NCBI GenBank assembly: GCA_028825335.1
Contig: JAPKAI010000006.1
Coordinates: 1-54,300 of the forward strand
Direction of reading: 5' to 3'
Length of the DNA: 54,300 bases
Source: Gammaproteobacteria bacterium
GTDB taxonomy: Bacteria > Pseudomonadota > Gammaproteobacteria > Pseudomonadales > Pseudohongiellaceae
Shown: positions 1-54,300 of the stretch, in pieces
Layout: the number at the start of each line of letters is the position of its first letter
How positions within the stretch are numbered: the first letter of the stretch is position 1
Notes under the pieces: generated by a model
The model's input: the letters and a program-made list of their open reading frames with translations, nothing else
Database searches by the model: none
What the model was told of the DNA's origin: nothing
Position numbers and translations under genes: made by a program

Positions 1-2
1 TG

Positions 3-134
3 TTCACGGATATCGATTGTCGACCCTGCTTTCAGAGGGAATGCCCCTTAGAGCATAAGAAGTGCTTAACAGAGCTTGAGCCCAGTAGAGCGGTAGCTGC
101 TATCGCCGAGCTAACCACCTCTGGGCGCAATTGA
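3..134 (+). CDS. waaF: ADP-heptose:LPS heptosyltransferase II, C-terminal end (partial)
   Basis: Only the last 43 codons are inside the window; the gene begins upstream. The visible tail carries the cysteine-rich WaaF C-terminal signature (CRPCFQRECPLEHKKCL) and ends at TGA. WaaF adds the second L-glycero-D-manno-heptose to the LPS inner core at the cytoplasmic face of the inner membrane. It is the first gene of a same-strand run with waaC, waaG and waaP, about 60 bp upstream of waaC, which is the usual Pseudomonas-type order. The identification rests on a short tail plus synteny, so the call is strong but the bulk of the protein is unseen. Confidence 0.85.
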   Translation, partial: FTDIDCRPCFQRECPLEHKKCLTELEPSRAVAAIAELTTSGRN

Positions 135-192
135 CTGATGAGCCCTAGAAAAAATAGAATAGATTAGAAGAGAACAGTAAAGGAATAGTTCA

Positions 193-1260
193 TTGCGAGT
201 GCTAATAGTAAAAGTCTCTTCTCTTGGCGATGTGATTCATACGCTACCTGCAGTTACCGATGCGCAGCGTGCCAGAAAAGATATTCAATTCGACTGGGTG
301 GTCGAGGAAAATTTTGCCGAGGTGCCGAGCTGGCATCCCGCTGTTGAAAATGTCATACCAGTGGCGTTAAGACGTTGGCGGCGCAACATCTTGAAGACCT
401 ATATGAATCACGAATTTCGAGCGTTCAAACGCGCATTGCAGGGCGTTCACTACGACCTTGTTATTGATGCTCAGGGACTTATCAAGAGTGGTTTTATTAG
501 CCGGCTCTCCAAGGGATTAACAATAGGGCTCAGCAATCGGACCATTCGTGAGCCAATGGCCACGCTGTTCTATAACAAAGTTTATTCTGTCCCCTGGACA
601 GAGCACGCCGTGGACAGGGTCCGGCAGTTGTTTTCTCGTGCGCTGCAATATGAATACGATCCGGAGGAGATCGACTACGGTATCGATGTTAGTAGAATAG
701 ACTCCGCTAGTAGAATTAGTGAGAAAGCAGAAAAGCAGGTAGTTTTTCTGCACGGCACAACGTGGCAGACAAAGCACTGGCCTGAAAATTATTGGCGTCA
801 CCTCGCACACATAAGTACAGAAGCTGGCTATAAAGTTCTTCTGCCTTGGGGTACTCCGGAGGAAAAACTGCGCGCCCAGTTTATCGCTCAGGATAACGAT
901 CGGGTAGAGGTGCTTGATAAGCAGACACTATCCGGGCTAGCTAATTATATCCAAGCCTCTGATGGTGTGATCTCTGTGGATACTGGTCTGGGCCATTTAG
1001 CTGCAGCGCTAGCGAAGCCAACAGTTTCTCTCTATGGCCCAACGAATCCAGGGCTCTCTGGAACCTTTGGTAATAATCAATTGCACCTCAATTCGAGTCT
1101 AAACTGTGCGCCTTGTGTCAAGAAGACATGTGGATATTCAGGTCTTGGAGTGACCGAGGAATACGCAGGAAGTTCATTCTCAGTTACTCCACCCTGTTTT
1201 GCATCCCACGGACCGGTTGAAGTCTGGCAGCAGTTCGAAAGCTTGTTGGGTAAATCTTAA
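193..1260 (+). CDS. waaC: ADP-heptose:LPS heptosyltransferase I
   Basis: A GT9-family glycosyltransferase of 355 aa, normal length for WaaC. It transfers the first heptose from ADP-heptose onto Kdo2-lipid A in the cytoplasm. The N-terminus MRVLIVKVSSLGDVIHTLP is the classic family start, so translation begins at TTG 193, with AAAGGAA as ribosome binding site about 8 nt upstream. The nucleotide-sugar binding segment SVDTGLGHLAAALAKPTVSL lies near residues 260-280, followed by LYGPTNP. A Cys cluster (NCAPCVKKTC) sits near residue 310. It follows waaF and precedes waaG by 18 bp. The annotation is secure; the only oddity is the TTG start. Confidence 0.95.
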   Translation: MRVLIVKVSSLGDVIHTLPAVTDAQRARKDIQFDWVVEENFAEVPSWHPAVENVIPVALRRWRRNILKTYMNHEFRAFKRALQGVHYDLVIDAQGLIKSGFISRLSKGLTIGLSNRTIREPMATLFYNKVYSVPWTEHAVDRVRQLFSRALQYEYDPEEIDYGIDVSRIDSASRISEKAEKQVVFLHGTTWQTKHWPENYWRHLAHISTEAGYKVLLPWGTPEEKLRAQFIAQDNDRVEVLDKQTLSGLANYIQASDGVISVDTGLGHLAAALAKPTVSLYGPTNPGLSGTFGNNQLHLNSSLNCAPCVKKTCGYSGLGVTEEYAGSSFSVTPPCFASHGPVEVWQQFESLLGKS

Positions 1261-1278
1261 TCGATGAATAGTTAGCCA

Positions 1279-2406
1279 ATGCATCTGAATTTTCTCATCT
1301 ACTCCTATTTTCCGTTTGGCGGATTGCAGCGGGATTTTCTTCGTGTAGCAAAAGAATGTATGTCGCGTGGGCATAGCATTACTGTCTACACGTTGAGTTG
1401 GGATGGCGATATCCCCGATGGAATAGATGTCATCTTAGTGCCCGTCACGACACGAAACCGTATCAAACGTAATGAGGCCTACACCGAGTGGGTCCAGGCA
1501 GCGCTGAGGAAAAGGGATAACAGCCTCGTGATTGGTTTCAACAAGATGCCATTCTTGGATATCTATTTCGCCGCAGATCCCTGCTTCATGGAGAAGGCGA
1601 CAGAGCAGCGAGGCTTCTACTACAAATTTACTTCGCGATACAAACACTTCAAAGAATATGAAGAGGCTGTGTTTGCGGCATCGCAGAGCACTGAAGTGTT
1701 AATCCTATCTCCTCAACAGCGGACAGCATTCGAGAAATATTATCGTGATTGCGGCCCTCGCCTTCGTCAAGTTCCTCCTGGGATTTCGATAGATAGGAAA
1801 GTCGATACGATAGACAGGAAAATTGGAATTAAATTACGCTCTGATTTGGGCCTAGCGGCGACTACAAAACTGCTCCTGCAAGTCGGTTCGGGCTTTCGAG
1901 TAAAGGGTGTGGACAGGGCGCTCAGAGCAATGGCAGCTCTTCCGAAGTTAGAGCTCGAGAACTGCCACTATTTGCTCATAGGGCAGGGCAATCCCGATCG
2001 CTACCTAAGACTTGCTAAGAAATTAGGCATCGCCGAACAATTCACTGTGCTTGGTGGTCGCGACGATATACCTAGATTCTTGGCAACAGCTGACTTGTTG
2101 CTGCATCCGGCCTATTCTGAGAGTGCGGGTTATATGCTGTTAGAGGCAACTATCGCTGGGCTGCCGGTGCTTACGACCTCAACCTGTGGTTATGCCTTTC
2201 ATATTGAACAGGCGAAATCCGGACTAGTGTGCAGTGATCCCTTCGAGCAATCGCAATTGAATAGTTATCTGGCACAGATGTTAGGGAGCCTAGACACCGC
2301 CGATTGGTCGAAAAATGGTCTGGAGTATGGCAGGCAAGACGAGCTATATTCGCAGGCGTCTGCTGTGGCAGACTTTTTCGAAGAGTTTTTGGCCAGAGAA
2401 GCCTAG
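1279..2406 (+). CDS. waaG: LPS core glucosyltransferase I (GT4 family)
   Basis: A GT-B fold glycosyltransferase of 375 aa that in relatives adds the first outer-core hexose to heptose II. The N-terminal domain begins MHLNFLIYSYFPFGGLQRDF, with the glycine-rich acceptor loop typical of WaaG. The C-terminal donor domain carries the GT4 E-x7-E type motif ESAGYMLLEATIAGLPVLTT near residues 280-300. The stop codon TAG is 10 bp before the waaP start, so the two are probably translated as a unit. The family call is certain. The exact sugar (glucose in enterics, galactosamine in Pseudomonas) cannot be read from sequence. Confidence 0.93.
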   Translation: MHLNFLIYSYFPFGGLQRDFLRVAKECMSRGHSITVYTLSWDGDIPDGIDVILVPVTTRNRIKRNEAYTEWVQAALRKRDNSLVIGFNKMPFLDIYFAADPCFMEKATEQRGFYYKFTSRYKHFKEYEEAVFAASQSTEVLILSPQQRTAFEKYYRDCGPRLRQVPPGISIDRKVDTIDRKIGIKLRSDLGLAATTKLLLQVGSGFRVKGVDRALRAMAALPKLELENCHYLLIGQGNPDRYLRLAKKLGIAEQFTVLGGRDDIPRFLATADLLLHPAYSESAGYMLLEATIAGLPVLTTSTCGYAFHIEQAKSGLVCSDPFEQSQLNSYLAQMLGSLDTADWSKNGLEYGRQDELYSQASAVADFFEEFLAREA

Positions 2407-2416
2407 GGCGCAGCAT

Positions 2417-3217
2417 ATGCACTATCTGAGTGAAGACTTTGCAAAGGACCTCCCGAAAGGGGATTCGTTCGAGAGCTTGCAGGCGATGGAAGGCAAAGTC
2501 TATCGAGATGTACGAGGCAGAAAGACTCTGCAATTCGCACTTGCTGGAAAGAGCTATTTCATTAAGAACCACTTCGGTGTTGGCTGGAGAGAGGTTTTTA
2601 AGAATCTTGTTCAGCTGCGCATGCCAATTCTGGGTGCCGAGAACGAATGGCGCGCAATCAGCAAACTGAAATCTCTCGGGCTGGCGACAATGACGTCAAT
2701 GGCCTACGGCAGTAGAGGCTGGAATCCTGCTCGAAGACAGTCCCTCATAGTCACTGAAGACCTTGCCGACACCATTAGCCTCGAGGACTACTGCAAAGAT
2801 TGGCGACAGAACCCACCCGAGTTTGCATTGAAGCAAAAGCTTCTGAATAAGCTCGCCAGCATTAGCAGAACATTGCATCAGGGGGGAGTCTGTCATAGAG
2901 ATTTCTATCTCTGTCATTTCCTAATGCCGAAGGATTGCCTTGATCCCGACTCTGATCAGGCCTTCGATCTGTTTATAATCGACCTGCATAGAGCTCTCAT
3001 CAAGAATCCTCTGGGACTGCGCTGGATAGTCAAAGACGTAAGTGGGCTTCTCTATTCGGCTATGGACATTGGGCTAACGCAGCGTGACTTTTTCCGGTTT
3101 ATCAAAATCTATGACGACAAGAGCTTGCGCGACGCGTTAGCGAATAACGGGGCCTTTTGGAGTTCAGTGCAAAAGCGTGCATTGTCTATGCATAAGAAAC
3201 TAGGCTCGGTGAGTTAA
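2417..3217 (+). CDS. waaP: LPS core heptose(I) kinase
   Basis: A WaaP/RfaP-type membrane-associated protein kinase fold enzyme that phosphorylates heptose I of the inner core, a modification essential for outer-membrane integrity in Pseudomonas. I chose ATG 2417 (266 aa, matching the usual ~265 aa). The frame is open further upstream, but that part overlaps waaG and shows no family similarity. Kinase motifs are visible: SYFIKNH with the ATP-binding Lys near residue 47, HRDFYLCHF with catalytic Asp162, and IDLHR with metal-binding Asp189. It lies between waaG and the tandem-kinase gene, 4 bp from the latter. Confidence 0.93.
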   Translation: MHYLSEDFAKDLPKGDSFESLQAMEGKVYRDVRGRKTLQFALAGKSYFIKNHFGVGWREVFKNLVQLRMPILGAENEWRAISKLKSLGLATMTSMAYGSRGWNPARRQSLIVTEDLADTISLEDYCKDWRQNPPEFALKQKLLNKLASISRTLHQGGVCHRDFYLCHFLMPKDCLDPDSDQAFDLFIIDLHRALIKNPLGLRWIVKDVSGLLYSAMDIGLTQRDFFRFIKIYDDKSLRDALANNGAFWSSVQKRALSMHKKLGSVS

Positions 3218-3221
3218 TGCT

Positions 3222-4667
3222 ATGACTAACTTCTCAAGCGCAGAACTTGTTTCCATGGGTCGGCACATACCCACGCCCTTCAGCATCAGCGTCGAGACAG
3301 AGCAGGGCCCAGTAGAGTTAAAAATTGACACATTGCTGCGGACAGTGCCGGGGAAGAGGCTGGTAGCCTTGTCCAATTGGCAGAATCGTACCGTCATCGT
3401 AAAAATATTCATAAGCGGTAACCGCTGGAAACGCGGCATGTTGAAAGATATCGCTGGCATCAATAGGCTTAAGCAGGCGCGGATTCCAACCCCTAGCCTT
3501 CTTCTGCAGACAACTACCCCAGACAAAAAGGCCGGCGTACTAATTATCGAGTATCTGAGTCAGGGCGCTAGTTTGGCGACGTTGTTTGATGAGGCGAAGA
3601 GCGAGGAGGACAAAGCTGAAATATTGGTGATGGGTGTGAAGGCGGTTGCCGCTTGTCATCAGGCCGGTCTCTGGCAGAATGATATACACCTCGATAATTT
3701 CATGCTTTGTACCGATATTGTCTACGTTCTGGACGGTGCCGATATTAAGAGTAAGGGAAGCGTTCTCGATATTGATACTCGCCTCAAGAATATCGCAATG
3801 TTTCTCGCGCAATTTCCGGTGTCTCAAGACAGGCACTGGAGAGATCTATACGATCAATACAGCGAACGAGCGCCGGGACTCTCAGCCGATGACGTTGCTG
3901 GCTTCATTAAGAGAATAATAAAAGCGCGATGGAAGCGGCTCAATGCTTATGAGCGAAAGCTCAACCGGTCCACAACTGCAAATCGTTGTGAACAGGGCTC
4001 AAATTTCTTCTACATCTACGATAGATCCATACACTCTCCGGAACTCGATCGCTTTATTGCCGACCCGGATAGCTTCATCATTGAGCAGCGATTGTTGAAA
4101 GATGGCAATTCATCCACTGTAGCGATGATCAAAATCAACGAGCGTAACTATGTGCTGAAACGTTACAATATAAAGAGCTTCTGGCATGGAATCTCTAGGG
4201 CGTTTCGGCCTAGTCGCGCTCACCATTCTTGGTGCAATGCGTCGATACTAGAAATGCTCGGTGTGGCTACAGCACACCCGTTTCTCTATTTAGAAGAACG
4301 GGTGTTCTGGCTCTTCCGCAAGCGCGCCTACTTTCTCTGCGAGTATATTGAAGGACATGATCTGGGAACGGCGTTGGAGAAGCAGGAACTAGAGACTAGC
4401 GAGACAGAAATCGTGGCTCTGTTTAGAGGCCTATTCAAAATAATGGCGGACTATCGGATTAGCCATGGCGACATGAAGGCGACGAATTTCTTGCTCAAAG
4501 ACGACAAAATCTTTGTGTTGGACCTAGATACGATGACACGGAATACGTCTAAGGGGAAATTCATGGAAAAGTTCCGCAAGGACTTAAAACGATTCCGAAA
4601 GAACTGGGTGGGCACCTCGATGGAGCCCGAAGTAAGAACGCTGCTAGCAGAAGCAGCAAAGTATTAG
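3222..4667 (+). CDS. Tandem-domain LPS core kinase-like protein (InaA/WapQ group)
   Basis: A 481-aa protein containing two consecutive protein-kinase-like lobes of the lipopolysaccharide kinase (Kdo/WaaP/InaA) superfamily. Lobe 1 (about 1-235) has WQNDIHLDNF with putative catalytic Asp154 and VLDGAD as its metal-binding motif. Lobe 2 (about 245-481) has YVLKRYN (ATP Lys), HGDMKATNF with His415/Asp417, and FVLDLDTM with Asp434. Both catalytic sets look intact. In Pseudomonas the corresponding position carries several kinase-like genes, one of them (the PA5006 type) of similar length. The gene is 4 bp after waaP and 13 bp before the carbamoyltransferase, so a role in phosphorylating core heptoses is inferred from context. 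The substrate is unknown. Confidence 0.8.
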   Translation: MTNFSSAELVSMGRHIPTPFSISVETEQGPVELKIDTLLRTVPGKRLVALSNWQNRTVIVKIFISGNRWKRGMLKDIAGINRLKQARIPTPSLLLQTTTPDKKAGVLIIEYLSQGASLATLFDEAKSEEDKAEILVMGVKAVAACHQAGLWQNDIHLDNFMLCTDIVYVLDGADIKSKGSVLDIDTRLKNIAMFLAQFPVSQDRHWRDLYDQYSERAPGLSADDVAGFIKRIIKARWKRLNAYERKLNRSTTANRCEQGSNFFYIYDRSIHSPELDRFIADPDSFIIEQRLLKDGNSSTVAMIKINERNYVLKRYNIKSFWHGISRAFRPSRAHHSWCNASILEMLGVATAHPFLYLEERVFWLFRKRAYFLCEYIEGHDLGTALEKQELETSETEIVALFRGLFKIMADYRISHGDMKATNFLLKDDKIFVLDLDTMTRNTSKGKFMEKFRKDLKRFRKNWVGTSMEPEVRTLLAEAAKY

Positions 4668-4680
4668 TTTGGCTTAGTCT

Positions 4681-6429
4681 ATGACTATTATTACATTAGG
4701 CTTATCAGGCGCAATCGGACACGATCCCGCCGCAGCACTCTTCGTCGATGGCGAGTTGGCCGCTGCGGTGGAAGAAGAGCGACTCATTAGGCGCAAGCAT
4801 GCCTATGATCAGACACCCTATCTTTCTGCACGACGCTGTATGCAGATCGCCCGCATAAATCCTGCACAGATTGACCAGGTGGCTATTCCCTTTGCACCGA
4901 TTAGTCTGTTTACGAAAGCCCGGTGGCACCATGCCTATCGACATTGGTATGCCCCAGACAGGGCAGTAGATAGCCTGCTGAATGGTAATAGGCGCTATCG
5001 GAGGTATATCGCCGAGCTAAAAGGCCTGCTAGAGAAACTCCATATTCCAGCAGATAAAGTGAAGATTGTGCCTGTGGAGCACCAGCTCGCACATGCGAGT
5101 AGTGCCTACCATCTCGACGAACGAGAGGGGAAGACCGCGATATTCTGCAACGACTCGAAGGGCGAATACTCGAATATTTTCCTTGGTTACGGGGAGAATG
5201 GCAAGATCGAAAGGGTCAAAGAATTCTATAATCCAGATTCACTCTGTGGCATGTATGCAGCGCTCACCGACTACCTTGGTTTCGAAATTCTCAAAGGAGA
5301 AATTAAGGTAATGGGTATCGCTCCCTTCGGCGACGCCTCCAAATATGATCTTTCTTGTCTTGCGAAATTTAATGGCAAGAAGTTTAAGGTAGACAATACG
5401 TTGATTGGTACCGTCGGAATTCGTCGTTACAAGGCAAAGTCTAAGGGTCACTATTTTAGTCAGAAGCTGGTAGACATGTTAGGGCCGAGACGCGTAGGCA
5501 ATCTTGTCGACGATCCCTATGTTCACTATGCCGCGGCGATACAGAAACTCTATGAAGACCTCTCTGTCGAACTGATTCGACACTACTTATCAGATGTTCT
5601 TGCGGATACTGGGCGACTCGCCATTGCGGGCACAGGGTCAATGAATATTCGCCTGAATCAGCGTCTTGCGAATCTGCCCGAGGTTAAGGAGCTAATCGTT
5701 CACCCAGCATGCAGTGATGCAGGTACCGCAATCGGCGCCGCTAGCTTTGCCGTGCGGCAATCAGGTACGAAGATTAAGCCCGTTACGCATATGTTTCATG
5801 GCCCTTCATATACTAGTGATCAGTGTATCGAAGCCTGTAAAGCTCACCAGGATAAACCACTGTGGAAGGTTCTCGAGGCGCCCTATGAGAAGGCTGCACA
5901 GATTCTCGCCCAGGGGCATCTACTTGCTTGGTATAAAGGCCGAATGGAATTCGGAACTAGGGCATTGGGCAATCGAAGCATATTGGCGAATCCAAACTTC
6001 CCGGAGGTCGTGGAGAAGATCAATCACCAGGTCAAATTTCGGGAAGCCTGGCAGCCGTATTCGGTATGCGCATTGGATAGCGTGGCTGAGGAATTTATTC
6101 CCGGGGAGCAACACGACAAATATATGTGCCGTGCTGTAACTGCTAGTGATAACTGGGCTGAAAAATATCCGGCTATCGTTCATGTCGACAAGAGTACCGA
6201 AACACAAATAGTTGATTCAGTTAGCAACCCAAGCTTACATAAGCTCCTGCTTAGTTTTCAGAAGGAAACCGGTCATGGCATGCTCATCAATGCGCGACTG
6301 AATCGCCCCGGAGAAGCCTTGGTGTGTTCGCCAGAAGACGCGCTAAATATGTTTCTGGGAACGGATCTAGATTACCTAATCATGGAAGGTGTCTTGGTTA
6401 GTAAGCGCGAGTCCTCGGACGAGTGGTAA
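4681..6429 (+). CDS. wapO: LPS core-type carbamoyltransferase (HypF/NodU family)
   Basis: A 582-aa carbamoyltransferase with the two-domain architecture of the NodU/TobZ/CmcH family. The N-terminal Kae1-like ATPase domain starts LGLSGAIGHDPAAALFVDG with VEEERLIRRKH. The C-terminal transferase domain contains GRMEFGTRALGNRSIL near residue 420. The equivalent gene in the Pseudomonas core locus is linked to the 7-O-carbamoyl group on heptose II. The context here (immediately after the core kinases in the same run) supports the same role. Reaction by family: carbamoyl phosphate plus ATP gives carbamoyl adenylate, then transfer to a sugar hydroxyl. It converges on the next gene with only 8 bp between stops. 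The family is certain; the symbol rests on synteny. Confidence 0.85.
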   Translation: MTIITLGLSGAIGHDPAAALFVDGELAAAVEEERLIRRKHAYDQTPYLSARRCMQIARINPAQIDQVAIPFAPISLFTKARWHHAYRHWYAPDRAVDSLLNGNRRYRRYIAELKGLLEKLHIPADKVKIVPVEHQLAHASSAYHLDEREGKTAIFCNDSKGEYSNIFLGYGENGKIERVKEFYNPDSLCGMYAALTDYLGFEILKGEIKVMGIAPFGDASKYDLSCLAKFNGKKFKVDNTLIGTVGIRRYKAKSKGHYFSQKLVDMLGPRRVGNLVDDPYVHYAAAIQKLYEDLSVELIRHYLSDVLADTGRLAIAGTGSMNIRLNQRLANLPEVKELIVHPACSDAGTAIGAASFAVRQSGTKIKPVTHMFHGPSYTSDQCIEACKAHQDKPLWKVLEAPYEKAAQILAQGHLLAWYKGRMEFGTRALGNRSILANPNFPEVVEKINHQVKFREAWQPYSVCALDSVAEEFIPGEQHDKYMCRAVTASDNWAEKYPAIVHVDKSTETQIVDSVSNPSLHKLLLSFQKETGHGMLINARLNRPGEALVCSPEDALNMFLGTDLDYLIMEGVLVSKRESSDEW

Positions 6430-6437
6430 GGGCAGAA

Positions 6438-7958
6438 TTACTCGGAGGTTCTTGAGTCTACCCTTTCAAAAATTACAATACGCTTTGTCTCGATGTCTGG
6501 GAAATATGCAAGCACTTTTAACTTATCGACTATAGTATTCTTCTCCAGTAAATTTTTCGTTTCGAAGGTGAGTTCGGCCGCAATCATATTGCCAACTTCG
6601 CTAGATAGTATCTCTTCCTCAGTTAAGTTCCTTTGTACCAAATCGTAGTCTTCAACCTTACCGCTGAAATAGGCAATCGCGTGATTATTCGTCACCAGTT
6701 TCGAAGAACCGTCGGTGTTTTGTGCTATCCACTGAATCGATTCTCTCACGTAGAACTTCGATTCACCGAAGCTATAGTAAGAGTCTATCGCACAGTAACT
6801 GAAGAAGATCGCAACGATGTAAACAATGCTTTTTCGGCCGGATATCCTTGCGCTATCTAAAAGGTGAAGCACGATAGAGGGGACGAATAAGACTAGCAAG
6901 ATACACATTAGCATCGCGTAGCGGCTGGATAAATAACGAGTAACAATAATGAAACTAAGGAGTATCAAAAAGTTTATACAGAGATAGAACGCTACAGGTA
7001 TAGCCACTTCTCTGTTGAGACGAAGACGATTCTTAAAGAGTCCAATAGTCAAAATGATCAGATACGGCCCACCCACGCCAGCAAGCAAATTGGCCAGTAG
7101 AATTGAAATCATGCCGGCGAGCAAAAATACTTCAATGTATTCGCGAGAGAAAATAGACGCGTATTCTGTAAATAACAATGAACCTAAGAGCGCTCTTTCT
7201 TCATCGTTCACCGTAAAATTTCCGGAGAAAAATGGCTCGTAGATAGAAGCGAAATTCATGAAGAGCTGTGCCACGTTGAGGCCCATCAGTGCGAGAAAGA
7301 GTAGCAGGCCTATCGAGAGGGAGATCACTATTGCATACATTTTGACGAGAAGAGCCTTGCGAGCGACGTCTTCGAGGCGCATATCGAATAACAAGGCGAG
7401 AGGAGAGAATGCTAGATAGGCAAGCGCTTCTGCACGAAACGACGCCGCTAGAAGTAGGCACGCGCAAAAAATAACTGCAGAGTGCGTTGACTGTGTCTTG
7501 GCGTAGAGAAGGAGCTGCCAAAGCGCCGCAAGAGAAAGTGCCCAGAATCCAATGTCACGAATTAATAGGTCGCGGTACTCATTCAACTGTGGGTAAACCA
7601 GGATGCAGACTGCTGCGATGGCAAGCAGGGGCTCGGAGTCATTGATCTCTTTTACGATACTGAGAAAGGCGTAAACAAGAATAGCGTAGAACATCGCGTT
7701 GACGAACAAGCCAGCCGAGAATACATCCAGCCCAGTTACGGATACCAGGCCGATCAGTATCGAATATGTTGCCCATGAATAATGTTGATAGGCCGCGACG
7801 ATTCCATCGGTTAGAAATATCTCGGCGGTGCGGGCATAGGTATAGGCATCCGAGTTGGGAATTTCCTGTAGGAGTAATGTGAATATAGATAGCACGAGGC
7901 TCGCGGCTACTGCGATCCATCTGATGTCGTGTTGTCGCCAATCTAGATTTATCTTCAC
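6438..7958 (-). CDS. Multi-spanning membrane protein, GT-C glycosyltransferase-like
   Basis: A 506-aa hydrophobic protein with roughly ten to twelve predicted membrane spans and a soluble C-terminal tail of about 110 aa. The first periplasmic loop after span 1 holds SDAYTYARTAEIF, an acidic D-x-Y pattern like the catalytic loop of GT-C enzymes (ArnT/PMT/GT39) that use polyprenyl-phosphate sugars. I do not recognise a named family with certainty. Its neighbours are LPS core and lipid A genes, so a role in decorating LPS or lipid A in the periplasm is inferred. It lies just downstream of lpxL on the same strand (46 bp). An O-antigen-ligase-like or plain structural role cannot be excluded. Confidence 0.6.
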   Translation of the reverse strand: MKINLDWRQHDIRWIAVAASLVLSIFTLLLQEIPNSDAYTYARTAEIFLTDGIVAAYQHYSWATYSILIGLVSVTGLDVFSAGLFVNAMFYAILVYAFLSIVKEINDSEPLLAIAAVCILVYPQLNEYRDLLIRDIGFWALSLAALWQLLLYAKTQSTHSAVIFCACLLLAASFRAEALAYLAFSPLALLFDMRLEDVARKALLVKMYAIVISLSIGLLLFLALMGLNVAQLFMNFASIYEPFFSGNFTVNDEERALLGSLLFTEYASIFSREYIEVFLLAGMISILLANLLAGVGGPYLIILTIGLFKNRLRLNREVAIPVAFYLCINFLILLSFIIVTRYLSSRYAMLMCILLVLFVPSIVLHLLDSARISGRKSIVYIVAIFFSYCAIDSYYSFGESKFYVRESIQWIAQNTDGSSKLVTNNHAIAYFSGKVEDYDLVQRNLTEEEILSSEVGNMIAAELTFETKNLLEKNTIVDKLKVLAYFPDIETKRIVIFERVDSRTSE

Positions 7959-8004
7959 GTATTTCTTTTGTTCACTTTTCAGCTATTCATTTTTTAATAC
8001 GAGA

Positions 8005-8934
8005 TCAATAGGGTCTCGCGGAAGGCCCAGCAGCCTGCGTCTTAAATCGCTTGTGTAACCAAAGGTATTGGTCGGGCTGTTTGCGTATAGCCTGTTCCAC
8101 TAACTCGTTAGTGGTGCGGGCATCCGCTTCAGCGTCGCCACTTGGAAATCCTTTTAGGGCAGGCGCGAAGTCGAGATGATACCCCGAGTTATCTTCATTC
8201 CGATAATGGCTATAAAACACTACTGCGGAATCATTTACCTTGGCGAATCGCGCCGTCGCGGTGATGGTCGCAGCCTGAACACCAAAGAAGGGGACGAACA
8301 CCGAGTGCTTCGCGCCGTAATCCTGATCTGGAGCATACCAGAGAATTCGGGCTGCCTTCAGACAGCGCATCGCGCCCCGTGTATCTTTTCGATCGTAGAC
8401 ATGACGGAAATGGCGAATGCGGCCATTGAACATCGCCGCTTGAAACAACGGGTTCTTGTTCGGTCGATAGGTCACATCCATATCCCCGACTAGATTGAAC
8501 AAGAAACCACCCATTTCTAAACTAGAGAAATGCGCACCGAGGAGTAATACGCCCTTACCTTCGGCGATAGCCGCCTCTAAGTTTTCCAATCCAGTCACAG
8601 TTGTTCGCGATCGATAGTCTTCCGGATCTCTAAACCACGCGATCGCTACTTCGATAAGCCCTATGCCGTTAGAGCGAAAGGTCTTTATTACTAGCTTCTT
8701 GTGTTCCTGCTCGGATAGCTCGGGGAAGCAAAGACGGAGATTAACTTCGCAGATATGGCGTCTCGATCTAGCGAAATAATAGCTGAGAAGCCCAAGGCAT
8801 CGTCCGACATGAATCTGCAACGGATAAGGTAGATGTGCCGCCAGCCACATTGCAGACAGGCCCATCCATGTCGGCCAGTAGCTTGGCGCGATGAATTTGC
8901 TTAGGGGTGTTCTTATCTGAGAGTCTTCAGCCAC
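8005..8934 (-). CDS. lpxL: Lipid A late acyltransferase (LpxL/HtrB family)
   Basis: A 309-aa inner-membrane acyltransferase of the LpxL/LpxM family that adds a secondary acyl chain to Kdo2-lipid A from acyl-ACP. The catalytic H-x4-E motif is seen as HFSSLE near residue 137, with a hydrophobic N-terminal anchor around LSAMWLAAHLPYPLQIHVG. The motif RPNKNPLF and the LWYAPDQDYG segment are further family landmarks. The start ATG 8934 gives the typical length. It faces hldE across a 321-bp divergent region. LpxL versus LpxM cannot be decided by eye; the HtrB/LpxL side looks more likely. Confidence 0.88.
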   Translation of the reverse strand: MAEDSQIRTPLSKFIAPSYWPTWMGLSAMWLAAHLPYPLQIHVGRCLGLLSYYFARSRRHICEVNLRLCFPELSEQEHKKLVIKTFRSNGIGLIEVAIAWFRDPEDYRSRTTVTGLENLEAAIAEGKGVLLLGAHFSSLEMGGFLFNLVGDMDVTYRPNKNPLFQAAMFNGRIRHFRHVYDRKDTRGAMRCLKAARILWYAPDQDYGAKHSVFVPFFGVQAATITATARFAKVNDSAVVFYSHYRNEDNSGYHLDFAPALKGFPSGDAEADARTTNELVEQAIRKQPDQYLWLHKRFKTQAAGPSARPY

Positions 8935-9255
8935 TAGTTACGCCAGCGAGCACCAGAATGAGTGCCGGGAGAATAAAGAGAATAATAGGTTTATCGCTAT
9001 TGCTTGAGCGAATTGTAGCAGAAGCCTAGAAATAACAGCACTTTACAAGGCTTCGATTGCATCTCAGCGAATATTTCGATTAAAGCCCCACCCGCTATAG
9101 ATAAAAATCGAATAAATGGTATAAATATCCCACTTTAGATACGAATTGATGAAATCGACACTAAAGCACCATTATTCCAGTATCTAGCCTATGTGATATG
9201 ATCAGCCGCCATAAAAAGCAGTAAATATATAGTCTTCGAATACAGGAAACATCTG
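8935..9255. other. Divergent intergenic region lpxL/hldE
   Basis: A 321-bp AT-rich spacer between two divergent genes. I see no open frame that looks coding on either strand. It should hold the promoters of both genes; the best visible element is the extended -10 for hldE listed separately. Confidence 0.6.
9194..9202 (+). promoter_or_regulatory. Extended -10 promoter element of hldE
   Basis: TGATATGAT fits TG-n-TATGAT, an extended -10 box, 53 bp before the hldE ATG. No good -35 match is seen at the usual spacing, which is normal for extended -10 promoters. Found by eye only. Confidence 0.4.
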
Positions 9256-10683
9256 ATGAAACTTGAGATGCCACCCTTTCAGCAAGCCAAGCTATTGGTT
9301 ATCGGTGATGTCATGCTGGATAGATATTTGCATGGTGCTGCCTCGCGTATATCACCGGAGGCACCAGTACCGGTTGTGCAGGTTGGCAACCAAGAAGACC
9401 GACCAGGTGGAGCGGGAAACGTGGCGCTGAACATCGCGGCTCTGGGTTCGGCGGCTACGCTCATCGGCGTTGTAGGTAAGGATGACAATGCCCAGGATTT
9501 GGAGTCTCGCCTCACCGCTGCCGGAGTCTATTGCGAATTTCTGAAATCCGAAGATAAGCCGACTATCACCAAGCTACGAGTAATCAGCCAGCACCAACAA
9601 TTAATCCGCCTTGATTTCGAAGAAAAGTTTGATGAAAAAGACGTGGCTGATCTGCAATCGCTCGCAAAGTCGCTTCTTCCAAGCGCGCAGGTACTCGTGC
9701 TCTCAGATTATGCGAAGGGTGCATTACAAGATGTTGCCGCTCTGATCGAGCTTGCTAGAAAACAAAATATCCCAATCATCGTCGATCCGAAAGGGACCGA
9801 CTTCAAAAAGTATCGCGGCTCGACCCTAATCACGCCAAATTTTAGTGAATTTGAAGCGGTTGTTGGAACCTGTGCGAACGAAGAGGAGCTCGTCAAAAAG
9901 GGCCTCAAGTTAATGAGCGACCTCGAATTGCAGGCCATGCTCATCACCCGTGGTGAGCATGGTATGACCTTGCTGCTTCCGGACTCAGAGGAGTTGCATT
10001 TGCCTGCACGCGCACGCGAGGTATTCGACGTGACAGGTGCAGGTGATACGGTTATCTCTGTACTCGCCTCGGCACTCGCAGCCGGCGATAGCCTTGCCGA
10101 TGCTACGGGGATCGCGAATCTCGCAGCTGGGCTAGTAGTCGGCAAACTAGGTACTGCAGCGATAAGCGGCCCGGAACTTCGAAGAGCGATACTGGCCGAA
10201 CAAGATTCTGGGATGGGTGTGATGACTGCAGAGCAACTTAACATTGCTGTGCATGATGCCAAGGCTCACGGAGAAAAAATTGTATTCACCAATGGCTGCT
10301 TCGATATTATTCATGCCGGACATGTGGGTTATCTAAGTGAAGCAAAAAAGCTCGGCGACAGACTCGTCGTAGCGATCAATGCAGACGACTCAGTTTCGCG
10401 ATTGAAAGGGGCGGGTCGCCCAATTAATCCGGTTGATCGCAGAATGGCAGTGCTCGATGGTCTAGAGGCGGTAGACTGGGTTGTAAACTTTGAAGAAGAC
10501 ACGCCAGAGGCGTTACTGAAATCTCTACAGCCAGACATACTCGTTAAAGGAGGGGACTATTCCTTGGAGCAGGTTGTCGGCGGCGAGTACGTTCTTTCTT
10601 ATGGCGGCGAGGTGAAAGCACTAGAATTTCTGGACGACTGCTCAACCTCGGCTATAGTAGAAAAAATGAAGGACTCAGGTTAG
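9256..10683 (+). CDS. hldE: Bifunctional heptose 7-phosphate kinase / heptose 1-phosphate adenylyltransferase
   Basis: A 475-aa fusion that carries out two cytoplasmic steps of ADP-heptose synthesis: phosphorylation of D-glycero-manno-heptose 7-phosphate and adenylylation of heptose 1-phosphate. The N-terminal PfkB/ribokinase domain (about 1-315) shows RPGGAGNVALNIAALGS near residue 53 and the GAGDT anion-hole motif near residue 263. The C-terminal nucleotidyltransferase domain (about 340-475) shows FTNGCFDIIHAGHVGYL from residue 344 with the HxGH motif. The start ATG 9256 is preceded by CAGGAAAC. It supplies the donor for WaaC and WaaF upstream. Length and domains are complete. Confidence 0.97.
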   Translation: MKLEMPPFQQAKLLVIGDVMLDRYLHGAASRISPEAPVPVVQVGNQEDRPGGAGNVALNIAALGSAATLIGVVGKDDNAQDLESRLTAAGVYCEFLKSEDKPTITKLRVISQHQQLIRLDFEEKFDEKDVADLQSLAKSLLPSAQVLVLSDYAKGALQDVAALIELARKQNIPIIVDPKGTDFKKYRGSTLITPNFSEFEAVVGTCANEEELVKKGLKLMSDLELQAMLITRGEHGMTLLLPDSEELHLPARAREVFDVTGAGDTVISVLASALAAGDSLADATGIANLAAGLVVGKLGTAAISGPELRRAILAEQDSGMGVMTAEQLNIAVHDAKAHGEKIVFTNGCFDIIHAGHVGYLSEAKKLGDRLVVAINADDSVSRLKGAGRPINPVDRRMAVLDGLEAVDWVVNFEEDTPEALLKSLQPDILVKGGDYSLEQVVGGEYVLSYGGEVKALEFLDDCSTSAIVEKMKDSG

Positions 10684-10717
10684 AAAGATTGAGATTGCAG
10701 CAATCAATAGAGCGTCG

Positions 10718-11515
10718 TTACTGAACGGCTTCACTATTTTCCTGCAGGTGCTGCGGATTTATAGTCCCCACAATCACGCTAGTGACACCTTTTTTACCGA
10801 GTGCGAAGCGTAGATTCCTTTCAGTGAAGTTGGTGCTAACAGGGTTCTCGTTTACATCACCAGCGATGCAATCGTGGCCACTATTCAATGCCTTCTTTAC
10901 GAGAACTCCTTTATCGAGCGCGAGCGCGTGATCGATAACAATCGCGTCGTCCTGCATCGACGGATTGTAGGTCACCATCACCAAGTCGAGAATTTCCACG
11001 GCCTTCATGCCACCTTCCACAGTCTTCGTAGACATGCCAACAGCCTTGATGAGGCCTTTTTCTTTGAGTCGTAGAAGGGTTTCAGGGCAATCGCTGGCTT
11101 CGAGAATCTTGAGGTCGCCTCCATCGGAATGAATCAAGACGATATCAAGGTAGTCAGTTCCTATGTCTCGTAGACTGCGTTCTATACTGCGCTGTGTGTG
11201 CTTTGCCGAAAAATCGAAGTGGGATTTTCCTGCGGTAAACTCTTCGCCGACCTTGCTGCAAATAACCCAATCTTGACGTTCTTTGAGTAGCCGTCCCAAG
11301 CGTTGTTCGCTGCTGCCATAGGCGGGTGCTGTATCAATGAAATTAATACCGAGCTCTTTGGCCCGGGCAATCAAAGCGGATACCTCGTCATCGGATGGAA
11401 GTGAGAAACTGTTCGGATATTTCACATCTTGATTGCGGCCGATCTTGACCGTCCCTAAGCCTAGGCAGGAAACCTCAAGGCCGGTCTTCCCCAATTTTCT
11501 TTTTGCCAAACCCAT
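10718..11515 (-). CDS. Aldo/keto reductase
   Basis: A 265-aa TIM-barrel NADPH-dependent oxidoreductase of the AKR superfamily. Landmarks are KLGKTGLEVSCLGLGTVKIG at the N-terminus, FIDTAPAYGSSEQRLG (catalytic Asp and Tyr), VICSKVGEE (catalytic Lys) and VLIHSDG (His). It is somewhat shorter than average but ends in a normal helix. The start lies 6 bp after the stop of the FAD oxidoreductase, so the two are co-transcribed. The same pair sits in the Pseudomonas LPS region (PA4991/PA4992 type). Substrate unknown; nothing in the sequence ties it to LPS itself. Confidence 0.88.
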   Translation of the reverse strand: MGLAKRKLGKTGLEVSCLGLGTVKIGRNQDVKYPNSFSLPSDDEVSALIARAKELGINFIDTAPAYGSSEQRLGRLLKERQDWVICSKVGEEFTAGKSHFDFSAKHTQRSIERSLRDIGTDYLDIVLIHSDGGDLKILEASDCPETLLRLKEKGLIKAVGMSTKTVEGGMKAVEILDLVMVTYNPSMQDDAIVIDHALALDKGVLVKKALNSGHDCIAGDVNENPVSTNFTERNLRFALGKKGVTSVIVGTINPQHLQENSEAVQ

Positions 11516-11521
11516 ACGTTT

Positions 11522-12721
11522 CTAATCCCAGCGTGAAGTAGCGATTTCTGCGGCTACTAGTACACCACTCAAATCCTGTTCTCTAGCAGCGCCTGACGGA
11601 ACAACTCCGCTAGCTACGAAATGCCCAATAATGTTATCTGCTAAATTTGGTGTAAGAGTTAGTTTAGTGGGCCATGCAACCACCACATTGTCCTCTTCAA
11701 TAAAGTAGGCGTCTTCCGGACGATAGTTTTTGTTTACATTGGCCTCGGCCCTGTCGATGACGAAGCAATGAAATTCGGTTGCCTCAAAATTTATCCAAGG
11801 GAACAAAGCTGTTAGAAGCTTTCGTGCAGAGTGAATCTGGGCATCCGACTCTTTGCCTACGCCGGACTCAGCGATCTCGCCACCGAGGTACCAAACCATC
11901 TCTCCCTCGGCATCGCTATGGGAGGTAATAGTCAGCTTCGGGGTTAGGCTAAAACTATCTCCTATGCAGTGTACGAAAACAGGAGGAAGACTCTTTCCTT
12001 TCACGTAGACCATGTTCAACGGCCTTAGTTGCGACTTCGGCTCCGCTAGGTTTGCATCATCAATAAGTTGCTGATTGCCTTTGCCGGCACTGAAAATAAA
12101 CTTTTGTGCTTCAAGAGTAAATTGTTTTCCCCTATCATCAAAAGAGATGGCGTTGATCAACTCTGACTCATTGCGCTCGAATCTATAGTCCCTAGGACTG
12201 ATTTTAAATATGCGGTGGCGCTGCTTCTCGACTAACACTTCTAGCAGGGAATTTGTATCTACTACAAAGTCTGGAAGTTTATAGAGAGTTCCGTCGACGG
12301 TAGCTGCCTTGAAGAAGTCTGGGTAGTCCTGCTTCTCTACAGCTGTAACTCGGCCGCTTAGGCTCTTGCTGCCGAGAAAGGTTTTAAGCTTCGAGCGTAA
12401 TCCAGAGTCGGACCACATGTAATAGTGCTCACTGAGTACGCGACACCCTCTAAGGTCGATCTCCGCCTCGCCGGCTAGAGCGCTCCGCCAGCGCGCAGGC
12501 ATATCGGATATGATATTTGCAGCGCCGCTGAGGGCTCCATTTAATGCATATTTGAGACCGCCGTGAATAATGCCCTGTGAAGCGAGGGTCTGGCCGGAGC
12601 CGAGCTTGCCAGTTTCTAACAATATGGCTTGATAGCCTTGATTGCGTAGGCGGTTCAGCAGCCAGAGGCCCGCAATTCCACCGCCAAATATGACGATGTC
12701 GGTTGAATAGCTCGATGTCAT
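11522..12721 (-). CDS. FAD-dependent oxidoreductase, DAO family
   Basis: A 399-aa protein with an N-terminal Rossmann FAD-binding motif IVIFGGGIAGLWLLNRL (residues 9-25) and the segment GSGQTLASQGIIHGGLKY, typical of the D-amino-acid oxidase/glycerol-3-phosphate dehydrogenase group. A second conserved region, KFIFSAGKGNQQL, lies near residue 205. It probably oxidises a small amino or hydroxy compound; the substrate is not evident. It is the first gene of a two-gene operon with the aldo/keto reductase and is divergent from waaA. No truncation is seen. Confidence 0.82.
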   Translation of the reverse strand: MTSSYSTDIVIFGGGIAGLWLLNRLRNQGYQAILLETGKLGSGQTLASQGIIHGGLKYALNGALSGAANIISDMPARWRSALAGEAEIDLRGCRVLSEHYYMWSDSGLRSKLKTFLGSKSLSGRVTAVEKQDYPDFFKAATVDGTLYKLPDFVVDTNSLLEVLVEKQRHRIFKISPRDYRFERNESELINAISFDDRGKQFTLEAQKFIFSAGKGNQQLIDDANLAEPKSQLRPLNMVYVKGKSLPPVFVHCIGDSFSLTPKLTITSHSDAEGEMVWYLGGEIAESGVGKESDAQIHSARKLLTALFPWINFEATEFHCFVIDRAEANVNKNYRPEDAYFIEEDNVVVAWPTKLTLTPNLADNIIGHFVASGVVPSGAAREQDLSGVLVAAEIATSRWD

Positions 12722-12878
12722 TCGTTACCTTATCTCGGAGCTGTAGGTGATGCGTGGGACGTGAGTGTCTGGTCTGCATTCGGATAGACTACAAGACTCA
12801 AATTATATCGGCATAAGGGACTATTTCCCAATTACTTCCCTATCTGAGCTGCAAACTAAATTACTAGGCAGGGTTTTC

Positions 12879-14156
12879 ATGCATCGAATTATCTACAGTG
12901 TCATTTTCTATCTCGCACTGCCCGTAATTATGATCCGCCTTCTGGGCCGGTCTTTAAAAGTGCCGGCCTATCGAAAACGCATAGGTGAGCGTTTTGCTCT
13001 ACAGACTATGCCTCAGGGGTTTGATAAGAACAAACTTACGCTTTGGATCCATGCGGTTTCGGTAGGCGAGACAGCAGCATCTGCGCCATTGGTAAAAGAA
13101 TTGCAGCGCCTCTATCCTGACGTCCAAATTGTTATGACAACCATGACACCTACCGGTTCAGACCGGGTACGCATGCTTTTCGGCGAGTCAGTGATGCATG
13201 TCTACATTCCTTACGACCTGCCAGGAGCCTGTAATCGCTTCCTCGATAAATATCGGCCTAGCCTTTTGATCTTGATGGAGACAGAACTATGGCCAAATTT
13301 GGTGCATTCCTGTCACCATCGAGGCGTTAAGCTGTTGTTAGCGAATGGCCGGTTATCGGAAAAGTCAGCTGCAGGTTATGGTCGTTTGGCAACATTCACG
13401 CGCAGCCTCTTAGAGAAGTTCGACAGGATAGCTGCTCAAGCTGCTCCCGATGCACAGCGCTTCATCGTTCTTGGGGCCAACCCGGAAAAGGTAGAAGTTA
13501 CTGGCAGCTTGAAATTCTTAGTTGACGTAAATGAGAAAGAGAAACAAGCGTACTTCTGCGCAATCGAAAACACTGCGCGACCAGTTCTTGTTGCGGCTAG
13601 CACCCGCGAGGGCGAGGAGGAGAAAGTATTAGCTGCTTTCAAAAAATGTCTTGCTGAGATCCCGTCTTTACTCTTGGTATTGATTCCGCGCCATCCTGAG
13701 AGGTTCGCCAAGGCTGGCAAATTAAGCGAGGACGAAGGCTTCATTACAGTGAAGCGAAGTGACGGTGGGATAGTAGGGCCTAACATTCAAGTTGTGATAG
13801 GGGATAGCATGGGCGAAATGTTGGACTACTATAATGTTGCGACGATTGCATTCGTCGGTGGAAGCCTCGTCGATACCGGCTGTCAGAATATTCTCGAGCC
13901 GGCGGCATTGGGTATCCCGATTTTAGTAGGTCCCTCGCAGTACAATTTCGCGACGATCTGCAAGCAACTGGAACACGCCGGTGGCCTAAAGACTGTACAG
14001 AACGAGATGGAATTAGCTCAGAGTATTTCTACATTGATCGCAGACGAACGGGCGCAGCAGGAAATGGGTGATCGAGGAAAACGGCTAGTAAGAGAAAACC
14101 AGAATGCCTTGCCCGCGCTGATGAAACTAGTCGTGCCTCTTATCTTAAAGCCCTAA
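12879..14156 (+). CDS. waaA: 3-deoxy-D-manno-octulosonic acid (Kdo) transferase
   Basis: A GT30 enzyme that adds Kdo residues to the lipid A precursor at the cytoplasmic face of the inner membrane. I start at ATG 12879 (425 aa), where the N-terminal membrane anchor IIYSVIFYLALPVIMIRLL begins. The frame is open upstream to 12765, but that part is not family-like. Landmarks are IHAVSVGETAASAP near residue 55 (catalytic Glu about 61), LMETELWPNLV near residue 131, and VGGSLVDTGCQNILEPAALG in the C-terminal donor domain. Its stop abuts the stop of pepQ with no spacer. One WaaA usually gives both Kdo transfers. Confidence 0.95.
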   Translation: MHRIIYSVIFYLALPVIMIRLLGRSLKVPAYRKRIGERFALQTMPQGFDKNKLTLWIHAVSVGETAASAPLVKELQRLYPDVQIVMTTMTPTGSDRVRMLFGESVMHVYIPYDLPGACNRFLDKYRPSLLILMETELWPNLVHSCHHRGVKLLLANGRLSEKSAAGYGRLATFTRSLLEKFDRIAAQAAPDAQRFIVLGANPEKVEVTGSLKFLVDVNEKEKQAYFCAIENTARPVLVAASTREGEEEKVLAAFKKCLAEIPSLLLVLIPRHPERFAKAGKLSEDEGFITVKRSDGGIVGPNIQVVIGDSMGEMLDYYNVATIAFVGGSLVDTGCQNILEPAALGIPILVGPSQYNFATICKQLEHAGGLKTVQNEMELAQSISTLIADERAQQEMGDRGKRLVRENQNALPALMKLVVPLILKP

Positions 14157-15500
14157 TTATTCTTTCAATTCGAATTGGCGCGTTAGATTCTCAGCGCCAT
14201 CGGATGTCACACGAATATTGTCTTCGATGCGAATACCTCCGCAGGGATAGAGCTCATCGACGGCATTCCAGTTTATCAATTTACCTCGATCTGAGCTTCG
14301 CTCTGCCTCTAGAATAAGTGGAATGAAGTACAGGCCCGGTTCTACTGTAAACACCATATCGACTTCCATCGCCCGTGTATTTCTCAGTGCTGGAGAATTT
14401 TCAGGCGGGGGTAATATGGTTCCATTAATATCAGATTGATGCCCGCCTACATCGTGTACCTGAATTCCTAGCAAATGACCGACTCCATGAGGCATAAACA
14501 GTTGTGGGATATTCAGTTCAATTAGGTCTGCCGCTTCGCCTGTACAGATTTTGTGATCAACAAGAACGCTAGCGATCCGTGTCAGTGTTGACGCATGTAA
14601 TGATTGGTAGGTTTTTCCAGGCTTCACCTCGTCGACCAATGCGAGTTCCAATGCTTCCATCGCAGTGACGAGAGATCGAAATTCGGGGTGGACATCTTCG
14701 CTTACCGAAGTGCGTGTAATATCTGAACCATAGGCTCTTACTTTACAGCCTGCATCGATCAACAAAACCCGACCCTTGTCCTCGTTTATTTTGCGCTTGA
14801 ATTGATAGTGCAATATCGCAGCTTTTTCGTTGAGCGCAACGATATTGGTATAAGGGCACTCGTCCTCCAGATTCTGTGTGGCTTGCAGAAAGGCCATGTG
14901 AATCTCATATTCACTTCCTCCCTCTAAAAAACGGACCTTAGCAGCGGCATGGCCGAGAAGGGCTAAGCGGTTAGCGGCACGCAACTGCTCGAGCTCATAG
15001 TGTGTTTTCACCGCTCGCGAGAAATCCAGATAGGCGAGTAGTTTTTTTGGGTTAATTAATGACTTATCGATGCCAAAAGAGGCGGCGATGTCGTCATCGC
15101 CTCCGATGTAGGCAATATCCGATACACAATCCTGCTTTAGTTGGACGGAGAGTTCATCTAAGCTGCTCAATCGAACGATAGTGAGCGTTTCCTCCCACTC
15201 AGGCGCAATATCTATGCCCTGTTCGTACCAGAAATCACTGGGCACAATCTGGAAATAGATGGGCCTCTCACCGGGTCGAAAATAGACGAACTGATTGGGG
15301 CGGTTGACTGATATCCAGTGCAGCAGGTGTCCATAAGCTTGAAATGCCACCCCTCGATCATCGCCGTAATAGTGATTTTCCGTGCCGCTATGCACAAGCA
15401 CAGCTCCCGGCTGCGGGCCCTCGTTGGCGACATATTGCAGAGCATCGGTATAGGTGCGAGTAAGTTTAGCTATATGGCCAGCATAATTGTCTATGGTCAA
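14157..15500 (-). CDS. pepQ: Xaa-Pro dipeptidase
   Basis: A 447-aa M24B metallopeptidase that cleaves dipeptides with C-terminal proline. The metal-binding residues of the pita-bread fold are present in order: Asp in LLIDAGCKVRAYGSD, Asp in the following GSDITRT, His in MPHGVGHLLG, Glu in FTVEPGLYF and Glu in GGIRIEDN. The N-terminal domain is complete. The only in-frame start that fits is TTG 15500, preceded by AGAGG about 8 nt upstream. It is a single gene, convergent with waaA and divergent from the broken MAPEG gene. Length fits PepQ (about 440 aa). Confidence 0.92.
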   Translation of the reverse strand: MTIDNYAGHIAKLTRTYTDALQYVANEGPQPGAVLVHSGTENHYYGDDRGVAFQAYGHLLHWISVNRPNQFVYFRPGERPIYFQIVPSDFWYEQGIDIAPEWEETLTIVRLSSLDELSVQLKQDCVSDIAYIGGDDDIAASFGIDKSLINPKKLLAYLDFSRAVKTHYELEQLRAANRLALLGHAAAKVRFLEGGSEYEIHMAFLQATQNLEDECPYTNIVALNEKAAILHYQFKRKINEDKGRVLLIDAGCKVRAYGSDITRTSVSEDVHPEFRSLVTAMEALELALVDEVKPGKTYQSLHASTLTRIASVLVDHKICTGEAADLIELNIPQLFMPHGVGHLLGIQVHDVGGHQSDINGTILPPPENSPALRNTRAMEVDMVFTVEPGLYFIPLILEAERSSDRGKLINWNAVDELYPCGGIRIEDNIRVTSDGAENLTRQFELKE

Positions 15501-15602
15501 GTCCGTGCCTCTGATTGCTGTTTAATGCAGTGAGTTGGAATTATACTGCGGATTGACTGTGAACAGACAGAAGTCGCTGTCTAGATATAAAAGTGGGATA
15601 AG

Positions 15603-16004
15603 ATGCTATACGCAATGTTTGTGCTGGTCATTCTTACTATGGTAATAATGGTACTCACGGCTCGGGTGCGAATTGAATCTGTATAGAGCGGCACGGTACC
15701 GCAGAGTTACTACAGCTTAATGGAAGGGCATGATATTCCAGACTTCGTCGCCAAGACGACACGTAATTTTAATAACCTATTCGAAGTCCCAACACTGTTC
15801 TATGCAGGTGGTGCGGTGTATCTGGCGTTGGATCAGGCAGGGCAACTACCCATAATTAGTGCGTGGATATTCGTCGCTGCTCGAGTAATGCACAGTATAA
15901 TTCATCTAAGTTATAACAACGTGCTGCACAGGCTCGTTATATTTGCCATCGGTAATCTTTCTGTTCTGGTTATGTGGCTGGGTATAGTTAACGCTGCCGT
16001 GTAG
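15603..16004 (+). pseudogene. MAPEG-family membrane protein interrupted by in-frame TAG
   Basis: Read as one frame from ATG 15603, this encodes a 133-residue MAPEG protein (membrane-associated, glutathione/eicosanoid metabolism family) with an amber TAG at 15684-15686, codon 28. The part before it (MLYAMFVLVILTMVIMVLTA) is the first membrane helix. The part after it (FVAKTTRNFNNLFEVPTLFY, ARVMHSIIHLSYNNV) is the most conserved stretch of the family. No frameshift and no other stop is present. In relatives the TAG position usually holds Lys/Arg, one substitution away (AAG to TAG). An ATG at 15720 could restart translation but would lose helix 1. Recent nonsense mutation, sequencing error or readthrough are all possible. 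Confidence 0.8.
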
Positions 16005-16074
16005 TATTCGTGGTACGACTTTATATAATGAGAAATAGAACAAACTATTATTTTAAGCAGGAAGGTGGAAAAAC

Positions 16075-16389
16075 ATGTCTGACGTAGAAGTTTATATGAT
16101 AGCTAACCTCGTAGTTGAAGATGCGAATGAATACAGAAAGTATGAGAAGGGATTCTTCCCAATTTTGAAAAAATTTGGTGGTGAGTTTGTTACCTTCGAT
16201 GATAGGCATGAAAATTTCGAAGGAGAATTTCCACTCGAAGGTCGCGTCATTATCTTCAAGTTTCCCTCAGAAGAACTAGCCAAGCAGTGGTACAACGATG
16301 ACGATTACCAGACCCTTTCTGAATTTCGCCGCGCTGGTACGACGTTGAAGAGTATTACACTGGTTCATGGTTTGCCGCCAAGAGCTTAG
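16075..16389 (+). CDS. DUF1330 domain protein
   Basis: A 104-aa cytoplasmic protein of the DUF1330 family, a small ferredoxin-like alpha/beta barrel fold that forms dimers. The pattern YMIANLVVEDANEYRKYEKG at the N-terminus and VIIFKFPSEELAKQWYNDDD in the middle are the family core. The start ATG 16075 has a strong upstream GGAAGGTGG. Function of the family is not established. It stands alone, about 70 bp after the MAPEG frame, and is followed by a 60-70 codon open stretch rich in charged residues. Confidence 0.8.
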   Translation: MSDVEVYMIANLVVEDANEYRKYEKGFFPILKKFGGEFVTFDDRHENFEGEFPLEGRVIIFKFPSEELAKQWYNDDDYQTLSEFRRAGTTLKSITLVHGLPPRA

Positions 16390-16447
16390 AGCCTAGGACT
16401 TAGAAAACCGAGCCGCGCACCTAGCAGTCCAGCTCAAGCAGGAGAAG

Positions 16448-16609
16448 GTGAAGCTGTATTCGAGCCATAAGCAATTCGAATCTAAAGACGATGAAGAAAG
16501 CATCTCTGAAAAGAAGGAGCTGGGGGAGAAATTAGAACGAATTCAGAACGAACTGGAAACACTCAAGAAGATGCGCAATTCGCATATCGATGGAAAGAGC
16601 TCGGACTAG
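16448..16609 (+). CDS. Possible small coiled-coil protein (unsupported start)
   Basis: An open stretch of 70 codons runs from 16397 to TAG 16607. The most plausible start is GTG 16448 (53 aa), with AGGAG just upstream but too close for an ideal ribosome binding site. The product is very charged and heptad-like (SISEKKELGEKLERIQNELE), suggesting a short coiled coil. I do not recognise a family. The last codons overlap the hairpin behind gcvP. It may be a real small gene, the relic of a longer one, or chance. Confidence 0.3.
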   Translation: MKLYSSHKQFESKDDEESISEKKELGEKLERIQNELETLKKMRNSHIDGKSSD

Positions 16610-16617
16610 TCGAGCTC
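16597..16617 (-). terminator. Hairpin downstream of gcvP
   Basis: GAGCTCG / CGAGCTC forms a perfect 7-bp stem with a 7-nt loop, 20 bp beyond the gcvP stop. On the minus strand it is followed only by a weak TTTCC run, so it is a plausible but imperfect rho-independent terminator for the gcv operon. Confidence 0.4.
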
Positions 16618-16636
16618 CCCCACCTCATTACTGCAG

Positions 16637-19600
16637 CTATTCATAGCTCTCGATGCTTGGGCATGCACAGAACAAATTCCTATCCCCATATACGTTATCA
16701 ATGCGATTTACACTCGGCCAGTACTTGTTCGATGCAGCTATGCCTTCTGGCTGATTAGGATAGGCGCCCTGCATTTTGCTGTAAGGCCTGTCCCAACTCT
16801 CATCCATCATGTCGGCAAGAGTGTGAGGCGCATTCTTTAACGGATTGTTCTCAGCATCGATATTGCCCAATTCGACTTCCGCGATTTCTTTTCGAATCAG
16901 GATCAGTGCGTCGATGAACCTATCGAGCTCCGCCTTCGACTCACTTTCGGTTGGCTCAATCATCAGCGTTCCAGCTACCGGGAAAGACATAGTCGGTGCG
17001 TGGAAACCGAAATCCATAAGCCGCTTAGCGACATCTTCTTCGCTGATGCCCGAGCTGATTTTGAGTGGACGTAGATCGATAATACATTCATGAGCCACCA
17101 TGCCGTTGCGACCGGTATAGAGTATCGGGTAGTGCTCGGCCAATCTGACAGCGACATAGTTCGCGCTGAGGATTGCGACCTGAGTCGCCTTTAGTAGTCC
17201 CTCGGCGCCCATCATGGCGATGTACATCCAGGAAATTGGTAGTATTCCGGAGCTGCCCCAAGGCGCGGCAGAGACCGCGCTGTTATTAGCCTCTGGGCCA
17301 TCTAGTTTAATCAGGGAATGGTTCGCAACATGTGGAGCTAGGTGTTTCTTAACTCCGATTGGGCCCATGCCTGGGCCGCCGCCGCCATGTGGAATACAGA
17401 ACGTTTTGTGTAGGTTTACGTGAGAGACATCAGCTCCGATATCAGCGGGCTTCGCTACCCCAACCTGTGCATTGAGATTGGCTCCGTCCATATATACCTG
17501 CCCACCATGATCATGAACGATCTGGCAGATTTCTTTCACGGCTTCCTCATACACTCCGTGTGTGGAAGGGTAGGTAATCATCAACGCAGCGAGACTATCA
17601 GTATTCGCTTCAGCTTTGCTGCGCAGATCTTCAACATCGATATTGCCATTGTCGTCGCAGGCTACGAGTACAACCTTCATGCCAATCATCTGTGCGCTGG
17701 CGGGATTCGTGCCGTGTGCCGAACTAGGTATTAGGCATACATCACGTGCACCCTCACCGATGCTCACAAGATACTTCTTGATTGCTAGTAGGCCAGCGTA
17801 TTCGCCCTGAGCTCCAGAATTCGGCTGCATACTTACAGCATCGAAACCGGTAATTGCCTCTAGCATTTTTTCCAGGCCAGAGATCATCTGTTGGTAGCCT
17901 GTCATCTGCTCTATTGGTGTGAACGGATGCGGCTTTGCAAACTCGGGCCAACTAATTGGGGCCATCTCTGCAGCCGCATTAAGTTTCATCGTGCAGGAGC
18001 CCAATGCGATCATCGAATGGGTAAGCGAAATATCTTTGTCTTCGAGTCTCTTCAAGTAACGCATCATCTCAGTTTCACTGTGATAGTTATTGAAGTTGGG
18101 ATGTTGTAAGTATTCGCTGCGACGAATCAGGTTATCTGGGATAACCGCTGCCTTTTCTCCACTTACGATCTGCGCATCAATGTCGATAGCCGATAGTTTC
18201 AGTGCAGCATCGCCGAGAACGACTTGCCAAATATTTTCAACATCTTTACTGGAAGAACATTCGTCCAGACTTATACCGATTGACTTGTCTTGCTCGGATC
18301 TATCGATGCGTAAGTTTATATTGCCCGCCTTCGCGCGATCTAAAATGGCACTCAAATCTTCAGCGTCTACCTTCAACGTAAGAGTGTCGAAGAAATTTTC
18401 ATTAACTAGTTCAATGCTGGCGTTTTGTAAACCTGCTGCCATTATAGAAGTCAGCCGGTGAATTCGCTGCGCAATATTCTTGAGGCCTTTGGGTCCGTGA
18501 TACATGGCATACAAGGCAGAAATATTTGCTAACAATACTTGTGCAGTACAAATATTGCTGTTCGCCTTCTCGCGACGAATATGTTGCTCGCGAGTCTGCA
18601 GTGCCATACGAAATGCTTGGCGCTCGCGCTTGTCAACGGAGACGCCGATTATGCGACCGGGCACGGCACGCTTGTAGTCTTCTTTAGTAGCGAAGTAGGC
18701 GGCATGTGGGCCGCCGTATCCCATGGGTACGCCGAAGCGTTGTGTAGTGCCGGTAACGACATCTGCTCCCATCTCGCCCGGAGGCTTTAAAAGAGTCAGG
18801 CTCATCAGGTCTGCCGCGACTACCGTGATAGCGTTGTGTTCATGGAGTTGGCTGATGATCTCAGTGAGATCCCGTACTTCGCCGGTTACCGCGGGATATT
18901 GAAAAATAGCACCAAATAATTCGGACAGCTCGGCATCATTGATATCACCTATGACTAGCTCGAAACCAAAACATTCTGCTCGAGTCTTTATGACATCGAT
19001 GGTCTGTGGGAAACAGTGTTGATCAACGAAGAACTTATTCGCCTTTCTGTTCTTGCTCACGCGTTTTGCGAGTGACATTGCCTCCGCAGCAGCAGTAGCC
19101 TCATCAAGTAAGGATGCATTCGCCAGATCCATTGCGGTTAGGTCCAGAGTCATCTGTTGGAAATTCAGCAGACACTCTAGGCGGCCCTGTGAGATCTCAG
19201 GTTGGTAGGGTGTATAAGCCGTGTACCAACCAGGATTTTCTAATACGTTGCGCAAGATTACATTCGGAGTAAAGGTGTCGTAGTAGCCGAGCCCTATAAA
19301 TGATTTCGCCGTACTGTTCTGTTCAGCGATTGCTTTTAGTTTTGCTAATGCCGCATTTTCAGTTAGCGGGCCATCCAAATCTAGGGCACTTTTCAGAAGA
19401 ATCGCGTCGGGAACTGTATTGGCGATAAGATCATTTAGCGATTCTAAATTCAGAGCCTGCAGCATTTGCTCTATCTGAGTTTTGTTTGGGCCAATATGCC
19501 GATCGATAAATTCGCCGTTGTACTGCAGAGCCTCGAGAGACACAGCGGAGTCGTTTTGTGCGGGATCGTTCTTAGTCGCCGGATTGGATTGCGTTTGCAT
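16637..19600 (-). CDS. gcvP: Glycine dehydrogenase (decarboxylating), P protein
   Basis: A 987-aa single-chain PLP enzyme that decarboxylates glycine and passes the aminomethyl group to the lipoyl arm of GcvH. I start at ATG 19600, which has AAAGGA six bases upstream; an in-frame ATG 19621 would add seven residues and lacks such a site. The N-terminal half starts [17 protein letters not shown]. The C-terminal half carries the PLP-binding Lys in [20 protein letters not shown] near residue 730. Length equals the usual ~950-990 aa. It ends TAG with a second stop (TAA) two codons later. Third gene of gcvT-gcvH-gcvP. Confidence 0.97.
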
Positions 19601-19714
19601 TACTGTCCTTTCAGAAAGCATAATTTATCTTTGATATTGAAATGATTGAAGAGGCGAAGAGTAAATCGATGTGCTGTAGTTGGCGAAAGTTATTCGCCTA
19701 AGTGGCTCAGCTTC

Positions 19715-20104
19715 TTAACCGTCTTCGCAGTGATCTGAGTACGTGTCGGCGTCCATCAATTCATCCAACTCCTGCTCTTCACTAATCTGAATTTTATAGA
19801 ACCAACCGCCGTCGTAGGGAACTGCATTGACCGTTTCCGGGGCATCGCCGAGCGTGGCATTGGTAGCGATAATCTCACCAGATATCGGGCTGTACACATC
19901 CGATGCTGCTTTAACAGATTCTACAACCGCTACTTCATCTTTTGCGTGAATCGTAGCGCCTACTTCCGGCAGCTCCACGAATACGATATCACCCAATGCA
20001 TCCTGCGCATGATTGCTAATGCCTACCGTTGCCGTGCCATCACCTTCGAGTCGAACCCATTCATGTGTGGCGGCGTATTTAAGATTGTCTGGATATGTGC
20101 TCAC
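19715..20104 (-). CDS. gcvH: Glycine cleavage system H protein
   Basis: The 129-aa lipoyl carrier of the glycine cleavage complex. The lipoylation site is Lys65 in VESVKAASD. The N-terminal [20 protein letters not shown] and the C-terminal GGWFYKIQI are standard, and the length is typical. It lies between gcvT (97 bp upstream) and gcvP (114 bp downstream), all on the minus strand. GcvH shuttles the aminomethyl group from P to T protein and then presents dihydrolipoate to the L protein, which is not encoded here. Confidence 0.97.
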
Positions 20105-20201
20105 TAGGTATTCCTCTTTTAATCGGTGCTGGTTTTAACTTTACTAGGTAGCTGAATGCTATGAATTAGTAGATCTAATTACTGTGTGAAGACTCAACCT
20201 T

Positions 20202-21290
20202 CTATTCGAATACCTTCTTGCCGAAGCGGACGAAGTTTGGCTTCACTAATCGTACGTTGGTCAGTGTGCCGCGAATATCTACTTGGCAGGTGCCACTATC
20301 CACAGGGATTCTAGCTAAAGCGATTGAATGCTTCAATGTGGGAGAAAAGCTACCGCTGGTAATTACGCCTTCTCCGTTTTCGCAGAGAACCTTCTGGCCC
20401 TCTCGTAGCACACCCCGCTGCTCCAGAACTAGGCCGGTAAGAATGGGCATTGTGCCTGCCTGGATCTCTGCCAAGTGATCCGTGACTGCCTGCCGGCCAA
20501 TAAACTCACGATCCTCGGGTTGCCAGGCGATTGTTTGTTCCATATTGGCGGCGATGGGTGAAGTAGTTTCATCCATGTCGTGGCCATAGAGATTCATTCC
20601 TGCCTCCAAGCGCAGTGTATCTCTTGCACCTAAGCCTACTGGCTTGACGCCAACGGCTAATAGCTTGTCCCAAATTCCCGGTGCCTCGATACTGGGCAGA
20701 ATTAGCTCGAGGCCCTTTTCCCCAGTGTAGCCGGTGCGGGTAATGAACCAGGAGCCCGATTCGAAGCCACGGAAGTTCTTCAGCTCTTTGCTTATTGCGG
20801 CGCGGTCACGAGTAAGTATCGAGCATACTTTCTCGATTGCCTCGGGGCCATGAACTGCTAGGATAGCGAGTTGTGGCTGCTCTTCAATGCTGACGTCGAA
20901 GTCTGCTGCATGGCTTTGTATCCAAGCTAAGTCTTTATCGCGGGTAGCGCAATTCACCACGACGCGATAGCCGAAACTCATGCGATAGACAATCAGGTCG
21001 TCAACAACGCCGCCAGTCTCATTCAACATGCCGCTGTACAGAGCTCGCCCTACTTCATCTAACTTGGCAACATCGTTTGCCAATAGATAGCGCAAGAACT
21101 CCAGGGCCTCACTGCCAGACACATCGACTACTGTCATATGTGATACGTCGAAGATGCCCGCCTGGTTTCGTACCAGGTTATGCTCTTCTATCTGGGAGCC
21201 ATAATTAATGGGCATATCCCATCCGGCGAAATCGACCATCTTGGCGCCGGAATCGAGATGCTTCTGATATAGCGAAGTATGTTGGGCCAT
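20202..21290 (-). CDS. gcvT: Aminomethyltransferase, glycine cleavage T protein
   Basis: A 362-aa folate-dependent enzyme that releases ammonia from the H-protein-bound aminomethyl group and makes 5,10-methylene-tetrahydrofolate. I start at ATG 21290 (MAQHTSLYQKHLDSGAKMVD), the family N-terminus; the frame stays open 48 bp further but that extension is not conserved. Landmarks are FAGWDMPINYGSQIEEH, FDVSHMTVVDVSG and RTGYTGEKGLELILP. It is the first gene of the operon. I searched the 138 bp upstream for the conserved glycine riboswitch motifs and saw none, so control probably runs through GcvA/GcvR-type regulation. Confidence 0.96.
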   Translation of the reverse strand: MAQHTSLYQKHLDSGAKMVDFAGWDMPINYGSQIEEHNLVRNQAGIFDVSHMTVVDVSGSEALEFLRYLLANDVAKLDEVGRALYSGMLNETGGVVDDLIVYRMSFGYRVVVNCATRDKDLAWIQSHAADFDVSIEEQPQLAILAVHGPEAIEKVCSILTRDRAAISKELKNFRGFESGSWFITRTGYTGEKGLELILPSIEAPGIWDKLLAVGVKPVGLGARDTLRLEAGMNLYGHDMDETTSPIAANMEQTIAWQPEDREFIGRQAVTDHLAEIQAGTMPILTGLVLEQRGVLREGQKVLCENGEGVITSGSFSPTLKHSIALARIPVDSGTCQVDIRGTLTNVRLVKPNFVRFGKKVFE

Positions 21291-21428
21291 TGAATAGCAC
21301 GTCCGAGTGGCAGAAAAAGAAGGCGCCATTTTACCCACAGCTCGAGTCTTTTAATAGGAGAACCTGAGGTGTTTTAGCGCTCTATCTTGGGGCAACTAAT
21401 GGGCGAGGAATCTTGCTAAAAACTATTT

Positions 21429-23678
21429 CTAGGGCAGCCAGGCATAACTAAACTTAGCGAATACTGTGCGGTTAGTTTTCTCGATGGCGTCGTAAGTGTC
21501 GTTCTGAAAGCCGGCATCGGAGTAGCCGATAAAGAATCGGGTGGCGGCGCTGAATCTATAGCTGTAGAGAAGCTGTGTGGTGAGTTGCTTAGTGCGCGCC
21601 TGCACTGACCTGACGTAGAGATCCTGATTACGTTTGTTGTCCGTATGCTGGAGCGTGAAGCGAAGAAAGCTGCGCGCACTAAATTGGTAAGTCGCCTTTA
21701 AGTCGGTCAGGTCCGCAGTAAATAGCCTCCCGCCGTCTACATCGAATTGCTGCAGAGTATGATCGAGGTCCAACTCCAAATGCTTACCCCAGCGATAATT
21801 GACGCTAGGCCCAAAGCGCTTCGATCTGCCGAGGCGAGTATTGGCAAAGTCGACAATATCCTCAACTCGAATAAGGGCGCTCAGGCGCAAGTTCGCTCTG
21901 GGGGTAAACCCAACTCTAAGCTGATTGAATTGTTCATCGAAATATTTGCCGTTCCAGTAGGTCTCGCTACCTCCGAATAGCCCACTGAGAAATGACTGCT
22001 TAGGGCCGTTCATGTTGAGGAATACTTCAAATTCTTCCTCGAGCTGCAGGCCTGACTGGTCTTCGGTTCGGTCATAGTCTAGTGCGACGCGGATTCGATT
22101 GAAGAAGTCGTCCGATTCGCCGCGCCAGGTGTGCCCAACAGTCGCCACGACGAACTTGAAATCGACTCGGTTCACGAAACCGAGATCGGCGCGGAAGTCA
22201 TCGCCCATGTCGGTATAGCCTAAACGCCAATCCCAACTTCGATCGGTGTGGCGATACTCCAGGCGTTGGCTACTGTCGCTTAGGCTGCTTGCCTGGCCGT
22301 ATCGGCCCTGTATGAGGGTTGGATATTCAGAGCTGGAGTGCATGGATTGAATAGAGATCGAATCTTGGTCGGTGGGCCTGAGCACTGCATCGACACTGCT
22401 GACGGTATTGTTGTAGCCGTCAGCCCGGCGGTCGGTAATCAGTGCACCGATCGTGGAATTCTCGAAAATATCGAAGCGATAGCGGCCAATCGCAACTTTG
22501 GATTCAACCTCGCCGAGCGAGGCAACGCTGGAGCCTAGGCTACGAGGTATCAAGAAGGTCGTGTTTACATCGTTGGCAGTGAGCAGAGCATAAGTGTGAT
22601 CTCCACTCTTGCCCGTGAGTTTTAGGCCATAGTCCGGATCGGAAATGTTTCTCGTGTGCACGAGCCGCTCAAAGGTATCGAAGTAGTCTGCGCCGTCTAA
22701 GAAGAAAGTTCGTCGTTCGGGGAAGAACAGGCTAAAAGTGTTGTTGATATCTAACTGCGCGCTATCGGCCTCGACTTGAGAGAAGTCGGGATTCAGAGTC
22801 GCATTGAGATACAGATCTTGAGAAATTCCCCAGCGCACATCGAGGCTGCCTTCTGGGTCGATACTCTCGCTATCCCAACCACCCATGGCTGGGTTTCTGT
22901 TCTCTACCGCAGTGGAGGTAAGAGTCGGAATAACCTCGAGATTTCTACTTCGAGTGAGATTGGCAAAACCGTCTGCTTTGCTAATCTGACAGATATAACA
23001 AGATATGTTTCTATCTTGTGGATTGTTGGCGATTCGCGTACCTCGATCACGCGGATAGAATCTGACTAGATCGACGCCCCAAGTCTGGTTGTTCTCGCTA
23101 GGCGTAAAGCGTAACTGCTTCATCGGAATAGCCATCTCTACGACATAGCCATCCTCGTTAATCTGTCCAGCGCTGTCCCATATGGCATTCCAAGATCGGT
23201 CTTCATCGTTGTTTACATCGTCTTGAATGGAATCAGCCTGCACACCATAGGGATTGGCAAAAAATTTGAATGCGCGCCTTTCATCGTTGAAGGTGTCCAG
23301 AACGATCGCCACCCAGTCATCGTTCCACATAGAGTCCCTGTCTCTATAGAAGGCGCGGATTTGATCGGGCTCCGGATCTAGTGCGATAAAGGCGACGTAC
23401 AGCACCTCGCCATCTTCCATGAGCAGGGCCTGCGCCTCCACCTTGGCGGGGACATTGTCATTCGGATTGGTTTCTATATTGACCCGAATGCGCGTGGCCT
23501 GACTCCACTCCCCCTGATCTATCTGACCATCGATTCGCGGCTCGGTATCCACTCTGGGGATGTTGTAATTACTCAGGGACTGGGCATAAAGCTCGGACGA
23601 GGGGAATCCCATGATAACGAGAGCGAGGAGAACAAGACTCGTGCTGAGCTTAACGCTGGGGTATGAGGATAGTTCCAT
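21429..23678 (-). CDS. DUF5916 outer-membrane protein with N-terminal CBM9-like domain
   Basis: A 749-aa exported protein. A signal peptide (LVLLALVIMGFPSSELYA) occupies about residues 14-31. Residues 40-235 form a CBM9-like beta-sandwich (RIDGQIDQGEWSQATRI, DDWVAIVLDTFNDERRAF, YVVEMAIPMKQLRF). The rest is DUF5916, rich in alternating beta strands and ending in aromatic residues (FAKFSYAWLP), as expected for a barrel in the outer membrane. The segment FFPERRTFFLDGADYF near residue 320 is a family hallmark. Function is unknown; a carbohydrate-linked uptake or surface role is often suggested. It stands alone, 138 bp upstream of gcvT on the same strand. Confidence 0.82.
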   Translation of the reverse strand: MELSSYPSVKLSTSLVLLALVIMGFPSSELYAQSLSNYNIPRVDTEPRIDGQIDQGEWSQATRIRVNIETNPNDNVPAKVEAQALLMEDGEVLYVAFIALDPEPDQIRAFYRDRDSMWNDDWVAIVLDTFNDERRAFKFFANPYGVQADSIQDDVNNDEDRSWNAIWDSAGQINEDGYVVEMAIPMKQLRFTPSENNQTWGVDLVRFYPRDRGTRIANNPQDRNISCYICQISKADGFANLTRSRNLEVIPTLTSTAVENRNPAMGGWDSESIDPEGSLDVRWGISQDLYLNATLNPDFSQVEADSAQLDINNTFSLFFPERRTFFLDGADYFDTFERLVHTRNISDPDYGLKLTGKSGDHTYALLTANDVNTTFLIPRSLGSSVASLGEVESKVAIGRYRFDIFENSTIGALITDRRADGYNNTVSSVDAVLRPTDQDSISIQSMHSSSEYPTLIQGRYGQASSLSDSSQRLEYRHTDRSWDWRLGYTDMGDDFRADLGFVNRVDFKFVVATVGHTWRGESDDFFNRIRVALDYDRTEDQSGLQLEEEFEVFLNMNGPKQSFLSGLFGGSETYWNGKYFDEQFNQLRVGFTPRANLRLSALIRVEDIVDFANTRLGRSKRFGPSVNYRWGKHLELDLDHTLQQFDVDGGRLFTADLTDLKATYQFSARSFLRFTLQHTDNKRNQDLYVRSVQARTKQLTTQLLYSYRFSAATRFFIGYSDAGFQNDTYDAIEKTNRTVFAKFSYAWLP

Positions 23679-23928
23679 TTCTACTACCTAATCACTCATT
23701 CGGCTATTTTTTGAGACAGCGGCCTCGATTATTCTTAGTTAGCCCTGATATTAGTTGAACCTGACGAGAGGGCCATGCTTTGCGCGTTTAAGCTGAGCTA
23801 GATTATTACATTTGATGCGGACAAAGGGTTACATTCTAGAGCGATCTTTGCTGTAGTCAAAGCGCCGCTAGAAACGGCATGCAAAAAAATCGGGCAGCCT
23901 TTCGACTCCCCGCTAGATTCTGCGGCGC

Positions 23929-24516
23929 TTAAAGTTCGGAAATGGCCTCAAGTACGTCTTCGAAGGGAGGTCGGTCTTGATATCTCTCTTCTGCAAACTT
24001 GGCCTTAATAGCTCCGTTTGTATCGATCAGGAATATTCCGGGATACGGTATTCCGTAGAACCGGTGATCTGGTTCGTAGTCCAAATTGCGAATACCGAAG
24101 GCATTCACGTGGGTAACTTCTTCATCGTGAAGAAGAGGGAACTGAATGTCCTGATCTTCCTGCACTATCTTCAGTGTCTCCACTGAATCGAACGTTATGG
24201 CAACAACATTGATGCCCATTGCTTCTATCTGATCACTGATTTCGGTCAGCTGCACGAGCTGAGCTTTACAGAACGGTCACCAGTCGAAGGAGCGGCTCAT
24301 CATTAAGAGCATGCCCTTTTTGCCTTTTAAGCTGTCAAATGATTGAACATTGCCATCCTGATTTTGTGCTGAGATTTCCGGAACCGATGCGCCTACTGGA
24401 AAGCCTGGAGCCCAGACGAAATCCTGTGCGATCGAAACCTGAAAACTCCCAAGCAACATCAGGGTAAGCAAGAATCTGCTTAGCACGCAGACGTGGGGTT
24501 GGGTTTTCTGATTCAT
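23929..24516 (-). CDS. Secreted peroxiredoxin-like protein, candidate selenoprotein (UxxC)
   Basis: Read from ATG 24516 to 23929, this is one 195-residue frame with TGA at 24279-24277, codon 80. The order is: signal peptide (FLLTLMLLGSFQVSIAQ, about residues 15-31), the redoxin beginning VGASVPEISAQNQDGNVQSF, then MSRSFDW-TGA-PFCKAQL, then an intact AhpC/TSA domain (GINVVAITFDSVETLKIVQ, YGIPYPGIFLID). Relatives have Cys at the TGA position, giving a CxxC active site, so the codon would encode selenocysteine (U80-P-F-C83). Apart from the TGA the frame is undamaged. GAGG precedes the start. Treating it as two genes makes no sense, because the second part would lack the active-site Cys. A plain nonsense mutation remains the alternative. 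Confidence 0.75.
24246..24262 (-). promoter_or_regulatory. SECIS-like hairpin downstream of in-frame TGA
   Basis: On the minus strand, TCAGCT pairs with AGCTGA (6 perfect base pairs) around the loop CGTGC. The loop starts 21 nt after the TGA and has G at its second position. Bacterial SECIS elements are small hairpins with the loop about 16-37 nt after UGA and a conserved G among the first two loop bases, so distance, size and loop all fit. Not verified by a folding program. Confidence 0.55.
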
Positions 24517-24734
24517 GACTACCTCACGAGTTTTAATAAAAATTTCTGCCCTAGCCTCGCCTTTTAAACGGGTTAAACCATTACTAACAATACCGGATTC
24601 ATGTCGTTTTTATTGCAAGATAACTAAATTACTTCTAATTCGATGCGTTGCTTCAATGCGGTGCGCCATATATTGGGCATAGAAGCACAATAGCGCTGCA
24701 TATTCAGCGGCACAGGGTTAATTTGGATTCATGT

Positions 24735-25436
24735 CTAATTTTGATCGAGGCCTGCGAGGAATCTCTCGCCGCGCGGTAGATAGTTATTGTCACTATCGAG
24801 AGAGAAAACCACAGAGTTTGAGCGGCCGATGATTTCTTCTCTGGGCACGAAGCTGTAGACACGACTGTCTGCACTGTTATCGCGATTGTCTCCCAACACG
24901 AAGTATTGGCCTTCAGGCACCACGGCAGGTCCGTAGCTGCGAGCGGTTCGGCTGACGAAGCGGTTGGACAAGCGCGCCTGATGGGTTTTCCCCGGGAGCT
25001 GCTCTAGAATGATAATGGAATCGTCATCTCTGGAGAGAACCTCGTAATGGGCGGCCTCGCCATTGATAACAAGGGCGTTGTTCTGCATGTAGATCGTGTC
25101 GCCAGGCACGCCGACAATGCGCTTAACAAGGCGTTTATCAGCTTTCTTAGAGTCGATTATGACTACATCGCCGCCACTAGGATCGGAGAGCTGGCCTAGG
25201 GATATCTCGGTGAAGGGTATCTTTATGTCGTAGGCGAGCTTGTTCACCCAGACCTTGTCGCCATCGAGTAGCGTAGGCTGCATAGAGGCACCGGAGATTG
25301 AGCTCAGGTCGGCGATTGCGCTCTTGAAAAAGACGATGCAGGTCAGCAATAGGAAAAATTGTCTATTTTCCTTCCAAAACAGATTGAGGTTGCTGCCGAG
25401 ACGCCCGGTAATAATGGCTTTATTTAGATCATTCAT
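24735..25436 (-). CDS. lepB: Signal peptidase I (S26 family), stand-alone paralogue
   Basis: A 233-aa membrane serine protease that removes signal peptides on the periplasmic side of the inner membrane. One membrane segment (FFLLLTCIVFFKSAIADL, about 27-44) precedes the catalytic Ser51 in SGASMQPTLLDGD. The general-base Lys105 lies in RLVKRIVGVPGD, and box E reads GDNRDNSADSR. It is shorter than E. coli LepB (324 aa) and lacks the usual lepA/rnc/era neighbours, so it may be a second signal peptidase rather than the housekeeping one. It is single and same-strand with the peroxiredoxin-like gene, about 220 bp upstream of it. Confidence 0.88.
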   Translation of the reverse strand: MNDLNKAIITGRLGSNLNLFWKENRQFFLLLTCIVFFKSAIADLSSISGASMQPTLLDGDKVWVNKLAYDIKIPFTEISLGQLSDPSGGDVVIIDSKKADKRLVKRIVGVPGDTIYMQNNALVINGEAAHYEVLSRDDDSIIILEQLPGKTHQARLSNRFVSRTARSYGPAVVPEGQYFVLGDNRDNSADSRVYSFVPREEIIGRSNSVVFSLDSDNNYLPRGERFLAGLDQN

Positions 25437-25658
25437 TACTTCTACACCTTAGTGGCCTCTAACCTAGCCCAAGTCTTCCAGGCATGTCAATTCGCTTGAG
25501 GTAGCTGGAGATTGAGCGCTGATGAGTGTGGCGCCCGAATGTTGGGTTCTTGCGTGTGTCCAACCAGCTAGCGCTCTCGCTGCGACTGTTGCAAAGACAG
25601 CGGGTCTTCATTAGCTTGTATGTCCGCACGTACAGTAAATTGTTTACCGGAATACATC

Positions 25659-26439
25659 ATGGCATTGACGCAATTTCATCCAGCTTCCCGCGATTGGTTT
25701 ACTGCTCAGTTTGGTGAGCCTACGCAGGCCCAGGCCTGAGCTTGCGACCAAAGCTGGCCGTCACACGCTTATATCAGCCCCTACAGGCAGCGGTAAGGAC
25801 CTCGCTGCGTTCTATGCGGCATTCGATGATTTGGTGGTCAGAGGACTGAAGCGTCAGCTTAATCCCGGGGTGCAGATTCTCTATGTCTCTCTGCTGATAG
25901 CTTTACCCGCTGACGTGCACTGCTAATCCCGAATAAGAAGGAGCCAAGTGCGCATAAAAGGCGAGTCCGTCGGGCCATGTTCGGCGTTGAGGACGCGGGT
26001 AGGTGGAGCCTGTTGGAGAGAGTTGTTTTCGCCGCCGGGGCGCGTTTTGCTAACGGCACTGCGTAAAATGGAGCTACGTGGCACTATTCGTGGCGGCCGT
26101 TTTGTAGCGGGTGTTGGCGGTGAGCAATTTGCCTACCCTTAAACGGTGGATGTTCTTCGAAAATTTAAGAAACAAGTCGATTCGAACAAGCCTAGATACT
26201 GCAGTCTCTCAGCGGTAGATCCACTAAACCTGCTAAATCTAATTCTTCCTAACCGTAAACTCTCGAGACTGAGTAAGAACCGAGTGCTTTACGAGAATGG
26301 TATTCCTATAGCAGTATTGGAGTATGGCAAAGTAAACTTTCTGAAAGAAACTGAGGCAGCCCAAGAATAGAACTTGCAGCAGGCATTGATCAAGAAGAAT
26401 TTTCCAGCAAGGCTGCGAAGTTATCTCGGCACTCACTAG
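25659..26439 (+). pseudogene. lhr: Relic of large ATP-dependent helicase Lhr
   Basis: Two ends of an Lhr-type DEAD/DEAH helicase (about 1400 aa when intact) lie within 780 bp. From ATG 25659: FHPASRDWFTAQFGEPTQAQ, then TGA and a +1 shift, then TLISAPTGSGKDLAAFYAAF with a damaged Walker A (Asp after GK). The match ends near 25920. Directly after comes the C-terminal end: DAGRWSLLE, a shift, [20 protein letters not shown], a TAA at 26140, LSAVDPLNLLNLILPNRKLS, NRVLYENGIPIAVLE, a TAG at 26368, and a tail ending at 26439. Roughly 3.5 kb of the middle is missing. The open frame at 26146-26370 is therefore not an independent gene. Confidence 0.85.
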
Positions 26440-26473
26440 CTAAGCGCAAAATTATTTCTTCCTTAATAAGAAA

Positions 26474-26504
26474 ATCCCGCTATCACTGAGCGCGATAACG
26501 GGAT
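26474..26504 (-). terminator. Rho-independent terminator-like hairpin
   Basis: ATCCCGCTATC and GATAACGGGAT pair over 11 positions with one C-A mismatch and a 9-nt loop. On the minus strand the stem is followed by TTTTCTTATT. It would end a minus-strand transcript, yet no intact gene lies directly upstream, only the coding-like stretch at 26589-26720. Confidence 0.6.
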
Positions 26505-26588
26505 CTACTACTTACTGGGAGCAAAGGAATCGCCAACTAGTATCGACGATGCCTCTCCAATTACCCGATCAAGTATATAACTACCTAC

Positions 26589-26720
26589 TTAGATAAAGTA
26601 ACTGGAGGCTCCCTTAATAGATTGATAATTGATGGGATCACCTCCTTTTTTAATGCCAGGGTAGCCAAGTATTGTTAGCGAATTCCCCCCGTTAGAACTA
26701 CTAACAAAAGCCTGATGATT
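26589..26720 (-). pseudogene. Unassigned coding-like fragment before terminator
   Basis: 43 codons are open from just after a TAA at 26723-26721 to the TAA at 26591-26589. The product has protein-like composition (NGGNSLTILGYPGIKKGGDP, NYQSIKGASSYFI) but no usable start codon. The hairpin terminator lies 85 bp further on. I read it as the surviving 3' end of a lost gene; the family is not recognised. Confidence 0.35.
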
Positions 26721-26916
26721 TTATATAACACAATCCTAGCACTGTAAAGTGTCGTAGCAAATAATCGGCAGGCAATTGGCCGACTGTTGGCTAGAATTCT
26801 CTGTAATTTAATCAAAAAGGCTCGGGGTTATACCAAGATCAATCTGATCGTAACGGATTAGTATTCAGGTGAGTTTCCATATTCGTATGCAGGAAGTAGG
26901 TAATTGATTCAGATAG

Positions 26917-27150
26917 CGTGTTGACAAGTGCGACATCGGCCTGCAGTTCATCGAGGATTTTGAAGAAATATGGGCGCTCCCAGAAGACGGCTTCAATTTT
27001 TCTACAGACAATTCGGATCCCCTACAAAATTTCGCGAACAACGATGAGCGGGACGAATTTGGTGAACTGGCCTAGCGATTTAACGAGTTACTGAAGCTGC
27101 TCTCGAAAAGCAGCTTAGAAGAATACAAAGACCCGCATGTAAATAGTTAG
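26917..27150 (+). pseudogene. Unassigned acidic coding-like fragment with amber codon
   Basis: An open frame with stop at 26914 upstream, no start codon, an internal TAG at 27073-27075 and final TAG at 27148. The residues look coding: CDIGLQFIEDFEEIWALPED before, then DERDEFGELA-stop-RFNELLKLLSK, consistent with one helix interrupted by a single-base change. The 3' end overlaps the DUF6164 gene on the other strand by 36 bp. Family not recognised. Confidence 0.35.
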
Positions 27151-27474
27151 TATGGCGGCGATTATCACTGAAAAGGCGATAAACCGGAGCGGATTTTCTA
27201 TAAAGCTTTGCCAAACAGTTTTCGCTTTACCGTTCGCTCTGCTCGATTGATACTCTTTGCGTAATCGCTCGGTACGCTCAATCTGATATTCATCGATCAA
27301 TTGCCGCGTGAATTCGAATTTCTCAGACTCATGTATCCAAATAGCGGGTAATGAAATCCCCCAGTTACCTGCCGAAGTTTCGAAGTAGGTAATGTTATTG
27401 CCCTCCAAAAGCTCGCGTATATCCTGAGCTTCATCAATAGGAACGTTACGCAGTCTGAATACTAATTTTGACAT
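27115..27474 (-). CDS. DUF6164 family membrane protein
   Basis: A 119-aa protein. The N-terminal part (KLVFRLRNVPIDEAQDIREL, FETSAGNWGISLPAIWI) matches the DUF6164 pattern: a small ferredoxin-like domain that reads like a DUF2007-type signal domain. A charged linker (about 65-90) leads to one C-terminal membrane helix (FIAFSVIIAAILTIYMRVFVFF, 98-119). The termini are probably cytoplasmic domain first, helix last. Function is unknown. It is a single gene, divergent from the GumN/TraB gene by 172 bp. Confidence 0.7.
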   Translation of the reverse strand: MSKLVFRLRNVPIDEAQDIRELLEGNNITYFETSAGNWGISLPAIWIHESEKFEFTRQLIDEYQIERTERLRKEYQSSRANGKAKTVWQSFIENPLRFIAFSVIIAAILTIYMRVFVFF

Positions 27475-27646
27475 AATGGGTTTGTCGGCCTGCGCCTTGA
27501 TTCGCTTTTACGCTAGTTGCGGGCATGCTACCTTTAACCCATAGTCGTGTAAAACCTTAGAGCAAATACCTGAATAGATCGCTAATGTAAGTTACGTAAT
27601 CGGGATTGCCTAAGGAAGTAGTAGCTATCAGTAGGAAGAAGTAGAG

Positions 27647-28531
27647 ATGCAAAAATCAGTCGAGTCTATTCTTCGAACTTGTGCAGCTTTCGTATGTGCG
27701 GCCCTACTTAGTATTTCACCGGCAATTGCAGATACATCGGTCTGGTCAGTACGATCTGGTGACAACGTCATCTATCTCGGCGGAACGGTGCATTTATTGC
27801 GACCTAGCGACTACCCGCTGCCGGAAGAATTTGAAGAGGCCTATCAGGGAAGCTCTGAGTTGTATTTCGAGACGGACATCGCATCGATGAGCGACTTATC
27901 AATGCAAACCCAAATGTTGCAGCAGCTTACTTATAGCGATGATAGGTCATTGCGTACTGTTTTGAGTAACGAGGCCTACACAGCTCTTTCTGCCTACACG
28001 CAGACGGCAGGACTACCAATAGCAATGCTGGGGAAATTCAAACCTGGACTTCTGATTAGCACGCTGCAGATTCTTGTATTTCAGAGTATGGGTTTTACCC
28101 CTCAAGGAGTAGATGCGTTCTTCCACGCCCGGGCCCTGCGTGATGGAAAAGCAGAAGGGCAATTGGAGACAGTGCAGGAACAAATAGGATTTATCGCGGC
28201 AATGGGAGAGGGTAACGAGAGTGAATTCATCCTGCTTTCTCTAGAAGACCTTGCAGAAACAGGTGACGTAATCGATGTCATGATCGGTGCGTGGCGTTCG
28301 GGTGATGCTGAGGGCTTGTCTGAGCTATTCGTGGAAGATATGAAGGCAGAAACGCCCGCGCTCTATGACTCCCTGCTCTTGCAAAGAAACCTGAAATGGG
28401 TTCCCCAGATCGATAGGATGCTACAAGACGCGAACACGGAGTTTGTTCTGGTCGGAGTGGCTCATATTGTAGGCGAGAACGGGTTGCTAGACTTGCTCTC
28501 GCAGAAGGACTACGAGATTAATCAGCTATAG
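27647..28531 (+). CDS. TraB/GumN family protein, exported
   Basis: A 294-aa protein of the TraB/PrgY/GumN superfamily (Tiki-like fold; some members are metal-dependent proteases). A signal peptide covers about residues 1-29 (CAAFVCAALLSISPAIADTS). The conserved first block is VIYLGGTVHLLRPSDYPLP with the GxxH motif. The conserved end block is FVLVGVAHIVGENGLLDLL with the second GxxH. Glu in YFETDI is also typical. Length matches the family. It is a single transcription unit; the bases before the start (GTAGGAAGAAGTAGAG) hold a fair ribosome binding site. The periplasmic role is unknown. Confidence 0.85.
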   Translation: MQKSVESILRTCAAFVCAALLSISPAIADTSVWSVRSGDNVIYLGGTVHLLRPSDYPLPEEFEEAYQGSSELYFETDIASMSDLSMQTQMLQQLTYSDDRSLRTVLSNEAYTALSAYTQTAGLPIAMLGKFKPGLLISTLQILVFQSMGFTPQGVDAFFHARALRDGKAEGQLETVQEQIGFIAAMGEGNESEFILLSLEDLAETGDVIDVMIGAWRSGDAEGLSELFVEDMKAETPALYDSLLLQRNLKWVPQIDRMLQDANTEFVLVGVAHIVGENGLLDLLSQKDYEINQL

Positions 28532-28622
28532 TTCTAAGACTGGACAAAGCGGAGTACGTAGGAAAGTCACGGAAAGATAGTGAGCATCTGCTCAGAATCT
28601 CTACGCTGCAACCGCAAGGTTA

Positions 28623-28799
28623 TTAAGAGCTGGTTTTGTGGCTAAGCACTATCTGTCTTGGGCCACTGGTCGAAGTTTGACCACTAATACCAGAAGGAAT
28701 TTCTTGAACTTTACCGCCCGACTTTAAGAATGCGTCTACGTGTTGTGCCAGATCTGCGCGATTACTTACAGCCGCGTCTTTTTTTGATTTATTTGCCAT
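28623..28799 (-). CDS. Small protein (58 aa) with SutA-like C-terminal motif
   Basis: A complete 58-codon frame from ATG 28799 to TAA 28623. The N-terminus is basic (MANKSKKDAAVSNRADLAQH), followed by VDAFLKSGGKVQEIPSGISG and a polar tail. The segment FLKSGGKVQEI resembles the C-terminal motif of SutA, the small RNA-polymerase-binding regulator of Pseudomonas (FLxRGGKVQEI as I recall it), and of several uncharacterised small proteins of gammaproteobacteria. The acidic N-terminal half of SutA is absent, so the function may differ. Codon use and composition look real. It is convergent with the GumN/TraB gene. Confidence 0.6.
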   Translation of the reverse strand: MANKSKKDAAVSNRADLAQHVDAFLKSGGKVQEIPSGISGQTSTSGPRQIVLSHKTSS

Positions 28800-28974
28800 G
28801 CTTAACTTTCTCTAATTCCACAAAAGGCAAAAATTATACACCATTTCAGTACTTTCGGCCACAAAGCGGTATGTAGGCAATTTCTATCTAGTGCTGCGGC
28901 CTGAACAGAACCGCGAATCCGGGTCTACACTTTAATGGTAGCTGCACAGGCCACTCTAGATTGGGTTCACTAGG

Positions 28975-29283
28975 TTAGCGAGACTTCGATCCCAGTCTTT
29001 TCCGTGGGCGAACATAGAATTCCGAGTAATAGTCTTCAGGGATTTCACCTACCAATTCATCTAAAGAGGTCTTGTAGATAACCTTCATCTTAGCCAGCAA
29101 CTCGAGGTCTAAATGGCAGCCATAGTTTCGGATAGTTTCAATATCCTCTAGCTGCTTGCGAGACACACCTAGCAGACGTGCGCCCTCATTCATAGAGTAG
29201 CCAGCGTTTAATCGGAGTTGCCTAACATTCTTTTTTACAGCAACAGTGATAGGGGAAAATTTGAAAAATTGGACCTGATCCAT
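28975..29283 (-). CDS. XRE-family helix-turn-helix regulator
   Basis: A 102-aa protein with a helix-turn-helix of the Cro/CI type in residues 15-65: VKKNVRQLRLNAGYSMNEGA, then RLLGVSRKQLEDIE as the recognition helix region. A basic tail (VRPRKRLGSKSR) follows. It probably binds DNA as a dimer. The first 14 residues and the last 30 have no other domain. A perfect 14-bp palindrome 148 bp upstream of the start (29431) is a possible operator. It is not next to a toxin gene, so a plain regulator is more likely than an antitoxin. Confidence 0.7.
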   Translation of the reverse strand: MDQVQFFKFSPITVAVKKNVRQLRLNAGYSMNEGARLLGVSRKQLEDIETIRNYGCHLDLELLAKMKVIYKTSLDELVGEIPEDYYSEFYVRPRKRLGSKSR

Positions 29284-29687
29284 AATTTATTGCTCCATTG
29301 TACGGCGGGAATTGATTCTCTCGGCGAATGCAGCCCCTCTGTGTTGATGAATATTGGGTAAATGCTTTTCTCTATCTCGAATCCCATTGAATTCGCAGTT
29401 AATAGAGTGAAGTCAAGCTAACACAATGGAATTACCATGGTAATAATTTCTTGAATGTAGTGGGGTTTAGTTAAAAGTTTGGAGGATTTAGTCAATACTA
29501 AGTGGAAGTTTCCGTTTGGAAATCTACTTTTTCAAGCGTATTTGCCGTATCAATCTAGCAATATTGTCTTTAAGCCAGGTTTGTGACCGAGTTTCTATTG
29601 CATGATTAGGTGATGGTATCGGGTGGTAGCTACTACATATAAACCAGTATCATCTGCTAGAATCTCCTCCACACGCAGGAGAGCGAA
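29284..29687. other. Intergenic region with palindrome and slyD-like promoter
   Basis: 404 bp without a convincing gene between two divergent genes. It holds the palindrome at 29431-29444 and an extended -10 like TGCTAGAAT at 29656-29663, 25 bp before the FKBP gene. A 43-codon minus-strand open stretch ending at 29524 has no start and was not called. Confidence 0.5.
29431..29444. promoter_or_regulatory. Perfect 14-bp palindrome, possible operator
   Basis: ATTACCATGGTAAT is a perfect dyad in an AT-rich spacer upstream of the XRE regulator. It is the right size for a Cro/CI-type dimer site, so autoregulation is possible. No second copy was noticed by eye. Confidence 0.35.
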
Positions 29688-30245
29688 ATGTCAGAAGTAC
29701 CATCAACAGAAGAACCACCACCAATAAAAAATTCAGAGCAAGCTATCAGCATGAACAAGGTTGTTAGTTTTCACTATCGTTTGGCCGAAGTGGGAGAAGA
29801 CGGCGAGCGAAGAGATTGGCGAGAGGAGTCTCATTCAGGTGCGCCACTGGCCTATCTACATGGGTTTCACAATGTAGTGGTGGGGCTGGAAAAAGCACTG
29901 GAAGGCAAGAAGGTAGGTGACGCGATTGAGATTACCCTGCAACCAGATGATGCATATGGATTCCGCCGTCCAAATTCTACACAGCGAGTTCCTATCAAAC
30001 ATCTACAGTTTCCTGGCCCTGTAAAGAAAATATTGTCCGGGATGCCTGCGACTGTTGAAACCAATCAAGGGAAGCGCGCGGTTGTTATTCTTAAGGTTGG
30101 AAAATTTAACGCCGACGTGGATTTCAATCACCCTCTGGCAGGAAAGGTTCTCTACTACGAAGTGCAGGTGGAAAGTATTCGTGATGCGAGCTTCGAGGAG
30201 ATTGCGCATGGCCATGTGCATGGCGCGGGCGGGCATCAGCACTAA
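29688..30245 (+). CDS. SlyD-like FKBP-type peptidyl-prolyl cis-trans isomerase
   Basis: A 185-aa cytoplasmic FKBP of the SlyD type. After an unusual polar leader of about 22 residues, the FKBP strand starts NKVVSFHYRLAEVGEDGE. Then come LAYLHGFHNVVVGLEKALEG (flap and active-site region) and VGDAIEITLQPDDAYG. The insert-in-flap chaperone domain occupies roughly 100-150. The C-terminus is His-rich (HGHVHGAGGHQH), shorter than the E. coli metal-binding tail. AGGAGAG lies 4 nt before the ATG. The likely role is folding or metallochaperone activity (nickel). Confidence 0.88.
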   Translation: MSEVPSTEEPPPIKNSEQAISMNKVVSFHYRLAEVGEDGERRDWREESHSGAPLAYLHGFHNVVVGLEKALEGKKVGDAIEITLQPDDAYGFRRPNSTQRVPIKHLQFPGPVKKILSGMPATVETNQGKRAVVILKVGKFNADVDFNHPLAGKVLYYEVQVESIRDASFEEIAHGHVHGAGGHQH

Positions 30246-30267
30246 CAGGAATGGACGGTTAACGTCT

Positions 30268-30300
30268 AAGCAGTGGCGGGCTGTTTTCCATTCACTGCTT
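30268..30300. terminator. Inverted repeat between convergent genes
   Basis: AAGCAGTG and CACTGCTT form a perfect 8-bp stem around a 17-nt loop, between the SlyD-like stop and the stop of the 50-aa frame on the other strand. No T-run follows on either side, so it is at best a weak bidirectional terminator. Confidence 0.35.
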
Positions 30301-30453
30301 CTAGCACGAGCGGGTGACCTTTCGATTTACAACTACCTCATAGTAAGCCTCATCATTATCTGGATCTTCATGAACTTGTGAGCCCTTCCAGGGTCCAACT
30401 TTTCCCTCTCTGATAATCAAATCCTTCTTGCGGCCGTTTGTAGCAATAGCCAT
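30301..30453 (-). CDS. Small hypothetical protein (50 aa)
   Basis: A complete frame from ATG 30453 to TAG 30301. The protein is basic at the start (MAIATNGRKKDLIIREGKVG), acidic in the middle (HEDPDNDEAYYEVVV) and ends NRKVTRSC. No family recognised, no signal peptide or membrane segment. Composition and the lack of rare-codon runs favour a real gene, but no good ribosome binding site precedes the start. It follows the broken SRPBCC gene on the same strand and may have been co-transcribed with it. Confidence 0.45.
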   Translation of the reverse strand: MAIATNGRKKDLIIREGKVGPWKGSQVHEDPDNDEAYYEVVVNRKVTRSC

Positions 30454-30471
30454 TATATATAGCAGTTAGTC

Positions 30472-30963
30472 TTAGTCGTTCTTTGCTGGCCTTGTTCTGC
30501 CAGCTAGATTGGCAAGTATTTTGGGCCCGAGTTTCTGTAGTCGCCATCTGAAGACAAGAGCGGGGATGCGAGACACGCCAATAAGCCGGCGTTCCAATTC
30601 CAGAGGAATACACATTTCTGCATTCTCGGGGCTAGTTTTAATCACGAAGCCATAGGCTATTTCGCCGGGATCCGTCTCGATGCTGATCTGGAGGCTTTTA
30701 GGCGGGTCCCAACGATCAATGGAGCAGGTTGTCATCTTGTGCCCTATATTTACTTCAAGCTTGGTGCCTCTGGCTGGGGGTTCCAAGTCTGCCTGCTTTA
30801 CACTGTGCACCCCTGGAATCCAATCTGACCAATTTCGAAAACCGGCAGGCACGCGCTAGCAACTGTCGTTCATCGACGCCAGCCAAGCGTCGACATCTTG
30901 AGTGCTTTCTATCGAGCTCGGTACTGTTAAGCGGATATCTTGTCTACTGCGAATTATACTCAT
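30472..30963 (-). pseudogene. SRPBCC-family protein interrupted by TAG and a hairpin segment
   Basis: Read as one frame from ATG 30963, this encodes an SRPBCC (START-like, polyketide cyclase/dehydrase type) protein of 163 codons with an amber TAG at 30858-30856. The N-terminal strand (SRQDIRLTVPSSIES) and the post-stop core (GFRNWSDWIPGVHSV) are what the family has nearly back to back. Between them lie about 17 extra codons that include a perfect hairpin (30873-30893) and the stop. A start at GTG 30852 would lose the first strand. I read it as a gene disrupted by a small insertion. A truncated active form is less likely. Confidence 0.65.
30873..30893. repeat. Hairpin inside the disrupted SRPBCC frame
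   Basis: TCGACGC and GCGTCGA form a perfect 7-bp stem around a 7-nt loop, inside the extra segment that separates two normally adjacent parts of the SRPBCC protein. It may mark a small inserted element. Confidence 0.4.
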
Positions 30964-31159
30964 ACTGGATTCTTTGGTTGTGCAGATTGGAGCTTGCATT
31001 CTATGTGAGGTTTTCAAATTTAGTACACGATTGAATCATCGGTCGATTGGTGCCAACATGAATCGGTGTTAAGGGTATCTATCTGTAGGTTCTTAGAATC
31101 CTTATGGGTGTTAGTGTGGAGTATTGAAATCTATAGATTTCTTATCAGGGACTATTCGA

Positions 31160-31396
31160 ATGGATGAGGGATTAATGCCGGTTTTGATAGTTGCTATAGT
31201 GTTTTTGTTAGTTAGTTTTAGTGTCTATATCAAATATCGCACTGAGTAGCTAAAAAGCGGGTCAGGACTGCTGCAAGATGAAAATGTCGCTCTGAAGGCG
31301 AAAACTCTGAAGCTCGAGGGACGTATTCAGGTACTAGAACCCATCGTCACTAATAAGAATTTTAGACTAGAAGAAGAAATAAATTCACTATCCTGA
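31160..31396 (+). pseudogene. PspB-like small membrane protein interrupted by in-frame TAG
   Basis: One frame of 78 codons from ATG 31160 to TGA 31394, with TAG at 31247-31249 (codon 30). Before it: a membrane helix (PVLIVAIVFLLVSFSVYIKY) and RTE. After it: a coiled-coil-like tail (LKLEGRIQVLEPIVTNKNFR, LEEEINSL), which is the usual layout of PspB-like envelope-stress proteins (one N-terminal helix plus a leucine-zipper tail ending in the LE-x-IvtD-x-L pattern). The TAG falls at the helix/tail junction, where Lys or Gln would be one base away. Both halves are well kept, so the change is recent or the codon is read through. Confidence 0.6.
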
Positions 31397-31543
31397 CAAT
31401 TCGTGGATTCAGCGTTTTACGACTGGGTTCGCACTAGATTGTTGTGATAAGGTTGTTCGACTAATACTAAGGACCGACTCCAATGCTGATGCTTCTCCTA
31501 GAGAGATTGAGAGCCAGCGGAACCATGAAAAAGAGAGAAGATC

Positions 31544-32719
31544 ATGAATCAAGATGACAAGCCAATCGATAGTTCTCGACGCGATATTCTTAAAGGTGCC
31601 CTGGGCACTGGAGCCTTGGCAGCCGGAGCTGCATCAGTGCCGGGGCTTATCTTTCCCGCGCTAGCTCAAGGCGAGCAACTCGTTCCTTTTACTGACGTGC
31701 CTGATACTTTCAACGCGCGCCCGGCTCGACCAAATTCGACTCACTGGTTGGATACGCGCGAAATAACGACCCATTTCACCGACAACGATGATTTCTACAT
31801 AGTACAGCACTACGGTCAGCCAGAGATTGACAACGATTCCTATAAGCTGAAAGTGACAGGCATGGTAGACAATGAGTTGGAGTTTTCTCTATCAGAACTC
31901 ATGGCCCGAGATAATATCGAGCAGCAGGTTGGATTTGAGTGCGGCGGTAATAGCCGAGGATTGTTTAACGGGCTTATTGGTAACGCGCGCTGGCGTGGTG
32001 TCTCGCTGGCAAGTATTTTAGAGGAAGCGGGCATTCAAGACGGCGCTAAGGAAATCGTGTTCTTCGGAACCGATGTCCAAACCGAGACGATTCGCGAGAC
32101 CGAAGTCGAGAAGGCATTCGCACGCAGCCTGTCTATCGACGACGCGATGCGACCTGAGAATATGCTTGCGTTCGAAATGAATGGCGAGCCGCTGCCGTAT
32201 TATCATGGCAAGCCAGTACGTGCGTTGATTCCGGGATGGTATGGCGTTTCCAATGTAAAATGGTTAAACCAGATCCATATTCAAGACACTCGATATATGG
32301 GCCGTTTCATGGGTCGTGACTATGTGACTCTGAAGAAAGAAAGCATAGGTGGTGTAGAACGTTGGGTTGAAAACTCTGTTACCACCATAAACCTGAAGTC
32401 TTCTATCGTTCGTGTTACAGAGATGGGTGGCCAACATACGATTCAAGGTTTTGTACTAAACGATGGCACATCTATAGAAAGTATCGAAGTCAAAGTAGAC
32501 GACGGTCCATGGGAGCGTGCCGAGATTAATCCACGATCAACGAAATATTCCTGGAAGCTATTCCGTTACGACTGGAACAATGCCACGCCGGGAGAACACA
32601 CGATTGTGTCTCGAGTGACTGACGTTAATGGTAATGTACAAGCGACTATGGAAGAACTTCCAGATAAGGTGAGCCGCTGGGAAAACTTCGCTCAGTTCCC
32701 TCGAACTGTGCGCATCTAG
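31544..32719 (+). CDS. Sulfite-oxidase-family molybdopterin protein, Tat-exported
   Basis: A 391-aa periplasmic enzyme of the sulfite oxidase/SoxC family. A twin-arginine signal (SRRDILKGALGTGALAAGAA, from residue 11) leads to the Moco-binding domain. Cys133 in VGFECGGNSRG is the molybdenum ligand; HGKPVRALIPGWYGVSNVKW is the second pterin-binding block. The C-terminal Ig-like dimerisation domain spans about 290-391. The probable reaction is sulfite to sulfate (or a related oxygen transfer); its electron acceptor (a SoxD-like cytochrome) is not encoded nearby. GAGAGAAGATC precedes the ATG. It is directly followed by polB on the same strand. Confidence 0.88.
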   Translation: MNQDDKPIDSSRRDILKGALGTGALAAGAASVPGLIFPALAQGEQLVPFTDVPDTFNARPARPNSTHWLDTREITTHFTDNDDFYIVQHYGQPEIDNDSYKLKVTGMVDNELEFSLSELMARDNIEQQVGFECGGNSRGLFNGLIGNARWRGVSLASILEEAGIQDGAKEIVFFGTDVQTETIRETEVEKAFARSLSIDDAMRPENMLAFEMNGEPLPYYHGKPVRALIPGWYGVSNVKWLNQIHIQDTRYMGRFMGRDYVTLKKESIGGVERWVENSVTTINLKSSIVRVTEMGGQHTIQGFVLNDGTSIESIEVKVDDGPWERAEINPRSTKYSWKLFRYDWNNATPGEHTIVSRVTDVNGNVQATMEELPDKVSRWENFAQFPRTVRI

Positions 32720-32725
32720 CCCCGA

Positions 32726-35116
32726 ATTTCCTCAAACTCTGTACTCGACGGATTCATACTCACTAGGCAGTGGGTTGAATCTGGAGCGGGTGTCGATCTT
32801 ACTTTCTGGCTGGCTAGCAAGGCTGGCCCTTTGCGTCTCCGCTTCTCCGGGCAGGAAGCAGTCTGTTTCTTCCCTACGCAGCAAAAAGCTCAAGTAGAAG
32901 AAATTCTCTCTCCGCTGACTGGCTGGCGAATCGCTGCAACGCAGATGAAGAACTTCGATGCTGAACCCATGTCGGCACTTTATCTCAAGAGTCAACGAAA
33001 GCTCTTCGATATTCGAGATCGGCTCGCTCAAAAAGACATTCGAGTTACAGAAGCAGACCTTAAACCTACAGATCGTTTTCTTATGGAGCGCTTTATTACA
33101 GCATCTGTCTCGATCGAGGGAAGTTTGAATGCGAACGATGGTTTCAACGACGTAACACCTAGCGATTTGCGCGCGACCCAATACCGGCCACAGCTTAGCG
33201 CGGTCTCTGTAGATATAGAGACTGATAATCATGCAAGCACCCTCTATTCGATAGGGATCTTTTCGGATGATGTTTCAATAGTCTATATGGTTGGCCCAAC
33301 GAAGGACTCCATTGGGCAGACTGATGATGGCGGCAATCTAGAACTGTACCAGCTGAATTCTGAGCGCGAGGTTATCAGTGCGTTCGTTAAGAAGATCTCA
33401 GATCTAGACCCTGATGTGATCGTGGGTTGGAATATCGTGAACTTCGACTTGCGTTGCCTGCAAGACTTCTGTGATCGGCTAAAAATGCCATTGCTGCTAG
33501 GGCGCAACAACGAGGTCATCAGCTGGCGCAAGGCAAGAGATAGCAACGATCGATACTACGCATTGTTGCCCGGTCGAGCGGTGCTGGATGGTATCGAATT
33601 AATGCGTTCTGCCACTTATCAATTCGAGAACTTCTCATTGGAGTACGTCGCTCGCCAGCTGTTGGACAGAGGAAAGCTAGTAGAAGATGTCGATCAACGT
33701 GGCGCGGAAATCACCGAGCTTTTCAATGACAATAAACCAGCACTAGCGCGCTATAACCTCGAGGACTGCCGCTTGGTCTGGGATATTTTCCAGAAGGAGG
33801 CACTCATTCCTTTTGCCATGGAGCGAAGCTTGCTAACCGGGCTTGAACTTGACCGTTACGGTGGCTCTGTCGCGGCTTTCGACTTTCTCTATCTTCCGCG
33901 GCTGCATCGTAAGGGATTCGTCGCGCCGTTCGTAGACAAATCTACTGTCAGCAATGTCAGTCCAGGGGGCTATGTGATGGGCTCTATTCCTGGCATTCAT
34001 CAGAATGTGATTGTTTTAGATTTCAAGAGCCTATATCCAAGCATCATACGGACCTTCCATGTAGATCCGCTGGCCCTAGCCGTTGCCGCACTCGAGGAGA
34101 ATCCGATCGAGGGCTATGACGGTGGAAAATTCTCTCGTGAGGAATTCATCCTGCCGGAATTGATCTCCACCCTGTGGTACGCACGTGACAAGGCGAAGGC
34201 TAGTGAGAACGCGGTGTTGTCTCAGGCGATCAAGATTATTATGAATTCGTTCTATGGCATTCTAGGAACCGTGGGCTGTAGGTTCTTGGATTCTCGCCTT
34301 GTGAGTTCTATAACCAAGCGTGGACACGAGATTCTAATTCAGAGCAAATATTTCATAGAAGATGCAGGTTATCAAGTAATCTATGGCGATACAGATTCTG
34401 TGTTTGTATTGCTAGGCTCAGTTCCAGACGATCAAGTAAAAGTAATCGGCGAAGATCTTGCATCGCAACTAAATGAGTGGTGGACGAAGAGACTGAGAGA
34501 AAGATATGACATCTCTAGCTTTCTAGAGATGGAGTTCGAAACTCATTTCAGGAAGTTCCTGATGCCGACTGTCAGAGGCTCAGACGCAGGCAGCAAGAAA
34601 CGCTATGCCGGTCTCGTTGCCGATAGTAGTAATTCCGGTAAGTCGTATCTCTTGTTTAAGGGACTTGAATCTGTGCGAAGCGACTGGTCGCCTTTGGCGC
34701 GTGAATTTCAGAAAGAATTGTATAGGCGAATTTTCCTTGATGAGCCCTATGAAGATTACATAAAGCTGACGGTTCAACAATTAGGTGATGGGATGTTCGA
34801 GAGCGAACTGGTTCTGCGTAAACGCCTGCGCCGAAAATTGAAGGACTACGTTAAGAATGTTCCACCCCATGCGCAGGCAGCACGCAAGGCAGAAAATATT
34901 CGCAGGCAACGAGAATTGCCGAGCCTGTACCAGTCGGGAGGCTGGATCGAATACATCATGACAATTAATGGTGCAGAGCCTCGCCAGTATCGTGAATCGG
35001 CGATAGACTACGAGTTCTATATAGAAAGGCAGTTAACACCTATCGTAGATTCCATATTGGTATTCAAGTCATCCTCTATGGATAAAATACTAAACAACCA
35101 GATTGGGCTCTTCTAA
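32726..35116 (+). CDS. polB: DNA polymerase II (family B), non-canonical start
   Basis: A repair polymerase with proofreading. The conserved N-terminus (DGFILTRQWVESGAGVDLTF) starts at 32747, yet between the upstream in-frame TAG (32717) and it there is no ATG, GTG or TTG. ATT 32726 is the best candidate (796 aa; E. coli 783). The first ordinary start, TTG 32831, would remove about 30 conserved residues. The rest is complete: exonuclease DIET motif near residue 163, NLEDCRLVWDIF, polymerase motif A VLDFKSLYPSI near residue 430, MNSFYGILG, and motif C YGDTDSVF near residue 553. It is probably co-transcribed with the sulfite-oxidase gene. A damaged start codon would silence it. Confidence 0.85.
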   Translation: MSSNSVLDGFILTRQWVESGAGVDLTFWLASKAGPLRLRFSGQEAVCFFPTQQKAQVEEILSPLTGWRIAATQMKNFDAEPMSALYLKSQRKLFDIRDRLAQKDIRVTEADLKPTDRFLMERFITASVSIEGSLNANDGFNDVTPSDLRATQYRPQLSAVSVDIETDNHASTLYSIGIFSDDVSIVYMVGPTKDSIGQTDDGGNLELYQLNSEREVISAFVKKISDLDPDVIVGWNIVNFDLRCLQDFCDRLKMPLLLGRNNEVISWRKARDSNDRYYALLPGRAVLDGIELMRSATYQFENFSLEYVARQLLDRGKLVEDVDQRGAEITELFNDNKPALARYNLEDCRLVWDIFQKEALIPFAMERSLLTGLELDRYGGSVAAFDFLYLPRLHRKGFVAPFVDKSTVSNVSPGGYVMGSIPGIHQNVIVLDFKSLYPSIIRTFHVDPLALAVAALEENPIEGYDGGKFSREEFILPELISTLWYARDKAKASENAVLSQAIKIIMNSFYGILGTVGCRFLDSRLVSSITKRGHEILIQSKYFIEDAGYQVIYGDTDSVFVLLGSVPDDQVKVIGEDLASQLNEWWTKRLRERYDISSFLEMEFETHFRKFLMPTVRGSDAGSKKRYAGLVADSSNSGKSYLLFKGLESVRSDWSPLAREFQKELYRRIFLDEPYEDYIKLTVQQLGDGMFESELVLRKRLRRKLKDYVKNVPPHAQAARKAENIRRQRELPSLYQSGGWIEYIMTINGAEPRQYRESAIDYEFYIERQLTPIVDSILVFKSSSMDKILNNQIGLF

Positions 35117-35182
35117 TGACTTATACATCGCAGCCTAGGTGTGCAGGAGTCTAATTATGAACGAATCAATGCAGAGGGACAC

Positions 35183-35701
35183 ATGACGACTAATTTAGTA
35201 CTTACCGTGATTGCTGATGACAAACCGGGCCTAGTGGAATCACTAGCACAGATTATCGCTTTAAACTCGGGCAACTGGCTTGAGAGCAGCATGTCCCAAC
35301 TGGCCGGAAAGTTCGCAGGCATATTGCGAGTTAGTGTGGCGGATGAGCGTGTGGAAAAGCTTATAGAAGAACTGAATGGGCTTTCTTCTGAGTTAAAGCT
35401 CGTAATAGAGGAAGCCGCAGATGAGTCATCCGATCAAAAGTCGCGAATGGTTGAACTGAGCTTGGTAGGGAATGACCGACCTGGCATTATCAAGGAAATT
35501 TCTGCCGCAGTATCGGCGCTAGGGGTTAATGTGGAGCGGCTTAACACACAATGTACACCGGCGCCTATGTCGTCCGATGCTCTATTCAAGGCGAAGGCGA
35601 TTCTCGAGGTGCCGGAGCAGGTTGCTTTGGAGCAGCTGCAGGAAAAATTGGAGCAGTTAGCAGACGATCTGATTGTTGAGATCGAGGTAGTTGTTCGTTA
35701 G
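35183..35701 (+). CDS. gcvR: Glycine cleavage system transcriptional repressor-like ACT protein
   Basis: A 172-aa cytoplasmic protein with two ACT domains: LVLTVIADDKPGLVESLAQI (about 5-80) and MVELSLVGNDRPGIIKEISA (about 90-170). Each has the ligand-binding G near the start of its first helix. GcvR binds GcvA and relieves repression of gcvTHP when glycine binds. I start at ATG 35183, which has AGAGGGA close upstream; an in-frame start at 35141 would add 14 residues. The gcv operon lies 14 kb away in this window. It follows polB on the same strand, and the stop converges on the imelysin gene. Confidence 0.85.
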   Translation: MTTNLVLTVIADDKPGLVESLAQIIALNSGNWLESSMSQLAGKFAGILRVSVADERVEKLIEELNGLSSELKLVIEEAADESSDQKSRMVELSLVGNDRPGIIKEISAAVSALGVNVERLNTQCTPAPMSSDALFKAKAILEVPEQVALEQLQEKLEQLADDLIVEIEVVVR

Positions 35702-35723
35702 GCGCTTCAATTAGTTCGTGGGG

Positions 35724-37001
35724 CTAATTCGTGAGATCGAATTTGAGCCTGTCGTTATAGTCGATAATATTGGTCAGTAGGTTGATACACTCAACGATCT
35801 CGGTCTCTCTCTCATTCGTAGTGCCTGCTGAATCACTCTCCCTGTTGCTGTATAGCAATACAAGACAGGCCTTGCTCGCATCGAAGTTCTGGTAGAAGAA
35901 CTCAGAAAATTCATCTGATATTGCAGAGAAAATAAGGTCTAAGGTTGTGCCGTTTTCAGTCTGGTGTTCAAGTAACAGCCTCTCCAGCCCACTTAGCTGA
36001 CTAGATACTGCATTCTGTGTTGAGCGACTATAGGGGGATTGTATGCTCTCAACAAAATCTCCATTCAGCATTGGATACAAAGAGCGTATTAGCAACTCTT
36101 GGTTAAGCATTGCCGACATAGAATCCGCAAGAATGACGATAAGTTCGGTTCCCGATGTCGATTCGATTCGCTGCCTTATACTTGATTCTTCAGTAAGCCA
36201 TAAAGACTGCAACGCTCGAAAATCTTCGACTAAAGTATCGGCGGCGACGGCTAGAAAAAGTCGTCTGCGGTTGTTACTTAGTTGTTCTAGGGAGTAGCCG
36301 CTTTCTGTTTCTTCTGGGGTTAGCTCTAACACGGCATCGAAGTCGGCAGCAGGTCGGGCAACAGAATCAGTATCGTATCCCCAAAGCAAAAATTCTATTA
36401 CATGGAAGCCCAGTGTCACTTCGTATATATCGAAGGCACCATGTTGCTCGCGAATAGAGTCAACATCCAGGGTTACATTAATATCGTACACGATGCCGCT
36501 ATCGGGGTAGCCATTTACATAGTCGATATATCCGGGGATTATCGGCCAATGATTGATCTGATACTGAAGTTGCATTAGCGCTAAGCTGTTCTGCTCCCCA
36601 AGTAGCTGCGTGGCAAAGTAGCGGTGCAGCGTAGTGAGCTCGTATGCGCTATGTGCGTCGAGCCAAGCTTGTTTTGAGAGACTTAGATTTTCGCTGCTTA
36701 CGTGGTCAGCAAGCGTGACTATCGAAGACTGAAATTTTTCAATCTCAATTCCTGCTTGAATGAGGTCAGTGTCTATCTGTTCGACATATTTCAGGACTAT
36801 TTCTTTAGCGGATGCGCTCAGTTCTGGGTTGAGTAATTCGAATACACTGGGAGTAATTTCATTTACTGATTCAATACTTTGAGGCCCAGCTGCTTCGTCG
36901 TTGCAGCCGACAAGAAGCAGAGGCGCTAGTACAGCGATTCCCATTCTTTGCAGGGTCAAACCCAAGTTGAGATATGTTTGCATAAGAGTTGCGTGATGCA
37001 C
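35724..37001 (-). CDS. Imelysin-family (M75) lipoprotein
   Basis: A protein of up to 425 aa of the imelysin family, periplasmic or outer-membrane proteins linked to iron uptake (IrpA, EfeO-like, ICMP). A lipobox (LLLVGC, Cys at about 33) follows a hydrophobic stretch. The family GxHxxE motif is seen as GFHVIEFLLWG near residue 200. The GTG start at 37001 overlaps the stop of the HAD gene by one base (TAGTG), suggesting coupling; ATG 36983 is an alternative and fits a lipoprotein signal better. No iron-transport genes are adjacent. Confidence in the family is high; the exact function is unknown. Confidence 0.85.
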   Translation of the reverse strand: MHHATLMQTYLNLGLTLQRMGIAVLAPLLLVGCNDEAAGPQSIESVNEITPSVFELLNPELSASAKEIVLKYVEQIDTDLIQAGIEIEKFQSSIVTLADHVSSENLSLSKQAWLDAHSAYELTTLHRYFATQLLGEQNSLALMQLQYQINHWPIIPGYIDYVNGYPDSGIVYDINVTLDVDSIREQHGAFDIYEVTLGFHVIEFLLWGYDTDSVARPAADFDAVLELTPEETESGYSLEQLSNNRRRLFLAVAADTLVEDFRALQSLWLTEESSIRQRIESTSGTELIVILADSMSAMLNQELLIRSLYPMLNGDFVESIQSPYSRSTQNAVSSQLSGLERLLLEHQTENGTTLDLIFSAISDEFSEFFYQNFDASKACLVLLYSNRESDSAGTTNERETEIVECINLLTNIIDYNDRLKFDLTN

Positions 37002-37681
37002 TAGCTGCGTAGCGTTAGAATTTTCCAGCCCTCTGATTCTGCTTTTTCGAGCAATCTCTGGTCGGGATCTACTGCCACTGGTGTTGCTACCTCTTGTAGT
37101 AGAGGCAGATCATTTATGGAGTCACTGTAGAACACGGCATCACTCAGATTGAAACGGGTTTCTTGCTGGTCTAACCATGCATTGAGCTTCGAAACCTTTC
37201 CGTCTTGATAGCAGGGCGTGCCTGAAATTTTTCCGTTGTACATATCGTTACTGATTTGCAGTTCTGTCGCTATTATCAAATCGGCATTGAAGAGCGTCGC
37301 GATCGGCGTCGAGATGAACTCATTCGTAGCGGTAATGATAATGCAGAAGTCTCCGGCATCGAGATGCGTGCGCACGAGTTCCCTGCCCTTATCTAGAATG
37401 ATAGGCTCAACAGATTGCTTCATGAATTCAGCAAGTAATTGCGTTCGCTGTATACGGTCGAGCTGCATAACAGGCTCGAGTGTAAACGCGACGTAGCCAT
37501 GTATGTCTAATGCACCCTGCTTGTATTGGTCGTAGAAGTGGTCGTTTTTATCGCGATGGGCTTTCTCTTCGACCAAACTATTGCTGATCAAGAACTCTCC
37601 CCATGCGTGATCGCTGTCGCCTTCTAGTAGCGTATTATCTAGATCGAATAAGGCTAACTTCCCTGAACTGCTCGACGGCAT
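37001..37681 (-). CDS. HAD-IB family phosphatase (SerB-like)
   Basis: A 226-aa HAD hydrolase of subfamily IB. Motif I is LALFDLDNTLLEGDS (residues 8-22) with catalytic Asp pair. Motif II is IIITATNEF, then Lys in YQDGKVSKLNAW. Motif III is YSDSINDLPLL near residue 185. I start at ATG 37681; the frame is open to 37738 but the extension lacks similarity. The cap domain between motifs I and II is helical, as in phosphoserine phosphatase. The substrate may be a phosphorylated serine or other small ester. It is divergent from rppH and coupled to the imelysin gene. Confidence 0.85.
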   Translation of the reverse strand: MPSSSSGKLALFDLDNTLLEGDSDHAWGEFLISNSLVEEKAHRDKNDHFYDQYKQGALDIHGYVAFTLEPVMQLDRIQRTQLLAEFMKQSVEPIILDKGRELVRTHLDAGDFCIIITATNEFISTPIATLFNADLIIATELQISNDMYNGKISGTPCYQDGKVSKLNAWLDQQETRFNLSDAVFYSDSINDLPLLQEVATPVAVDPDQRLLEKAESEGWKILTLRS

Positions 37682-37938
37682 ACTGATTCTCTTCCATTTT
37701 CTCAACGTAGTTTGCTCGTTGACACATAAGTCATTCAAGCAATTCGAGCATTATAGCCGTCTCGGGAGCAATTCTGCACTAATCGAGCTCTTGAACAGGC
37801 TTTTTCGACTTAATCATAGTGTACTTAACACACTGATAATAATAGGGAATAATGGTTTCCGCGTAAGTTTAGCCATTGATCAGGAGGGAAGGTTTGTGAA
37901 ACAATGGAACATTATTTTCGTCATAAAGGCTGGTAGCA

Positions 37939-38439
37939 GTGATAGATTCAGAAGGATTTCGTTCAAATGTCGGCATTGTCATTTGTAATAGGCAAGGAAA
38001 GTTGCTGTGGGCGAAAAGAATAGGGCAGAGTGCGTGGCAGTTTCCTCAGGGCGGGATTAAGCAAAGCGAGTCCGTGGAAGAGGCCTTGTTTAGAGAGTTG
38101 GATGAAGAGGTTGGCTTGTCTGAGGCCGATGTACAGATTCTGCATCAAACTGAAGACTGGCTACACTATCGTCTTCCAGAGAACTTTATCCGCCAGTACA
38201 GTGATCCGCTTTGTATTGGCCAGAAACAGAAATGGTTTTTGCTCAGCCTCGAAGTTGATGATAGTAGGGTCGAATTGAGTAAGACTGAAAAGCCAGAGTT
38301 TGACGATTGGCGTTGGGTAAATTTTTGGTACCCGGTGGACCAGGTAATCGAGTTCAAACGGGATGTCTACCGCAAGGCCTTGCAACAGTTAGAGACTCCC
38401 CTTAGTAGTTATATAGGCAGCCCTATAATTAGCTGCTAA
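37939..38439 (+). CDS. rppH: RNA pyrophosphohydrolase
   Basis: A 166-aa Nudix hydrolase that removes pyrophosphate from the 5' end of mRNA, which triggers RNase E decay. The Nudix box is complete: [20 protein letters not shown] followed by VGL, near residues 37-60. The N-terminus [17 protein letters not shown] is the family start and sets translation at GTG 37939. The C-terminal [19 protein letters not shown] is typical. It is followed by ptsP on the same strand (180 bp), the common gammaproteobacterial order. Confidence 0.94.
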
Positions 38440-38619
38440 TTATCTGCTGCTCTACCAAGTAGAAGTTCAAAACAATAAAAAGCAGTAGATCGACACTGCA
38501 CTACCCCCAGTTCGATTTCTGAATTTGGGAATAAAACCTTCAAGCCGAACTGAAGTAAACAAGTTTCTTATAATCGCGGAAAGTGCTTTCGCAGTGTTAA
38601 GATACTGGAGTAAAAATTA

Positions 38620-40893
38620 GTGCTCGAGCGATTGCGAAGCATTGTACAAAAAGTAAACGCGGCTAGAGATCTACAGTCGGCGCTGGATATTATCGTCCAC
38701 AGAGTGCGTCTAGCTTTAGACACTCAGGTCTGTTCCGTGTTTTTGCTCGATAAGGATATCAATGCACATGTGTTGATGGCCTCCGAAGGCTTGAAGAAAG
38801 AATCGGTTGGACACGTCAGTCTAGAAGTAGGAGAAGGTCTCGTTGGCCTCGTGGCGAAACATGCCGAACCGATCAGTCTGCAGGATGCCTCGCTGCATCC
38901 GAGTTTCCACTATTTGAAAGATACCGGTGAAGAGAATTATCACTCTTTTCTTGGTGTACCGATTATTCACCATCGCTCAGTACTAGGAGTGCTGGTTGTT
39001 CAGAACGAAGAGCGACGCCGCTTCGACGAAAGTGAAGAGGCATTCCTAATAACGCTTTCCGCTCAACTCTCTGGCGTAATTGCCCATGCGGAGGCAACTG
39101 GTGCAGTAGAGGGTGTTAGCCCATCTGGCCATAAGACCTCAGACACAGTATTTCCAGGTGTGTCAGGATCTTCCGGTGCCGCCATTGGTGAGGCTGTTGT
39201 TGTTTTCCCGCATGCGGACCTTCGTCAGATACCTCAACGCCGCACTCCAGACATCGCGGGTGAGATAGAGTTTTTCAATAGCTGTCTGGAGTTGGTAAGA
39301 CAGGACATGCGCAGTCTGAATGCGAAATTGGCTGGGCAGGTCGCGGAAGAGGAGCGGCAGCTTTTCGATGTCTACGTTCGCATGCTAGATGATGCTGCGC
39401 TTGGCAATGAGATAGTCGAGAGAATAAGAATGGGGTACTGGGCGCAGGGTTCACTTGCCTACGTAGCAAACGAACACGTCAGAGCCTTTGAGGAGATGGA
39501 CGATCCCTATCTCAGTGAGCGCGCAATCGACATCAAGGATCTATGTGCTCGCATATTATTCTATTTGCAAGAGAAGGTCGTTGTAGAAACAGAGTACGCG
39601 GACAACACGATTCTCGTCAGCGAGGAGATTACTCCTTCAATGTTGGCGGAAGTGCCCGAGTCCAAGTTGAAGGGACTGATATCCGTGAAAGGGTCGGGCA
39701 ACTCACATGTTGCGATTCTTGCAAGAACTATGGGTATACCAACGGTAATGGGTGCGCTGGATTTGCCCTATACCCAGCTGCACGGCAAGGAAATCATAAT
39801 CGATGGCTATAATGGCGAGGTAATAACCAACCCCTCAGATCAGATCCGTACTCGTTTCCTCAAAACGATTCAGGAACAGGATCAGCTAGACAAAGGTCTT
39901 GAAGATTTGAAGGATCTACCATGTGAGACAGCGGATAATCACAGAGTACATCTGTGGGTTAACACAGGACTAATGACAGATGTTATACGCTCTCTCGACC
40001 AGGGCGCCGAGGGTATTGGGTTGTTCAGAACAGAAGTGCCTTTCCTTCTAGCAGAACGTTTCCCTAGTGAGGAGGAGCAATACCAAATCTATCGTGAGCA
40101 GTTAGAGGCGTTCGCTCCGAAGTTGGTGACCATGCGTACGCTCGATATCGGCGGGGACAAATCTTTGCCGTATTTCCCGATAGAAGAAGCGAATCCATTC
40201 CTTGGATGGCGGGGTATTAGAGTTACTCTGGATCACCCTGAAATTTTCACCGCACAGATACACGCAATGTTGAGAGCGAGCGCTGGTCTCGATAATCTGC
40301 AAATCATGTTACCTATGATCAGCAACATCAACGAAGTTACATCCGCATTGCAACTCATTAAGAAGGAATACCGCGAACTTATTCAGGAAGGGGTAAAAGT
40401 AAAATTCCCACCTGTAGGAGTCATGATAGAGTTACCAGCGGCAGTCTATCAGACCCGCGCCCTCGCCAAGTTAGTAGACTTTATATCCGTAGGTAGCAAC
40501 GATCTCACGCAGTATCTGCTGGCAGTGGATAGGAATAACCCACGTGTGGCTAACCTCTATTCCGCCTTTCACCCAGCCGTGCTAAGTGCATTGCAACAAG
40601 TAGTCAATGCGGCTCAAGCAGAAGGCAAGCATGTAAGTATTTGTGGAGAGATGGCCGGCGACCCTGGTGCTGCCATACTGTTAATGGCCATGGGCTATGA
40701 TGTGCTGTCGATGAACGCCGCTTCGTTGTTAAAAGTGAAGTCTGTGCTACGTAGCATCACATTAGACGTCGCTGAAGAACTTCTAGAGAACGTGATGCGG
40801 CTTGATGATGCGCAGATGGTTCGAAGCGCGGTTGATTTGGCCTTGTATAATGCCGGTGTCGATCGGCTACTGCGATCCTCTCGGACAAACTAA
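38620..40893 (+). CDS. ptsP: PEP-protein phosphotransferase, nitrogen PTS enzyme I
   Basis: A 757-aa cytoplasmic phosphotransferase (EI-Ntr) that moves phosphate from PEP to NPr, part of the regulatory PTS. An N-terminal GAF domain (about 1-165; sensing, glutamine in relatives) precedes the EI part. The phosphorylated His363 is in GSGNSHVAILARTMGIPTVM. The PEP-binding TIM barrel includes RTLDIGGDKSLPY, IMLPMISN and VSICGEMAGDPGAA with the catalytic Cys. The start is GTG 38620 with GGAG ten bases before it. The length is typical (about 750). It lies directly after rppH. Confidence 0.96.
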   Translation: MLERLRSIVQKVNAARDLQSALDIIVHRVRLALDTQVCSVFLLDKDINAHVLMASEGLKKESVGHVSLEVGEGLVGLVAKHAEPISLQDASLHPSFHYLKDTGEENYHSFLGVPIIHHRSVLGVLVVQNEERRRFDESEEAFLITLSAQLSGVIAHAEATGAVEGVSPSGHKTSDTVFPGVSGSSGAAIGEAVVVFPHADLRQIPQRRTPDIAGEIEFFNSCLELVRQDMRSLNAKLAGQVAEEERQLFDVYVRMLDDAALGNEIVERIRMGYWAQGSLAYVANEHVRAFEEMDDPYLSERAIDIKDLCARILFYLQEKVVVETEYADNTILVSEEITPSMLAEVPESKLKGLISVKGSGNSHVAILARTMGIPTVMGALDLPYTQLHGKEIIIDGYNGEVITNPSDQIRTRFLKTIQEQDQLDKGLEDLKDLPCETADNHRVHLWVNTGLMTDVIRSLDQGAEGIGLFRTEVPFLLAERFPSEEEQYQIYREQLEAFAPKLVTMRTLDIGGDKSLPYFPIEEANPFLGWRGIRVTLDHPEIFTAQIHAMLRASAGLDNLQIMLPMISNINEVTSALQLIKKEYRELIQEGVKVKFPPVGVMIELPAAVYQTRALAKLVDFISVGSNDLTQYLLAVDRNNPRVANLYSAFHPAVLSALQQVVNAAQAEGKHVSICGEMAGDPGAAILLMAMGYDVLSMNAASLLKVKSVLRSITLDVAEELLENVMRLDDAQMVRSAVDLALYNAGVDRLLRSSRTN

Positions 40894-40914
40894 ACGGTAG
40901 GATCTGATTAGCTT

Positions 40915-40986
40915 TCAGGACTTTGCTTCGATGAACTTACTTATTTCTTTCTCATCAGTAATCTCGAAATGTTTGGGTATATACAT
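40915..40986 (-). pseudogene. 5' fragment of a PaiB-like FMN-binding protein
   Basis: A 23-codon frame from ATG 40986, MYIPKHFEITDEKEISKFIE plus three residues then TGA. This is the near-invariant N-terminus of PaiB-type FMN-binding regulators (about 200 aa). A good AGG ribosome binding site precedes it, but nothing downstream matches, so only the first tenth of the gene remains. Confidence 0.55.
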
Positions 40987-41057
40987 AGAGGCCTCGCGGT
41001 GGCCGGGAGATTACTTACTAGATCTTACTTAAGTCGGAGCCATAAATGCTGCTATAG

Positions 41058-41840
41058 CTAGGCTGGTGGTAGCTGGAATGCATGACCCTCCAATCTATTG
41101 CCTAGCGAGTCGAAGTTCTGTTCGCTAAAACGTGTAGGCCCTTTTTGATCGACGATTAGAGCGGTAGAGCACAGAGTCCCATATTCTCTTTTTGGGTTCA
41201 GAATAAAGGCGGGAGATAATTTACGCTCTATTTCAATGCCGATTCCAGTATCCGGGAGATCCGCGTCCTGGGCTTGAGATCTGTCACTCATCATCGCGAT
41301 AAGCGCATCGGTAGTCAGTCCCTCAGTGTGCTGCATCAATGCCTGCAGACGTGTCTTACCCTTATCTACTTTGGGCCAGGAGGAGTTTAATAAGCCGTTC
41401 GACAATCCATGCACCCCAGGTTCAATCTCCCACACCTTTTCTTCGTGGTTGTTTACATACAATAGAGAGTTGGTATCGCCTACGAGTAAGTTATAGCCAG
41501 CGAATTGGTCGTAACTCTGGGTTAATCGTTTACAGTATTGCTGTGGAGAATCGTCGCCTGCTAGATACTGCCGTGTCAGGTCGCCACGAGTTTGAGATCG
41601 GCGTTCGGTCTGAGACGGATCTCTTATATTGGTCACTGCGGCGAATCGCCCGCTCTGAGTAATGCCCAGCCAAGTACCTCCAGCCTGCTTGTCTCTTCCA
41701 GAGAGTATCTGTTGGCCAGATTCTTCATCTGCCCAGAGGGTGGCTTGAGCGGTTGGTCGGGCGAAAATCTCGTCTCTGTTGGCGGCTACAACCAGCGGAA
41801 AACGAGGATCCGCCTGGTACGCAAATATGATTAGGCACAT
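41058..41840 (-). CDS. NRDE family protein (TANGO2-like)
   Basis: A 260-aa protein of the NRDE/TANGO2 family. The signature VVAANRDEIFARPTAQA lies at residues 17-33. Cys2 follows the initiator Met (MCLIIFAYQADPRFP), as in Ntn-hydrolase-like members where it becomes the N-terminal nucleophile. LSGRDKQAGGTWLGI and ATNIRDP are further family blocks. The bacterial function is unsettled; human TANGO2 is linked to heme or lipid handling. It is a single gene, divergent from lgt by about 160 bp. Confidence 0.85.
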   Translation of the reverse strand: MCLIIFAYQADPRFPLVVAANRDEIFARPTAQATLWADEESGQQILSGRDKQAGGTWLGITQSGRFAAVTNIRDPSQTERRSQTRGDLTRQYLAGDDSPQQYCKRLTQSYDQFAGYNLLVGDTNSLLYVNNHEEKVWEIEPGVHGLSNGLLNSSWPKVDKGKTRLQALMQHTEGLTTDALIAMMSDRSQAQDADLPDTGIGIEIERKLSPAFILNPKREYGTLCSTALIVDQKGPTRFSEQNFDSLGNRLEGHAFQLPPA

Positions 41841-42000
41841 CGCTGCTATGTTAACGTCTCATTGCGTGAATGGACAGAATCCGTGAGGACGCGATAGGAC
41901 CATTCAGCCCTAAAATTGCCAAACTTTCTTGTCACGGGTTGAGTATAATGGCGGCTCAAGGGCCTGCGGGCATCTCAACCGACACAAGCGAATCCGACCC

Positions 42001-42801
42001 ATGCTGACATTTCCCCAGTTCGACCCAGTAGCACTGGCCATCGGCCCAATAAGCATTCATTGGTATGGGATTATGTATATGATCGCATTCGGAGGCGCTT
42101 GGGGACTGGCGTCAATCCGCGCAAAGCAGCAACCCGGTGAATGGTCAGCAGAGCAGATATCCGACTTGGTGTTCTACGGTGCATTGGGTGCAGTTCTTGG
42201 CGGGCGCATGGGCTCTGTGTTGTTCTATAATTTCGACCGCTTCCTCTCCGATCCAATATGGCTACTGCGGGTCTGGGAAGGAGGCATGTCTTTCCATGGC
42301 GGGCTGCTCGGTGTGCTGCTGGCATTCTTCCTGTATTCGCGCAGCATCAAGAAAGAATTCTTCGAGGTTATGGACTTCATTGCACCCCTCGTTCCATTCG
42401 GCCTCGGTGCCGGCCGCTTCGGCAATTTCATCGGAGGCGAGCTCTGGGGCAGGCCCACTGATGTGGCATGGGGCATGATCTTTCCCCACGTTGATCAATT
42501 GGCGCGACACCCCTCTCAGCTCTACGAAGTGGCATTAGAGGGAATCGTATTATTTACTTTCCTCTGGTGGTTCTCGTCTAAGCCCAGACCGCGAATGGCG
42601 GTGACCGGCTTATTCGCGATCGGATATGGAAGCTTCAGGTTCTTCATTGAATTCTTCCGCGAGCCCGATTTACACCTCGGTTTCGTCGCGTTAGATTGGA
42701 TGACTATGGGACAGGTGTTATCTGCTCCATTGATAGTAGCCGGTGTGATCCTATTAATACTTGCCTATATGAAGCCTCAGCCACAACTTAACTCTTTGTA
42801 G
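42001..42801 (+). CDS. lgt: Prolipoprotein diacylglyceryl transferase
   Basis: A 266-aa inner-membrane enzyme with seven membrane spans that attaches diacylglycerol to the lipobox Cys of prolipoproteins. I start at ATG 42001 (MLTFPQFDPVALAIGPISIH), the family N-terminus; the frame is open upstream to 41929 but without similarity. The signature GAGRFGNFIGGELWGRPT with its essential Arg lies near 136-153, and HGGLLGV near 101. Same strand as thyA (36 bp) and folA, the usual lgt-thyA-folA order. Its products include the imelysin-type lipoprotein of this window. Confidence 0.96.
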   Translation: MLTFPQFDPVALAIGPISIHWYGIMYMIAFGGAWGLASIRAKQQPGEWSAEQISDLVFYGALGAVLGGRMGSVLFYNFDRFLSDPIWLLRVWEGGMSFHGGLLGVLLAFFLYSRSIKKEFFEVMDFIAPLVPFGLGAGRFGNFIGGELWGRPTDVAWGMIFPHVDQLARHPSQLYEVALEGIVLFTFLWWFSSKPRPRMAVTGLFAIGYGSFRFFIEFFREPDLHLGFVALDWMTMGQVLSAPLIVAGVILLILAYMKPQPQLNSL

Positions 42802-42837
42802 TCGCCCCTTTAACTTAATCGATAGAAGAAAAGTGTC

Positions 42838-43689
42838 ATGCAGCAATATTTGAATCTCTGTCAGCGAATCATGAATGAAGGTGTATGGATTGAGAACGAG
42901 CGTACCGGGAAAAAGTGCCTCACCGTTATCAATGCGGATTTGGCTTATAGCGTCGGTGGAAACGCATTCCCTATCATTACCACTCGCAAGAGTTTCTGGA
43001 AGGCGGCTATCGCCGAGCTTCTTGGATATCTCAAGGGTTTGAGCAATGCCGCAGACTTTCGCGCTCTGGGCACTAAATCATGGGATGCGAATGCGAACGA
43101 GAACGCAGCATGGTTGAGTAATCCTGCGCGCAAGGGTGTCGATGACATGGGTCGAGTCTATGGCGTTCAAGGCAGAAGTTGGCAGAAGCCGGACGGAACG
43201 AGCATCGATCAGTTGAAGAAGATAGTCGAAAATCTCAAGCGAGGCGTGGACGACCGTGGCGAGATATTGACGTTCTATAACCCCGGCGAATTCGATCTAG
43301 GCTGTCTTCGTTCGTGTATGCACACTCATACGTTTTCTCTACTCGGTGACGTGCTCCATCTTACGAGCTATCAGCGCTCTTGTGATGTGCCGCTTGGGCT
43401 CAATTTCAATCAGATTCAGGTTTTTACGTTATTGGCACTAATAGCGCAGATTACTGGCAACTCAGCGGGGCTTGCCTATCACAAGATCGTCAATGCCCAT
43501 ATCTACGAGGATCAGCTTGAACTAATGCGCGATGTTCAGCTACAGCGGGAGCCGTTCGATCCTCCGCGGCTGCATATCAACCCGGATATAAAATCACTTG
43601 AGGATATTGAGACTTGGGTAACCTTGAAGGATTTCGAAGTCGATGGTTATGAGCACCATGATCCCATTGCCTATCCATTTTCAGTTTAG
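42838..43689 (+). CDS. thyA: Thymidylate synthase
   Basis: A 283-aa enzyme that methylates dUMP to dTMP using methylene-tetrahydrofolate. The nucleophile is Cys162 in [10 protein letters not shown], and the dUMP-binding block is [35 protein letters not shown] and [13 protein letters not shown] are the N-terminal landmarks. The active-site context LRSC differs from the more common LPPC but fits a recognised subgroup. It is translated 36 bp after lgt and followed by folA, which recycles its dihydrofolate product. Confidence 0.93.
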
Positions 43690-43726
43690 CCCTCTCGGAT
43701 CTATTTATCTTTAAAGAGCACACACT

Positions 43727-44233
43727 ATGAAACTCGCATTGATATGCGCCATGTCTGAGAATCGAGTGATCGGACGTGACAACGGTCTACCTTGGCATCT
43801 TTCTGAAGACCTGAAATATTTCAGGCGTACCACCATGGGTAACTGCATGATCATGGGGCGTAATACTTGGGAGTCTATAGGGCGCGCGTTATCTGGAAGA
43901 ACCAGCATAGTCATTACTAGCAATTCAGAGTATCAGGCCGAGGGTGCCGAAGTGGTGGGATCCCTGCGGCAGGCGATTGAACGCGCCGAAGCTATATCTA
44001 AGGAGACGGGTAGCACTGAGGCCTTTGTCATCGGCGGGGCGGTGTTGTATCAGTCGGCGTTGCCTCTGGCAGATACACTGCATCTCACGCGCGTGCATGC
44101 GCAAGTCGAAGGGGATACTACTCTTCATGAATTCGACGAGTCGAATTGGAAAGAAATTTCGCGTGAGCAATATCAACACGATGAATCTAATCAGTATGAC
44201 TACAGTATCTGTGTATTGCAGCGTGTAAGCTAA
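43727..44233 (+). CDS. folA: Dihydrofolate reductase
   Basis: A 168-aa NADPH-dependent enzyme that reduces dihydrofolate. The motif NGLPWHLSEDLKYFRRTTMG (about 20-39) has the active-site Trp and acidic residue. IMGRNTWESIGRALSGRT is the NADPH loop. VIGGAVLYQSALPLADTLHL completes the fold. Length and N-terminus (MKLALICAMSENRVIG) are canonical. Last gene of lgt-thyA-folA; its stop is 16 bp from the convergent argA stop. Confidence 0.96.
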   Translation: MKLALICAMSENRVIGRDNGLPWHLSEDLKYFRRTTMGNCMIMGRNTWESIGRALSGRTSIVITSNSEYQAEGAEVVGSLRQAIERAEAISKETGSTEAFVIGGAVLYQSALPLADTLHLTRVHAQVEGDTTLHEFDESNWKEISREQYQHDESNQYDYSICVLQRVS

Positions 44234-44249
44234 ACCTCGAACACCCTAG

Positions 44250-45581
44250 CTACAATATCTTTAGTAATACCTTCGACTTACGCTGATAGTTGTAGAGTTC
44301 TTGTCGGGTTTCGGGTAGGTCGCTAAGTTCCGCCTCCAAAAATCCCTTCCCCAAAAACCAGTGTGATGCAACCGTGGTCAATACGAAAATTTTCTTGACG
44401 CCTACTGTCTTGGCCTGACTCTCAAGGCTACTCAGGAGTCGATCACCATAGCCATTCTTTTGAAAGCTACTTTCGATAGCGATGCAGGCGATCTCTGCGA
44501 AGTCTTCCCCGATAGGATAGAGCGCGGCGCAGGCAATGATGGAATCTTCTAGCTCCACGATCTTGAAGTTATCGATTTCTGTTTCTAGCAATTCACGAGA
44601 ACGCTCTACCAGTGAACCGTTCTCTTCTAAGGGTCTAATAAGTTTAAGTATGCCAGCGACGTCTTCAATGGTTGCGACGCGCAAATTCTCGAAGCTATCA
44701 CTGCTAATTAGCGTGCCGTTTCCTTGTCGTGTAAACAGTTCGCGTATTAGAGCGCCATTCTCCTTGAAGCTAATCAGGTGTGACCGATGAACTTTATTGG
44801 AATAGGCTCGCAGACAGGTATCGAGTGCACGACTTATGCATCGCGATTCCTCATCTAACTTGGCAAGTTTGCCCGCATAGAACCTAGCATCATCTTCACT
44901 TAGTGAAGCAACCAAGTTACCGTCATCATCTAGAACGCCAGGACATGGAACCATTAGAATCAGCTTTTCTGCTTGCAGTGCTACGGCGGCCTCTGTGGCT
45001 ACTTCTTCTGCAGATAGGTTGAAGATTTCGCCAGTTAGCGAATAGCCTAGATTCGAAAGTAGTACAATATTATCTTGTTCCAACTGCTTCTGGATGGAAG
45101 TTGCGCGTATTTTTCTCACTTTTCCCGTGTATTGGTAGTCGATGCCATCGTGAATCCCAGCGGGTTTAGCTGTTACGAAATTTCCTCGACAAAGACGCAC
45201 ATCAGAGCCCTGCATTGGGGAGTTGCTTATGCCTATGGAGAAGAGGGCTTCGAGTTTTGCACTTTCTCCACCGACAACGCGTGTCACGGTCTCGATGCAT
45301 TCTGCTTCTGTGATGCGAATATCGCGATGATAGGATGAGTCCTTACCGACGTCTTCTAGTGCGGCAGAAATCTGCGGTCTGGCGCCATGAACGAGTACTA
45401 GTTTTACGCCAAGGCTGTGCAGTAGCGTTAGGTCATAGACAACGTTGGGTAGGTTCTTGTCCGCCAACGCTTCGCCGCTCAATAGCACGACGAACACCTT
45501 TCCTCGGTGCGTATTGATATAACTTGTTGAGGCACGAAACCATTCGATCATGGCAATGCTATCTTGTTCGTTGTCCATCAC
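44250..45581 (-). CDS. argA: N-acetylglutamate synthase
   Basis: A 443-aa enzyme with an N-terminal amino-acid-kinase domain (about 1-290) and a C-terminal GNAT acetyltransferase domain (about 295-440). It acetylates glutamate from acetyl-CoA, the first step of arginine synthesis; the kinase-like domain binds arginine for feedback control. Landmarks are KVFVVLLSGEALADKN, KLVLVHGARPQI and, in the GNAT part, IACIAIESSFQKNGYGDRLL for CoA binding. Length fits the classic ArgA. It follows argE by 35 bp on the same strand. Confidence 0.94.
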   Translation of the reverse strand: MMDNEQDSIAMIEWFRASTSYINTHRGKVFVVLLSGEALADKNLPNVVYDLTLLHSLGVKLVLVHGARPQISAALEDVGKDSSYHRDIRITEAECIETVTRVVGGESAKLEALFSIGISNSPMQGSDVRLCRGNFVTAKPAGIHDGIDYQYTGKVRKIRATSIQKQLEQDNIVLLSNLGYSLTGEIFNLSAEEVATEAAVALQAEKLILMVPCPGVLDDDGNLVASLSEDDARFYAGKLAKLDEESRCISRALDTCLRAYSNKVHRSHLISFKENGALIRELFTRQGNGTLISSDSFENLRVATIEDVAGILKLIRPLEENGSLVERSRELLETEIDNFKIVELEDSIIACAALYPIGEDFAEIACIAIESSFQKNGYGDRLLSSLESQAKTVGVKKIFVLTTVASHWFLGKGFLEAELSDLPETRQELYNYQRKSKVLLKIL

Positions 45582-45616
45582 TCGAATCTCTCTAGTTCTT
45601 TAGTCATAATTGCGAG

Positions 45617-46771
45617 TTACAGGCAATGATGACTAATCATCTTTTGCAATACATCGATGCAGGGCTCGATCATATCTATCGACATATACTCATCAGGCTG
45701 GTGGGCCTGATCGATATTGCCGGGGCCCATTATTATAGTGTCCATTCCTAATTCTTGCAGGAAAGAGCCTTCAGTTCCAAATCCTACGCTGATACCCGCG
45801 TGGCCGGTCAGCTTCTCGGCTGTTCTCAATAGGGCGCTGTTCTCATCAGCAAAGAAAGCAGGCACACCGGTAAACAAAGCTTCCAATTCAAATTGTATAC
45901 CTAGTGGATCCATTAGAGTCGCGATCCTATTCCTTATCTCCGCTCGCACAGTTTCGATGTGCATGCCTGGCATCAGCCGAATATCGAATTCCAATTCACA
46001 GTGGCCACAGATTCGATTGGGATTATCGCCGCCATGTATAACACCAAAATTCAGTGTTGGGTGAGGAATGCTGAACAGATCACTGCTGTACCTGTATTTC
46101 AATTCTTCGCGGTAGGCCATTAGATCCGAAATTACCGCATGCATGGCGTCGAGCGCATTGTTACCCAGAGAGGGGTCGGAGGAATGGCCACTCTGTCCCA
46201 ATAATCGAACGGAATCCATCATGATGCCCTTGTGTGCCTTTACCGGCTGCAGGCCGGTCGGCTCACCGATGATAGCGGCGCGTGCTTTAGGTCGGCCCAT
46301 CTGGGCTATACTGCGTGCGCCCTGCATAGATGTCTCCTCGTCCGCCGTCGCGAGAACGATGAGAGGTTCTTTGAAGCTTTTGTCCAAAAGTGGTTTTACT
46401 GCTTCCATGATGATTGGAAAGAAGCCCTTCATGTCAGTAACGCCGAGTCCGAACAGCTTGCCATCGAGCTGAGTAACCTTGAAGGGATCGACCGACCATA
46501 ATCCTTCATCCAGCGGCACGGTGTCAGTGTGACCTGCTAGCACCAGTCCGCCGGGGCCAGAGCCGAGGGTCGCGATTAGATTGAACTTAGTTGTCTTACT
46601 ACCAGGGATTGGAATCAACTCGCATTCAAAACCGAGGGATTCAAATTGTTCCGCCAGGTGGTCTATCACCGGTTTATTACTCATATCGATGCTCGCATTA
46701 GCTGAACTAACGCTGGGCAGGCTTACAACATTATTGAGTTGTTCAAACAGAGATTTTGAATTAATCGACAC
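45617..46771 (-). CDS. argE: Acetylornithine deacetylase
   Basis: A 384-aa M20-family zinc hydrolase that deacetylates N-acetylornithine. Zinc ligands are in VLAGHTDTVPLD (His, Asp), VTDMKGFFPI, ADEETSMQGA (Glu) and near the C-terminus GPGNIDQAHQPDEY (His). The dimerisation domain occupies about 180-290. It sits between phhB (29 bp upstream) and argA on the same strand, pairing two steps of the linear arginine pathway. A close relative (DapE) is less likely given the argA neighbour. Confidence 0.93.
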   Translation of the reverse strand: MSINSKSLFEQLNNVVSLPSVSSANASIDMSNKPVIDHLAEQFESLGFECELIPIPGSKTTKFNLIATLGSGPGGLVLAGHTDTVPLDEGLWSVDPFKVTQLDGKLFGLGVTDMKGFFPIIMEAVKPLLDKSFKEPLIVLATADEETSMQGARSIAQMGRPKARAAIIGEPTGLQPVKAHKGIMMDSVRLLGQSGHSSDPSLGNNALDAMHAVISDLMAYREELKYRYSSDLFSIPHPTLNFGVIHGGDNPNRICGHCELEFDIRLMPGMHIETVRAEIRNRIATLMDPLGIQFELEALFTGVPAFFADENSALLRTAEKLTGHAGISVGFGTEGSFLQELGMDTIIMGPGNIDQAHQPDEYMSIDMIEPCIDVLQKMISHHCL

Positions 46772-46800
46772 GGAAATACTCCAGTCAAAACGTGCGAATG

Positions 46801-47154
46801 TTAAGAGGGGACAGAGAGTTTAGCGATCAAATCGGTCTTCGCGGCCATTATGAAATCATTAACGTGTAGACCATTAATCTTGTGCGTCCACCAGTACACA
46901 GTCACTTTTCCCGATTCAGTAAAGATGGAAGGGTGATGATTCTCGCGCTCGGCCAAAGTAGCTATCTTGTAGGTAAACGCAAATGAATCCTTGAACTCTA
47001 CGAAATGAAATTCGCGAGTCAGTTTTTCTACACCTTCATGGAAACCTCGCTTCCAGCCAGGGACCTTAAGTAATAGGCCATTCGCCTCCTCATCGCTTAC
47101 CAGCGGGGCGCCCATCTGACAGGCTTCGCAGTGCTTCTCGTATAAATTTTCCAT
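46801..47154 (-). CDS. phhB: Pterin-4a-carbinolamine dehydratase
   Basis: A 117-aa enzyme that dehydrates 4a-hydroxytetrahydrobiopterin, usually recycling the cofactor of aromatic amino acid hydroxylases. The active-site pattern NHHPSIFTESGKVTVYWWTH with its His pair near residue 75 is clear. The start ATG 47154 has TAAGGGTG upstream, formed by the end of hemW; a GTG two codons earlier is less likely. A phenylalanine hydroxylase gene is not in the window. Part of the hemW-phhB-argE-argA run. Confidence 0.9.
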   Translation of the reverse strand: MENLYEKHCEACQMGAPLVSDEEANGLLLKVPGWKRGFHEGVEKLTREFHFVEFKDSFAFTYKIATLAERENHHPSIFTESGKVTVYWWTHKINGLHVNDFIMAAKTDLIAKLSVPS

Positions 47155-47162
47155 GGACACCC

Positions 47163-48302
47163 TTAGAGAAATTCTTGTAACAAGCTATTTAGAAGTCGAT
47201 ATCCTTTGTCTGAGGCGGCTATACGACCATCTCGCTTCCGCAGCAGCCCGCCGGCAATCAAGTATTCTACCTTCTTTCCTATAGCGCTAAAAGGCAGCCC
47301 GGTTCTGGATTGAAACATAAGCTCGGAAAATCCATATTTACTGCGAAGGGCGTTCAATAGAAATTCAATGGCGCGCTCATTCGGCAGGATTTCGGTTCGT
47401 TTGATCTTAGACTGAATACTTTTGTTGAGGTAGTGATTCGGCTGTCTATTTTTCTGAGTTCGAACAATGGTATTTGCATGCGCAAGTGTGATCTTGCCAT
47501 GGGCACCTGCTCCTATGCCGAGGTAGTCGCCAAATTCCCAGTAATTTAGGTTGTGCCGTGAATGACAGCCTTGCTTTGAGAATGCCGATACTTCATAACG
47601 GCTATAGCCAGAATTTTCGAGCAGTGCCAGCCCGGCATCCTCCAGAGAATTTAGAATTGGCTCTTCGGGCAGAGTCGGTGGGCGCGCATGGAAGACAGTA
47701 TTGGGTTCGATGGTGAGTTGATACCAGGAGATGTGTAGCGGATCGAAATCAATTGCGCTCTGTAAATCGCTAAGTGCATCGCTAACACTTTGTCTAGGAA
47801 GGCCATGCATCAAATCCAAATTGAAATTATCAAAGCCAGCTTTTCTGGCAAAATCGATCGCACGCTTGGATTCATCCGCCGAATGGATGCGGCCAAGATT
47901 CTTTAACTGACGTTCATCGAAGCTTTGAACGCCGATAGATAGGCGGTTTATCCCGGCTGCGAAATAACCAGAGAATTTGTCTGCCTCTGCCGTGCCTGGG
48001 TTTGCCTCAAGGGTAATTTCACACTCACCGCTTAAAGATGCTTTCGTCTGTATATGCGATAGAATCTTTTCGAATGATTTCACTCCAAATAGACTTGGTG
48101 TGCCCCCGCCGATGAAAATGGATTGTAGCGGACGAGATTCGCAATACTCATAGTCACGATCGAAGTCCTGACAAAGAATCTTTACGTAGTCGCTCTCGGG
48201 GATGTCAGATTGTACTTCATGAGAATTGAAGTCGCAGTAAGGACATTTCTTCACACACCAGGGTATGTGGATGTAGAGACTTAGTGGTGGGAGTTCCAAC
48301 AT
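47163..48302 (-). CDS. hemW: Radical SAM heme chaperone HemW
   Basis: A 379-aa radical SAM protein. The [4Fe-4S] ligands are Cys16, Cys20 and Cys23 in IPWCVKKCPYCDFNSH. The SAM-binding FIGGGTPSLF and GINRLSIGVQSFDERQLKNL follow in the usual order, and the HemN C-terminal domain is present. HemW delivers heme to respiratory proteins; it is distinct from HemN, which has an additional N-terminal segment. It overlaps rdgB by 22 bp, so translation is probably coupled. Confidence 0.93.
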   Translation of the reverse strand: MLELPPLSLYIHIPWCVKKCPYCDFNSHEVQSDIPESDYVKILCQDFDRDYEYCESRPLQSIFIGGGTPSLFGVKSFEKILSHIQTKASLSGECEITLEANPGTAEADKFSGYFAAGINRLSIGVQSFDERQLKNLGRIHSADESKRAIDFARKAGFDNFNLDLMHGLPRQSVSDALSDLQSAIDFDPLHISWYQLTIEPNTVFHARPPTLPEEPILNSLEDAGLALLENSGYSRYEVSAFSKQGCHSRHNLNYWEFGDYLGIGAGAHGKITLAHANTIVRTQKNRQPNHYLNKSIQSKIKRTEILPNERAIEFLLNALRSKYGFSELMFQSRTGLPFSAIGKKVEYLIAGGLLRKRDGRIAASDKGYRLLNSLLQEFL

Positions 48303-48883
48303 TTTAATAGCTGCGTTAGCGCTTGGCCTCGATGGCTGATGGCGTTCTTTACTGCGGCATCCAGCTTTGCAGATGCGCAGCCGTGGCTTAGTACATAGAA
48401 TAGAGGATCATAGCCGAATCCGTTCTCGCCTTCCTCGCTAAACAGTATGCGCCCTTCCCAAGTGCCCTGACAAATCAGTGGCATTGGATCTTTGGCATGT
48501 CGCATATAGGCGATAACGCACTGAAACCTTGCGCTACGATCTACTTCCGCGATGCCTTCCAGCTCACGTAGTAATTTCGCGTTGTTATCAATGTCCTCCT
48601 CTGGGCCATGGGATCCAGCAAAGCGCGCCGAATAGATTCCTGGCTCTCCCTTGAGCGCATCCACCTCTATTCCACTATCATCCGCGATAGCGGGTAGGCC
48701 GGTCGCGAGGCAGGCATGGCGAGCCTTTATCAATGCATTTTCAACAAAACTGAGTCCAGTCTCGTCGGCCTCGCTCACTGAGAATTCCGATTGTGGCAAT
48801 AATTGAACATCTCTGGTTTCGAGAATCGCCTGTAGTTCAACAAGCTTTCCTTTATTGCTGCTAGCCAATACCACTTTATGCAT
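48281..48883 (-). CDS. rdgB: XTP/dITP diphosphatase
   Basis: A 200-aa Ham1-type pyrophosphatase that removes non-canonical purine nucleotides. Landmarks are LASSNKGKLVELQAIL (residues 5-20), PAIADDSGIEVDALKG, PGIYSARFAG and FGYDPLFYV, all conserved. The full length and N-terminal MHKVVLASSN are typical. The 3' end overlaps hemW. Its position between metW and hemW matches the Pseudomonas order. Confidence 0.94.
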   Translation of the reverse strand: MHKVVLASSNKGKLVELQAILETRDVQLLPQSEFSVSEADETGLSFVENALIKARHACLATGLPAIADDSGIEVDALKGEPGIYSARFAGSHGPEEDIDNNAKLLRELEGIAEVDRSARFQCVIAYMRHAKDPMPLICQGTWEGRILFSEEGENGFGYDPLFYVLSHGCASAKLDAAVKNAISHRGQALTQLLKCWNSHH

Positions 48884-48898
48884 TCTTTTAGAAAACCC

Positions 48899-49498
48899 TT
48901 AGTCCGTGTCTTTGCTGATGTGGTAGATAGCAATCTCACCCAAGAGGTTCGGCCAGGCTTTCATGTACCAACTACCCTGATGTTCAAGATCGACTACCGT
49001 TCTAGCCAGCACCTTAATGTTCCGCTCTCTGCATAGCGCATCAAAGTCCTTCACAGTACAGAAATGAATATTCGGTGTGTTATACCAGGAGTGGGGTATA
49101 AATTTTGATACAGGCATGCGACCTCGGCTTGCGAGATACAGACGACTCTTCCAGTTGCCGAAATTCGGGAATGTCACGATGCCGTTCTTGCCGATACGTA
49201 GCATCTCATCGATTAAGTGATCTGGCTTGCTGAGAGCCTGCAGCGTCTGTGCTAATAGAACAGTATCGAAACTCCCCGATCGGAAATTGGAGAGCCCTTC
49301 ATCTAAGTTCTGCTCGATGACATTCGTTCCTCTATCTAGGCAGTGTTGAATATTCGTTTTATCGATCTCCAATCCAATGCCGTGCACATTCTTGGTCGTC
49401 TGCAGGTAATGCAGCAGGCTGCCATCGCCACAACCAAGATCGAGCACTTTACTGTCCGGCTGTATCCACTGTTGAATAATTTCCAGATCAGGACGCAT
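48899..49498 (-). CDS. metW: Methionine biosynthesis protein MetW
   Basis: A 199-aa SAM-dependent methyltransferase-fold protein that partners MetX; in Pseudomonas-type bacteria both are needed for efficient acylation of homoserine. The N-terminus [12 protein letters not shown] and the glycine-rich [15 protein letters not shown] (residues 19-33) are the family signature. It overlaps metX by 11 bp. Its own methyl acceptor, if any, is unknown. Confidence 0.93.
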
Positions 49499-50690
49499 CG
49501 CTTTCGTTCTCCCGATGCACTCGCTGCAGATAGCCCGAGAGAGCTTCTATATAACGTGGAATAGGAAGCAAGAATGCATCGTGCCCCTGATCCGCCTCGA
49601 TCTCGAGATAGCTCACTTCTCTTCCCGCCTTAAGAAGATCGGCTACTATCTCTCGCGAACGCTCCGGTGGGAATCGCCAATCCGTACTGAACGACATGAG
49701 TAGGAATTTGCAGTCGCTATTGGCAAATGCCTTCGACAGGTCGCCTTTGAAATCCACGGTGGGGTCGAAGTAGTCCAGCGCCTTCGTCATCAGCAAATAG
49801 GTATTTGCATCGAAGTTCTTGGAGAACCGTTCCCCTTGATAGTGCAGATAGCTCTCTACTTGGAAATCCACATCGAATCCAAAGCTTAGCTTTCCTGAGC
49901 GTAGGTCTCTGCCGAAATTCTCAGCCGTATCCTGTTCGAAATTTGAAACTGACTTGCCAAACTTCGCGCGCATGGCACTGTCCGACAAATAGGTGATGTG
50001 CCCGACCATACGCGCAAGCATTAAGCCCTGCTTCGGATAGGTGCCTTTGTCTAGATAGCGTCCCTCGTAAAAATCTCGGTCATTAGTGATCGAGCGCCTG
50101 GCAACTTCATTAAAGGCAATATTTTGCGCCGACAATTTAGGCGCCGCAGCTATGCAGACTGCATGACGAACTTTGTCGGGATAGCTAATCGCCCAACGCA
50201 ATACTTGCATGCCTCCCAGGCTGCCGCCTACAACAGCCGCCCATTCCGAAATCTCCATCCGCTCCATCAGCCGCAGTTGACTACTCACCCAGTCGCGCAC
50301 GGTGACGACAGGAAAATCAGGGCCGTAATACTTGGCGGTCTCGGGATTGATCGAGGTGGGCCCGGTGCTGCCTGCGCATCCACCAAGATTATTCAGGCTA
50401 ACTACGTAGAAGAGATTGGTATCTATCGCCTTTCCCGGCCCGATACAGCTGTCCCACCAGCCTGGTTTGCTATCGCTTTCGCTATGGTAGCCGGCTGCAT
50501 GATGATCGCCGCTGAGGGCATGACAGATGAGAACGGCATTCGTCTTTTCACTATTGAGTTTGCCGTAAGTCTCAACGACTAGCTCATACTCGAGCAATAC
50601 TTTGCCGCTACGAAGAGTTAGAGGCTCATCGAATTTATAGACCTGAGGAGTAACGAGGCCAACTGAATCTGTAGGTATTGAGTCTGGCAT
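49488..50690 (-). CDS. metX: Homoserine O-acyltransferase
   Basis: A 400-aa alpha/beta hydrolase that acylates homoserine at the start of methionine synthesis. The nucleophile Ser lies in [14 protein letters not shown] near residue 152; Asp and His are in the C-terminal third ([19 protein letters not shown]). The early block [17 protein letters not shown] and [14 protein letters not shown] are typical. Whether it uses acetyl-CoA or succinyl-CoA is not decided by eye; MetX partnered with MetW in gammaproteobacteria often uses succinyl-CoA. First gene of metX-metW. Confidence 0.92.
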
Positions 50691-50772
50691 TGCAAATGAT
50701 TTGGGGCTCTTCCCAGTTCTTTTATCTGAATTTTTCCTAACTAGCTGTTAACTAACTCTGTACTAGGCTCTC

Positions 50773-51069
50773 TCAGGAAAGCGTATCCTTGGGTATTTCG
50801 AGCCTAGGGCGAATAGACAGGGGCTTCTTGATGCACAGTCTTTTATGTCGTCCCGCCAGTCCGCTTACTATAGCAATAGCAGTCTGTTTGGTATGAAATA
50901 GTTTCGCTAAAAATCGAATTAGTTGTTTGTTTGCTTTTCCATCAATTGGTTCGGAGGAGATTCGAATTTTCAGATGTTCGCTCACCGGCCCAACTATTCG
51001 ATCTTAATTGGCCTTGGGCTGGACACTGCAGTTCAAGTATAAGGCTTTTTTCTCCCAGCGATAGTGCAT
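50773..51069 (-). pseudogene. yggU: YggU/DUF167 protein interrupted by in-frame TAA
   Basis: From ATG 51069 the frame reads MHYRWEKKALYLNCSVQPKA, then N, a TAA at 51006-51004, then DRIVGPVSEHLKIRISSEPI and the rest of the YggU core with PIDGKANKQLIRFL. Together this is a normal 98-codon DUF167 protein with one Lys/Arg-type codon replaced (AAA to TAA is one step). A restart at GTG 50985 gives 70 aa but loses the first strand and the conserved QPKAS segment. The location after yggT and before metX is the standard one. Nothing else in the frame is damaged. Confidence 0.75.
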
Positions 51070-51118
51070 AGCAAGAACACTTAGTGATATCTAAACCCAG
51101 GTTAAGTCTGAGGGCCAT

Positions 51119-51709
51119 CTAAATTCCGATTATAACCATCGCATGCTGTTGATTGATGCCGAAGGTAGTTAGGATAAAATTTTGAATTATCTGTATAGCT
51201 ATGAAAATAAAGATGGGTGAAAAATCTAGGCCGCCCATAGAAGGAATGATTTTCCGCACCGGCGCCATAATAGGTTCAGTCAGCTGCCAAACTAGTAGCA
51301 ATAGTGGATGAGGGTTCGTGCTGCCCGAAAACATCATAACAAATGACATTATGATTGACGCCAAAATCGCGTAGTAATAGATGTTAACGATAAATAAGAC
51401 GACACCTACGAATGCCCAAGTAATAATAAACCCAGCGCCAGGGATGGTGCCACCATAGAGAATAATTAGCACACAGATCGCGACAACCTCTATGGCAAAA
51501 GCCAATACGAGCGAAGAAAAATCTATGCCCTTGTAGCCTGGGATAACCGACCGAAGAACTCGAACCATCGGATCAGTGATTTTTATTACGGCCTGCGAAA
51601 CGGGATTATAGAAATCGGCCTTAGCGACTTGTAGTAAGAATCGAAGCAGCACGGCTAAAAGATAGATCCCAGTAAGTGTGCTAAAAACTAATGCTGCAGA
51701 GCTGCCCAT
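51119..51709 (-). CDS. yggT: YggT family inner-membrane protein
   Basis: A 196-aa protein made of two YGGT repeats, about 1-95 and 100-190, each with a pair of membrane helices and the conserved PV-x-P pattern (SQAVIKITDPMVRVLRSVIP and WQLTEPIMAPVRKIIPSMGG). Members are linked to osmotic stress and membrane shape (the relatives include CcB3 and YlmG). It lies between proC and yggU on the same strand, in the standard order. Length is complete. Confidence 0.92.
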   Translation of the reverse strand: MGSSAALVFSTLTGIYLLAVLLRFLLQVAKADFYNPVSQAVIKITDPMVRVLRSVIPGYKGIDFSSLVLAFAIEVVAICVLIILYGGTIPGAGFIITWAFVGVVLFIVNIYYYAILASIIMSFVMMFSGSTNPHPLLLLVWQLTEPIMAPVRKIIPSMGGLDFSPIFIFIAIQIIQNFILTTFGINQQHAMVIIGI

Positions 51710-51792
51710 AATGTCACTATCCTAATATTGTAAACTTATCCAAAATAAGTAAAGGAACAGCTGTTCCATATAAAATCTGCGACTAGCTGATG

Positions 51793-52617
51793 CTACGTGC
51801 TATCGGTTTCTTCAGCCAGTTCTACAGACCGGGTTCTAGCCGCCTGCAGGGCTTTGGCAACCAAGCCTCGAAGATCGCCTTCCTCAAATTGTAAGATTGC
51901 TTGTTCAGTTGTACCGCCGGGAGAGGTGACGTTGCGCCGCAACGTGGCAATGTCATCTTCGCTGTATTGCGCGAGCGCAGCTGCGCCAGCCGCTGTATGA
52001 TAGGTGAGTGCTCGTGCCAAATTTTCGCTCAGTCCCATCTCCTTCGCGGTTGCCTGCATCGCTTCCATAAACAGGAAAAAGTAGGCGGGCCCGCTACCAG
52101 AAATTGCCGTAACAATGTCGATGTCTGAATCGGCATCAACCCAAGTGGCGAAGCCCACAGTACTAATAACTTCCTGAGCGAGTTGCTTTTGTTCTTCGGT
52201 AACCTTGGCGTTCGCAAATAGTCCACTTGCGCCCATGCCGACGAGAGCAGGTGTATTAGGCATACAGCGAACGATAGCTGCAGAATCACCAAACCAACTT
52301 TCTAAGTGAGCAGTGGTAATGCCTGCGGCTATCGATACCAGTAGCACCTTGCGATCGCTTAGATCCGCCGCCAATGCCTTACAGGCATCTCTCATCACCT
52401 GTGGCTTAACGGCTAGCACGATCACATTGGCGTTACTTGCTATGTTTGTATTACTACCTGTCTGTATCTTGCAGTCCTGGGCTAGTAACTGAAGCTTGCT
52501 ATCGTCCAGATCACTGGCCCAGATATTCTCAGGCTTAGTGCCTTTGGCGATAAGACCGCGAATGAGGCCATTGGCCATATTTCCGGCGCCAATAAAACCA
52601 ATTTTAGTACTTTTCAA
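51793..52617 (-). CDS. proC: Pyrroline-5-carboxylate reductase
   Basis: A 274-aa NAD(P)H-dependent enzyme, last step of proline synthesis. The Rossmann motif is IGFIGAGNMANGLIRGL (residues 6-22). IVRCMPNTPALVGMGASGLF and the C-terminal signature TAISGSGPAYFFLFMEAM are unmistakable, with VTSPGGTTEQAI near the end. Starts at ATG 52617. It is downstream of yggS but separated by a 382-bp structured spacer that the usual order does not have. Confidence 0.96.
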   Translation of the reverse strand: MKSTKIGFIGAGNMANGLIRGLIAKGTKPENIWASDLDDSKLQLLAQDCKIQTGSNTNIASNANVIVLAVKPQVMRDACKALAADLSDRKVLLVSIAAGITTAHLESWFGDSAAIVRCMPNTPALVGMGASGLFANAKVTEEQKQLAQEVISTVGFATWVDADSDIDIVTAISGSGPAYFFLFMEAMQATAKEMGLSENLARALTYHTAAGAAALAQYSEDDIATLRRNVTSPGGTTEQAILQFEEGDLRGLVAKALQAARTRSVELAEETDST

Positions 52618-52999
52618 AATTTCTCCCTGGCCTGCTCCGAATGCTATTGCTGCTTAGGAAGTGGCCGTAGATCGTCTGGTATTCTAACGTATTTACTCGA
52701 CTCTGAAAAATACATCTCGATATCAATTTCAAGCCCTTCGCTCCAACTGCTACTAAAGGTTCGACAAGAAAACAGCCGCTTCAAGCATTTTTCTGGTCTA
52801 CTGCCTTGCACAGGGATGTGCAGCGATTGCCCGTTAAGGGCAATGCGAGTGCGCCAAAAGCGAGTGAAATGACACTTTTACGCCAGTTTTTGGCACACGA
52901 GATACCGAAAAACTCATGAATGACTTTTTCGGTACAAATTATTTAGAGAAGGCTAGATAACTAGTTTGCTTGGCTCTGAACGCGGCGAAGGATGCTTAG
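52618..52999. other. Structured spacer yggS/proC
   Basis: 382 bp, long for a spacer inside this normally tight gene block. It holds three hairpins (52807-52934, listed as a repeat) and, on the minus strand, an open stretch ending at TAG 52644 whose last 40 codons look coding (FSSSWSEGLEIDIEMYFSES) but have no start. I see no intact gene. Confidence 0.5.
52807..52934. repeat. Cluster of three inverted repeats, possible extragenic element
   Basis: Within 128 bp lie TGCACA-GGGA-TGTGCA (52807-52822), ATTGCCC-GTTAA-GGGCAAT (52826-52844) and a long dyad with 15-bp arms (52903-52917 with 52920-52934; one mismatch, 2-bp centre, arms beginning TACCGAAAAA). The density of perfect dyads suggests a mobile extragenic repeat or a structured RNA rather than simple terminators. 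Confidence 0.55.
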
Positions 53000-53683
53000 C
53001 TAGCTGCGAGGACCGAATATGCCAGTACCGATTCTAATGAGCGTTGAGCCTTCAGCAATAGCCGCCTCAAAATCATTGCTCATACCCATCGATAGCGTGT
53101 CGAACTGTGCATAGCAGGGCTTGAGTCGAGAGTATTCTTTCGCCAATGCTCGAAAAGCTATTCGCTGCGAGTCAGAATCAGGCTCAGCTGCTGGGATCGC
53201 CATCAGGCCGCGTAACTGTAGATTCGGCAGCGCCTGTATACTGTCACAGAGGGCCTCGGCTTCGCCTATTTCTACGCCGGATTTGCTCGTCTCTTGAGAG
53301 AGCTTTACTTGTACGCAGACATTTAGCTTCGCTGCAGAGGGTTCTCGCTGATCGCTGAGACGTCGTGCAATCTTTAAGCGATCAATGCTGTGCACCCATT
53401 GGAAATTCTCGGCTATAGCTTTGGTTTTATTTGCCTGGACAGGCCCTATGAAATGCCAGTTCACGCGTATTGAAGACAAATGCTGGATCTTATCCAGCGC
53501 TTCTTGCAGATAATTTTCGCCGAAGTCCTCAATGCCGGCCTTATTGGCCGCAATAATGCTCTCTACCGAGTGCCGCTTGCTGACGGCCAGCAACTTCACG
53601 CTCGCTGCGCTGCGCTCATATTGGCGTTCAAACCGTTGTAATCGATCGCTTAGCCGCTCAATATTATCTGCTATGGTGGTCAC
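53000..53683 (-). CDS. yggS: PLP homeostasis protein
   Basis: A 227-aa YggS/PROSC-type PLP-binding protein that buffers pyridoxal phosphate. The PLP Lys is in LLAVSKRHSVESIIA near residue 36. FGENYLQEALDKIQHL and WHFIGPVQANKTKAIAENF are family blocks, and LSMGMSNDFEAAIAEGSTLI with RIGTGIFGPR closes the barrel. Length is typical. Divergent from the pilT relic, as yggS is from pilT in many gammaproteobacteria. Confidence 0.95.
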   Translation of the reverse strand: MTTIADNIERLSDRLQRFERQYERSAASVKLLAVSKRHSVESIIAANKAGIEDFGENYLQEALDKIQHLSSIRVNWHFIGPVQANKTKAIAENFQWVHSIDRLKIARRLSDQREPSAAKLNVCVQVKLSQETSKSGVEIGEAEALCDSIQALPNLQLRGLMAIPAAEPDSDSQRIAFRALAKEYSRLKPCYAQFDTLSMGMSNDFEAAIAEGSTLIRIGTGIFGPRS

Positions 53684-53886
53684 GTTTTGATTCGAATTAT
53701 GCGCTAGCTAGGTATCTGATATTCAATACAGGATATGCACTATAGGCGAGCTTGTGATTATTGGCTAGTGGTATCAGGGCTCCGCATCGCTTATGAAAAG
53801 GCTGACGCAAGCGACTGGGGTTAGAAGTTAATTCTCGCGCACCTCTGAACAGTAGAAAAACTATAAAAAGCGGTAAGGAAGGCGCT

Positions 53887-54300
53887 TTGGGTTTACACAT
53901 CACAGCTGGCATGCCACCACTTATTCGTGTTGATGGCGATATCCGTCGGATCAATGTGTCGGAAGTGGGTCACAAAGAATTTTACACGCTCATTTATGAA
54001 ATCATGAGTGATAAGCAGCGGAAAGATTACGAAGAGTTTCTGGAAACCGACTTTTCGATTGAAATTCCAACCTTGTCCGCTTTCGTGCAAATGCCTTTAT
54101 GCAGAATCGTGGTTCCGCTGCAGTTTTTCGTACTATCCCCTCTAAGGTTTTGACCATGGAGCGGTTAGGCATGGGTGAAATCTTCAGGAAGATTTCCGAT
54201 GTGCCTCGAGGATTAGTAGTATTAACCGGGCCAATATTCCGCAAACTTTGTTGAAGAAGCCGGGCGGCGGTCGAGTTGCCGCACATGAAATCATTATAGG
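53887..54300 (+). pseudogene. pilT: Decayed pilus retraction ATPase gene, runs off the window
   Basis: The sequence is clearly PilT but broken in several ways. The N-terminus has no start codon and begins near LHITAGMPPLIRVDGDIRRI. A one-base deletion near 54085 shifts the frame, after which NAFMQNRGSAAVFRTIPSKV and MGEIFRKISDVPRGLVVLTG continue. At about 54233, just before the Walker A, the sequence jumps to a segment about 130 residues further on (QTLLKKPGGGRVAAHEIIIG) in another frame. The Walker A and B and His boxes are therefore missing. The gene continues beyond the window end. Twitching motility from this copy is lost; other copies or pilU cannot be seen here. Confidence 0.88.

Follow-up and report, generated by a model that had tools for sequence, protein, structure and literature searches.

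A minus-strand frame of 195 codons plus TAA (24516-23929) lies in the window, that is, in the whole stretch of 54,300 nucleotides analysed here. Its sole internal stop is the TGA of codon 80 (24279-24277), in the context SFDW-*-PFCKAQL. Does this TGA encode selenocysteine (Sec), or is it a lesion? The first-pass annotation had joined both pieces through the TGA to give the motif SFDW-U-PFCK, and the joined frame was confirmed: it is open on both sides of the codon, with ATG and 79 amino acids before it and 115 codons after it. The redoxin domain, which had been called intact, exceeded the PF00578 cut-off of 26 bits (Table 1). Taking together the evidence given below, we conclude that the TGA is almost certainly a Sec codon and not a lesion, and we hold with high confidence that the gene is a working selenoprotein gene, in which Sec is decoded in a redox protein. 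A gene caller that takes TGA as a stop would return a stub and a fragment for it. That is, where TGA is read as a stop only, a redox enzyme that is kept genus-wide is easily lost from annotation.

Table 1. Features of the selenoprotein locus and its neighbours, in positions of the window.
Feature	Position	Strand	Basis
Selenoprotein gene, UxxC redoxin of the AhpC/TSA family	23929..24516	minus	PF00578 86.7 bits, relatives, AlphaFold2 model
Sec codon UGA, codon 80	24277..24279	minus	related loci (n=95): TGA 71, TGC/TGT 24
Cys83 codon, presumed resolving partner of Sec80 (UxxC)	24268..24270	minus	invariant in 46-row alignment
SECIS hairpin, 6-bp stem, loop CGUGC (24252-24256)	24246..24262	minus	conservation and paired changes
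Putative signal peptide, residues 1-30	24427..24516	minus	by eye: hydrophobic stretch, SIA|Q
GAGG, possible ribosome binding site	24522..24525	minus	5 bases before ATG
Neighbour: signal peptidase S26 family protein	24735..25436	minus	PF10502 138.3 bits
Neighbour: CBM9/DUF5916 protein	21429..23678	minus	adjoins the gene in 16 of 21 loci

We searched the 195 contigs of the genome from which the window stems (G000) with profiles for Sec genes and tRNA-Sec. All four components that the first-pass annotation had proposed to look for are present, on contigs other than that of the window: selA (567.9 bits, cut-off 267.9), selB (379.1 bits, cut-off 242.25), selD (284.3 bits, cut-off 125, inside a 757-aa protein) and a tRNA-Sec whose anticodon is TCA (68.9 bits against a gathering score of 47). 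At L138:839-3112 (G000:C191), SelD carries a pyridine-nucleotide oxidoreductase domain as an N-terminal fusion, the Ndh-SelD type; PMC2398784 describes such fusions from marine metagenomes.

Relatives of the gene were sought in 194 genomes (own genome included), 104 of which match at E 1e-15 or better. The codon count rests on the 95 loci whose match spans codon 80. As had been expected of homologues, 24 of them carry Cys at this position (18 TGC, 6 TGT), while the other 71 carry TGA; TAA, TAG or a second stop within the match, the lesions to be checked for in relatives, occur in none of the 95. Together with the Sec machinery of the genome, this choice between TGA and Cys codons backs the selenoprotein reading. 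Within the genus of the window, TGA is found in 65/65 genes spanning codon 80. These come from 84 genomes (own included), among which two further ones hold a partial gene that misses the codon, eight hold only a longer paralogue and nine gave no match. Other genera of the family contributed TGA in two genomes (G088 and G096) and a Cys codon in 24, and other families of the order TGA in three (G121, G193 and G157, the latter with two copies). Over the loci L017-L068 (n=52) we read 46 TGA, five Cys codons and one ACA, the last in a 25%-identical outlier; L017-L037 apparently overlap in origin with the 194-genome set and were therefore kept out of the counts. In 16 of 21 loci, the genes for the S26 signal peptidase and the CBM9/DUF5916 protein both adjoin the selenoprotein gene, and these are the 16 TGA loci.

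The protein after the TGA is in frame and conserved when compared with nine close relatives. Over its 115 codons, L021 differs from the window by 27 synonymous and nine replacement changes and L017 by 13 and 12, the ratio being uneven among the nine. At E 1e-15 the branch is nearly confined to one family of the order, and 369 genomes sampled from the class yielded only the own genome and one weak match that lacks an internal stop; this UxxC branch is therefore narrow. No relative was found in the viral contigs scanned.

Downstream of the UGA, the gene contains a hairpin whose loop, CGUGC, follows 20 nt after the codon and whose stem pairs CAGCU with AGCUG plus a sixth pair below. Of 66 TGA genes (the 65 of the genus and that of G088), 62 share an identical 15-nt core and four deviate from it. 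The five hairpin codons (Q, L, V, Q, L) have an identity of 0.95-1.00 in these 66 genes, whereas the mean of 24 degenerate but conserved columns nearby is 0.57 (codon profile of 74 codons around the UGA, assumed to be a gap-free stretch). Among the Cys genes (n=24), hairpin residues three and four vary, and the preceding Q and L use their commonest codon in 0.67 and 0.43 of the rows. That is, a SECIS within the coding sequence freezes amino acids and codons in the Sec forms and not in the Cys forms. Stem cells are paired in 390/396 cases in the 66 TGA genes, with one of the six pairs lost in six genes, in 27/30 in five further TGA genes and in 97/144 in the Cys genes. Several stems have changed on both sides: CAGUU/AACUG in L105-L107 and CAAUU/AAUUG in L108, which are more distant TGA genes, and CAACU/AGUUG in L094 within the genus. 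A paralogue on contig 9 carries CAACU-CGUGG-AGUUG.

The bSECIS constraints given in PMC13188914 fit all 66 TGA genes at spacing 20 and four of the five others. The general SECIS model is non-specific, as it also fits 17 of the 24 Cys genes, eight of them at the same spacing. Folding energy (-8.8 kcal/mol over 48 nt for the window hairpin) gave no support when compared with shuffles, with z -0.10 for the window hairpin and -0.50 for that of the contig-9 paralogue. Synonymous recodings of the window gene retained all six pairs in 3.7% of cases and gave a stem of 6 bp, in whichever register, in 16.6%. Taken singly, the window hairpin is unremarkable and proves nothing; folding energy adds nothing to the case for a SECIS, which is made by its conservation and by the paired changes.

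How do other explanations of the TGA fare? Lone genomes can carry a TGA through nonsense mutation or sequencing error, and a true pseudogene, of an Lhr helicase, lies nearby in the window, so one might see a decaying redoxin gene here as well. But the same TGA occurs in 65 of 65 same-genus loci, none of which has a further stop, the frame beyond it is conserved, the hairpin codons are frozen, and the genome holds the Sec machinery. The probability of a lesion is thus practically nil, and the pseudogene reading is refuted in practice because the TGA is common to the same-genus loci; the first-pass annotation had rightly held a random nonsense mutation to be improbable. A contrast with a decaying gene of the window also stood: the Lhr helicase remnants (about 25711-26139) are split into short frames, unlike the Sec gene. 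On the plus strand, these remnants (25711-26139) form separate short frames that match PF00270 with 25.5 bits (cut-off 26) and PF23234 with 41.4 bits. Were UGA reassigned here (to Trp, say) or suppressed by another tRNA, this would agree with the rarity of TGA as a stop in the window, where it ends two of the 38 ORFs with at least 150 aa. We give this next to no credence: TGA is the stop of normal long genes, among them selB (657 aa) and a GTPase-type frame of 852 aa, and no extended open frame follows it; homologues have Cys and not Trp at position 80; and only four of 16 AhpC-TSA matches hold a TGA, each in a U-type active site. Since UGA still stops ordinary genes, selB included, the codon is recoded and the code unchanged.

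The open frames before and after the TGA could also stand for two small proteins, one a stub of 79 aa and the other of 108 aa, started at the internal GTG 24255. This GTG sits in the hairpin loop, however, and by eye no Shine-Dalgarno-like run precedes it; the split would cut the fold at the active site, and the Cys homologues are single proteins. Two separate products are hence very improbable, and we retain the single 195-codon selenoprotein. As to stop usage in general, TGA may be avoided in the window, where the 38 non-overlapping ORFs with a length of at least 150 aa end in TAG (20), TAA (16) and TGA (2). At other loci of the genome, 12 of 41 stops are TGA, at least one of which is a Sec codon.

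Across genomes, the codon form goes along with the Sec machinery. Of the 70 genomes with a TGA gene, 65 contain selA, versus nine of the 24 with a Cys gene (Fisher p 1e-7, relatedness ignored); outside the genus, the figures are 5/5 TGA versus 9/24 Cys genomes (p 0.017). All five TGA genomes that lack selA (G005, G017, G040, G055 and G057) contain a tRNA-Sec above the cut-off, so that incomplete assembly is the likely reason for the missing gene. G088, with TGA and selA, gave no tRNA-Sec above the cut-off. As nine Cys-form genomes have selA, the machinery does not force the use of Sec. With 71 loci in the Sec and 24 in the Cys form, the set amounts to a natural experiment on the mutual replacement of both residues. 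In two genomes of the genus, selA matches are broken: one is in pieces with stops (G070:C12:56526-57849) and one is in pieces (G050:C4:8176-9548), G050 having in addition a long, nearly complete copy on contig C11.

One case deserves separate treatment. Within genus g3, TGA occurs only in G096, as do selA and an over-cut-off tRNA-Sec, whereas the others examined (G085, G092, G101 and G106) have a Cys codon and neither selA nor such a tRNA. For a quick tree we masked the Sec position and used 63 of the 95 loci, omitting loci with N and the odd-numbered loci of the same-genus block except L039. On this 63-row tree, the Sec/Cys label changes three times, compared with a mean of 19.4 after shuffling (0 of 500 as low). 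The G096 gene (L119, G096:C13:45211-45968) is nested among the Cys rows of its genus, with SH-aLRT 97 for the group and 94 for its pair with L112. It lacks the common hairpin core and has a candidate hairpin of its own, with a 7-bp stem, a CGU loop and a spacing of 35, while the minimum-energy fold favours another pairing. The simplest reading of these sequences is an apparent independent change from Cys to Sec with a new SECIS; alternatively, the TGA form of G096 may have come by transfer, or the tree may be wrong. G096 may display a Cys-to-Sec switch soon after the event. A table in PMC1794560 lists three Cys-to-Sec events for the 'Prx-like thiol:disulfide oxidoreductase'.

What could the protein do? 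AlphaFold2, run on the 46-row alignment, gave a model with a pLDDT of 90.5, in which U80 directly precedes the active-site helix 81-99. The best Foldseek matches were Bcp4, a ResA-type protein, BcpB and AhpE (E 3e-11 to 1e-9), and U80 and C83 are the only redox residues of the predicted mature protein. We infer biochemical function, export, reductase partner and type of substrate of the UxxC redoxin along the following lines. SelD, SelA and tRNA-Sec would provide Sec-tRNA, which SelB, bound to the hairpin, would deliver at the UGA. The 195-aa precursor would then leave the cytoplasm and be processed into a thioredoxin-fold protein of the periplasm. Its selenolate U80 could attack an oxidised substrate, which may be a peroxide or else an exported protein with a disulfide or a sulfenic acid. 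C83 would close a U80-C83 selenylsulfide, and a DsbD-type membrane reductase would restore the pair. The presence of DsbD_N proteins above the cut-off elsewhere in the genome (contigs C62 and C114) suggests that a DsbD-type reductase serves its Sec redoxins.

A peroxide substrate is possible because of the Prx-like fold, and the selenoprotein might act as a peroxidase instead of a thiol-disulfide reductase. The PF00578 fold, the place of Bcp4, BcpB and AhpE among the best structural matches and a thiol peroxidase model as second NCBIfam match (53.9 bits versus a cut-off of 140) speak for this. But ResA is a top fold match as well, the motif W-U-P-F-C-K aligns with the WCxxCK of the thioredoxin family protein 2yp6, and the published Sec peroxiredoxins in PMC2398784 have TxxU. 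We consider a peroxidase a serious but lesser possibility and keep thiol-disulfide reduction as our preferred reading.

Which known selenoproteins does the gene resemble? In its motif UPFC, the protein lacks both the UxxU of SelL, which is the motif of that family, and the UGC of the long WAxxUGC proteins (NF041054, 30.2 bits versus a cut-off of 300), although the SelL/SelL-related model (NF040769) is its best NCBIfam match with 59.2 bits (cut-off 120). With the ResA/DsbE thiol-disulfide oxidoreductases it shares the fold and a WCxxCK-like motif, but it has Sec for the first Cys and scores below both models (ResA 40 bits versus 170, dsbE 25.9 versus 123.15). The Sec peroxiredoxins, of which the genome has its own TxxU representative on contig C195, share the AhpC/TSA fold; the window motif FDWUPFC has no T at the TxxU position. 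The closest kind are the UxxC Prx-like selenoproteins. They were described in 2005 for the Sargasso Sea (22 Prx-like sequences, 21 with UxxC, PMC1088965), the GOS survey of 2008 counted 225 sequences of Prx-like 1 and 68 of Prx-like 3 (PMC2398784), and reviews of 2022 and 2026 list the 'Prx-like thiol:disulfide oxidoreductase' (PF00578, UxxC/UxxU) as predicted (PMC9312934, PMC13188914). The window gene agrees with them in PF00578, the position of Sec in UxxC, Cys homologues, a bacterial SECIS and the occurrence in aquatic bacteria, and differs in the near-confinement of its branch to one family of the order and in the putative signal peptide. It belongs to this published kind, as placed by domain and motif and not by comparison with the published sequences (representative WP_010940744.1). 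Two points refine the first-pass annotation: the motif is a UxxC, unlike the TxxU of the Sec peroxiredoxins in the literature, and publications on this kind go back to 2005 (PMC1088965). Among the papers searched, none combined selenoproteins with OM182 or selenocysteine with Pseudohongiella. The result is genuine and has good support, but the kind itself is not new; what is newer is that the codon is conserved throughout the genus, that another genus apparently made a Cys-to-Sec switch separately, and that a Sec paralogue has a weak DsbD_N-like domain.

This paralogue is one of the four PF00578 proteins of the genome, among 16, that carry one TGA, all in U-type active-site contexts; the others are the window gene, the C195 protein (FTGG-U-TMQC, TxxU type) and a protein on C125 (WASW-U-GC) that is like the WAxxUGC proteins. 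Tentatively, we propose that the periplasmic UxxC branch, specific to this lineage, would form a selenium redox arm in the cell envelope, in which the weak DsbD_N-like domain of the paralogue might be a built-in reductant, the Sec or Cys form tracks the machinery, and G096 made its own switch with a new SECIS drawn from coding sequence. The paralogue itself (L134:1825-3015, G000:C9) is a second UxxC Sec protein, with a 396-aa frame and the motif ADW-U-PYC. Its C-terminal stretch, with CDDAICYLP, resembles DsbD_N at 18.8 bits (below the cut-off of 25), so that, judged by sequence, it may be a Sec redoxin fused to its own reductant. At least 53 relatives of this type exist, and among the matches listed each has exactly one TGA.
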